A DNA stretch of 37,296 nt from an uncultured Alphaproteobacteria bacterium. Lineage in GTDB: Bacteria; Pseudomonadota; Alphaproteobacteria; Geminicoccales; Geminicoccaceae. How positions within the stretch are numbered: the first letter of the stretch is position 1; every line of letters begins with the position of its first letter. This document shows positions 1 to 37,296 of the stretch, piece after piece. The stretch covers positions 1 through 37,296 of the forward strand of contig CALBAK010000034.1 of assembly GCA_937926445.1 (NCBI GenBank). Direction: 5' to 3'. The notes under the pieces are model-generated. The model was not told the DNA's origin. It worked only from the letters and a program-made list of their open reading frames with translations, and did not search any database. Made by a program: the position numbers and the translations under genes.

Positions 1-1049
1 GCCGGTGCGAGCGTCGAGGTGGTATCGAAGCTCTTGATGTTGTCCTGGGTGACGACGAACAAAGCCGGGCCCACGTGCTTCAGATAGTCCTTGCCCTCGA
101 GGATCCGGATCGCCTGGTCGACCGCGATCCGCCCCTGGATCACGGGCGAATCGGTCGGGGCCGCGAGGATCTGGCCGCGGCGGATGCCCTGATCGACGCC
201 GGGCGTGTAGTAATAGGAGACGATCTTGACCTTGTCCTGCAGCCCGCGCGTGCGCAGGATCGGGATCGCCGCCTCGGCGGTGACCGCGGTGCCGACGACA
301 TAAGCGACGTCGGGGTGCGCTTCGAGCGTGTCCTCGACGAGCTTCGATTGCACCTCCTTGCCGGTGTCGCCGTACTTGGTCTCGACCACCTCGACGGCCG
401 CGCCCTTGATCGCCTCGAGGAAGCCCTTGTTGCCGGCCTCGACCCAGCCGGCACCGGCCGGACCCGGGAACCAGGCGACCTTGACCTTGGCGCTGCCGGT
501 GGGGTGCCGGCTCTTGAGGAACTCGCCCGCTTTCGCACCCATCTCGCCGAAGGAGACGAGCGACTTGGCCGACAGTTCGGGCGAGCTCATCCCGTTGATC
601 ACATCGATCACCGGGACGTTCTTCTTGCGGATCTCGGCCACGAGATTGTTGAGGCCGTCGTAGGAGATCGCACCGATGATCACGGCGTCGGCGCCACCCG
701 CCACGCAATTCTCGATCTGGGCGATCTGCTTCGCGAGCTCGGTATAGCCGCCGGCCTCGACGAGCTGCAGGTTCACCCCCTGCCGGCGAGCCTCCTCGAC
801 CACGCCGTAATCGACGGCGAGCCAATAGGCGTCCTTCATGTGCGGGAAGGAGACGCACAGATTCCAGCCTTTGGATGCCTTGGGCAGCGGCACGTAGTCG
901 ACCGTCTTCCGGGGGCTCGCCATGTCGAAGGGCGGATCCCAGACCTCGACCTTGTAGGGGAACCAGTCGGCGGCGCGGCTCGCGGCCGCCCAGCCGATCG
1001 CGATCAGCGCGAGTGCTCCCGCACTCGCCCGCAGCGTCTTGCGGCGCAT
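1..1049 (-). CDS. torT: TorT-like periplasmic binding protein (3' end beyond window)
   Basis: This is a periplasmic type-1 binding protein resembling TorT, which in enterobacteria binds trimethylamine N-oxide and presents it to the sensor kinase TorS. The frame opens with ATG at 1049, behind a strong AGGAGGGAGG ribosome site, and runs off the left edge, so about 349 residues are visible. An N-terminal Arg-rich, Ala/Leu-rich signal peptide ends near 'AASRA'. TorT-typical stretches follow: 'CVSFPHMKDAYWLAVDYG', 'LVEAGGYTELAKQIAQIENC', 'AWFPGPAGAGW' and 'VVGTAVTAEAAIP'. No TorS, TorR or TMAO reductase gene lies in the visible part; they could lie beyond the left edge, downstream of this gene. 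The divergent LysR-type gene at 1267 may regulate it. The family assignment is firm; the ligand is inferred and could be another small solute. Confidence 0.85.
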   Translation of the reverse strand, partial: MRRKTLRASAGALALIAIGWAAASRAADWFPYKVEVWDPPFDMASPRKTVDYVPLPKASKGWNLCVSFPHMKDAYWLAVDYGVVEEARRQGVNLQLVEAGGYTELAKQIAQIENCVAGGADAVIIGAISYDGLNNLVAEIRKKNVPVIDVINGMSSPELSAKSLVSFGEMGAKAGEFLKSRHPTGSAKVKVAWFPGPAGAGWVEAGNKGFLEAIKGAAVEVVETKYGDTGKEVQSKLVEDTLEAHPDVAYVVGTAVTAEAAIPILRTRGLQDKVKIVSYYYTPGVDQGIRRGQILAAPTDSPVIQGRIAVDQAIRILEGKDYLKHVGPALFVVTQDNIKSFDTTSTLAP

Positions 1050-1117
1050 CCCTGTCCTCCCTCCTCGGCGACTCGTTTCCGCCGGGCCAAGGCCGGCGGC
1101 CGCGCTTTCCGAGCCGC

Positions 1118-1228
1118 ACTCTTGCCGACCGCCGCACTTTTGTGAAACAGGAAGTCCGCCAGCTGTTCAAAAAGCGCATCGACTTGGAGAACTCTTGCCG
1201 ACCGCCGCACTTTTGTGAAACAGGAAGT
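1118..1228. repeat. 38-bp perfect direct repeat between torT and lysR
   Basis: Two identical 38-base copies occupy 1118-1155 and 1191-1228, with a 73-base period. Each begins ACTCTTGCCGACCG and ends GAAACAGGAAGT. The core is AT-richer than its surroundings. The repeat lies entirely in the 217-bp spacer between the divergent torT-like and LysR-type starts. It could be a duplicated operator or promoter element, or a recent tandem duplication whose second unit is incomplete. Confidence 0.9.
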
Positions 1229-1266
1229 GCCGAGAAGCCTTTTCGCTTTTTCCGAACGGTCGCTCG

Positions 1267-2187
1267 GTGAGCCTCACGCTCCGTCAGGTCAGAGCCTTCT
1301 TGGCCGTCGCCGCCGCCGGCCGGGTTTCGCGCGCCGCCTCCGAACTCGCGCTTTCGCCTTCGGCGGTGAGCGAGGCGATCGGCGAGCTCGAGGATCTCCT
1401 GGGACACCGGCTGTTCGAGCGGACCGCCCGCGGCATGCGGCTCACGCCCGAAGGCGCCCGCTTCGTCGAACACGCCCGCAACGTCGTGGCAGCGGTCGAC
1501 GGTGCCCTGCGCGCCCGGCTCGCGCCCAAAGACGAGGTCGAAGGCCGGGTCCGGGTCGCGGTGACCTACACCGTCGCCGGCTATTTCCTGCCGGCCCATC
1601 TCGCCCGCTTCGCCCGCCTCTTCCCGAGGGTCGGGGTCGAGCTCGTCGAGGCGCCGCGGGCCGAGATCGAGCGTCGGCTCGCCGACGGCGAGTTCGAGCT
1701 CGCCGTACTCCTGACCTCGAACCTGGTCGACCGCGCCCGCCTCGCCCACGAGACCCTGATCCGCTCGCGCCGGCGGCTCTGGCTGCCGACCGGCCATCGG
1801 CTGGCGGCGCTTTCCACGGTGCCGCTCGAGGAGATCGCCGAGGAGCGCTACGTCATGCTCACGGTCGACGAGGCCGAGCTCACCGCGCGGCGCTATTGGG
1901 CCCGCACCCCCTGGATGCCGAACGCCGTCTTCCGCACGAGCTCGGTCGAGGCGGTCCGCAGCATGGTCGCAGCCGGCATGGGGGTGACCATCCTTTCCGA
2001 CATGGTCTTCCGGCCCTGGTCGCTCGAGGGGCTGCGGCTCGAAACCCGCGACGTGGCCGAGCCCGTGCCGACCATGGACGTGGGGCTCGTCTGGCGCCGC
2101 GGCGCCGAGCTCGGCCCGCCGGCGCGCGCCCTGCGCGACTTTCTGGGCTATACCTTCAACGCCGCGGGCCAGGGTCTGGCCGGCTGA
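1267..2187 (+). CDS. LysR-family transcriptional regulator
   Basis: A 306-residue LysR-type regulator of normal family length. The winged helix-turn-helix lies in about residues 1-60 ('LTLRQVRAFLAVAAAG', 'LSPSAVSEAIGELEDLLGHRLFER'). The effector-binding domain runs from about residue 90, with the usual 'VEAVRSMVAAGMGVTILSD' motif. The GTG start at 1267 is chosen because the family's N-terminal sequence begins right there; no clear Shine-Dalgarno precedes it. It is divergent from the torT-like gene across a repeat-bearing spacer, the typical arrangement for a LysR protein and its target. Its 3' end overlaps the convergent bciB-like gene by about 32 bp. The effector cannot be read from the sequence. 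Confidence 0.9.
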   Translation: MSLTLRQVRAFLAVAAAGRVSRAASELALSPSAVSEAIGELEDLLGHRLFERTARGMRLTPEGARFVEHARNVVAAVDGALRARLAPKDEVEGRVRVAVTYTVAGYFLPAHLARFARLFPRVGVELVEAPRAEIERRLADGEFELAVLLTSNLVDRARLAHETLIRSRRRLWLPTGHRLAALSTVPLEEIAEERYVMLTVDEAELTARRYWARTPWMPNAVFRTSSVEAVRSMVAAGMGVTILSDMVFRPWSLEGLRLETRDVAEPVPTMDVGLVWRRGAELGPPARALRDFLGYTFNAAGQGLAG

Positions 2188-3472
2188 GCGGCTCCGCCGC
2201 AGCCGGGTCCGGCCGCCGCTGCTCTCCGGGCTCCGGCTGCAGACCGTAGGGCTCGACGAGCCGCCAGACGTGCGCGGGGATCATGTGCTTCATCTTGGCC
2301 CGGGCGGCATGGCGGAGATGGAGGACGGTCTCGATCGCCTTCATCTCGACCCGGGCGCGGGCGAATTCGAGGCCCTTGGGGCCGAACCAGCGCTGCAGTC
2401 GCGAGGCGATCGGCCGCAGCCAGTCCGGCATCCGGCGCAGCGGCAGGCCGCCCGCGGCACGCACGACGTTCGCGGCGTAGACCCGCACGGGGCCCGCGCG
2501 CCGGCCGCGGCTCTCGGGCTCGTCGACCAGGAGCTCGTCGCGCAACAGACGCAGCAGCTCTTCGCCCCGTTCGTTGCGGACCAGGAGCCACTGTTTGCCG
2601 GAGCCGCCCATGTAGCCCACTGTGATGTCCGCGAGCACATTCGTGTAATCGACACAAGTTCGGCAGGTGAGCGGAAAGAAATCGGCCGGGAGCTGCGCGA
2701 GCGGTAGTTCGAGGAAAGGAACGAAGCGGACCCGGCCGTCGGCGTAACGCAGCTCGATCCGGTAGTCGGCGCGAAACTCGAGATAGGTGATCGTCTCGGG
2801 ATGCGGGTCGAGGAGTGCCAGGAACTCGCGGAACCGCTCGGTCGTGGTGTTATCGGAGCAGGGGGTGCCCACGATCCAGAGCGCTTCGAGGCCGAGTTCG
2901 GCCTGGATCTTCCGCAGCGCGTGGACCTGGCAGGGGATGCCGATCAGCGCCAGGCGCCGGAAACCCACTTCGAGCGCGGGCTCCAAGAGGGCGAGGGTGG
3001 GCGCGTAGCCCATCCGCATGCCGCGGCAAAGGGCCATGCCCTCGGGCCGCGTCACGATCACCGGCATCGGCCGCCAGGGATCGCCCGGGGTCGGCGCCAC
3101 CGTCAGCACGGCTTGCGCGAGCCCGGTTTCCAGCAGGCGCTCGCCGATGCGGGTGGCGATGCCGGTCCACTGCGCCCCGGGCCGAGGCTCGCGCAGGCCG
3201 GCCCGCAGCATTCGCCGGAAGGGGCCGAAATGGAGCTCGTCGGGTCGGCTCGGATCGCGCGTCCGGCCGTGCACCGCGGCTTCCGCGGCCGGATAGTCGG
3301 GGGCGATGAACTGGCAGGCGCGGCCGCAGGCCTTCGCGATCCGCATCCGCGAGAGGCCGCAATCGGTGCAGAGCGTGCGCGGCACCGGCGGGCCGAGCGC
3401 CGGTGCCCGGAGGGCCGGCGGCAGAGGCGCCGTCCCTTGCCCGGTGCGCTCCGCCGGAGCCGCCGCGTCCAT
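2156..3472 (-). CDS. bciB: BciB-like divinyl (bacterio)chlorophyllide 8-vinyl reductase (FrhB family)
   Basis: A 438-residue protein of the F420-hydrogenase beta-subunit (FrhB) family that closely resembles the BciB / 7-hydroxymethyl chlorophyll a reductase branch. Those enzymes carry Fe-S clusters and FAD and reduce the 8-vinyl group of divinyl chlorophyllide a, or the 7-hydroxymethyl group, using ferredoxin. Visible signatures are the N-terminal cysteine set 'CTDCG...CGRACQF' (about residues 35-53), 'PGAQWTGI', 'LIGIPCQVHALRKIQAELG', 'IVGTPCSDN', and 'CRTCVDYTNVLADITVGYMG' with further cysteines. The ATG at 3472 lies only 4 bp after the stop of the upstream aminotransferase gene, so the two are probably one operon. 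The C-terminal coding end overlaps the convergent lysR gene. The subfamily is clear; a chlorophyll substrate is inferred, because no other bch gene is in the window. Confidence 0.78.
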   Translation of the reverse strand: MDAAAPAERTGQGTAPLPPALRAPALGPPVPRTLCTDCGLSRMRIAKACGRACQFIAPDYPAAEAAVHGRTRDPSRPDELHFGPFRRMLRAGLREPRPGAQWTGIATRIGERLLETGLAQAVLTVAPTPGDPWRPMPVIVTRPEGMALCRGMRMGYAPTLALLEPALEVGFRRLALIGIPCQVHALRKIQAELGLEALWIVGTPCSDNTTTERFREFLALLDPHPETITYLEFRADYRIELRYADGRVRFVPFLELPLAQLPADFFPLTCRTCVDYTNVLADITVGYMGGSGKQWLLVRNERGEELLRLLRDELLVDEPESRGRRAGPVRVYAANVVRAAGGLPLRRMPDWLRPIASRLQRWFGPKGLEFARARVEMKAIETVLHLRHAARAKMKHMIPAHVWRLVEPYGLQPEPGEQRRPDPAAAEPLSRPDPGPRR

Positions 3473-3476
3473 CTCC

Positions 3477-4817
3477 TCAGTCGAGCAGCAGGTGCCGGCG
3501 CAGCGCGAGGAACTCGTCGATCGCGGCGAGGAAACTCTCCTCGTCCTCTGCGGAGAGAGGGAGCGAGACGGTGAGATAGCCGCGCCGGGCGAGATAGTGG
3601 CCGCGCTCCAGGAGGTCGTAGTGCAGCAGGCGCTGCAACCGCTCGCGGCGGGCCGGGTCCTGGGCCGCCAGGTCGCGGCCCGAGCGCAGCGGGCCGCCCT
3701 GGCAGTGCAGGCCCAGGATGGTGCCGGTGCCGGTGCACTGGAACGGCACCCCGCGGCGCGCGGCGAGGTCGTTGATCCGTGCCTTGAGCCGCTCGCCCCG
3801 CTCGAAATGGGCATCCAACACCTCCGGTGTCGCGACCTCGGTGAGGCCGGCGAGCCCGGCGGCCATCGCCAGCACGTTGTTGTTGAAGGTGCCGGCGTGC
3901 GGCACGGCGCCCGGCCGGCGCGGGTCGAACTGGGCCATGATCGCGGCCTTGCCGCCGAACGCGGCGAGCGAGAGGCCGCCGCCCAGATACTTGCCGAGCG
4001 AGGTCATGTCGGGGGTGATGCCGAGCCGCGCCTGCAGCCCGCCGGCGCTCATCCGCGAGGTCATGACCTCGTCGAAGATCAAGCAGACGCCGTGCCGGGT
4101 GCAGGCCTCGCGCAACGCGGCGAGGAAGGCGGGCTCGGCGCAGATCGCCCCGGCGCCGCCCTGCATCGGCTCGATCAGCACCGCGGCCAGTTCGCCGGCG
4201 TGCGCCTCGAGCAGCGCGAGCGTGCCGGCGGTGTCGTTGAAGGGCGCCAGCACCCAGGGGAAGGGCGCGTTGATCCGGTCTTGGCCGGGGGTGAAGTAGA
4301 ACACGCCGCCGTGATAGCCGTAGTCGAACACCATCACCGCCGGCCGGCCGGTGAAGGCCCGAGCGGCCGAGATCGCGAACAGGTTGGCCTCGGTCCCGGA
4401 ATTGCAGAAGCGGACCAGCTCGAGCGAGGGGAAGCGGCGGCAGAGCTCGGCGGCGAGCGGCCCCTCGAAGCGGTTCGGCCCGCCGAGCGCGATCCCGTGC
4501 TCCAGAGCCTCGCGGATCGCCCGCAGGATCACGGGGTGGCTGTGTCCGTAGAGCCCGGCCGAATATTCGCCCAACCAATCGACATATTCGTGCCCGTCGA
4601 CATCGAGGAGCCGGGCCCCGCGCCCTTCGCTGATGACCGTCGGAAACGGTGAGAAGAACAGCACCGTCCGGGTGTTGCCGCCGGGCATGGCGCGCAGATT
4701 CTGTTCGAAGATCGCCCGGCTCTTCGGCCGGGCCGCGACGTAGCGCGCCTCCGCCTCCGCGACCGCCTCCTCGAGCCCGAGATTGGCCCTGCGAACGCCC
4801 GCGCGTGCGGTCGCCAT
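3477..4817 (-). CDS. Class-III PLP aminotransferase, HemL-like
   Basis: A 446-residue fold-type I PLP enzyme of aminotransferase class III, in the group annotated as aspartate aminotransferase family or glutamate-1-semialdehyde aminomutase-like. Motifs in order: 'AMPGGNTRTVLFFSPFP' near the N-terminus, 'FCNSGTEANLFAISAARAFTGR' (PLP phosphate site), 'YGYHGG', 'AAVLIEPMQGGAG', 'LIFDEVMTSR', and the Schiff-base lysine in 'TSLGKYLGGGLSLAAFGG'. The ATG at 4817 has a GGGGAGG ribosome site. True HemL would be odd here, since alphaproteobacteria usually make 5-aminolevulinate with ALA synthase. The sequence also departs from HemL at several signature positions (for example MQGGAG where HemL has a GN motif), so the substrate is unknown. 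It is translationally close to the bciB-like gene. Confidence 0.82.
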   Translation of the reverse strand: MATARAGVRRANLGLEEAVAEAEARYVAARPKSRAIFEQNLRAMPGGNTRTVLFFSPFPTVISEGRGARLLDVDGHEYVDWLGEYSAGLYGHSHPVILRAIREALEHGIALGGPNRFEGPLAAELCRRFPSLELVRFCNSGTEANLFAISAARAFTGRPAVMVFDYGYHGGVFYFTPGQDRINAPFPWVLAPFNDTAGTLALLEAHAGELAAVLIEPMQGGAGAICAEPAFLAALREACTRHGVCLIFDEVMTSRMSAGGLQARLGITPDMTSLGKYLGGGLSLAAFGGKAAIMAQFDPRRPGAVPHAGTFNNNVLAMAAGLAGLTEVATPEVLDAHFERGERLKARINDLAARRGVPFQCTGTGTILGLHCQGGPLRSGRDLAAQDPARRERLQRLLHYDLLERGHYLARRGYLTVSLPLSAEDEESFLAAIDEFLALRRHLLLD

Positions 4818-5607
4818 GGCTCGTCCTCCCCTGTCGCTCTCGCATAGACGTCCCGTCGGGCTCCGCGGTCAAGCGCCGCCGCTGCGGGGGCGTCCGCGAG
4901 GATGCGTGCTCGGGCCCCGCGGAGCGAGGGCGGATCGGTCGTGTCCGCCGCAGCGCGAGCTTCCGACCGCGGTCCCGAGCGGCGACGTCGCCCGCCGGCC
5001 GATCGTCCCACTCGCCGTACCGGCGACGACGCACGGTGCGTTGGACCGCGTGTGTGGGGCGGCTGCGCACCCGACGCGCCACCGCATCGTGTCGTCACGG
5101 GTCGCCGAAGCTCCGTCTCCACGCGCCCCGGCGGCATCCGATGTCGCGCGGCGGCGGCCTGTCCGGCGACCGACGAGGGGCGCCTTCGTCTAGAGGCGAT
5201 CCGCCGACCCCCCGGTCGGATCCGATCGGGTCACCCTCCTGACATTTGACCCGGCGTGTGGCCCGGTGTGCGGCCGTCGGCCGTCCCGCGGGTCGGGCCG
5301 AGGCCGGCTCGGCGACCGAGCCGTTCCGTTCCGTCCGAACCGTCCTCGTCGTCGACAGGGGCGGCCCGGGGACGGTTCGGCCGCAGCCACCACATCGATC
5401 GGTCGTCCACGGACCGCGGAGGTGGCCCGAGACTGCGAAGCCGCCGAACCCGCCGCGTCCGCGCCGGGGCACCCGCTCGGGCGACCGTGTTGTGGGGACG
5501 CTCGGGGGTGCCTATTTGTGGGAGCTCGCCCGCAGCGGGCCGCCCGCCGCGGGCGGTCGCGGCCGGAACGGCCGGTTCGGCCCCGTCGCGGGGAGGTGTC
5601 GGAGGCC
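4818..5607. other. 790-bp spacer without recognisable gene
   Basis: The spacer separates the divergent aminotransferase and copper ATPase genes, so it should hold both promoters. Open frames exist on both strands but are Arg/Pro/Gly-rich and resemble no family I know. I saw no convincing CueR-type dyad and no terminator. Confidence 0.6.
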
Positions 5608-8079
5608 ATGGAAACCCTGCTCGGGACACCGTCGGCGCCGGTCGGAGCGCCCCCGTCGGAAGACCGGGCAGAGCGGCGGCTTTCACTCTCGATCGCCGGC
5701 ATGACCTGTGCCGCTTGCGCCGCTCGCCTCGAGCGGGTCCTGTGCCGCGTGCCGGGTGTCGCGGCGGTCGAGGTCAACCTCGCGACCGAGCGCGCCGAGC
5801 TCCGGCTCGCCGACCCGCCGGCTCCGCTCGATCGGCTGGTCGAGGCGGTGCGCGTGGCCGGCTACGCGGTGCGCGAGCGCACCACGCGCCTTTCGATCGG
5901 CGGCATGAGCTGCGCCTCCTGTGTCGGTCGGGTCGAGCGGGCGCTCTCGGCGGTGCCCGGCGTGCTCGAGGCGACCGTCAACCTCGCGAGCGAGCGCGCC
6001 GAGGTCCGCCACCTGGCCGATCCGGCGATCCCGGCGGCGCTGCTCGCCGCGGTGCGCGCGGCCGGCTACCGGGCCGCCCTCGAAGGCGAGCGGGGCCTCG
6101 AGGCGGAACGGGCGGCCGCGGCCGAGCGGGCCGCCCGCCGGCGCGAGGCGGTGGCGCTCGTGGCGGCCCTGCTGCTCACCGCCCCCTTGGTCCTGCCGAT
6201 GCTCGCCGCCCCCTTCGGCTTCCATCTGCACCCGAGCCCCTGGGTCGAACTCCTGCTCGCGGCCCCCGTGCAGCTCGTGTTGGGTGCCCGCTTCTACCGA
6301 GACGCCTGGGCGGGCTTGCGCGCCGGCACCGGCACCATGAGCCTCCTCGTGGCACTCGGGACCAGCGCCGCCTTCCTGCACGGGTTCGTGCTCGTGTTGC
6401 TGGAGGGCGAGGCGGCACGCGGCCGCCTCTACCTCGAGGGGGCGGCCGTCGTGATCACGATGGTGTTGCTCGGCCGCTGGCTCGAGGGCCGGGCCAAGGC
6501 GGGGGCTGCCGCGGCTCTGCGCGAGCTCGAAGCGCTCGCACCGGAGACCGCGCGCGTCCTGAGGGCCGGCTGCGAAGTCGAGGTGGCGGTCGAGGAGGTC
6601 GCGGTCGGTGATCGGCTCGTGATCCGGCCCGGCGAGCGGGTCCCGGTCGATGCCCGCATCCTCGAGGGCTCGAGCGAGCTCGACGAATCGCTCCTCACCG
6701 GCGAGAGCCTGCCGGTTCGCAAGAACCCGGGCGATCGGCTGATCGCCGGCTCGATCAACGGCAGCGGGCTCCTGCGCTGCGTGGCGGAGCGGGTCGGCCG
6801 TGATACGACGCTCGCGCGGATCGCCGAGCTCGTCGAGCGGGCGCAAGCCGGCAAGGCTCCGATCCAGCGCCTGGTCGACCGGGTGAGCGCGGTCTTCGTG
6901 CCGGCGGTGATCGGCTTGGCGGTTCTCACGCTCTTCGGCTGGCTCGCCGCCGGCTACGACCTCGAGCGGGCGCTCTGGTCGGCCGTCGCGGTGCTGGTCG
7001 TGGCCTGCCCCTGCGCCCTCGGCCTCGCTACGCCGGCGGCGCTCGTGGCGGGTACCGGGGCGGCGGCGCGGGCCGGTATCCTGATCCGCGACATCGCTAC
7101 GCTGGAGCGCGCGGTCGCCGTCGACCTCGTCGCCTTCGACAAGACCGGGACCCTCACCCTCGGTCGACCGGTGCTCGTCGCCCTGCATCCCGTTGCGGGT
7201 GAGGGGGAGGCGCTTCTGCGGCTGGCGGCGGCCGCCCAGCAGGGGAGTGAGCACCCGCTCGGCCGGGCGATCCTGGCCGCGGCCTCCGAGCGGGGCCTGG
7301 CATTGCCGCCGGTCGAGACTTTCGAGGCCCGTCCGGGCCTGGGTCTCGTCGCCCGGGTCGAGGGCCGGGCGGTGCGGATCGGTCGGGCGGAGCTCCTCGA
7401 AGACGCGGGCATCGCCACCGCGCCGCTGGCCGAGCGGGCCGCGGCCGAAGCGGCGGCCGGCCGCAGCCTCGCCTGGGTGGCAGCCGACGGCGAGCTCCTC
7501 GGGCTCGTCGCCCTCGAGGACGAGCTGCGCCCCGAAGCCGCCGAAGCGGTCGCCGCCCTGCATCGCCGGGGGCTCTCGACGGCCCTTCTTTCGGGCGACC
7601 GGCGGGCGACCGCGGAGCGGGTCGCACGGGCGGTCGGGATCGCCTGGGTCGAGGCCCCTCTTAAGCCGGCCGAGAAGGTCGCGGCGATCGAGCGGATGCG
7701 GGCCGAGGGGCGCGTCGTGGCGATGGTGGGGGACGGGGTCAACGATGCGCCGGCGCTCGCCGCCGCCGATGTCGGCGTGGCGATGGGGGGCGGGGCCGAC
7801 GCGGCGCGCGCCGCGGCCGGCCTCACGCTCCTGCGCCCCGATCCGCGGCTCGTGGCGGCGGCCCTCGAGATCGCCGCAGCGACCCGCAGAACGATTCGGC
7901 AGAACCTCTTCTGGGCCTTCTTCTACAATCTCTTGGGGCTGCCGCTCGCGGCGTTCGGCCTGCTCTCGCCGGCGCTCGCCGGCACCGCCATGGCCTTCTC
8001 GAGCGTCTCGGTGGTGGCGAATGCACTTCGCCTGCGCCGCTGGCACCCGGCCCGAGCCGCGCGGCCCGCTGGCGCCTGA
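5608..8079 (+). CDS. copA: Copper-translocating P1B-type ATPase (CopA/ActP-like)
   Basis: An 823-residue inner-membrane heavy-metal ATPase that exports Cu(I) from the cytoplasm using ATP. Two N-terminal HMA metal-binding domains carry GMTCAAC (about residues 31-37) and GMSCASC (about 99-105). The transmembrane core has the CPC metal site ('VVACPCALGLATPAA', about residue 466), the actuator TGES ('LLTGESLPV'), the phosphorylated aspartate in DKTGT (about 511), the HP motif 'GSEHPLG', and the hinge 'GDGVNDAPAL' (about 707). The CPC motif and paired HMA domains indicate Cu(I) or Ag(I) rather than Zn/Cd. The ATG at 5608 follows a GGAGGTGTCGGAGG region. All key motifs are intact. The DUF411 protein at 10251 is likely a functional partner in copper handling despite the 2.2-kb gap. 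Confidence 0.95.
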   Translation: METLLGTPSAPVGAPPSEDRAERRLSLSIAGMTCAACAARLERVLCRVPGVAAVEVNLATERAELRLADPPAPLDRLVEAVRVAGYAVRERTTRLSIGGMSCASCVGRVERALSAVPGVLEATVNLASERAEVRHLADPAIPAALLAAVRAAGYRAALEGERGLEAERAAAAERAARRREAVALVAALLLTAPLVLPMLAAPFGFHLHPSPWVELLLAAPVQLVLGARFYRDAWAGLRAGTGTMSLLVALGTSAAFLHGFVLVLLEGEAARGRLYLEGAAVVITMVLLGRWLEGRAKAGAAAALRELEALAPETARVLRAGCEVEVAVEEVAVGDRLVIRPGERVPVDARILEGSSELDESLLTGESLPVRKNPGDRLIAGSINGSGLLRCVAERVGRDTTLARIAELVERAQAGKAPIQRLVDRVSAVFVPAVIGLAVLTLFGWLAAGYDLERALWSAVAVLVVACPCALGLATPAALVAGTGAAARAGILIRDIATLERAVAVDLVAFDKTGTLTLGRPVLVALHPVAGEGEALLRLAAAAQQGSEHPLGRAILAAASERGLALPPVETFEARPGLGLVARVEGRAVRIGRAELLEDAGIATAPLAERAAAEAAAGRSLAWVAADGELLGLVALEDELRPEAAEAVAALHRRGLSTALLSGDRRATAERVARAVGIAWVEAPLKPAEKVAAIERMRAEGRVVAMVGDGVNDAPALAAADVGVAMGGGADAARAAAGLTLLRPDPRLVAAALEIAAATRRTIRQNLFWAFFYNLLGLPLAAFGLLSPALAGTAMAFSSVSVVANALRLRRWHPARAARPAGA

Positions 8080-10250
8080 TCGACCGGCCTTGCCGCGTCT
8101 GGCGGCGGGAGAGGAAATCGTTCGGCGAGTGGGTGAGGCGCGGCGCATGGCGCGAGGCTGGCGGCGGGCCCGCGCCGGCCGAGACCCCTGCTCGCGACGG
8201 CCGCCCGAGACGCTGCGGGCCCGCGTTCAGCTTCCACCCACACGTTCGTCGGCGGAACACGATCTGCTCGGGGCGGTCCACGAACCGCCGCAGATCCGAG
8301 GAGCGCCCGCGCCGCTTCCGCGCACGAGGAGCGCCCGCGCCGAGAAGGCCCCGATTGTCGGTATCTCTTGCTCGTCACAACGGCGGTCTCCAGGATCCGA
8401 CCGTCGGCGGACCGGTTTCTTCTGCGGGTCGGCCCGCGTCGACGGCTGCGCGAATCGCCACGAGCGAGACGGCCGGCCCTCGCCCGTCGGCGATCGCGGC
8501 TGCAACCGCCGGCGTTCGCCCGGCACCGCGAGCCGAGGGCTCGTCCGGTTCGTTCTCGCAAGCGCGCCACGGCCTCTGCGAAGAGCTCGGTGGTACCCGT
8601 CCCGTCGAGCCGGCGCCGGCTCGACCGAGACCTCGGCGCCCGATCGTGCCCATCCGACCCGCTCGGCTCGTCCGCGACGAGGCTCCTCTCCGTCCGGGCG
8701 CATCGACGCGGTTTCACGCGAAGCCTGAATTCGTTCCCGGGGATCCGCACCCGCTTCTCGCGGACTGTGCGATCCACGGTCGTCGGGGCCTTGTGTCGTG
8801 CCGCAGGAGGGGCGGCACCGAGGGCCCGCGCGGATCGCACCGGGGCTCCGCATCGGATCCCCGGTCGCGAAAGTCCCTCGCTTCGGCGGCTGGCGATTCG
8901 CGGACGGCGATCGGCTGGCCGGCGGTTGCGCGTTCTCGCGTGGACTGGGCGGAGCCGATCGCGCGGGTCGTTTCGATCGTGCCGGCCGGGCGGTGGCGCG
9001 GCTCCGCGAGCCTCGGGACTTCGAGGGTAGCCGGAGCCCGGCGAGTGGGAAGGATTGCACGCTCCTCTGGGCCCTCCGCCGCAACGGTTCCCGTTCGGCC
9101 GGCCGTTGCCCGGCCGATCGTCCGATGCCCTCCCACTTACCCGTGCGACGGTCGTCCCGCCCGCCCGGCGGTCGGGCACCTCTCCGACGCTTCGTTCCGT
9201 CGCTTCCGGAGGCGCGACGGCCACCCCGGCCGGGGCGTGGTTTTCCGCTCGTCGTCCCTTTACCGCCGGGCTTCGAGTGTCGGGGACGCAGAGGCCGCCG
9301 CGGGCCAGGTTCGCGGACGCCGCCTCCCGAGCGCCGAGCGGTCGTTCCCGAGCGCGCCCTCGTCGAACCATACCGTGACTTCGGCTGCACGGGTGCCGAG
9401 GGCTCCACGGCGAGAGAGGTTCCCTCGTCGACGCATCGTTCCCACCACCAGGGTCTTCAGGGGTGCCTCGAGGTCGACGAGTGCGCTTCCTCTCGGCTCT
9501 CGGCGCGGGGGCGGAGCCGAGCGGATCGCGGGCGTGTCGTCGGATCCGGGAGGAGAACGACGGCGCGAAGGCGATCGCGGGGCTTGTTGCGAGCGCGGGT
9601 CGAGAAGAGCAGTACCGTTCGCCGCAGCGGGGCGACCGCCCGGGCGACCGGGCGCTCGACCGTAGCGGGCAGACGCGTTCGCCGGCGCGGGCCTGTCCGT
9701 CTCGATCCGTGACCGGAACGCCCGGTCGCCGCGCGGCCGGGCGCGTCGGTTCCACCGCCCGATGGTTGTGGTCCGACGCTCCCCGGGACCGTACCCTTCC
9801 GGCGGCCGAGCCGGCGCGGATGCTCGACGATGACCGGGCAGAGTTTCCGCGGCCGAACTCGGCCGGGCCGGTCCCCGGCGAACCGGCATCGTTCCACTGA
9901 TTCCGGGCCGCCCAAGGGGAGCCGCGCGACGGATGGCGGCGGACGCGGCGAACCTCCCCGAAGCCCGTCGGGCGTCTCCTGCCGCGCCGACCCTGCTCGG
10001 CCCGCTGCTTCGGGAGCAAGCATCACTCCGTTGGTGCCGCGTCAGGCAGGCGGCCGATCGACGCGGCGCTGATCCGCGGCGTCCGGGTGGGCGGCTCGTG
10101 CCGGGCCGACCTCCCCCACCCACCCGTGCGCGGGGAGGCTTGCGCGCGTCGGCGACCGTCGATTGGAACTGGCGGGACACCGGGCCTTGCTGCCGGCGTC
10201 GGGAGGGGGTAGAGCGCCTCGGGGACGGCTCCTCGAGCCCGGAGGTTGTC
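8080..10250. other. 2.2-kb tract without recognisable gene
   Basis: Frames of up to several hundred codons stay open on both strands, but their products are Arg/Pro/Ser-rich with no motifs, hydrophobic segments or family resemblance I can detect. The tract contains an 18-bp direct repeat (8297-8314 and 8325-8342). It sits between two copper-related genes, so it may be the remains of decayed genes. Confidence 0.6.
8297..8342. repeat. 18-bp direct repeat, 28-bp period
   Basis: The sequence CGAGGAGCGCCCGCGCCG occurs at 8297-8314 and again at 8325-8342, separated by 10 bases. It lies in a gene-free tract about 220 bp downstream of copA. It is probably a small tandem duplication. Confidence 0.8.
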
Positions 10251-10724
10251 GTGCCGCTCGCTCGCCGCCGCTTGCTCGTAATTTCCGCCTCTGCGACGGC
10301 TCTCGGGATTCTCCGCGGGGTCGATGCCGCGGTGCCGGCGCCGGTCGAGATCTGGAAGCTGCGTGGCTGCGGCTGCTGCACGCTCTGGGCGCGACATCTG
10401 GAGGAGGAAGGTTTCGCGACCCGCGAGCGGGAGGTCCGCGATCTCGCTCCGATCCGCGCCGCGCTCGGGGTTCCGGAGCCGCTCGCCGGTTGCCATTCGG
10501 CTCGGCTCGACGAGCTGGTGATCGAGGGGCACGTGCCGGCGTCCGCGATCCACCGCCTGCTCGCCGCGAGGCCGAGCTGGGTCCGGGGGCTCGCCGTGCC
10601 CGGGATGCCCGAGGGCTCGCCCGGTATGCCGTCGTCGAAGCCCGAGCGTTACGACGTCGTGGCTTTCGGTACCGACGGCAGAGTGGAGCGATTCCTGACC
10701 TTCGTGGGCGACCGGCCGGTGTGA
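10251..10724 (+). CDS. DUF411 metal-binding protein
   Basis: A 157-residue exported protein of the DUF411 family, small proteins commonly encoded beside copper-resistance genes. The N-terminus is a signal-like segment, 'RRRLLVISASATALGIL'. The thioredoxin-like metal motif 'GCGCCTLW' has its three cysteines at residues 40, 42 and 43. The second family signature follows as 'GCHSARLDELVIEGHVP' (about 80-96) and then 'RGLAVPGMPEGSPGM'. The start is the GTG at 10251, with GGAGG at 10241-10245. The family consensus CHTA is CHSA here. Its nearest intact relative in function is the copA gene upstream. A decayed second copy of the family lies at about 22110-22615. Confidence 0.85.
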   Translation: MPLARRRLLVISASATALGILRGVDAAVPAPVEIWKLRGCGCCTLWARHLEEEGFATREREVRDLAPIRAALGVPEPLAGCHSARLDELVIEGHVPASAIHRLLAARPSWVRGLAVPGMPEGSPGMPSSKPERYDVVAFGTDGRVERFLTFVGDRPV

Positions 10725-11829
10725 ATCGGGGGCCGGCGGGCGGTTCGGGCTGGCCTCGGGCAGGATGTGCTGCCGCCCGGCCCAGCTCGTGCACCGAAGA
10801 TCCCGAGCACCAGGCTCGTCGGCACGGGGCGCTCGCGCCCGGCTTCGTACGAGGCTTCTCGCGCCCTCTGCGGAGTGGCGATATCGCTGTTCGTGTCTGG
10901 TCGGAGGAAGCTGGCATTCCTCGACAGGGTCCGGGCCGGAAGGACGACCGGACCTGGCCGGTAGATGAGCGGGCGCCGAGGCCGGTTCTCCGACGAGCGC
11001 TCCCGGAGCGGTTCGCGTTCGAAAGAAGGGAGAAGGGGGCTCGCGGCACAGCGATAAATGTCCGCCGTCCCCTCCCGGAAAGAGTAGTTCGCCGGGCAAA
11101 CCGAGCCGCTCGCCCTGGTTGGAGATGCCGGGCGCTCCGCCGCGCGGTGGGCGATCCGTGCCTGAGAGGGAACGCCATGCGGACCGGACCTAGCCGGTGG
11201 CCGATCCCTCCCGTCCTTTCCGCTCGCACCGAGGCATCCACTCTCTTCCGCTGGCCCTCTGGTGACACGCAGCGCGAAGGCGATTACAGGCAAATGTGGC
11301 GCGCCGGTCGCGAAACGCGTGACGACAGCGAGGCGCTCGTGCCTTTCCTGGAAAAAGGCTGGTCCTGGTCCGACCCCTGAGAGGAGCGAGACGACGAGTC
11401 TGCCGCGGGAGAAGGCGGGTCTGCAACCGCAACGCCGGCCGGGCCGCAGACCGGCACGGACCCGGATCGGTCGCAACGACATACGCGCGCCACACCCGGC
11501 CGGCCGAACCGAGCCCCTCCGTGCTCCTCGAAAGCACGCCACTGCGAACGATATTCCGACAGGTGGTCGAGCCGCGCCCGCCGGGCTCGAGAAGCCGGCT
11601 CCTTCGACCGCATCCTAGGCCGAGCCGCCGCGGCCCCGTGCACGAGCCGGGGACCGGGCGCTCGCCTCGTCCCAGCCGAGCCGGGGAGGGCCCGCCGTTT
11701 CCGCCCCATCCATGATGAGTGACCCGCAGATCCGAGGAAACCATGTCCCGGCCCCAGGCGCTCTCGCTGCAAGTTCTGCCGATTCCGATCGGGCGCGGCC
11801 GCGGATGCGGCCCCTGGCCTCCCGCGCCG
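10725..11829. other. 1.1-kb tract without recognisable gene
   Basis: No frame on either strand gives a recognisable product or an obvious ribosome site plus start. The composition resembles the other gene-free tracts. A 15-base match (CCGCAGATCCGAGGA) is shared with the tract near 8288; this may be chance at this GC content. Confidence 0.5.
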
Positions 11830-12417
11830 TCACTCTCGGAGGCGAGCCGGCCGCGGACGAGGTGGCTCGCCGGGCCGCTCGCGGCGGCCCGCCCGAGCCC
11901 GCCTCGGAGCACGGAACGAGAGAGCGCCGTCCGGACCGCGCACGGTCTCGCCGCAGGCGACTCCGGAGGCGCTCAGGCTCAGTCGCAGCGCCGTCCCGTC
12001 CATGCCGAGAAAGTGCTCGAGCAGCGCCACATGGGCCGCAACGAAGCGCGGCCCGTGGCCGTCCGGGGCGAGCCCGTGGGCGCATTCGTGCAAGACGATC
12101 GGCGCCGTCCGGGCCCAACGCGGCAGTTTGATCACCTCCCGCGAGCCACAGGCGTGGCGGCGACCGCGGCCATCGCCGACGCGCGGCGGCGTCCAGCCCG
12201 CAGCATCCACCCTGTCCGGCTCGGCCCAGCGATAGACGGCCTCGACCAGGGCGCGGCAGACGTCGAGCGACAGGAGCGCATCGTGCCCCGGGAAGACCAA
12301 GGCCTGCTCCCAGCGATAGACCCGCGCCCGCTGGCTGTCCGGCGCTCGCCGCCGAGCCGGCCGCTTCCGCACGCGCCCGACCGGTCCCAGAAGGACCCGC
12401 AACAGCCCCGATGGCAT
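11830..12417 (-). CDS. Putative zinc metallohydrolase, TIGR04338-like
   Basis: A 195-residue protein resembling the TIGR04338 'putative metallohydrolase' family best known from actinobacteria. The family-like opening 'DSQRARVYRWEQAL' (about residues 27-40) is followed by the metallopeptidase signature 'IVLHECAHGLAPDGHGPRF'. This supplies HExxH (H110, E111, H114) and a third possible ligand, H121. The tail after about residue 165 is Arg/Pro-rich and probably disordered. The ATG at 12417 is the family-compatible start, but its ribosome site is weak, and the basic first 25 residues may not be translated. It is divergent from the J-domain/OmpA gene at 12542. Peptidase activity is inferred from the motif only. 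Confidence 0.7.
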   Translation of the reverse strand: MPSGLLRVLLGPVGRVRKRPARRRAPDSQRARVYRWEQALVFPGHDALLSLDVCRALVEAVYRWAEPDRVDAAGWTPPRVGDGRGRRHACGSREVIKLPRWARTAPIVLHECAHGLAPDGHGPRFVAAHVALLEHFLGMDGTALRLSLSASGVACGETVRGPDGALSFRAPRRARAGRRERPGEPPRPRPARLRE

Positions 12418-12541
12418 CGCCCGCTACGATCCGCCACGGAGCGAACATCGCCGTCGTCGGCCGGAGCGACAAGCGGCCGGGTGCAGTTGCCGAGCCTCTG
12501 TCGTGCCGCCTATAGAGCCCACGTCCTGGCACGGGCGTGAG

Positions 12542-13459
12542 ATGGATCCGCTCGACGACCCCAAGGGCTACTACCGCGCGCTCGGTGTCGGCCGCGGCGC
12601 CTCGGCAGAGGAGCTCAAGGCCGCGTTCCGTGAGCGCGCCAAGCTCTGGCATCCGGATCACGGTGGACCGGAAGCGGACGAAGACCGGTTTCGCTTCCTG
12701 GTCGAAGCTTACGACGTGTTGCGGGATCCGGTGCGTCGCCGGGAGTACGACGAGAGCGGCTTCCGTACCGCGCGGGAGCGAGCGGAGCGCGCCACGGCCG
12801 CTCCCCGCGGCCAGGCCGCGAGCCGTAGCCTTCGGCTCGGCACGCGCGCCGGCCGATGGCCCTTCGGTGCCGTCCTCGCCGTGCTCGCCCTCGCGCTCGC
12901 GAGCCTCGGGCTCGTGGCACTCTGGTGGTCGGCCGAGCGCCAGCTCGCGCTCGCCAAGGGGCAGATCCAGGACCTCTCGCTGCGGCTGTCCGACGCGGTC
13001 GCTGCGCAGGCCGACACCCGCACCCGCTACCGGGCCTCGACCGTCGCCGGGCTCGACCAGGCCCTGTTGGCCGGGCGATCGGGTGGCGGCTTCCTGTTCG
13101 CCGGCGAGATCCTCTTCCCTCCCGGTGGCACCGAACTCGACGCCGAAGGCAGCCGACAGCTCGAACGCGCCGTCCTCGGTCTCGCCGAGGCGGTCCGGAA
13201 GGTCCCGACCGATCGGGACTGGCTGATCCTCGTCGAGAGTTTCGCCGCCGCCGCTGCCTCGCCTTCCGGTGTCGAGGTCGGGGCTTGGGAGAAAGCGCTG
13301 TTGCGGATGGCGGTGGTGGTCGACACCCTGGCCCGTCAGGGCCTGCCCGCCGAGCGGCTCGCGAGCCGCTTCCAGGCCGGCATGGCGCCCCCCGACCAGC
13401 GGCAGGGCGAAGGCCGGGTCGTGGAGATCAAACTCTTGTGTTGCTTCCGCCCGGACTGA
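12542..13459 (+). CDS. Membrane-anchored J-domain protein with OmpA/MotB-like C-terminal domain
   Basis: A 305-residue fusion. Residues about 7-70 are a J-domain with an intact HPD at 37-39 ('LWHPDHGG') and 'FLVEAYDVLRDPVRRREYD'; such domains stimulate DnaK ATPase. A single transmembrane segment follows at about 106-130 ('WPFGAVLAVLALALASLGLV'), then a short helical stretch ('QIQDLSLRLSDAVAAQ') and an OmpA/MotB-like domain ('GEILFPPGGTELDAEGSRQL'). Predicted topology is J-domain in the cytoplasm and OmpA-like domain in the periplasm. The C-terminal half resembles the coiled-coil plus OmpA-like peptidoglycan-binding proteins of Rhodospirillales. However, the usual Asp and Arg ligands for diaminopimelate (TD and RRIE positions) appear lost: here 'VESFAAA' and 'EGRVVEIKLL'. 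The ATG at 12542 begins at the family boundary of the J-domain. Confidence 0.75.
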   Translation: MDPLDDPKGYYRALGVGRGASAEELKAAFRERAKLWHPDHGGPEADEDRFRFLVEAYDVLRDPVRRREYDESGFRTARERAERATAAPRGQAASRSLRLGTRAGRWPFGAVLAVLALALASLGLVALWWSAERQLALAKGQIQDLSLRLSDAVAAQADTRTRYRASTVAGLDQALLAGRSGGGFLFAGEILFPPGGTELDAEGSRQLERAVLGLAEAVRKVPTDRDWLILVESFAAAAASPSGVEVGAWEKALLRMAVVVDTLARQGLPAERLASRFQAGMAPPDQRQGEGRVVEIKLLCCFRPD

Positions 13460-13483
13460 GCCGGGTCGCCTCGGGAGACCGCC

Positions 13484-14398
13484 GTGCGCCACCGCTTCGT
13501 CACCCTCGACGTCTTCACCGATCGCCGCTTCGCCGGCAACCCACTGGCCGTGCTGCTGGAGGCCGCGGGTCTCGAGGCCGGGCGGATGCAGGCGATCGCC
13601 CGCGAATTCGGCTATCCCGAGACGGTGTTCGTCCTGCCGCCGGACGACCCGGCGCATCTCGCACGGCTGCGGATCTTCACCCCGACGCTCGAGGTGCCGT
13701 TCGCCGGGCATCCGACCATCGGCACCGCCCTCCACCTCGCGCGGGACGGGCGCTGCACGCCGGGACCCGACGGGCGGGCACGGATCGTTCTCGAGGAGAA
13801 CGCCGGTCCGGTACCAGTCACGGTCCTCTTCGAGGAGGGAAGGCCGGTCCGGGCCGAGCTCACCGCGCCGCAGCGGCCGCGGCACGGGCCCCGGCTCGAG
13901 CGGGAGGCGGTGGCCCGTGCGCTCGGCCTCGCGACGGCCGACATCGTGGCCGACGGGCCCGCACCATGCGTCGCCGGCGCCGGGCTTTCGTTCCTGATGG
14001 TCGAGCTCCGCTCCGTCGACGCTCTGGGCAGAGCCCGGCCGGTGAACCCCGAGACCGTCGCGGCCGTCCTCGCCGACCTCCAGGAGCCGCTCCTCTACCT
14101 CTTCACCCGGGCGACCGGCACACCCGGGATCGAGGTGCGCGCCCGCATGTTCGCCCCGGGGGCGGGAGTCGCGGAGGATCCGGCCACCGGCTCGGCAGCC
14201 GCGGCCCTCGCGGGCCTCCTCGCCACGGCCGACCCCCGGACCGATGGGGATCTCGCCTGGCACATCGAGCAGGGCGTCGAGATGGGACGTCCCTCGTTCC
14301 TCGCCGCTCACGCGCTCAAGCGCGACGGCCTCGTGGTCGAGGCAAGGGTGGCCGGTGGAGCGGTCGGCGTGATGGAAGGCACGATCGAGACCGCGTGA
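13484..14398 (+). CDS. PhzF-family isomerase / phenazine biosynthesis-like protein
   Basis: A 304-residue member of the PhzF family, a two-lobed diaminopimelate-epimerase-like fold. The only well-defined reaction in the family is PhzF's isomerisation of trans-2,3-dihydro-3-hydroxyanthranilate; most members are uncharacterised. Motifs are 'VTLDVFTDRRFAGNPLAVLL' at the N-terminus, 'EFGYPETVFVLP' with the catalytic Glu near residue 46, 'TPTLEVPFAGHPTIGTA', 'APGAGVAEDPATGSAAAAL' and 'QGVEMGRPS'. All signature residues look intact. The GTG start has GGGAG upstream, and the gene begins 24 bp after the J-domain gene on the same strand, so they may be cotranscribed. No other phenazine genes are present, so phenazine synthesis should not be inferred. 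Confidence 0.88.
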   Translation: MRHRFVTLDVFTDRRFAGNPLAVLLEAAGLEAGRMQAIAREFGYPETVFVLPPDDPAHLARLRIFTPTLEVPFAGHPTIGTALHLARDGRCTPGPDGRARIVLEENAGPVPVTVLFEEGRPVRAELTAPQRPRHGPRLEREAVARALGLATADIVADGPAPCVAGAGLSFLMVELRSVDALGRARPVNPETVAAVLADLQEPLLYLFTRATGTPGIEVRARMFAPGAGVAEDPATGSAAAALAGLLATADPRTDGDLAWHIEQGVEMGRPSFLAAHALKRDGLVVEARVAGGAVGVMEGTIETA

Positions 14399-14740
14399 GG
14401 CCCCTCCCGGCGGGTCGCCGGAAGCCCGGATCCTCGCAGCGGGGGCCGACGGCATCGCCGGTGCTGCCGACCCGATCCTGTTTCCGGAGCGGCGCCGTTC
14501 GAGGACGCCTGCGGGTGCATCGCAGGAAGCGCGGCGGGCGAACGTGCCGATGCGGCAGGCGCGGATGTCGGCGTCCGGACGCCGGGCACCGCCGACCGGT
14601 GGGGTGAGTCGGGAACGGCCGCCGACCGTGCAGGCTGCGAATGCCCAGAGGCCGCAAAGCACGACTAGGACCAGGAACAGGGACACGGCACCTCTCTACC
14701 GGGGTCGACGGCGTTCTCGCACGAAAAGGTTGAGAAGCCG
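14399..14740. other. 342-bp spacer, possible small hydrophobic leader on minus strand
   Basis: Nothing recognisable is encoded here. On the minus strand a GTG at 14686, preceded by GAGAGG, would start 'SLFLVLVVLCGLWAFAACT', a plausible membrane or lipoprotein leader, but the sequence after it is featureless. This is where a dppF-type gene would be expected after the dppD remnant, but none is visible. Confidence 0.4.
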
Positions 14741-15645
14741 TCAACGCTGCAACGGCTCCGCCCCGTCGCCTCGAGGGCGGTTGGACCTTGCGGCCGAAGG
14801 CCGCCCGGCCCGCCTCAATCGAAGGTTACGAGAGCGCGCGACCTCCCGGTCGTAGCCGCGGCTCGCCGCCAGGAGCTGGCGCGAATAGGGCTCGACGAGT
14901 TCGTCCCGGGCCAGGCGATCCACCGCCGCCTGCTCGACGATCCGGCCGTTGTTCATGATCGCCACCGTGGCACACATCCGCGCCACCAGCGCGAGATTGT
15001 GGCTCACGAAGATCCAGGAGAGGCCGTAAGCCTCCTTGAGGTCGAGGAGCAGGTTCAAAATCTCGGCCTGGATCGACGCGTCGAGCGCCGAGGTCGGCTC
15101 GCCGGCGACCAGAAGGCGCGGCTCGGCCACCAGCATCATGGCGATCACGACGCGCTGGCCCATCTCGCCCGAGAGCTCGTACGGGAAGGCGCGGACGACG
15201 CGTGCCGGCTCGCGGATGCGCACCGTCTCGAGCATGGCGAGCGCCCGCTCGCGGGCCTCGCGCCGACCGATCCGCTGGTGAAAGCGCAGCGCCTCGACGA
15301 TCCGGGCGCCCACCCGCATCATCGGGTTCAAGGAGAATTCGGGTCCTGCAGCACCACGGAGGCGCGGCCACCGCTCAGCTCGCGCAGCGTGCCGGGATCG
15401 GCTCGCAGCACGTCGATGTCGTCGACCACGAGCCGCTCGGCCGCCACCTCGTCAGGTGGCGGAACGAGCTGCAGGAGCGCGCGGCCCAGGGTGGACCTAC
15501 CGGAACCCGATTCGCCGACGATATCGAGCCGCTCGGCACCCAACGTGAAGGAGACGCCCCGCACCGCGTCGATCGGGCCGCGCGGGGTCGGGAAGCGAAC
15601 CCGTAGGTCCGCGACCCCGACCAACGGCCGTCCCGCTTCGGCCAT
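14741..15645 (-). pseudogene. dppD: Broken peptide ABC transporter ATPase (DppD/OppD-like)
   Basis: A peptide/nickel-type ABC ATPase remnant. It starts at ATG 15645 ('MAEAGRPLVGVADLRVRFPTP'), overlapping the stop of the upstream permease remnant (TGATG). A one-base loss near 15335-15340 splits it: the first part ends 'VVLQDPNSP' and stop, while the next frame continues 'LNPMMRVGARIVEAL' to the C-terminus. Catalytic motifs are also altered. Walker A reads GESGSGRST (Lys to Arg), the signature LSGGMRQR reads LSGEMGQR, and Walker B LLxADEPT reads LLVAGEPT (Asp to Gly). Each change would be expected to cripple ATP hydrolysis. The coding sense beyond about 14830 is doubtful. This is the last visible gene of the dppABCD-like operon. 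Confidence 0.88.
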
Positions 15646-16526
15646 CAGCCGCGCCCCCGTTTGGGATCGAGCACGTCCCGCGGACCGTCGCCCGAGAGGT
15701 TGAAGCCGAGCGAGACGAGGAAGATCGCCGCCCCGGGCATGCCCGCGACCCACCACAGGTCGAGCACACATTGCCGGTCGCTCGCGATCATCGCCTCCAA
15801 TCGGGGGCCGGCGGCCGGGCGCCGAGGCCGAGAAAGCCGAGGCCGGCGGCGGTCAAGATGATCCCTGCCGTGTCGAGGGTCAGCCGGACGATCGCCGAAG
15901 AGGGGCACAAGGGCACGACCTGGCCCAGGAGGATCCGCGGCGTCGAGGCACCCTGGACGATCGCCGCGGCGATGAAGTCGCTCTTGCGGATAGCCAAGGT
16001 CTCGGCCCGCGCCAGCCTTGCTCAGGGCGGCCAGGCGGTGACCGCGATCGCGAGGATCGCGTTCTCGATCCCGGGGCCGAGCGCGGCGGCCAGCGCGAGC
16101 GCCAGGATCGGCCGCGGGAAGGCGATCGGTCAGCCGCATCGGCAACGTGTCGACCCAGCCGCCCGGATACCCGGCTACCGTCCCGACCTGGAGGCCGAGC
16201 GGCCCGACGATCACCACGACGATGCCGACGATCGTGAGGGTGATGCGCGAGCCCCAGACGATCCGCGCCCAGATGTCGCGGCCGAGTTCGTCGGTGCCGA
16301 GCCAGTGCGCCGCCGAGGGCGGGGCGAGCCGGTTGGCGAGGTCCTGCTCGATCGGCGAGCGGCCGGCGATCCAGGGCGCGAAGAGCGCGGTGAGCAGGAG
16401 CAGGAGGACCAGGCCGAGCCCGACCATCGCGATGGGGTTGGCGCGAAACGCACGCGAGGCGAGCCACCACGCCTGGGCGCGCGAGCGCGGCACCGGATCC
16501 AGGAGCCAGGCGCGCAGCCCGCTCAC
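15645..16526 (-). pseudogene. dppC: Broken peptide ABC transporter permease (DppC-like)
   Basis: A DppC/OppC-type inner-membrane permease remnant. It opens with GTG at 16526, overlapping the dppB stop, and reads 'RANPIAMVGLGLVLLLLLTA', 'LGTDELGRDIWARIVWGSR' and 'GTVAGYPGGWVDTLPMRL' cleanly. A deletion near 16127 removes a few codons of the 'LTDVxLAFP' motif and shifts the frame. The new frame then meets a TGA at 16022-16024, inside what should be 'AWPPxARLARAE', and continues 'KSDFIAAAIVQGAST' to 'AAGLGFLGLG'. Another shift near 15797 precedes 'LVSLGFNLSGDGPRDVLDP'. At least three independent lesions make this a pseudogene rather than a sequencing slip. Confidence 0.9.
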
Positions 16527-17527
16527 GTCCGCGCCTCCGGGTCGAGCAGTCGATAGAGCAGGTCCGAGAAAAGGTCGAGGCCGATGAACACGCAGCCGAC
16601 TACGATCGTGCCGCCGAGCACCATGTTCGTGTCGGCGTCGAACAGGGATTCGGTGATGTAGCGGCCGAGGCCCGGCCAGGCGAACACGGTCTCCGTGAGC
16701 AGCGCGCTCTCGAGCAACGAACCGTAGGAGAGAGCAGCCACCGTGACGAGCGGCACCAGGCAGCTGCCGAGCGCGTGCCGCCACACCACCCGCCATTCCG
16801 GCACGCCCTTCACGCGTGCGATGGTGACGTATTCCAGGCGGAGCTCGGCGAGCATGAAGCTTCGGGTCGTACGGCTGATGTAGGCGAGCGAGAAACAGCC
16901 CAGGATCGAGGCCGGCAGGATCAGGTGAGCGAGGGCGTTGGCGAAGATCTCCCACTCACCGGCCAGCGCCGCGTCGAGGAGGAGGCCGGTCGTGGGTTCG
17001 AGCAGGTCCTCGAAGGCGACGCCGAGCCTACCCGGCCCCTCGACCCAGCCGAGCTTCGTGTAGAACAGGACGAGGCCCATGAGCCCCAGCCAGAAGACCG
17101 GTACCGGATAGCCGACGAGGCCGAGCACGCGGACGAGATGGTCGGGCCAGCGATCGCGGTGGACCGCGGCCAGAACCCCCGCCGGCACGCCCAGAAGCAC
17201 GCCCAGGAGCGTGGCGGCGGTAGCGAGCCCGACCGTGGCCGGGAAGAAGCGGGCGATGTCGGCGAGCACGGGTTGGCCCGTGAGCGCGGAACGGCCGAAA
17301 TCGCCTGACAGCACCTTCTGGAGATAGAGGAGGAACTGCTGCTAGAGCGGCAAGTGCGGGCCGAGCTCTTGCCCCACGCGCTCGTCGACCTCGGGCAGGG
17401 CACGATCACCCACGATCTCGAGGACGGGGTCGATCGGTACCACCCGGCCGATCACGAAGCCGACCGCGAGCAGCCCGGAGAAAGTGAGCCCGAGGGTGCC
17501 GAGGGTCCGAAGCACGAGGAGCGTCAC
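16523..17527 (-). pseudogene. dppB: Peptide ABC transporter permease (DppB-like) with one nonsense codon
   Basis: A DppB/OppB-type permease. The N-terminal helix ('LGLTFSGLLAVGFVIGRVVP') and the loop before the second half are followed by an in-frame TAG at 17342-17344, in 'HLPL*QQFLLYLQKVLSGDFG', where relatives usually have a Tyr codon. From 'LSGDFGRSALTGQPV' on, the remaining frame to 16523 is complete and well preserved, including 'YISRTTRSFMLAELRLEYV' and 'ARVKGVPEWRVVWRHALGS' (the EAA-type loop). Only one clear lesion is seen, so this gene is the freshest casualty of the operon. A translational restart could make the C-terminal part, but without helix 1 it is unlikely to work. Confidence 0.85.
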
Positions 17528-17606
17528 ACGCGACGGCGCGGATGCCCGGATCGGGACCGGCGAGGATAGGGGAGCCCGGCTGGGCGAGTCCCCGATCCCT
17601 GGAGCC

Positions 17607-19212
17607 TCGCTTCTGGACGAGAAGGTAGAAAATCTGGTCGGCGAACGGGCCGGTCACGAAGCCCTTCACGTTGGCGCGCCGGGCCGGCTGGTCCTGGACC
17701 TGGAACACGATGACGAACGGGCTGTTCTCCTGCACGATCTTCTGCAGCTCGAGGTACATCTGTAGCCGCTTGGCCGGGTCGCGCTCGCGCGCCGCGGCGT
17801 CGGTCTTCTCGGTGAACTGCGGGATCTCCCGGCCGTTCCGCCAGGCGAGCGGCCGCGATTTGGCTTTGTCAGAATTATCCGGGTTTCGGGTGAAGGTGTC
17901 GGCGTTGCTGTGCGGGTCCAAATAGTCGGCCGACCGGTACAGGAACACCATCGGATGGTTACGGACCCTGTACTTGGTGATGACCTGCTTCTGCTCACCC
18001 GGGACGATGTTCACTTCGATGCCGGACTGCGCCATCGTCGCCTGCACCGACTGGGCGACGTCGATCGACGGGTAGAAATTCGAGGCATCGAGGCTCACTT
18101 CGAAGCCGTTCGGATAGCTCGCCTCGGCCAAAAGCGCCTTGGCCTTGGCGACGTCGAGCCGGAACGGCGTCTCGGTCGAGGAGCCGGCGAAGCCCGACGG
18201 CCAGAAGGCCTGGTGCACCTTGAAGCGACCCTCGAGGAAGCTCTCGGTCGTGCCCTGATAGTCGACGAGCCAACGCAGGGCTTGCCGCACCTTGGGATTG
18301 CGCAGCCGCTCGTGTTTCTGGTTGAGGCCATCGTAATAGACCTCGGCCTTCGGGCTCGATTCGACGACGGTGTCCTTGTTGCCGGCGAGACCCGCGATCT
18401 GGTCGGCCGAGAGGTTGCGGGCCATGTCGACGTCGCCCTTCTCGAGCAGAAGACGCTGGGTGGCGGGCTCGGGTACGTGCCGGATCACGACCCGCTTGAT
18501 CGAGGGCGCACCGCGCCAGAAGGTCAGATTGGCCTCGAGCACGTCGCTCTCGTTGGGCTTCCAGGAACGCAGCACGAACGCCCTCGAGCCGGCATAGTTG
18601 GTCTCGAGCCAGCCATTGCCGAGATCGCCGTCCTTCTCGTGCTGCAGGACCACATTCGTCTCGACGATCGAAGCGATGTTCGCCGAGAGGGTCGAAAGTA
18701 CGAAGGACGAGCCGAAGTCATCGGTGATCGCGATCTGCAGCGTCTTCGGGTCGAGTGCCTTGACGAGCTTTTCGACTTTGTCCTTGTCCAAGCCGAGCTG
18801 AGTGAGGATGAAGCCCGGCGACTTGTTCATCTTGACGCCGTGCTAAAGCGAGAAGGCGACGTCCTCGGCCGTGATCGGCGCACCGGAGGCGAACTTCGCC
18901 TCCCGGATCTCGAAGGTGATGGTCTTGCCGTCGTCGCTGACCGTGTAGCTCTCGGCCGCCGCCGGCTGCAGGTTGACCAGATCGGTGGCGTCGAAGTTCA
19001 TCACCCGTTCGTAGCTATTGGCATCGATCTCGTTGCCCGAGAACTCGAACGACTCTTGCGGGTCGAGGGTGATGATGTCGTCGATCTGCTCGGCCATGAC
19101 GAAGGTATCGGCCGGGGTCGCAGCCGTCGCCGAGCCCGCCCCGAGTGCCGAGGCCACCGCGGCCGCGCCGACCCGAAGCCCCGTCCCCCCGAAGCTCGGT
19201 CCCGATGCGCAT
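17607..19212 (-). pseudogene. dppA: Broken peptide/solute-binding protein (DppA/OppA-like)
   Basis: A periplasmic family-5 solute-binding protein remnant, the first gene of the operon. The ATG at 19212 follows an AGGGGGG ribosome site, but a frameshift in a G-run (19185-19190) separates it from the signal peptide frame 'LRVGAAAVASALGAGSATAA'. After 'EIREAKFASGAPITAEDVAF' an in-frame TAG at 18843-18845 replaces what is probably a Gln codon ('FSL*HGVKMNKSPGF'). The rest reads cleanly through 'RNPKVRQALRWLVDYQG' and 'SSTETPFRLDVAKAKALLAEA' to 'FADQIFYLLVQK'. There the expected stop appears to be CGA instead of TGA, so the frame runs on into dppB. That makes three lesions: frameshift, nonsense and stop loss. 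Confidence 0.9.
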
Positions 19213-19567
19213 GCTGCCCCCCTTTCACCTCGGCGAGGCCCTTCGCCCCGTCCAGCGCCTTCGAGGCTGCGACCGCCTCCGACCGGCGTCGAGCATAGCC
19301 GCTCGGCGGGCCCTCTCGATCGCGACGGCCCGACCGCGACACCGGTGCTCCTCCCCCGGCAGCACGCGACGAGTGGCGAGGTCTTCGCTTCGTCGCCGGC
19401 GTTCCTTCCTCCCGAGCCGCAGAGGAAAAGGAATCCAGCATCGGTAGGGAATGCGTCGAGCCGCGGCGACGGCCCATCCGCCGTTCGGGTCGAAGCGGCG
19501 TTCCGAGCACGGGCCGGACCACCGGCGGAGGCGGCGCTCGGGTGCGGTCGGCCTCGGCGCAGCGCTT
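19213..19567. other. 355-bp spacer without recognisable gene
   Basis: The region lies upstream of the dppA remnant and downstream of the conserved hypothetical gene at 19568, both on the minus strand. It probably held the peptide transporter promoter. No hairpin-plus-T-run terminator or other motif stands out. Confidence 0.5.
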
Positions 19568-20245
19568 TCAGACGGCGAGCTTGACCTTCTGGTACTCGAG
19601 CCGCCAATGGCCGAGCGGCACGGGTGTGGTCACACCCGCCACCGCAGCGAGAGCCGCCGCGAGCCGCTCGCGGGCGGCGCGCACGGGGCCGGGCCGCGAG
19701 CTCTCGACCAGCAGGACCGCATCGCACACGCCGACGCTGCGGCCCTTCTTTTCGGCGGTCTCGATGGTCGAGCCGGCCCGGTCGGTCTCGCACCAATGCA
19801 CACCGGCGATGCCGTGGTCGAGGTAGAGCTCCGAGAAGTGACGACCGAACAGGATGCGGCGGAGCTCGGCGAGCGCCGGTCCCGGCGCGTCGATCCCGGC
19901 CGCCACGAGTTCCGCGCCGTCGCCCTTGGCGTGGCTGAAGATCTTGCGGGTGAGGATACGGGTCGTGTTGTAGAAATAGGGAAGGGCCTGCCGGGTCCAC
20001 GGTGTCGGATCGTTGAGCCGGTTCAGATAATCCGTGCCGACCTGCACCTCGGGGCTCACCGTCTCGTAGCACATGAAGAAGCGCACCGGTGCGTCGACCG
20101 CGACGTAGCGCCGGCCGCGCAGGAAGCCCGGAATGCCGACCCGCTCGAGGACGTGCTCGTTGTCGTGCCAGGCGTAGAAGGTCTCGAGCCCTTCCTCGCG
20201 GATGTCCGACCAGATGGCGATGAATCCCTCGCCGAAGAGCGTCAT
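19568..20245 (-). CDS. Conserved hypothetical protein, EthD-like alpha/beta-barrel type
   Basis: A 225-residue cytoplasmic protein with no signal peptide or membrane segment. The opening 'FIAIWSDIREEGLETFYAWHDNEHVLERVGIPGFLRGRRY' (in two parts, residues about 7-47) resembles the dimeric alpha/beta-barrel (EthD-like) hypotheticals of proteobacteria, in which a WHDxEHxxERVxIPGF pattern recurs. A second half with 'GIAGVHWCETDRAG' suggests a duplicated barrel. The ATG at 20245 is preceded by AAAGGGGG. The frame is complete and looks conserved, which contrasts with its decayed neighbours on both sides. Similar proteins are sometimes found with catabolic genes, but the substrate and reaction are unknown. 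Confidence 0.7.
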   Translation of the reverse strand: MTLFGEGFIAIWSDIREEGLETFYAWHDNEHVLERVGIPGFLRGRRYVAVDAPVRFFMCYETVSPEVQVGTDYLNRLNDPTPWTRQALPYFYNTTRILTRKIFSHAKGDGAELVAAGIDAPGPALAELRRILFGRHFSELYLDHGIAGVHWCETDRAGSTIETAEKKGRSVGVCDAVLLVESSRPGPVRAARERLAAALAAVAGVTTPVPLGHWRLEYQKVKLAV

Positions 20246-20329
20246 CGATCCCCCTTTCCGAGTTGGCGCCCGGCGTGCGGCGCGCGCCGGTCGTAGCGAC
20301 GCCGGCCGCGGCGAGCGAGGCGCGTGTAT

Positions 20330-21093
20330 CGTGCAGCACGCCGCGCGCCGGGAAAACGTCGGTGATCGGCCCTCCGATCCGCTCGCAGACCGGATCGTGG
20401 CGCGCCGCGAGGCCGCACGGCCGGGTCACCGGCACCGGCGGGTTTCGCTCGACCCGGCCGGGACGTGGCCCCGTCGCGACGACCCGATCGGCGAGTCTAC
20501 CGCCTTGTCGATCGAGCGGACGAGGAACGGCACCGTCTCGCGGGTCGAGCGCCACGGCTCCTCGAGGTCGATCTGGAGCCGCTCGCGGGCGAGTGCGTCG
20601 AGCGGCCCGAACGGCTCCTCCACGAGCAGGAGCGCGGGGTCGTGGATCGGGGGCCCGGGCGAGTGCGGCGCGCTGGAGCGATCCGGCCGAGAGTTCGTGC
20701 AGCGAGGGGCTCTCGAAGCCGTCGAGACCGACCGCTGCGAGGAGCTCGAGGGCGCGTGCCCGCCCAGCCGGCGCCGGCGAGGCCGCGCGGCACGTCCTGG
20801 ACGAGCACATCGCCGAGAAGGTCCCGCCAGGGCAGCAGCACCCGCTTGCGGAAAACGATGCCGAGCTCGGTGACGGGCACCGTCACCGTTCGGCCGGCGA
20901 CGACGGCGGCCCAGCCCTCGCTCGGTACGAGGAGCACGGCCACGAGCCGGAGCAGCGTGCTCTCGCAGCGGCCCGTGGAGCCGACGAACGCCGGGAACTC
21001 CTGCTCGCCGACCTCGAGGTGGACCGGCCCGCGCGCCCGCGTCTCGAGGCCGTCGCGTCGGAAGGTCTCGCCGACCCCGGCGAGCGCTATCAT
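20330..21093 (-). pseudogene. Broken NitT/TauT-type ABC transporter ATPase
   Basis: An SsuB/TauB-type ATPase remnant. It begins at ATG 21093 ('MIALAGVGETFRRDGLETRA') and reads 'LRLVAVLLVPSEGW' and 'ELGIVFRKRVLLPWRDLLG', which match the family's 'IVFQxPxLLPWR' Q-loop. Walker A is destroyed: 'VGSTGRCESTLL' instead of GxSGCGKST. The coding sense then hops frames: one gives 'LELLAAVGLDGFESPSLHELSAGSLQRAALARA' in pieces (signature LSGG to LSAG), another 'HDPALLLVEEPFGPLDALAR' (Walker B D to V/E), then back to 'ADRVVATGPRPGRVER'. Multiple frameshifts and lost catalytic residues make function very unlikely. It directly follows the binding-protein remnant. Confidence 0.88.
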
Positions 21094-21129
21094 CGGCCCC
21101 GGCGCGGGGGCGGGCCCGGCCGAGCCCGC

Positions 21130-22090
21130 GAGGTCGCGCGCCGACGGCCCCCTCACCGCTACGGCGAATCGTCGGTGACGCAGGTCGTGGCGGACCGGCC
21201 GGTCGTCGGTTCGCGATACGGGATACGGAACCAGGAGCTCTCGGGTCCGGCTCCGGCCCTCCGTCGCCGCGAAGCCGATCCGCTTGCCGTGGGGCGCGGG
21301 CGATTCGAGCACACCGAGGTCGGCCGGGAGCTGCTACTGCGCCGATTCGCGGTCGAAATCGGGCTCGACCGCGGCGGCCGTGGCGACCGCCGCGTCCGGG
21401 TCCGCGTCGGCCGCCGCCCGGGCGCTGACCGTGCCCTCGCCGAAGCGGCGCACGAAATCGGGCCGCCCGCGGAGCCTGTCCTCGTGGGCACGGATCGTCA
21501 CGCCCACGGTGTCGACGCCGAGATCGGCGAAGCACAGGCCGACGGCCTTGTGGGCCTGCGCCTCGATCGGGAAGAACCGATTGTCGATCCCGTCAACGAG
21601 CGCGTCTGTCCGACCTTCGAGCGTGGCCGGCACTTGGGCGGGCAGGTCCACGAAGAGGAGTTCGATCGTGCGCGCGTCGAAACCGTCGGCCTCGATCACG
21701 GCCGGGAGGAACCGGGTCTAAGCTTCGCCCGGCGAGAGCGCGAGCTTCTCGCCCTCGAGGTCCTCGGCGGTGCGGATGCCGCTCTTATCGAGGCCGACGA
21801 TCGTCGAGTCCGAGGTGTCGAGGAGCGACAGGAAGGCCTTCGAGGGCGCACCGCGGCTCGCCCCGATCGTCGAGGAGCCGGCATCCGACATGCCGAAAGT
21901 GTCGCCCTCGGCGGCTACTCACGGGACCGCGCGGAGCGAGCCGCGACCCTCCTCGATCGCGAGATCGACGTTATCGCCCGCTTAGCAGCCGTCGGCCACA
22001 CTCGGGTAGAAGGGTGTGGGCAGCCCGGATACCAATCGAGGGTGACAGAAATCTTGTCGGACGCGGCGAGCGGGCCGGCAGCCTCGCGAA
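21130..22090 (-). pseudogene. Broken NMT1/THI5-like substrate-binding protein
   Basis: The remnant of a periplasmic binding protein of the NMT1/THI5/SsuA group, which deliver sulfonates, nitrate or thiamine-precursor pyrimidines to ABC transporters. 'KISVTLDWYP' starts the mature domain. After a frameshift the order is 'IEEGRGSLRAV', 'TFGMSDAGSSTIGASRG', 'IVGLDKSGIRTAEDLEGEKL', 'VIEADGFDARTIELLFVDL' and 'ATLEGRTDALVDGI'. In-frame stops are TAA at 21982-21984, TGA at 21919-21921, TAG at 21718-21720 and TAG at 21334-21336. The signal peptide region upstream is not recognisable. The ATPase remnant follows on the same strand; a permease of matching type is found only 5 kb away (26095-26964). Confidence 0.88.
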
Positions 22091-22109
22091 AAGGGAGGCG
22101 TCCAGCGCG

Positions 22110-22615
22110 CCCACGACGAGCCGTCTGCTCCTCGCCGCCACCCGAGCCTCTCCGCCTGTCCGCTGCAGTCGCTGCCCCGGCCGCCCTCGCCGAGCTCGGC
22201 CGCGCGGCCCCCCTTCCGCCGTGCCACATGCGCCGAGCCGTCGAGCCGAGAAGACGGATCTCCGCCCACGTCTCGCCGGAGGCCTCTTCGAGGCTCCAGT
22301 CGCCCGACTGGAACTCGCCCTGGGCACGGCCGGCGGCGGCGCGTCGGGCGGCCGGCACGAGCTCGGCAGGGCCCGACATCGGCCGGCTGCCGTTCGGCTC
22401 GGCTCGACGATCTCGCGATCGAGGAGACGTGCCGGCTCTCGCGACCCGCCGGCTGCTCGTCACGCGGCCCAGCCGGGTCGGGGGTGCGCCCCAGGAGGCC
22501 GGCGAGCTCGCGGGGTACACCGTCGTCGGAACCCGCGCGTTACGACGTGCTCGCCTTCGGTGCCGACGGCGGGACGGAGCGGTTCGCGAGCTTCGTGGGC
22601 GAGCGGCCGGTGTGA
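22110..22615 (+). pseudogene. Decayed second copy of a DUF411 gene
   Basis: The last 29 or so codons read 'PARYDVLAFGADGGTERF', then 'FVGERPV' and stop, nearly identical to the C-terminus of the intact DUF411 protein at 10251-10724 ('ERYDVVAFGTDGRVERF', 'FVGDRPV'). Upstream, nucleotides around 22391-22425 match the intact gene's 'CHSARLDELVIEG' segment (TTCGGCTCGGCTCGACGA is shared) but in a different frame. The metal motif GCGCC and the EGHVP segment are no longer readable. A possible leader 'TSRLLLAATRAS' lies near 22115. The similarity stops at the shared stop codon, so the flanks are unrelated. Confidence 0.8.
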
Positions 22616-25134
22616 ACCGAGGGCCGAAGGTGGTTTCCCCGCGCTCGGGCGGGGGAATGGCGAGGGCCCCGCTCGGCGGGGATCGTGTCGGCTGCGCCGG
22701 GCGGCCGTCGGCGAGGCGTGGACGGAGGCGAGCCGAAGTCGCGGCGAGCTCGGCGGCCGAAGCTGCCGAGAGCTTGGCAACCGATCGATTCCTTGCGGTC
22801 GCAACCGTCCTGCCGGACCCGCTGGATGGCGCTGTCTCGTGTGGGCACGGTCTCGGCCGGGGAGCGCCGGGATTTTTTCCACCGGTTCGCGGTTCGCTTC
22901 GCCCGGCTGCGTACGCTCCTGGGTCCGGCCCCGACACCGGCGTCCCGGCCGGTGGGTGACGGTGCGGGCGGATTCGCCGGGTCGGATGGCGCCGGCGCGG
23001 CGGTCCGCGAAGCGAGGGCAGATCGGTTCGACGGCCTCGGCGTGCGGTGTCGGCCGGAAGGCCGGCCCGATGCGCGCCGGTATCGAGGCGCGGCTTCGTG
23101 GGTGGTGAGGCGAGCGCTCCCTCCGGCCGCGTGCGACGCCGAAGCGGCGCCGCGGGTCGTCGTCGTGGCCGCCTCGCCGATCGACCGGACTGGTGGTGCA
23201 CCCGCCGTGCGGTCCGATCGTCGAGCGGCCGAGCTGGCGGCGCAAGTGCGTTCCGAGGCGAGCAACCGATCGCGCCGGCGAGCATCTGCTCCACCCCTCG
23301 TTCGCGCCCGCGACCGAACGAAGAGTCGCGGGAAGTGGGCCAACGACGGCGCTACCGGCGGCGGATCGGAGCGGGCGGGCAGGATCGCGCGCCGGCACGG
23401 CTCGAACCTTCGCTGCCGCGGTCGAGCGGCCGTGGCGGTCGAGTCCGATCCCGGCCCAGGCGCGGGCGGCGCCCGTCGGGTAGCCGGTGGCCTACACCGC
23501 GGATCGGCAGCTGATCCCCATCCGCCACGGCCCGATGGGCCTCCGCGCCGCAGGCGAAGCGACGGCCGCCCCCGCGCTCGTTCGGCCGGAGTGGGTGCGC
23601 CGCGCCTCGCAACCCGCCGTTCGCCGGCGGTCGCGCCGCCCCCCCCAGGGTGACGGAGTTCGGGGCCCGGGCTCGAGCCCGCCCGGGCCGGAGCCGGCAG
23701 GCTCGAACGCCGGACGGACGCGCCGGGAGAGGCGTAGCGAGGAGGCTTTCCGCGTCGGCCGGGCCGTGCTCGAGTGCGGCGGGGCGGTAGCGTTTCGAGG
23801 AACGGCGAGAGGGCAGGGCGCGAGCCTTCGGCCGTCGGCCGTGCGATCGGCATCCGGCGCGAGGCGCAGAGGCGACCGGTCGACACTCCGACCGGCATCG
23901 GACGATCCGCCGTTCCGCACGGCGCGCGGGAGGATCGTCGGGCGATCCGACATCCGTGCAGTACGAGACTGGCCCCGGCGCGAGGCGTTCGGCCAGGCGG
24001 CGCTGCGGCGAGTCGGAAGCCGGCGCTACGCCGATCGATCCTCCGACGAACGGAAGCGAGCGGCAAGTGCCTGCGGTCGGGCTCGTCCCTACCGTGCCCG
24101 GAGAACGACGGCTTGCGCGCACGGGACGGCGCCGATCTTCGGCGTGTCGGCGGCCACGCGCCGCTATTCCTTCGCGGCGGGCCGACGCGCCCCCTCGTCG
24201 GTACGGTCGGCTCGCCGAGAGCCCGCGGTGTCGAGCACATCCCGGGCGGGGGCCTCGCGATCCGCTCTCGCGGCGAACGCCGTTGTCTCTGACCGCTCCG
24301 GATCGCGATCCGGTCCCCCGTTCTCTGATGGCGAGCGGGTCCCCCGACGATCGGTCGCCGGGCCGGAGGTCGTCACCGGGGAGACGGTATCCCCGGCCCG
24401 TTCGGGCCCGAAGAGAGCACGGGACCACCGTTGCACGTCGAGACTCGACAGTACGTCGAAACGTCGGGCCGGCAGCCACACCATCGGCCGGCCCGACCAT
24501 GACCCTTGGTCTCGGGTGTGGTCGGGCTTCGGGCGCCGTTCCACGCTCCTGCGCGTGCGACGTCGGTCGCCGCGGCGGGCACGAACGCGGGCGACACGCT
24601 GGTCCGCATTCGGAGCGCGGCCGGGATCGACCCGTCCGGCTCGAGCCACCCGGTGCGGAATCGGCGTCGGCCGGGCCGACGGCTGGTCCCGCCACGCTTG
24701 CGGTGTCGCGAAACACGTCGCGGCGAGGTATCCCATGGGCGTCCTCGATAGCCGGATCCCGCCATGCGAACCCACGACCGACACGGTCGAAGGTCGAAGC
24801 GCCGGGAACCATGACGACGGGGACCGCGCCAGGATCGTCGAGTCGACCGGCACGAACGGTCGAGACGACGGAGACAGGACCCGGGACGGTCAGCGGTCGA
24901 TCTTGCTCGCTACGACGTCCGCACGAGGGCTTGGCGCTCGCGCTGAGGGCTCGAACGATGCCGAGCGTAGAACCGCCATACTCGGTAGCCTCGGGCGACG
25001 GCGAATCTCGGCCACGCCTCGACGCGGAGCGCCCCACATCCGTCTCGTGAGGTCGGCGCAGCCGGGCTCCTCTGGCGTGACGGATCGTCGCGCACGCGAT
25101 GTCGGATGCGCGCCACGCTCGGTGAGAGGGGCCG
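22616..25134. other. 2.5-kb tract without recognisable gene
   Basis: This is the longest gene-free stretch in the window. Frames of over 600 codons are open on both strands at once, which shows they persist by composition. The products are rich in Arg, Pro, Gly and Ser with no hydrophobic segments or known motifs. The end of this tract may hold the promoter of the terC remnant; I could not recognise a yybP-ykoY-type manganese riboswitch there. Confidence 0.6.
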
Positions 25135-26191
25135 TTGACCGCGATCGACGCGATCCTGTTCGACACGTTCCTCGGCAAGGCCGGCCGGTTTTTGCTCGTC
25201 TTTCTTCGCGCTTTTCTTCGCGCTGGTCGTTCTGCCGTTGGTGCTGGACCTCTGGGTGCTCCACCGCGAGCAGCGCGAGATCGGCCCACGGGAGAGCCTG
25301 CTTCTCTCCGCCTTCTACGTGACGTTCGGTCTTCTCTTCGGGGCCCGGGTATGGTGGCAGCCCGGCGCCTGGGCCGGACTCGCCTATCTCACCGTCTTCG
25401 CCGTCGAGAAGACGCTCGCGATGGCCAACGTCTTCGTCGTCACGGTGATCTTCTCCTATTTTTCCGCGCCGGAGCACTACCGGCACCAGGCCCTGTTCCG
25501 GGGCGTGCTCGGAGTCGTTCTGCTCCGCACCGTCGAGATCGGCCCGGGGCCTGCTATGGTCCGAAGCTTCGACTTGTTGCTCCCGTCGTCTGCTGTGTTC
25601 GTGCTCGTGACAGGAGTGCGGATGCAGACGGTCGCCGAGCGAGAAAGAGAAGGCCGAGCCGGGCGGGGGTGGCTAGTGCGCATTCTGGAGCGCCGACTGC
25701 CGGTTACCCGTGAGCAGCACGCCGAGCGCTGCTTCGTCCGCCCGGCCGATGCGACGACCCGCCGCAGCGCGCTCTACGCCGCGCTCCTCTTCCTGGCCCT
25801 CGTCCAGATCGAGTTCGCCGACCCGATCGTCGCGGTCGACAGCTTCCCTGCGATCTTGCCGATCACGAACGACCCGTTCGTCGTGTACACCTCGAATATC
25901 TTCGCGACCCCCGGTCTTCGAGTGCTCTACTTCGCGCGCGCGACGATGATCGAGCGCTCGCGCTTCCCGGAGACGGCACTCGTGCTCGTCTTCGTCGGCG
26001 GCAAGATCGTCGCAGCCGACCTGCTCGGCATCGAGAAGGTCCCGGCCGCTTTTTCCCTTGGGGCCGTGCTCGCGATCCTCGCGGGTGGCGTGGCCTACGG
26101 CCTTCGGCGCACATGCCCGGAGCCGCGGCCGGCCGCTCGTCGAAATTCGGGCTCCCGGAAGACGTTCTCCGGTCTTGCGCTGTCGGCGTAG
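25135..26191 (+). pseudogene. Broken TerC/Alx-family membrane protein
   Basis: A TerC/Alx-type multi-span membrane protein (family linked to manganese export and tellurite resistance). A TTG at 25135 gives the family N-terminus 'LTAIDAILFDTFLGKAGRF'. A one-base insertion between about 25190 and 25202 shifts the frame, next to a 12-bp tandem duplication (25201-25224). The rest of the protein then reads in one frame from 'VLPLVLDLWVLHREQREIG' through 'VTVIFSYFSAPEHYRHQALF' and 'AVDSFPAILPITNDPF' to 'VVYTSNIFATPGLRVLYF'. The conserved acidic motif of helix 3, normally SxDN, is 'AMANV'. Together with the frameshift this argues for a dead gene. Its 3' end overlaps the convergent permease remnant. 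Confidence 0.8.
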
Positions 26192-26964
26192 CAGGAAAAG
26201 TGGAGTGCCTCCGGGAAATCTACCGACCGGTACAGCGCGAGACTCGTGGCCGAGAGCAGAATCGCGACGGCGTACACCATCGCCGTCTCGAGGTCGCCGT
26301 CGCACTCGAGCGAGAGATCGCCGAGGCCGCGATCGGAGACGACGAAATCCGCCACAACCGCGGCCGTAGCCGCGAGCGCGGCGCCGACCTCGAGGCCGGT
26401 GGACAGCTCGGGCAGTGCCTGCGGCAGACGGATGGCGAGGAACAGGTGCCGGGCGCTCGCTCCCGTCGATCGACCGAGGTCCACGACCTCGGGATCGAGT
26501 GCCTCGAAGCCGGCCACCGCGCCCCCGAGTATCGGGAAGAAAGAGAGGAGAAAGACGAGCAGGAGCTCGGGCGCGAAGCCGAGACAGACGACGGAGCCGA
26601 GACAGAAGACGAAGAGAGGCGCGATCGCGATTTCGGCGACGATCCGCGGGAACAGGATCGAGGGATGGACGGGCCGTTCGGCGAGCCGGGAGCCGGCGAG
26701 CAGGAGCGCTAGGGGCAGGCTCGCCGCGATCACGAGGAGAAAGCTCGCGAGGACTTCCGAGCCCGTGATGCGCCCGGCTTCGAGCACCCGGGGCCAGCGA
26801 ACGGCGAACGCCGAGGCGACCGAGGAGGGCGGCCGCAGGAAACGGTCCGGCGCCGCGAGCGCGCGTACCGTCGATCCCCGGAAGAGCGACGAGACGAGAA
26901 GCGCACCCGCCCCGGCCATCGGCCGGCGCAGCCGACCGACCGCACTGCGCCCACGCTCCTGCAT
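26095..26964 (-). pseudogene. Decaying NitT/TauT-type ABC permease (frame still open)
   Basis: An SsuC/TauC-type inner-membrane permease of about 289 codons without any stop, but with eroded motifs. Recognisable parts are 'LPLALLLAGSRLAERPVHP', 'IAEIAIAPLFVF'-like sequence near the middle, 'ALDPEVVDLGRSTGASARHL' and 'IRLPQALPELSTGLEVGAAL', the EAA loop that contacts the ATPase. Relatives have 'GASxxxIFxKIRLPxALPYIFTGLK' there; here several key positions differ. 'GDLSLECDGDLETA' replaces the usual 'GYLLLVANGDLDTA'. The helices contain charged or polar interruptions. The last 35 codons look unrelated and overlap the terC remnant. Its likely partner binding protein and ATPase (20330-22090) are also dead, so loss of function is probable. 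Confidence 0.65.
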
Positions 26965-26985
26965 CGCTTTCGCTTCCCGAACCAC

Positions 26986-28086
26986 CCCGCCTCCGGTGCC
27001 CGATCAACAGAGACGGCACTCTCCCGGCAAGCCGATGCGGTACGCGCCGGGGCGGTATCCGGAGACTCCCGCCTCACTCGCGTCCTTCCGGTCCCGCCGG
27101 CGCTCTCGTGTCTGTACCCGAGAATGGTTAACGAACCGTGGACGCGTGCGACCCGCACGGGCTCCCGGCACGCCGACGGCCGCCTCGATGTCATGGTCCG
27201 CAGTTGCCCTGTCGGTGACGAGCGCTTCCGAAGCCGAGCCGGCGGCTCGCTGCTGTCCATGGTCCGATCATCAGGTCGGGACGTGTCCCGGTGGGCCCAA
27301 TCGGGCCCACGGCCGCCGCCGGGCCGCGAGCTTCCAGGCGTGCTCCGCCCGGACTCGTCGCACGAAGCGTTCGAACCCGAGAAACGCGATGCCGACGGCA
27401 TCGGACGCTCGAGCGGAGGGGTGTCGGTCCCGAGGGCACGGTCGACCTGTTCGTGCTGGCCAGCGTCGAAAAGTCGTGCGACCTCGCCGGTCTCGCGACG
27501 GAAGGCCCGGTGGTTCTCGACTGCCGCCTCGAAGTCGGACGGTTTCCCATTCATCGCCGTGCCGTCCCTGCAAATCCATCGTCCGAGCCGACGACAGCTG
27601 TCCTTGCCGATGGATTCGGTACCGAGCTTTTCCTTCTTCGAAACCGTGTTGCGGTACGTGACCGAGCACGGCGTATGCTCCCGGCTGACCTCGGCGAGGT
27701 TCGACCGGCCCCTCTCCGCTTCCGATGGATCGGCGCGGACCCTCCCACGACCCGCGATCAGGTGGAAAGGCCCGAGGAGCGCTGGTACGCGGGCTCGATC
27801 GTGACCCGATCGGTCTCTCACCCGCTCGGTCCGTTTCCGGTTTCCTTCGGAGAGGTTGTCGTTCCTGGTAACGGCCGCACAGGCCGCGATCGAGCCGCAT
27901 CCGCTGGACCTCCGGAGCGGGCAGGTTCCGTCCGCACAGCCGAGGTTCGCCCCGAAGCGCTCGAAAGTTCTCCTGCGACGAGAGGGTGAGGACGCCTTAG
28001 AACGTGCTTGCCGCCGAACGCAGCTGTTCCTCCCTTCGGTCCCGACGAACGCTTCCGCCACCGACCCCGGTTCGCTCCGTTACCGC
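26986..28086. other. 1.1-kb tract without recognisable gene
   Basis: No frame gives a recognisable product. The tract includes two abutting perfect inverted repeats at 27277-27310. It separates the decaying permease from the DUF1499 gene, whose 3' end faces it. Confidence 0.55.
27277..27310. repeat. Two abutting perfect hairpins
   Basis: CGGGAC-gt-GTCCCG (27277-27290) is followed without a gap by GTGGGCCC-aatc-GGGCCCAC (27291-27310). Both stems are perfect. There is no T-run on either side, so a standard intrinsic terminator is unlikely. Confidence 0.75.
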
Positions 28087-28575
28087 TCAACGTCCGCCGG
28101 AAACGGACTCCACCCGGTCCACCACCGCCCGGATCCACGCTTCGAGCCGGGCTGCGTTCACACCGAGGTCCCAATAGCCGGTTTCGGAGCGGCTATAGGC
28201 GGCGAAGCTCGAGCGGCCGTCGGGCAAAGGCAGCACCTTGACGGCGATCGTGTCGACGAAACCGAACAGGCGCGAGCGCTGCTGGGCGACCAGCCGCAGA
28301 CCCGCCGGATCGAAGGCGAGGACCACCGTTCGGGGTTCGGCCTCGATCACGGCCCGCCAAGCCTCGAGCAACCGCTCCGGTGTCGCCGCCAGGACGGGCG
28401 ACGGCTCGTCGACCGGCGCGGCACAGACGCCGGGCGGGCAGACCAACCGGTCGTTCGGCCGTCCGGTGCGCACGACCGTGGTCGGGTCGAGCGTCGCGGG
28501 CGTCGCCCGCAGTGCGGAAGCGAGGAGGAGGGTCGCGAGCGGGAGCACGACGAGAACTGTGGCGTTTCTGCCCAA
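28087..28575 (-). CDS. DUF1499-family protein
   Basis: A 162-residue protein of the DUF1499 family, whose function is unknown. The N-terminus is a signal peptide or membrane anchor ('TVLVVLPLATLLLASALRA'). The family core follows: 'NDRLVCPPGVCAAP', 'LLEAWRAVIEAEPRTVVLA', 'QRSRLFGFVDTIAVKVLPL' and 'SFAAYSRSETGYWDLGVNAA'. I place the start at TTG 28575, because GGAGG sits five bases upstream and the signal peptide begins there; upstream in-frame codons look non-coding. The protein is complete, with no lesion seen, in the middle of a decayed region. Confidence 0.8.
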   Translation of the reverse strand: MGRNATVLVVLPLATLLLASALRATPATLDPTTVVRTGRPNDRLVCPPGVCAAPVDEPSPVLAATPERLLEAWRAVIEAEPRTVVLAFDPAGLRLVAQQRSRLFGFVDTIAVKVLPLPDGRSSFAAYSRSETGYWDLGVNAARLEAWIRAVVDRVESVSGGR

Positions 28576-29197
28576 AGCGGCCTCCGAGTTCGAGCGGCAC
28601 CGGCCTCTTTTACGGGTGGGGAACCATGCGGATTGGCCGAAACGCGGTACGGCGCGCACGAGCCGAACGGCGGTCGTTCGCCCGAGCCGATTCCGTAGGC
28701 CTCTCTCGCCGCCCGAGCCTCGCTTCGGGCGCGGGTGACCGTCAGGCGGTCCGTGAAGGGATACCGGGCCGGCGCGGCTCGGCTACCGGTTCCCGCAAGG
28801 CCTTCCCGGAACGGGGGCGAGGCCGATCTTCGGCAAGGGCCGAGGGCGCCGCTTCCGTGTTTCGGCATTGCATCGCCCGCAACGACACGCCGTTCGCCGG
28901 GGCGCCGAACGCCCGTCGCGCGAGCGGCCCATGGCCGAGCTTCGTTTCTTGCCGGCGACGTCGGGCGCAAGCCCCCGAAGGACTCGCTGTGGAAAAAATA
29001 CCGACATCGTGGCTCGCCCCTCGATGGCATCGCTGGTCTACCGTGCACATCCCTCGGCCGACCGACGGTCTGCCCGGGCTGCCGGGATTCCCCGGTTGGG
29101 CGCGGAGATCCGCTTCGGCTTCCGGATCGTCGGCTTGCCAGCGGGATGCAGCGCCGCCACTGTGCGCTTCGTCTCGCCGCATTCGAACGAGGCGCCC
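28576..29197. other. 622-bp spacer without recognisable gene
   Basis: The region lies between the divergent DUF1499 gene and the aminotransferase remnant. Open frames here are extensions of neighbouring genes into non-coding sequence, with no family resemblance. Promoters for both neighbours should lie here. Confidence 0.5.
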
Positions 29198-30391
29198 TTG
29201 CTCCGCAGCGGACGCGGGCTCGTACACCCGTCCGGCCCGACCGATACTCCCGAGCGCGTGCTGCGCGCGTTCGCCCGGGCGAGCGTCGATTTCGGGACGG
29301 CCGACTTCGCGGAGCTCGTCGCCGGATGCCTCGACGAGCTCGCCCGCATGCCCCGGACCCGGGGACGCGTCTACGCCTACGCCGCCCCGGGTCACGGTGC
29401 CCGGGAGGCGGCCCCCGTCAACCCCATGGGCCCGGGTGAACTCATGGGCCCGGGTGAAACGGTTCCCGTACCGGAGGCCGGACGGTTCGCGATGGGGTGG
29501 GCGGAGATGGTGGAGGCCCTGGGGATCCGCGTCGTCCGCGTGCCGACCGACAAGCAGCGGCCGGTCGATCTCGGCCCGATCGAAGCGGCGCACCGCCTCG
29601 ACCGAAAGCGGCGAATTCGCTGCATGCTCGCCGTACACGTCGAGACCTCGACCGGTATTCGGCACGATCCACGGACTTTGCGCGTCGCGCTCGACGCCGC
29701 CTGCCACCCGGCCCTTCTCGTGGTCGACGCCATCGCCCCGCTCGCCTCGATCCGGCTCGAGACGGACGCGTGGCGCATCGATGGGGGCGTCGCCGGCTCG
29801 CAGAAAGGGCTCGTGCTGCCGCCCGGCCTGTCGTTCGTGGCCGCCAGACCGTGCGCCCCCGAGGTCGCCCGGACCGCCGGGCTGCCGCGCCGAGATTGGG
29901 ATCGGTGTTGTCGAGAAGAGGCCGACTCGTCCGAACGCTTCTCCGGCACGCCGCCCGTCCCGATGATCTTCGCGCTTCGCGGAGCGCTGGACATTCCGGC
30001 GGAGGAGGGATCGGCCACGGTGTTCGCCCGGCATCCCCGGCTCGCGGGCGCGGTCCGGGCGGCGGTCGCCCGCCGGGGCGCGTCCGGCGCGATCGACGTC
30101 CACTGCCTCGATCCGGATGCCCGTGCCGACACCGGGAGGGCGCTCGCTTTCGCCCCAGAGGTCGAACTCGATCGCCGGCGCGAGCGGGCCCGCGAGCGTC
30201 ACGGGGTTGGGCTCGGCGGGGCCATCGGGCCGTTCCGGGGTCGGCTCCTCCGGATCGGCCATCTGGTCGATCTCGACGAGGCGATGGTACCGGGAGCGCT
30301 CGGCGTGCTCGAGCTCGTCCTGCGCCTGAGCGGCGTGCCGCACGGCCGGGGAGGGGTCGGGGCGACGGTCGCCGCCCTCGCCGGCCGCTGA
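29198..30391 (+). pseudogene. Decaying serine-glyoxylate-type aminotransferase (class V), frame open
   Basis: A class-V PLP aminotransferase resembling serine-glyoxylate / alanine-glyoxylate aminotransferases, which feed glyoxylate into glycine. About 397 codons are open from a possible TTG at 29198. Family landmarks are 'SGPTDTPERVLRA', 'VVDAIAPLAS', the PLP lysine in 'VAGSQKGLVLPPGL', 'RIGHLVDL' and 'LRLSGVPHGRGGV'. Important positions are changed: the cofactor-phosphate loop 'SGTGAWEAALVN' is 'APGHGAREAAPVN', and 'HNETSTG' is 'HVETSTG'. An 18-bp tandem duplication at 29425-29458 inserts six residues ('MGPGELMGPGE'). No stop or frameshift was found, so a diverged working enzyme is possible, but the lost cofactor contacts favour decay. 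The CNNM-like gene follows after 18 bp. Confidence 0.6.
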
Positions 30392-30409
30392 GCCGAGGGA
30401 GACGAGCCC

Positions 30410-31642
30410 GTGCTCCTCGAGCTCCTCGTGGTGGCGGTGTCGACTCTCGTCAACGGCTTCTTCGCGATGTCCGAGCTCGCCCTGGTCTCGGCCCGCCGGG
30501 CCCGACTGCAAGCCATGGCACGAGAAGGTGTGGGCGGCGCCTCTCGGGCACTCGCGCTCGCCCAGAACCCCGCCCTCTTCCTCTCCGCCGTGCAGGTCGG
30601 CATCACCCTCGTGGGCCTCTTGGCCGGTGCCTTCGGCGGCACTACCCTCGGGAAGTGTCTCGCGGCGGCTCTCCGGGAGCTCGGCCTCGGCTTCGAGGCG
30701 GCGGAGTTCCTCGCCGTCGGCACGGTGGTGCTCGCCATCGGCTGCGCTTCGCTCGCCGTCGGCGAGCTGGTGCCCAAGCAGTTGGCGCTCGCCCGACCCG
30801 AGCGGATCGCCGTGCTCGCGCTCGTGGGTTGGGGCGGAAAGACGGCCGAGCCCGTGAGCGAACGGGAAATCGGTGCGCTGGTGGCCGACGCGGCGAGCGC
30901 GGGCGTGGTCGAGCCCGAGGAGAAACGGATGATCGACCGGGTCCTCAGGCTCGGCGACCTGCCGGTGCGCGCGGTCATGACCCCTCGCCGCGAGATCGAC
31001 TGGCTCGATCTCGGCCGGCCGGTAGAGGAGCAGCTCGCCCGGCTGGCCGCGAGCCCGCACAGTCGGCTGCCGGTGGGGCGCGGCCGGGTCGACGAGGCCA
31101 CCGGCGTGGTCCGCGCCAAGGGCGTCATGGCCGAGCTCGCCGCCGGCCGTCCCGTCGACCTCGCCCGGCTCGCCCGAGCCCCACTGGCGCTCCACGAGGG
31201 TGCCGACGTGCTCGCCGCGCTCGCGGCCCTTCGCACCACCGACCTCGACATGCTGTTGGTGGTCGACGAGTACGGCACCTGCGAGGGGCTCGTCACGAGC
31301 TCCGACATCCTGGGTGCCATCGCCGGCGAGCTGCCGGTGCCCGGCGCGCCGCCCCGGCCCGATGCGGTCCGCCGCGAGGACGGCTCCTGGCTGCTCGATG
31401 GTGCCAAGGGCAACGATGCCGCGGCCGAACTCCTGGGCCTCGAGCTGCCGGCCGAGCGTGACTACCACTCCGTCGCGGGCTTCGTGCTCGACCGCCTGCG
31501 GCGGCTGCCCACCGCCGGTGACGCCTTCGAGGCTCTCGGCTGGCGCTTCGAGGTGGTCGACATGGACGGCAGGCGCATCGACAAGGTCCTCGCGAGCCCG
31601 CTGCGGAGCCCCGAGGAGCCCGGCGCGCAGATCCGGGGGTGA
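30410..31642 (+). CDS. CNNM/CorC-family membrane protein (DUF21 + CBS pair) with apparent internal deletion
   Basis: A 410-residue HlyC/CorC-type protein (family linked to Mg/Co transport; often misnamed hemolysin). Parts in order: a DUF21 membrane domain from residue 1 ('NGFFAMSELALVSARRARLQ', 'AVQVGITLVGLLAGAFGG', 'LAVGELVPKQLALARPERIA'), a CBS pair ('VMTPRREIDWLDL' to 'LLVVDEYGTCEGLVTSSDIL') and a C-terminal transporter-associated domain ('DYHSVAGFVLDRLRRLPTAGD'). Between 'PERIAVLALVGWGGK' and 'PVSEREIGALVADAASAGV' about 30-40 residues seem missing compared with relatives, which would remove the end of DUF21. The reading frame is kept. The GTG start at 30410 has GGGAG upstream and lies 18 bp after the aminotransferase stop. 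It may be functional, shortened or early in decay. Confidence 0.78.
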   Translation: MLLELLVVAVSTLVNGFFAMSELALVSARRARLQAMAREGVGGASRALALAQNPALFLSAVQVGITLVGLLAGAFGGTTLGKCLAAALRELGLGFEAAEFLAVGTVVLAIGCASLAVGELVPKQLALARPERIAVLALVGWGGKTAEPVSEREIGALVADAASAGVVEPEEKRMIDRVLRLGDLPVRAVMTPRREIDWLDLGRPVEEQLARLAASPHSRLPVGRGRVDEATGVVRAKGVMAELAAGRPVDLARLARAPLALHEGADVLAALAALRTTDLDMLLVVDEYGTCEGLVTSSDILGAIAGELPVPGAPPRPDAVRREDGSWLLDGAKGNDAAAELLGLELPAERDYHSVAGFVLDRLRRLPTAGDAFEALGWRFEVVDMDGRRIDKVLASPLRSPEEPGAQIRG

Positions 31643-31987
31643 CCGGGCCGCGGGCAGGCTCACACCCAAGTCACCGCGGTCCTCCCCGACCATCGCCGCT
31701 CGCCCCGGGTACGAGCGAGCCGGCCCGACGGGCGCGACCCTGACGACGGCGGCCGGCGGCGAGAGCCTCCCGCGCGAGACCTCGAGCAGACGGACCAACA
31801 GACCCAGCACACACCGCAACCGAGCGGCGAGTGCTCGAGCGAGAAGGGACGCGCGAAACGACCACAACGACACCGGTCCGACCTCCGGATCACGCCTCGA
31901 AGGTAGCACGCGATCCTTAACGGACCGTTACCATCGTTCGTTCGAGCGACGCGGGGCGGCTCGTCGCCACCCCCCGTCCGCTACCGC
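31643..31987. other. 345-bp spacer between convergent genes
   Basis: No gene is recognisable here. A perfect 13-bp palindrome (TAACGG-A-CCGTTA) lies at 31918-31930, about 60 bp beyond the stop of the convergent small secreted protein gene. Confidence 0.5.
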
Positions 31988-32245
31988 TCAGCGCTGGATG
32001 CAGACCCGGCCGGGCAGCGAGCAGGCGACGCGCCAGCGCAGCCAGCGGACGAACTCGCGTGGCCCACGCGGCGGATCGGGTTGTACCTGCGGCGTGGGTG
32101 CGTTGCCGAGCGCGAGCTCGACCGACACGGTGGTTCCGGCGGTCACCCGGTCGAGGAGCTTGGGGGACAGCGGCATCGGCTCGGCGGCGATGCCTCGGGC
32201 GGCGGCCACGAGCAGGACCGACGCCATCGGTAGGACACGACGCAT
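31988..32245 (-). CDS. Small secreted hypothetical protein
   Basis: An 85-residue product with a classic signal peptide ('MRRVLPMASVLLVAAARGIAAEP', probable cleavage after AAA or IAA-type site near residue 21). The mature part contains a Pro-rich stretch and two cysteines ('VACSLPGRVC') that could form a disulfide. The ATG at 32245 has GAGG eight bases upstream. I do not recognise a family. It is divergent from ndk, with about 220 bp between the starts. The coding assignment rests on the signal peptide, the ribosome site and the position in an otherwise intact region. Confidence 0.55.
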   Translation of the reverse strand: MRRVLPMASVLLVAAARGIAAEPMPLSPKLLDRVTAGTTVSVELALGNAPTPQVQPDPPRGPREFVRWLRWRVACSLPGRVCIQR

Positions 32246-32468
32246 GCTTCGACCTCGATGGACCGGTTGGATCGACGCCCCGCGTCTGGAACGGGCGAAG
32301 CCGCCGGTCAAGCTTCCGAGCCACCTTCGGCGAGGCTGCGGTCCGGGCGGCCGACCGCCCGGTCGCGCTCGCCCCGCGCACACCCTTCCAAGGCGCGCGC
32401 TCCACTGCTAGGAACCGCGCGCGCCGCTCCGGCGCGCCCCTCCTCTCCGAGCCGATCGGAACCGAGCC

Positions 32469-32891
32469 ATGGCCGTCGAGCGGACGCTCTCGATCATCAA
32501 GCCCGATGCCACCCGCCGCAACCTGACCGGCGCCATCAACGCCCGCATCGAGCAGGCGGGCTTGCGGATCGTCGCCCAGAAGCGCCTCAAGCTCGCGCGC
32601 GAGCAAGCCGAGGCCTTCTATGCCGTGCACCGCGAGCGGCCCTTCTTCGACAGCCTCTGCCGTTTCATGACCAGCGGCCCCGTGGTCGTGCAGGTCCTCG
32701 AGGGCGAGAACGCGGTCCAGCGTTATCGCGAAGTCATGGGCGCCACCGACCCCGCCAAGGCCGCCCCTGGCACGATCCGCAAAGACTTCGCCGAATCGAT
32801 CGAGGCCAACTCGGTGCACGGCTCGGACAGCCCGGACAACGCCCGCACCGAGATCGCCTTCTTCTTCGCCGGCATCGAGATCACCGGCTGA
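32469..32891 (+). CDS. ndk: Nucleoside diphosphate kinase
   Basis: A 140-residue cytosolic kinase that transfers the gamma-phosphate from ATP to other nucleoside diphosphates through a phosphohistidine. Length and sequence are typical. '[20 protein letters not shown]' opens the protein, '[23 protein letters not shown]' and '[23 protein letters not shown]' follow, and the catalytic His (about residue 117) lies in NSVHGSDS. The ATG at 32469 is the only sensible start. No lesion was seen. Confidence 0.97.
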
Positions 32892-32900
32892 GCCGGCCGC

Positions 32901-33257
32901 TCAGCGCCGCCAGGCCGGGCGCGGCGGCGGTTCGGCCGGCGGGTCCCGCCGACCGCTGGCGGCCGCCACGATCGGCTCGAGCAGAGCCAACGGCACGGTC
33001 GGTGCCTGGGCGCCGACCCGCTCGCCACCGCGCCGGAGGCGCGCATAGGGCAGCACGCCCGACGGTCCCCAGCCGACGTGCCAGCTCCAGCCCGGCAGCG
33101 CGCGCTCGAGGAGGGCGGTACAGCGCTCGAGCGAGGCGCTGTAGCCCTCGCCGTCCTCGGTCGCGCCGAAGGCCGCGACGACCGCGCGGTCGATCGCCGG
33201 GTCGGCGCCGCGCGCCCCCTCGAGCAGGCGATCCAGCATCTCGAGCAGCGTTTTCAC
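32901..33257 (-). CDS. Conserved hypothetical protein
   Basis: A 118-residue soluble protein, convergent with ndk (9 bp between the ends). The N-terminal half is helical, and the centre contains 'PGWSWHVGWGPSGVLPYARL' with three tryptophans, followed by 'VGAQAPTVPLALLEPIVAA' and a Pro/Arg tail. It resembles small hypotheticals seen near ndk-type genes in other alphaproteobacteria, but I cannot name a family. It is divergent from uspA, with 108 bp between starts. Confidence 0.65.
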   Translation of the reverse strand: MKTLLEMLDRLLEGARGADPAIDRAVVAAFGATEDGEGYSASLERCTALLERALPGWSWHVGWGPSGVLPYARLRRGGERVGAQAPTVPLALLEPIVAAASGRRDPPAEPPPRPAWRR

Positions 33258-33365
33258 GATCCAGCCCTAGCACGCGGCACGTCCCGCTCGAAGCGGGCTC
33301 GCGAGCGGTGCGCTTCGTGCTAGGATCGCACTCCCGGAGACGTCCGCGATCGGGGAGAGGCGGAG

Positions 33366-33818
33366 ATGCAGCGGATCCTGGTGGCGATCGACGGCTCGGA
33401 GCCCGCCTGGAAGGCGCTCGAGGTGGCCGGCGATCTGGCACGGCTCGCGAATGCCCGAATCGATGTGCTGCACGTCGTCCGCCCCGAGCCGCCACCCGAG
33501 GGGCTCGTGGCCTATGCCGAGGCCGAGCGGATCCCGCTCGAGGAAGAGATCGCGCGCTGGCGCTCCGATCGACTGGCCGGCGACGCGCTGGTCCGCGAGG
33601 CCCGCGACCGGCTCGCGGCCCGAGGCGTAAGCGCGGTCGAGACGATCGTCGAAGAGGGTACGCCCGCCACCGCCATCCCGGCCTCGGCCGAGCGGCTCGG
33701 GGTGGACCTCGTGGTGGTCGGCTCGCGCGGTCGCACGGGCCTCGCGGCGACGCTCTTGGGCAGCGTCTCGCAGCGGGTGGCGCAACACGCCCGGTGCAGC
33801 GTGCTGATCGTCCGCTGA
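33366..33818 (+). CDS. Universal stress protein (UspA family)
   Basis: A 150-residue single-domain UspA protein. The N-terminal strand 'RILVAIDGSEPAWKALEVA' and the C-terminal ATP-binding signature 'VGSRGRTGLAATLLGSVSQ' (G-x2-G-x9-G-S pattern) are intact, so it is probably an ATP-binding member. The ATG at 33366 has GGAG immediately upstream. Its 3' end converges on purN with about 22 bp between. Confidence 0.93.
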   Translation: MQRILVAIDGSEPAWKALEVAGDLARLANARIDVLHVVRPEPPPEGLVAYAEAERIPLEEEIARWRSDRLAGDALVREARDRLAARGVSAVETIVEEGTPATAIPASAERLGVDLVVVGSRGRTGLAATLLGSVSQRVAQHARCSVLIVR

Positions 33819-33840
33819 GCCGCCGCCGCGCGCCCTGAGC

Positions 33841-34497
33841 CTACCGGGCGAGCGAGGGATGGAGGATCAACCGCTCGCCGGGTCGCTCGTCGAGGAGGAT
33901 CGCGCGTTCGCCCTCGACCCGCACACGGCCGCCGGCGAGCATGGCGAGTGCTCGCGGATAGGCGCGGTGCTCGACCTCGAGCACCCGGCGGGCGAGCCGC
34001 TCCGGATCGTCGTCCGGTAACACGGGCACCACCCCCTGGACCAGGATCGGGCCCTTGTCGAGCTCCGGCCGGACGAGGTGGACCGAGCAGCCCGTGACCG
34101 CCGCACCGTCCGCCAGCACCCGGGCGTGGGTGTGGAGCCCGCGATAGGCGGGCAGGAGCGAGGGGTGGATGTTGAGCATCCGATCGCGCCAGCGCTCGAC
34201 CGTGGCGGCCGTCAGTACCCGCATGAAGCCCGCGAGACAGACGAGCTCGATCCCGGCGGTCCGCAGTTCCGCCTCGATCTCGGCCTCGAAAACCTCGCGG
34301 GTCGCGAAGGCCCGGTGGTCGACCACCACGGCTGGCACGCCCGCGCGCCGCGCCCGCTCGAGCCCGAAGGCCTCGGGCCGGTTGGAGATCACGAGCCGGA
34401 TCGCGGCGGGGTAACCGGGGTCGCGGGCGGCATCCAGGAGCGCCTGCAGATTGCTGCCCGAGCCCGAGATCAGGACCGCGGTGGCGCGCCGGGCCAT
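33841..34497 (-). CDS. purN: Phosphoribosylglycinamide formyltransferase (GART)
   Basis: A 218-residue cytosolic enzyme for the third step of purine synthesis, formylating GAR with 10-formyl-THF. Signatures are 'AVLISGSGSNLQALLDAA' at the N-terminus, 'ELVCLAGFMRVLTAATVERW' and the catalytic region 'MLNIHPSLLPAYRGLHTH', followed by 'GCSVHLVRPELDKGPILVQ' (catalytic Asn, His and Asp present). The ATG at 34497 overlaps the end of purM by 28 bp, so the two are translationally coupled in a purMN operon. Confidence 0.96.
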   Translation of the reverse strand: MARRATAVLISGSGSNLQALLDAARDPGYPAAIRLVISNRPEAFGLERARRAGVPAVVVDHRAFATREVFEAEIEAELRTAGIELVCLAGFMRVLTAATVERWRDRMLNIHPSLLPAYRGLHTHARVLADGAAVTGCSVHLVRPELDKGPILVQGVVPVLPDDDPERLARRVLEVEHRAYPRALAMLAGGRVRVEGERAILLDERPGERLILHPSLAR

Positions 34498-35561
34498 GCC
34501 GTCTCCATCCCCTCCAGCAACACCCGGGGCGGACCCGCCCCGGGCTCGATCCGACCGACCTCGAAGACCGTCTCGCCCGCTCCCTCGAGTGCCGCCCGCA
34601 CGGTCGCGGTCTTCTCCGGCTCGACCACGAGCAAAAGACCGAGCCCGCCATTGAAGGTGCGGGCGAGCTCGCGCCGTTCGAGCCGGCCCTCGCGGGCGAG
34701 CCAGACCAGCACGGGCGGCAGGGGCCAGCGCCGGGCGTCGAGCCGGAGGACCACGCCCTCGGGCAGCACCCGCGGCGGGTTCTCGATCAGCCCGCCGCCC
34801 GTGATGTGCGCCATCGCCAGCACCCCGCCCGTGCGCGCCGCCGCGAGCGCGCCGCGGACGTAGATCCGGGTCGGCTCGAGCAGGGCTTCGGCGAGGCCGC
34901 GGCCGCGGGCGAAGGGCGCTTCCGCCTCGAGCGCGAGGCCGCGCTCGGCCAGGATCAGCCGCACGAGGGAGAAGCCGTTGCTGTGCACGCCCGACGAGGG
35001 CAGGCCGAGTACGACCGCCCCGGGGCGTATGTCCGGCCGGGGCAGGACCGCCGCGCGCTCGACCGCGCCCAGGGCGAAGCCCGCGACGTCGAAATGGCCC
35101 GCTCCGTAGAGCCCGGGCATCTCGGCGGTCTCGCCGCCCACGAGCGCACAGCCGGCCTCCCGGCAACCGGCCGCGACCCCGCGCAGGACCGCCTCGGCGC
35201 GCTCGAGGTCGAGCCGACCGGTGGCGAAATAATCGAGAAAGAAGAGCGGCTCCGCGCCCTGGACGACGAGGTCGTTGACGCACATGGCGACCAGATCGAC
35301 CCCGATCCCCTCGAGCCGCCCGGCGGCGATCGCCAACAGGAGCTTCGTGCCGACCCCGTCGGTGGTCGCGACCAAGAGCGGATCGCGGTAGCCGCAGGCG
35401 GCGAGGTCGAAGAGGGCGCCGAAGCCGCCGAGCCCGGCCACGCTGCCGGGCCTCCGAGTGGCGTGGGCGAGCGGCGCGATCCGTTCGACCAGGGCCGCAC
35501 CGCGTTCGATGTCGACGCCGGCCTCGCGGTAGCGGTCGGCGCCCCCGGTCCCTTGATGCAT
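34470..35561 (-). CDS. purM: Phosphoribosylformylglycinamidine cyclo-ligase (AIR synthetase)
   Basis: A 363-residue enzyme that closes the imidazole ring to make AIR using ATP. Motifs are intact: 'DPLLVATTDGVGTKLLLA', 'VAMCVNDLVVQGAEPLFFLD', 'ALVGGETAEMPGLY', 'LGLPSSGVHSNGFSLVR' and 'MAHITGGGLIENPPRVLP'. The ATG at 35561 fits the family start ('YREAGVDIERGAALVERI'). It is the first gene of the purMN pair and is divergent from the DUF2066 gene (78 bp between starts), so both promoters lie in that short spacer. Confidence 0.97.
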   Translation of the reverse strand: MHQGTGGADRYREAGVDIERGAALVERIAPLAHATRRPGSVAGLGGFGALFDLAACGYRDPLLVATTDGVGTKLLLAIAAGRLEGIGVDLVAMCVNDLVVQGAEPLFFLDYFATGRLDLERAEAVLRGVAAGCREAGCALVGGETAEMPGLYGAGHFDVAGFALGAVERAAVLPRPDIRPGAVVLGLPSSGVHSNGFSLVRLILAERGLALEAEAPFARGRGLAEALLEPTRIYVRGALAAARTGGVLAMAHITGGGLIENPPRVLPEGVVLRLDARRWPLPPVLVWLAREGRLERRELARTFNGGLGLLLVVEPEKTATVRAALEGAGETVFEVGRIEPGAGPPRVLLEGMETAWPGAPPRS

Positions 35562-35639
35562 GGCCTTGCCCGTGGTCAGTTTCGCGCGCCCGCGGGCCGG
35601 CGCGCGCCCGCGAGCTTAGGCTTCTTCGGGATCGTGTCC

Positions 35640-36746
35640 ATGTGGCTCAGCGCCGTCCGGCGGTTCGTGCCGGTCTTACTCGCCCTCGGGCTGGCGGTCG
35701 GTGCCCGCGCCCAGGACTGGTGGACCGAGACCGGCATTTCCGTCGACGTCACCGCCGAGAATGCCGTCGCCGCCCGCCAGAAGGGCATCGAGGTCGGCCA
35801 ACGCGAAGCTCTGCGGCGGCTGCTCGAGCGGCTCGTCCCGCCCGAGGAGCGGGCCCGGCTGCCCGCCGTCCAGAGCCTGCCGATCGCCCGCTACGTCCGC
35901 AGTTACGAGATCGCCGAAGAGAAGGTGGCGCCCGATCGCTGGCTCGCCACCTTGAACGTCTCCTTCGACCCCGACGAGGTCGGAGCACTGCTCTCCGGCC
36001 GCGGGGTGGCGATGCTGCAGCCGACCGCCGCCCCCGTCCTGCTCCTGGTGCCGGCCGAGCGTCGTGCGGGCGAACTCCTGCTCTGGGCGCGCGAGGAGCC
36101 CTGGTGGCAGGCCTTGGAGCGTGTGGCAGCGGGCGAGCGGGCCTTGCGGCTCGTGCTGCCGCTCGCCGATCTCACCGACCTCGCGACCCTTCCGCCGGCC
36201 GCGGTCGAAGCGCGCGACCGGACCCCCCTCGACCGGCTCGCGGCTCGCTACGGTGCGGCGGATGCGGTGGTCGTCCTGCTCGAGGCGGGGGTGCCGCCGG
36301 GGAGCGGGGCGGCGTCGACCCCGAGCGTGCGCTTTCTCGCCGGCAACGGGGTGTTGCGCGGCGATCCGCCCCCCCTCGAGGCGCCGGCGACGGGGGGCGA
36401 TCCGGTGGAGGCCACGGCCCGGGCGGCCGCCGCTCGGCTCGTCGAGACCTGGCGGCGCGGCGGCCTCGTACGCAGCGACCGGCTCGCCGACCTCTCGCTC
36501 GTCGTGCCGCTTGCCGATCTCGCCGGCTGGGTTCAAATACGGCGGGAATTGGAGACGCTGCCGGAGATCCGCGAGGTCCGGATCGTCTCGCTGGAACGCC
36601 GCCGGGCCGAACTCGTGCTGCGCCATCTGGGCGATCTCGACCGTCTCCGGGAAGGTCTCGCACGGCGCGGGCTCGTGCTCGCCGAGGAGGGTGGCAGATG
36701 GCAGTTGCGCGCAGCGGGGGCCCCGCCGGCCGCGGCACCGCGGTGA
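35640..36746 (+). CDS. DUF2066-domain exported protein
   Basis: A 368-residue protein of the DUF2066 family, of unknown function. The N-terminus is a clear signal peptide ending 'GLAVGARAQDW' (probable cleavage after ARA). The family core follows: 'ISVDVTAENAVAARQKGIEVGQ' in two parts, 'REALRRLLERLVPPEER' and 'YVRSYEIAEEKVAPDRWLATL'. It then runs through 'RLVLPLADLTDLATL' and 'LVVPLADLAGWVQIRREL'. The ATG at 35640 is chosen because the signal peptide starts there. It is divergent from purM and overlaps the next gene, a CDP-alcohol phosphatidyltransferase, which suggests an operon. Confidence 0.88.
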   Translation: MWLSAVRRFVPVLLALGLAVGARAQDWWTETGISVDVTAENAVAARQKGIEVGQREALRRLLERLVPPEERARLPAVQSLPIARYVRSYEIAEEKVAPDRWLATLNVSFDPDEVGALLSGRGVAMLQPTAAPVLLLVPAERRAGELLLWAREEPWWQALERVAAGERALRLVLPLADLTDLATLPPAAVEARDRTPLDRLAARYGAADAVVVLLEAGVPPGSGAASTPSVRFLAGNGVLRGDPPPLEAPATGGDPVEATARAAAARLVETWRRGGLVRSDRLADLSLVVPLADLAGWVQIRRELETLPEIREVRIVSLERRRAELVLRHLGDLDRLREGLARRGLVLAEEGGRWQLRAAGAPPAAAPR

Positions 36747-37296
36747 GTGCCGCGCCCGCGGCCTTCGCCCGCGCGGTGCTCGGCCAGCTCGCCAACATCC
36801 TGACCACCGCCCGGCTCGTGAGCACCGGCCCGCTCGTCCTCCTCGTCCTGCACGACCGTTTCGACCTCGCCTTTTGGCTCTTCCTCGCAGCTGCCCTCAC
36901 CGACGTGGCGGACGGCTATGTCGCCAAGCGCTGGGCGAGCCCGAGCCGGGTCGGCGCGGCGCTCGATCCGATCGCCGACAAGCTCCTGGTCGGCTGCCTC
37001 CTGCTCGCCCTGGGAGGAGACGATCTCGTGCCCGGCTGGCTCGTGGCGCTCGCTATCGGCCGCGACGTCGTGCTCGTGGCGGGTGCCGTGGCGCTGCGCA
37101 GCCGGCTGCGCGAGTTCCGCATCGAACCGCTGGTAATCGGCAAGCTCTCGACTTTCTTGCAGCTCGTCTTCCTCGGCTTCGTCCTCGGCAACGCGGCCGG
37201 CATCGCCGACGTCGCCTGGGTGATCGAGCTCCTCCTCGCGGCGGTCGCCGTGGTCACCCTCGCCTCGGCCGCGGCCTATGTCGCCGCCGGCCTGCG
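36698..37296 (+). CDS. CDP-alcohol phosphatidyltransferase family protein (3' end beyond window)
   Basis: An integral membrane enzyme of the CDP-alcohol phosphatidyltransferase family, which joins CDP-diacylglycerol to an alcohol head group; the visible type resembles PgsA-like proteins. The metal-binding signature is 'TDVADGYVAKRW' followed by 'RVGAALDPIADKLL', matching D-x2-D-G-x2-A-[RK]-x8-G-x3-D-x3-D. Several hydrophobic helices follow, as in 'LLVGCLLLALGG' and 'LQLVFLGFVLGNAAG'. I prefer the ATG at 36698, with GAGGAGG seven bases upstream, over the GTG at 36743, which would give a GTGA overlap but has no ribosome site. The gene overlaps the DUF2066 end by 49 bp and runs off the window. 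Confidence 0.87.
   Translation, partial: MAVARSGGPAGRGTAVSAAPAAFARAVLGQLANILTTARLVSTGPLVLLVLHDRFDLAFWLFLAAALTDVADGYVAKRWASPSRVGAALDPIADKLLVGCLLLALGGDDLVPGWLVALAIGRDVVLVAGAVALRSRLREFRIEPLVIGKLSTFLQLVFLGFVLGNAAGIADVAWVIELLLAAVAVVTLASAAAYVAAGL

Follow-up and report, generated by a model that had tools for sequence, protein, structure and literature searches.

Organization of the locus

We examined a 37,296-nucleotide stretch of DNA (the window) from the genome G000, together with five mates of the same genus (G001–G005) and a member of another genus (G015). At 14.8–19.2 kb, the window carries a five-gene SBP_bac_5-type ABC importer operon in the order dppABCDF, all of whose genes are dead by gene-by-gene comparison with the operon of G002. 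This orthologue (locus L028) is intact, occupies the same site and served as the reference for lesion calls. All remnants in the window lie on the reverse strand and comprise homologues of dppA (SBP_bac_5; 17607–19212, intact orthologue L028:7047–8636), dppB (BPD_transp_1; 16523–17533, L028:8705–9718) and dppC (OppC_N in the remnant; 15645–16526, L028:9715–10617), the leading part of dppD (ABC_tran, from the N-terminus as far as Walker B; 15085–15645) and the trailing part of dppF (from the D-loop to the C-terminus; 14815–15084). Gene order and strand, described as conserved in the first-pass annotation, are the same as in G002, and nucleotide alignment of window positions 15,068–19,187 to G002 dppD through dppA yielded 85.5% identity.

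On one side the operon is bordered by a phzF-like gene (PhzC-PhzF; 13484–14392, forward strand), which has no stop and a single compensating +1/−1 pair, and which adjoins the operon in G002 too; in G015, the operon lies 3.8 kb away from it. The other border, in 6/6 genus members, is formed by a gene for 225 amino acids (19577–20245, reverse strand) that has no Pfam match and in which no lesion was found.

The gene set resembles the Opp/Dpp/Nik-type (SBP_bac_5) importers in having a binding protein, two permeases and ATPases in the same order, with SBP_bac_5, BPD_transp_1, OppC_N and ABC_tran recognizable in the remnants. Specifically, the dppA remnant matches the family 5 binding protein domain PF00496 (E 2.9e-56), and the two permeases are identified by PF00528 (dppB remnant) and PF12911 (dppC remnant), both permeases also giving tblastn matches. 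It differs from these systems in that it is non-functional and its two ATPase genes have been fused by an apparent deletion, such that the window holds one chimeric ATPase remnant, compared with two intact ATPases (DppD and DppF) in G002.

Inactivating lesions in the dpp genes

Alignment to the intact orthologues, one of the checks that the first-pass annotation had proposed, confirmed every lesion it had listed in genes that are intact in G002. For dppA these are a frameshift (a 16-bp insertion near codon 4, ~19,203), a TAG at codon 118 (18,845–18,843) and the loss of the terminal stop at codon 530 (~17,609). The dppB homologue, correctly singled out as the least damaged of the set, has one TAG at codon 64 (17,344–17,342), in addition to an in-frame 3-bp loss and a TCG where G002 has a putative TTG start. 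Deletion in dppC (an in-frame 12-bp loss and an 8-bp loss, ~16,126) is accompanied by a TGA at codon 175 (16,024–16,022) and a second shift caused by a 1-bp loss (~15,802). In dppD, alignment and translation revealed the one-base loss (~15,340) and the altered catalytic motifs, with Walker A Lys replaced by Arg, signature Gly by Glu and Walker B Asp by Gly. The dppF part has a 2-bp loss near 14,841.

A dppD/dppF chimera

The same annotation had stated that no dppF is visible, which is incorrect: its C-terminal part persists, fused to dppD, and window positions 14,800–15,188 match G002 dppF with 77.7% nucleotide identity. Base-level alignment to G002 places the junction between the front two thirds of dppD and the last third of dppF within a 10-bp crossover stretch (15079–15088, reverse strand; SALD motif) that is common to dppD and dppF of G002. 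Diagnostic positions switch there from mostly dppD-like to mostly dppF-like, and the dppF part is in frame with the dppD part. As determined from the offset of the overlapping alignments in G002, ~790 bp are gone between the homologous Walker B/D-loop stretches.

The in-frame fusion at homologous codons, which preserves the general shape of a complete ATPase domain, could suggest that the product first worked as a single hybrid ATPase, in the form of a homodimer, and that the operon died afterwards. We consider this improbable, as the catalytic residues are now altered and the hybrid gene itself contains the upstream 1-bp loss, although a single genome does not reveal the sequence of events.

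Substitution patterns support relaxed selection

Polarised substitutions in the operon fall on codon positions 1/2/3 in the ratio 64/68/157 in the window lineage and 26/15/133 in the G002 lineage, such that positions 1+2 account for 132 of 289 and 41 of 174 changes, respectively (p = 2e-6; a further 135 differences could not be polarised and lie outside these totals). The raised share in the window lineage argues for real decay. At 46%, however, it is well below the neutral 67%, implying that much of the divergence is older than the loss; assuming that two thirds of neutral changes fall on positions 1+2, some half of the changes in the window lineage appear neutral. In eleven control genes of the window, polarised with nearer outgroups, the share was 40% (323/800) and reached 60% in one of them, an aminotransferase, so the contrast leans mainly on G002. 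These controls contain no stops in 4,101 codons, a count that is partly by construction because they were picked for a continuous match. Together, these data support the part of the earlier proposal of silencing followed by drift that concerns a dead, drifting operon; the order of the lesions is unreadable from this genome.

Decay extends to other uptake operons

The window contains another dead ABC operon, of the NMT1 type, which is further decayed than the dpp operon. Its ATPase gene (20253–21228; ABC_tran in the G005 orthologue) has frame breaks, the NMT1/THI5-type binding protein gene (21205–22032) has four stops and two frame-breaking indels, and the permease gene (BPD_transp_1; 26095–27003) is open but drifting; all lie on the reverse strand. 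Between the permease gene and the other genes of its operon stand ~4.1 kb that G005 and G004 lack at this place.

Beyond the window, we sampled four blocks (~10% of the genome, window included) and observed a raised pseudogene load: 18/283 G005 genes are broken in G000 by lesions within a Pfam domain, compared with 3/250 in the reverse test under the same domain filter. Domain limits were set by hand and are approximate for two EamA genes, the tandem ATPase and two window genes, and the orthologue filter (60% coverage, 50% identity) drops 39/322 G005 and 18/268 G000 genes. Prior to domain filtering, 31 of the 283 genes were called broken, with a median dN/dS of 0.22 versus 0.14 in the 252 others (p = 4e-6). 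Thirteen of the 31 were not counted among the 18, as none of their lesions falls within a Pfam domain; three of these have no Pfam match and several others look like mispredicted starts. Also among the thirteen is a nucleoside phosphorylase gene with shifts at or near the domain edges, located inside a dead nucleoside operon. The reverse test gave five raw cases, and one of its three domain-internal cases is a broken G000 Bmp gene viewed from the other side.

Broken uptake operons in G000 are also of the NMT1, branched-chain-amino-acid and nucleoside types; the dpp operon is thus one of several decaying in the same genome. ABC ATPase domains are broken in 13/110 cases in G000 versus 0/114 in G005 (p = 7e-5; hand count from tables), and of the 18 broken genes with domain-internal lesions, 11 are ABC components, one of these being PBP_like_2. 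We do not uphold a restriction of the decay to ABC transporters, given this fraction and tests of enrichment that are at odds. A motif-based ATPase label yielded 3/13 broken versus 28/270 (p = 0.16), a hand count 4/14 versus 14/269 (p = 0.008, assuming that all 14 belong to the 283), and whole-genome ATPase domains compared with short-chain dehydrogenases p = 0.04. Enrichment of ABC transporters among the broken genes is therefore suggestive only.

At 3.71 Mb, the genome is not reduced relative to the 3.2–3.8 Mb of the five genus mates. The rve transposase family, the one family searched, gave one match in G004 and none in G000, G001, G002, G003 or G005, which says little.

Substrate class of the lost importer

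The first-pass annotation had attributed the lesions to relaxed selection on peptide uptake. Relaxed selection is supported by the excess at codon positions 1+2, whereas its specificity for peptides, as would befit a host-restricted lineage, is quite improbable. Such a reading could draw on the 3/12 SBP_bac_5 loci that are broken in G000, including a second SBP_bac_5 operon at C65, compared with 0/44 full matches in the five genus mates. Nevertheless, the domain is unbroken at 9/12 loci, operons of other substrate types have died as well and genome size has not fallen; we dropped peptide-specific loss following the genome survey. Moreover, "peptide" is a family label here. The G002 DppA orthologue scored 125.9 bits, far below the cut-off of 1005 for the dipeptide transporter equivalog NF043070, and the sole NCBIfam cut-off reached among the matches listed is that of Opp2C ("nickel transporter permease"), by the G002 DppC orthologue. 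The imported substrate was probably peptides or nickel.

State of the site across the genus

The site forms a graded series: the operon is intact in G002, dead in place in the window, reduced to a fossil tail in G005 and gone from G001, G003 and G004. In G005, nothing but the final 46 codons of dppF is left at the same site (65% identity, E 9e-14), which argues that the operon was present in the common ancestor; it is ancestral and was lost repeatedly.

Lateral gain of the operon by G000 and G002, followed by its failure, might instead account for an identity to G002 above the ~74% of the adjacent flanks and for the lack of a comparable match in the four other genus members. We regard this as very unlikely and dropped it: at synonymous sites the operon diverges from G002 by 0.36–0.55, inside the span covered by 12 further genes of the window (0.32–0.80), albeit in its lower part, the dppF fossil of G005 sits at the same site, and linkage to phzF recurs in G015.

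In the collinear block, 2/22 G005 genes with a window orthologue are broken in G000, both in the neighbouring NMT1 operon, and 0/20 are broken in G004; the 22 do not include the dpp genes, which lack G005 counterparts. This confinement makes chance or assembly error unlikely. Assembly or consensus errors making sound genes appear broken are very unlikely, for although this is a draft genome of 120 contigs and the only shift in one sampled gene (G005 1,252,461; 95% identity) lies outside its domain, the lesions cluster in certain operons, 0/36 short-chain dehydrogenase matches above cut-off have stops, the excess of replacement changes in broken genes is at a level that consensus errors would not mimic, and the D/F fusion involves 790 bp and joins homologous codons.

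Discussion

We conclude with high confidence that an ancestral, vertically inherited SBP_bac_5-family importer operon (dppABCDF) has lost its function and is being eroded by point mutations and small indels, together with a single larger deletion. Selection for keeping the importer would have ended; a deletion between the stretches in which the tandem genes dppD and dppF encode homologous ATPase segments may have removed ~790 bp and left the in-frame DppD/DppF hybrid, and stops, frameshifts and altered catalytic residues would have built up across the dpp genes. Here, we infer both the order of events and the identity of the first lesion. The dead dpp operon is a clear, if ordinary, instance of gene decay.

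SOPE (PMC3914690) and Sodalis glossinidius (PMC3091646), both young degenerating symbionts, are comparable: their genomes are large and carry dead genes, and the losses include transport genes. In SOPE, almost half of the genes are dead and insertion sequences have expanded massively (PMC3914690), compared with domain-internal lesions in ~6% of sampled G000 genes, where the rve family is the only transposase family checked.

Tentatively, and as a possibility we place on the unlikely side, the lineage may be losing uptake systems one operon at a time (SBP_bac_5, NMT1, branched-chain amino acid, nucleoside) while genome size is kept, an early stage of niche narrowing that is perhaps unlike the known pattern of young symbionts; in the window, the loss would have gone via an importer with a single, hybrid DppD/DppF ATPase, which perhaps worked for a while. 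A genome with several dead uptake operons and unreduced size could help to separate the causes of genome decay, and the graded stages seen at a single site bring within reach, inside one genus, the question of how fast and in what order operons disappear.

Decay of the dpp operon and persistence of a part of dppF in a hybrid gene

We compared proteins from three annotated plasmid operons with the window and five relatives (G002, G008, G011, G015 and G022), citing the rows obtained with reference L033; five same-genus genomes (G001-G005) form the wider comparison set of the window. These proteins matched the window on the minus strand in the order A-B-C-D/F. By the same comparison, all five dpp genes are stop-free and occupy one frame each in G002, in G015 from another genus, and in genomes G008 and G022, and A-C alone matched in G011 within the stretch fetched. 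A codon-level comparison with G002 bore out every lesion that the first-pass annotation had listed for dppA, dppB, dppC and dppD.

The accompanying statement that no dppF is visible proved wrong. Because two overlapping alignments to G002 were obtained, one for dppF (window 14,800-15,188) and one running from dppD to dppA (15,068-19,187), a three-way alignment was made. Its diagnostic bases agree mainly with dppD as far as 15,089 and mainly with dppF from 15,076 onward, and the switch adjoins or falls within a 10-base stretch (15,079-15,088) that is common to both genes and codes for a SALD motif; the homologous places in dppD and dppF of G002 lie approximately 790 bp apart. The codon-level comparison also showed a continuous reading frame over the D/F junction. 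Together, the switch and the open frame indicate that dppF is not merely missing, its C-terminal part persisting as a hybrid with dppD. The window contains no match to radC, which lies between dppF and the phzF-like gene in G002 and beside phzF in G005.

Substitution patterns

Changes were polarised with three other-genus outgroups per gene, which left 135 differences unassigned and gave counts at codon positions 1/2/3 of 64/68/157 for the window lineage versus 26/15/133 for the G002 lineage (Fisher p = 2e-6). If neutral evolution places two thirds of its changes at positions 1+2, roughly half of the dpp changes in the window lineage would postdate the end of constraint. For the individual dpp genes, pairwise dN/dS to G002 ranges over 0.14-0.29, so the operon died recently in comparison with the split of G000, the source genome, from G002. 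Eleven other window genes (4,101 codons) hold 0 stops and a single pair of mutually compensating 1-bp indels, a zero-stop count that is itself selected, since these controls were chosen for continuous match. One of them, an aminotransferase, is not tight: of its 115 changes unique to the window, 69 are at positions 1+2. By a less selected count, 2 of 22 G005 genes are broken in the window, both in an adjacent NMT1-type operon, as against 0 of 20 broken in G004.

History of the dpp site

In G002 the operon is found on that side of the gene for a 225-aa protein where radC and phzF also lie. The flanks of this site are 1.4 kb apart in G005 and enclose radC together with the 46 codons at the 3' end of dppF (L144:14549-14762; 65% identity, E 9e-14), a fossil that is the last operon trace found there. 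In G001, radC and phzF are present at the site, but dpp matches do not exceed chance level; the gap in G003 measures ~100 bp, and G004 has lost phzF from the site as well. In G015, phzF lies 3.8 kb beyond dppF. In a small tree of three neighbour genes, G000 clusters with G004 and G005 (support 91), and G001, G002 and G003 form another group (support 60). On this evidence the operon probably predates the divergence of these lineages and has since been lost or broken on several occasions. The synonymous divergence of the dpp genes from G002 (0.36-0.55) falls inside the 0.32-0.80 spanned by 12 further genes of the window, so the data do not call for lateral transfer.

A second dead importer operon in the window

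The NMT1-type ABC importer operon adjoining the dpp remnant (20253-22032 and 26095-27003) is also dead. Its ATPase gene carries three frame-breaking indels and its binding-protein gene four stops and two frame-breaking indels; the permease gene retains an open frame but is drifting, and its G005 orthologue also has a frame change. Window-lineage changes at positions 1+2 amount to 217 of 337, near neutral, versus 323 of 800 in control genes (p = 1e-13), and by this measure the operon is more decayed than dpp. The binding protein is parted from the permease by ~4.1 kb (22077-26208), not present at this place in G005 or G004, that includes a terC-like gene (25238-26191, plus strand); the remaining ORFs tested within it had no Pfam match.

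A 250-bp sequence occurs twice in direct orientation, at 10485-10735 and 22382-22626; the copies are 79% alike, and both also match G005 near 2,718,915-2,719,310. Separately, ~3.7 kb at 8100-11800 has a weak coding signal by a GC-frame measure; except for 10326-10724, it had no G005, G004 or G002 match at E 1e-15, and none of three ORFs searched there matched Pfam.

Decay across the G000 genome

The G000 assembly (3.71 Mb, 120 contigs, 98.6% complete; the window is all of contig C34) was sampled as four blocks against collinear G005 stretches. Raw broken genes numbered 31 of 283, compared with 5 of 250 in the reverse test; when a lesion inside a Pfam domain was required, the counts were 18 of 283 and 3 of 250 (p = 0.003). 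Median dN/dS was 0.22 for the 31 raw calls versus 0.14 for the 252 others (p = 4e-6).

ABC-importer components make up 11 of the 18 domain-confirmed broken genes. These 18 include a branched-chain-amino-acid-type set (C28, 47.9-51.7 kb) and a contiguous series of nucleoside uptake and utilisation genes (C28:16791-24454; L155, L156; collinear with G005:695,781-703,702), in which a Bmp binding protein, an ATPase, two permeases, and deoC-like and pyrimidine-phosphorylase-like genes are domain-confirmed as broken; a nucleoside phosphorylase with shifts sits in the same series. Counted by hand with partial matches excluded (8 single partial rows in G000, 7 in G005), broken ABC ATPase domains number 13 of 110 in G000, including the window hybrid, versus 0 of 114 in the complete G005 genome. 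None of the 36 short-chain dehydrogenases over the cut-off in G000 contains stops. Of 12 SBP_bac_5 loci in G000, 3 are broken, whereas the 44 full matches from the five same-genus genomes, two weak G002 rows being excluded, include none. One of the three belongs to another broken SBP_bac_5 operon, at C65 (L062:3830-8031), in which the binding protein is split and a permease contains a stop; its unbroken relative on G004:C187 matches at 82-92% for the binding protein and permeases, 47% for one further gene and 65% for a small one. Three tests for enrichment of decay in ABC genes gave p = 0.16, 0.008 and 0.04.

Substrate and lifestyle

The G002 binding protein reaches no equivalog cut-off, and its best sequence match among solved structures is AapF, annotated 'peptide/nickel transport'. 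G000 is not reduced in size. It lacks rve transposases, which says nothing on lifestyle because most of the genus is likewise without them. The young symbionts SOPE (PMC3914690) and Sodalis (PMC3091646) carry many dead genes, as does G000, and SOPE also shows a massive insertion-sequence expansion. Host restriction of the G000 lineage, one of the parallels drawn in the first-pass annotation, is possible. The death of the dpp operon is real and fairly recent, and the genome holds several dead uptake operons.
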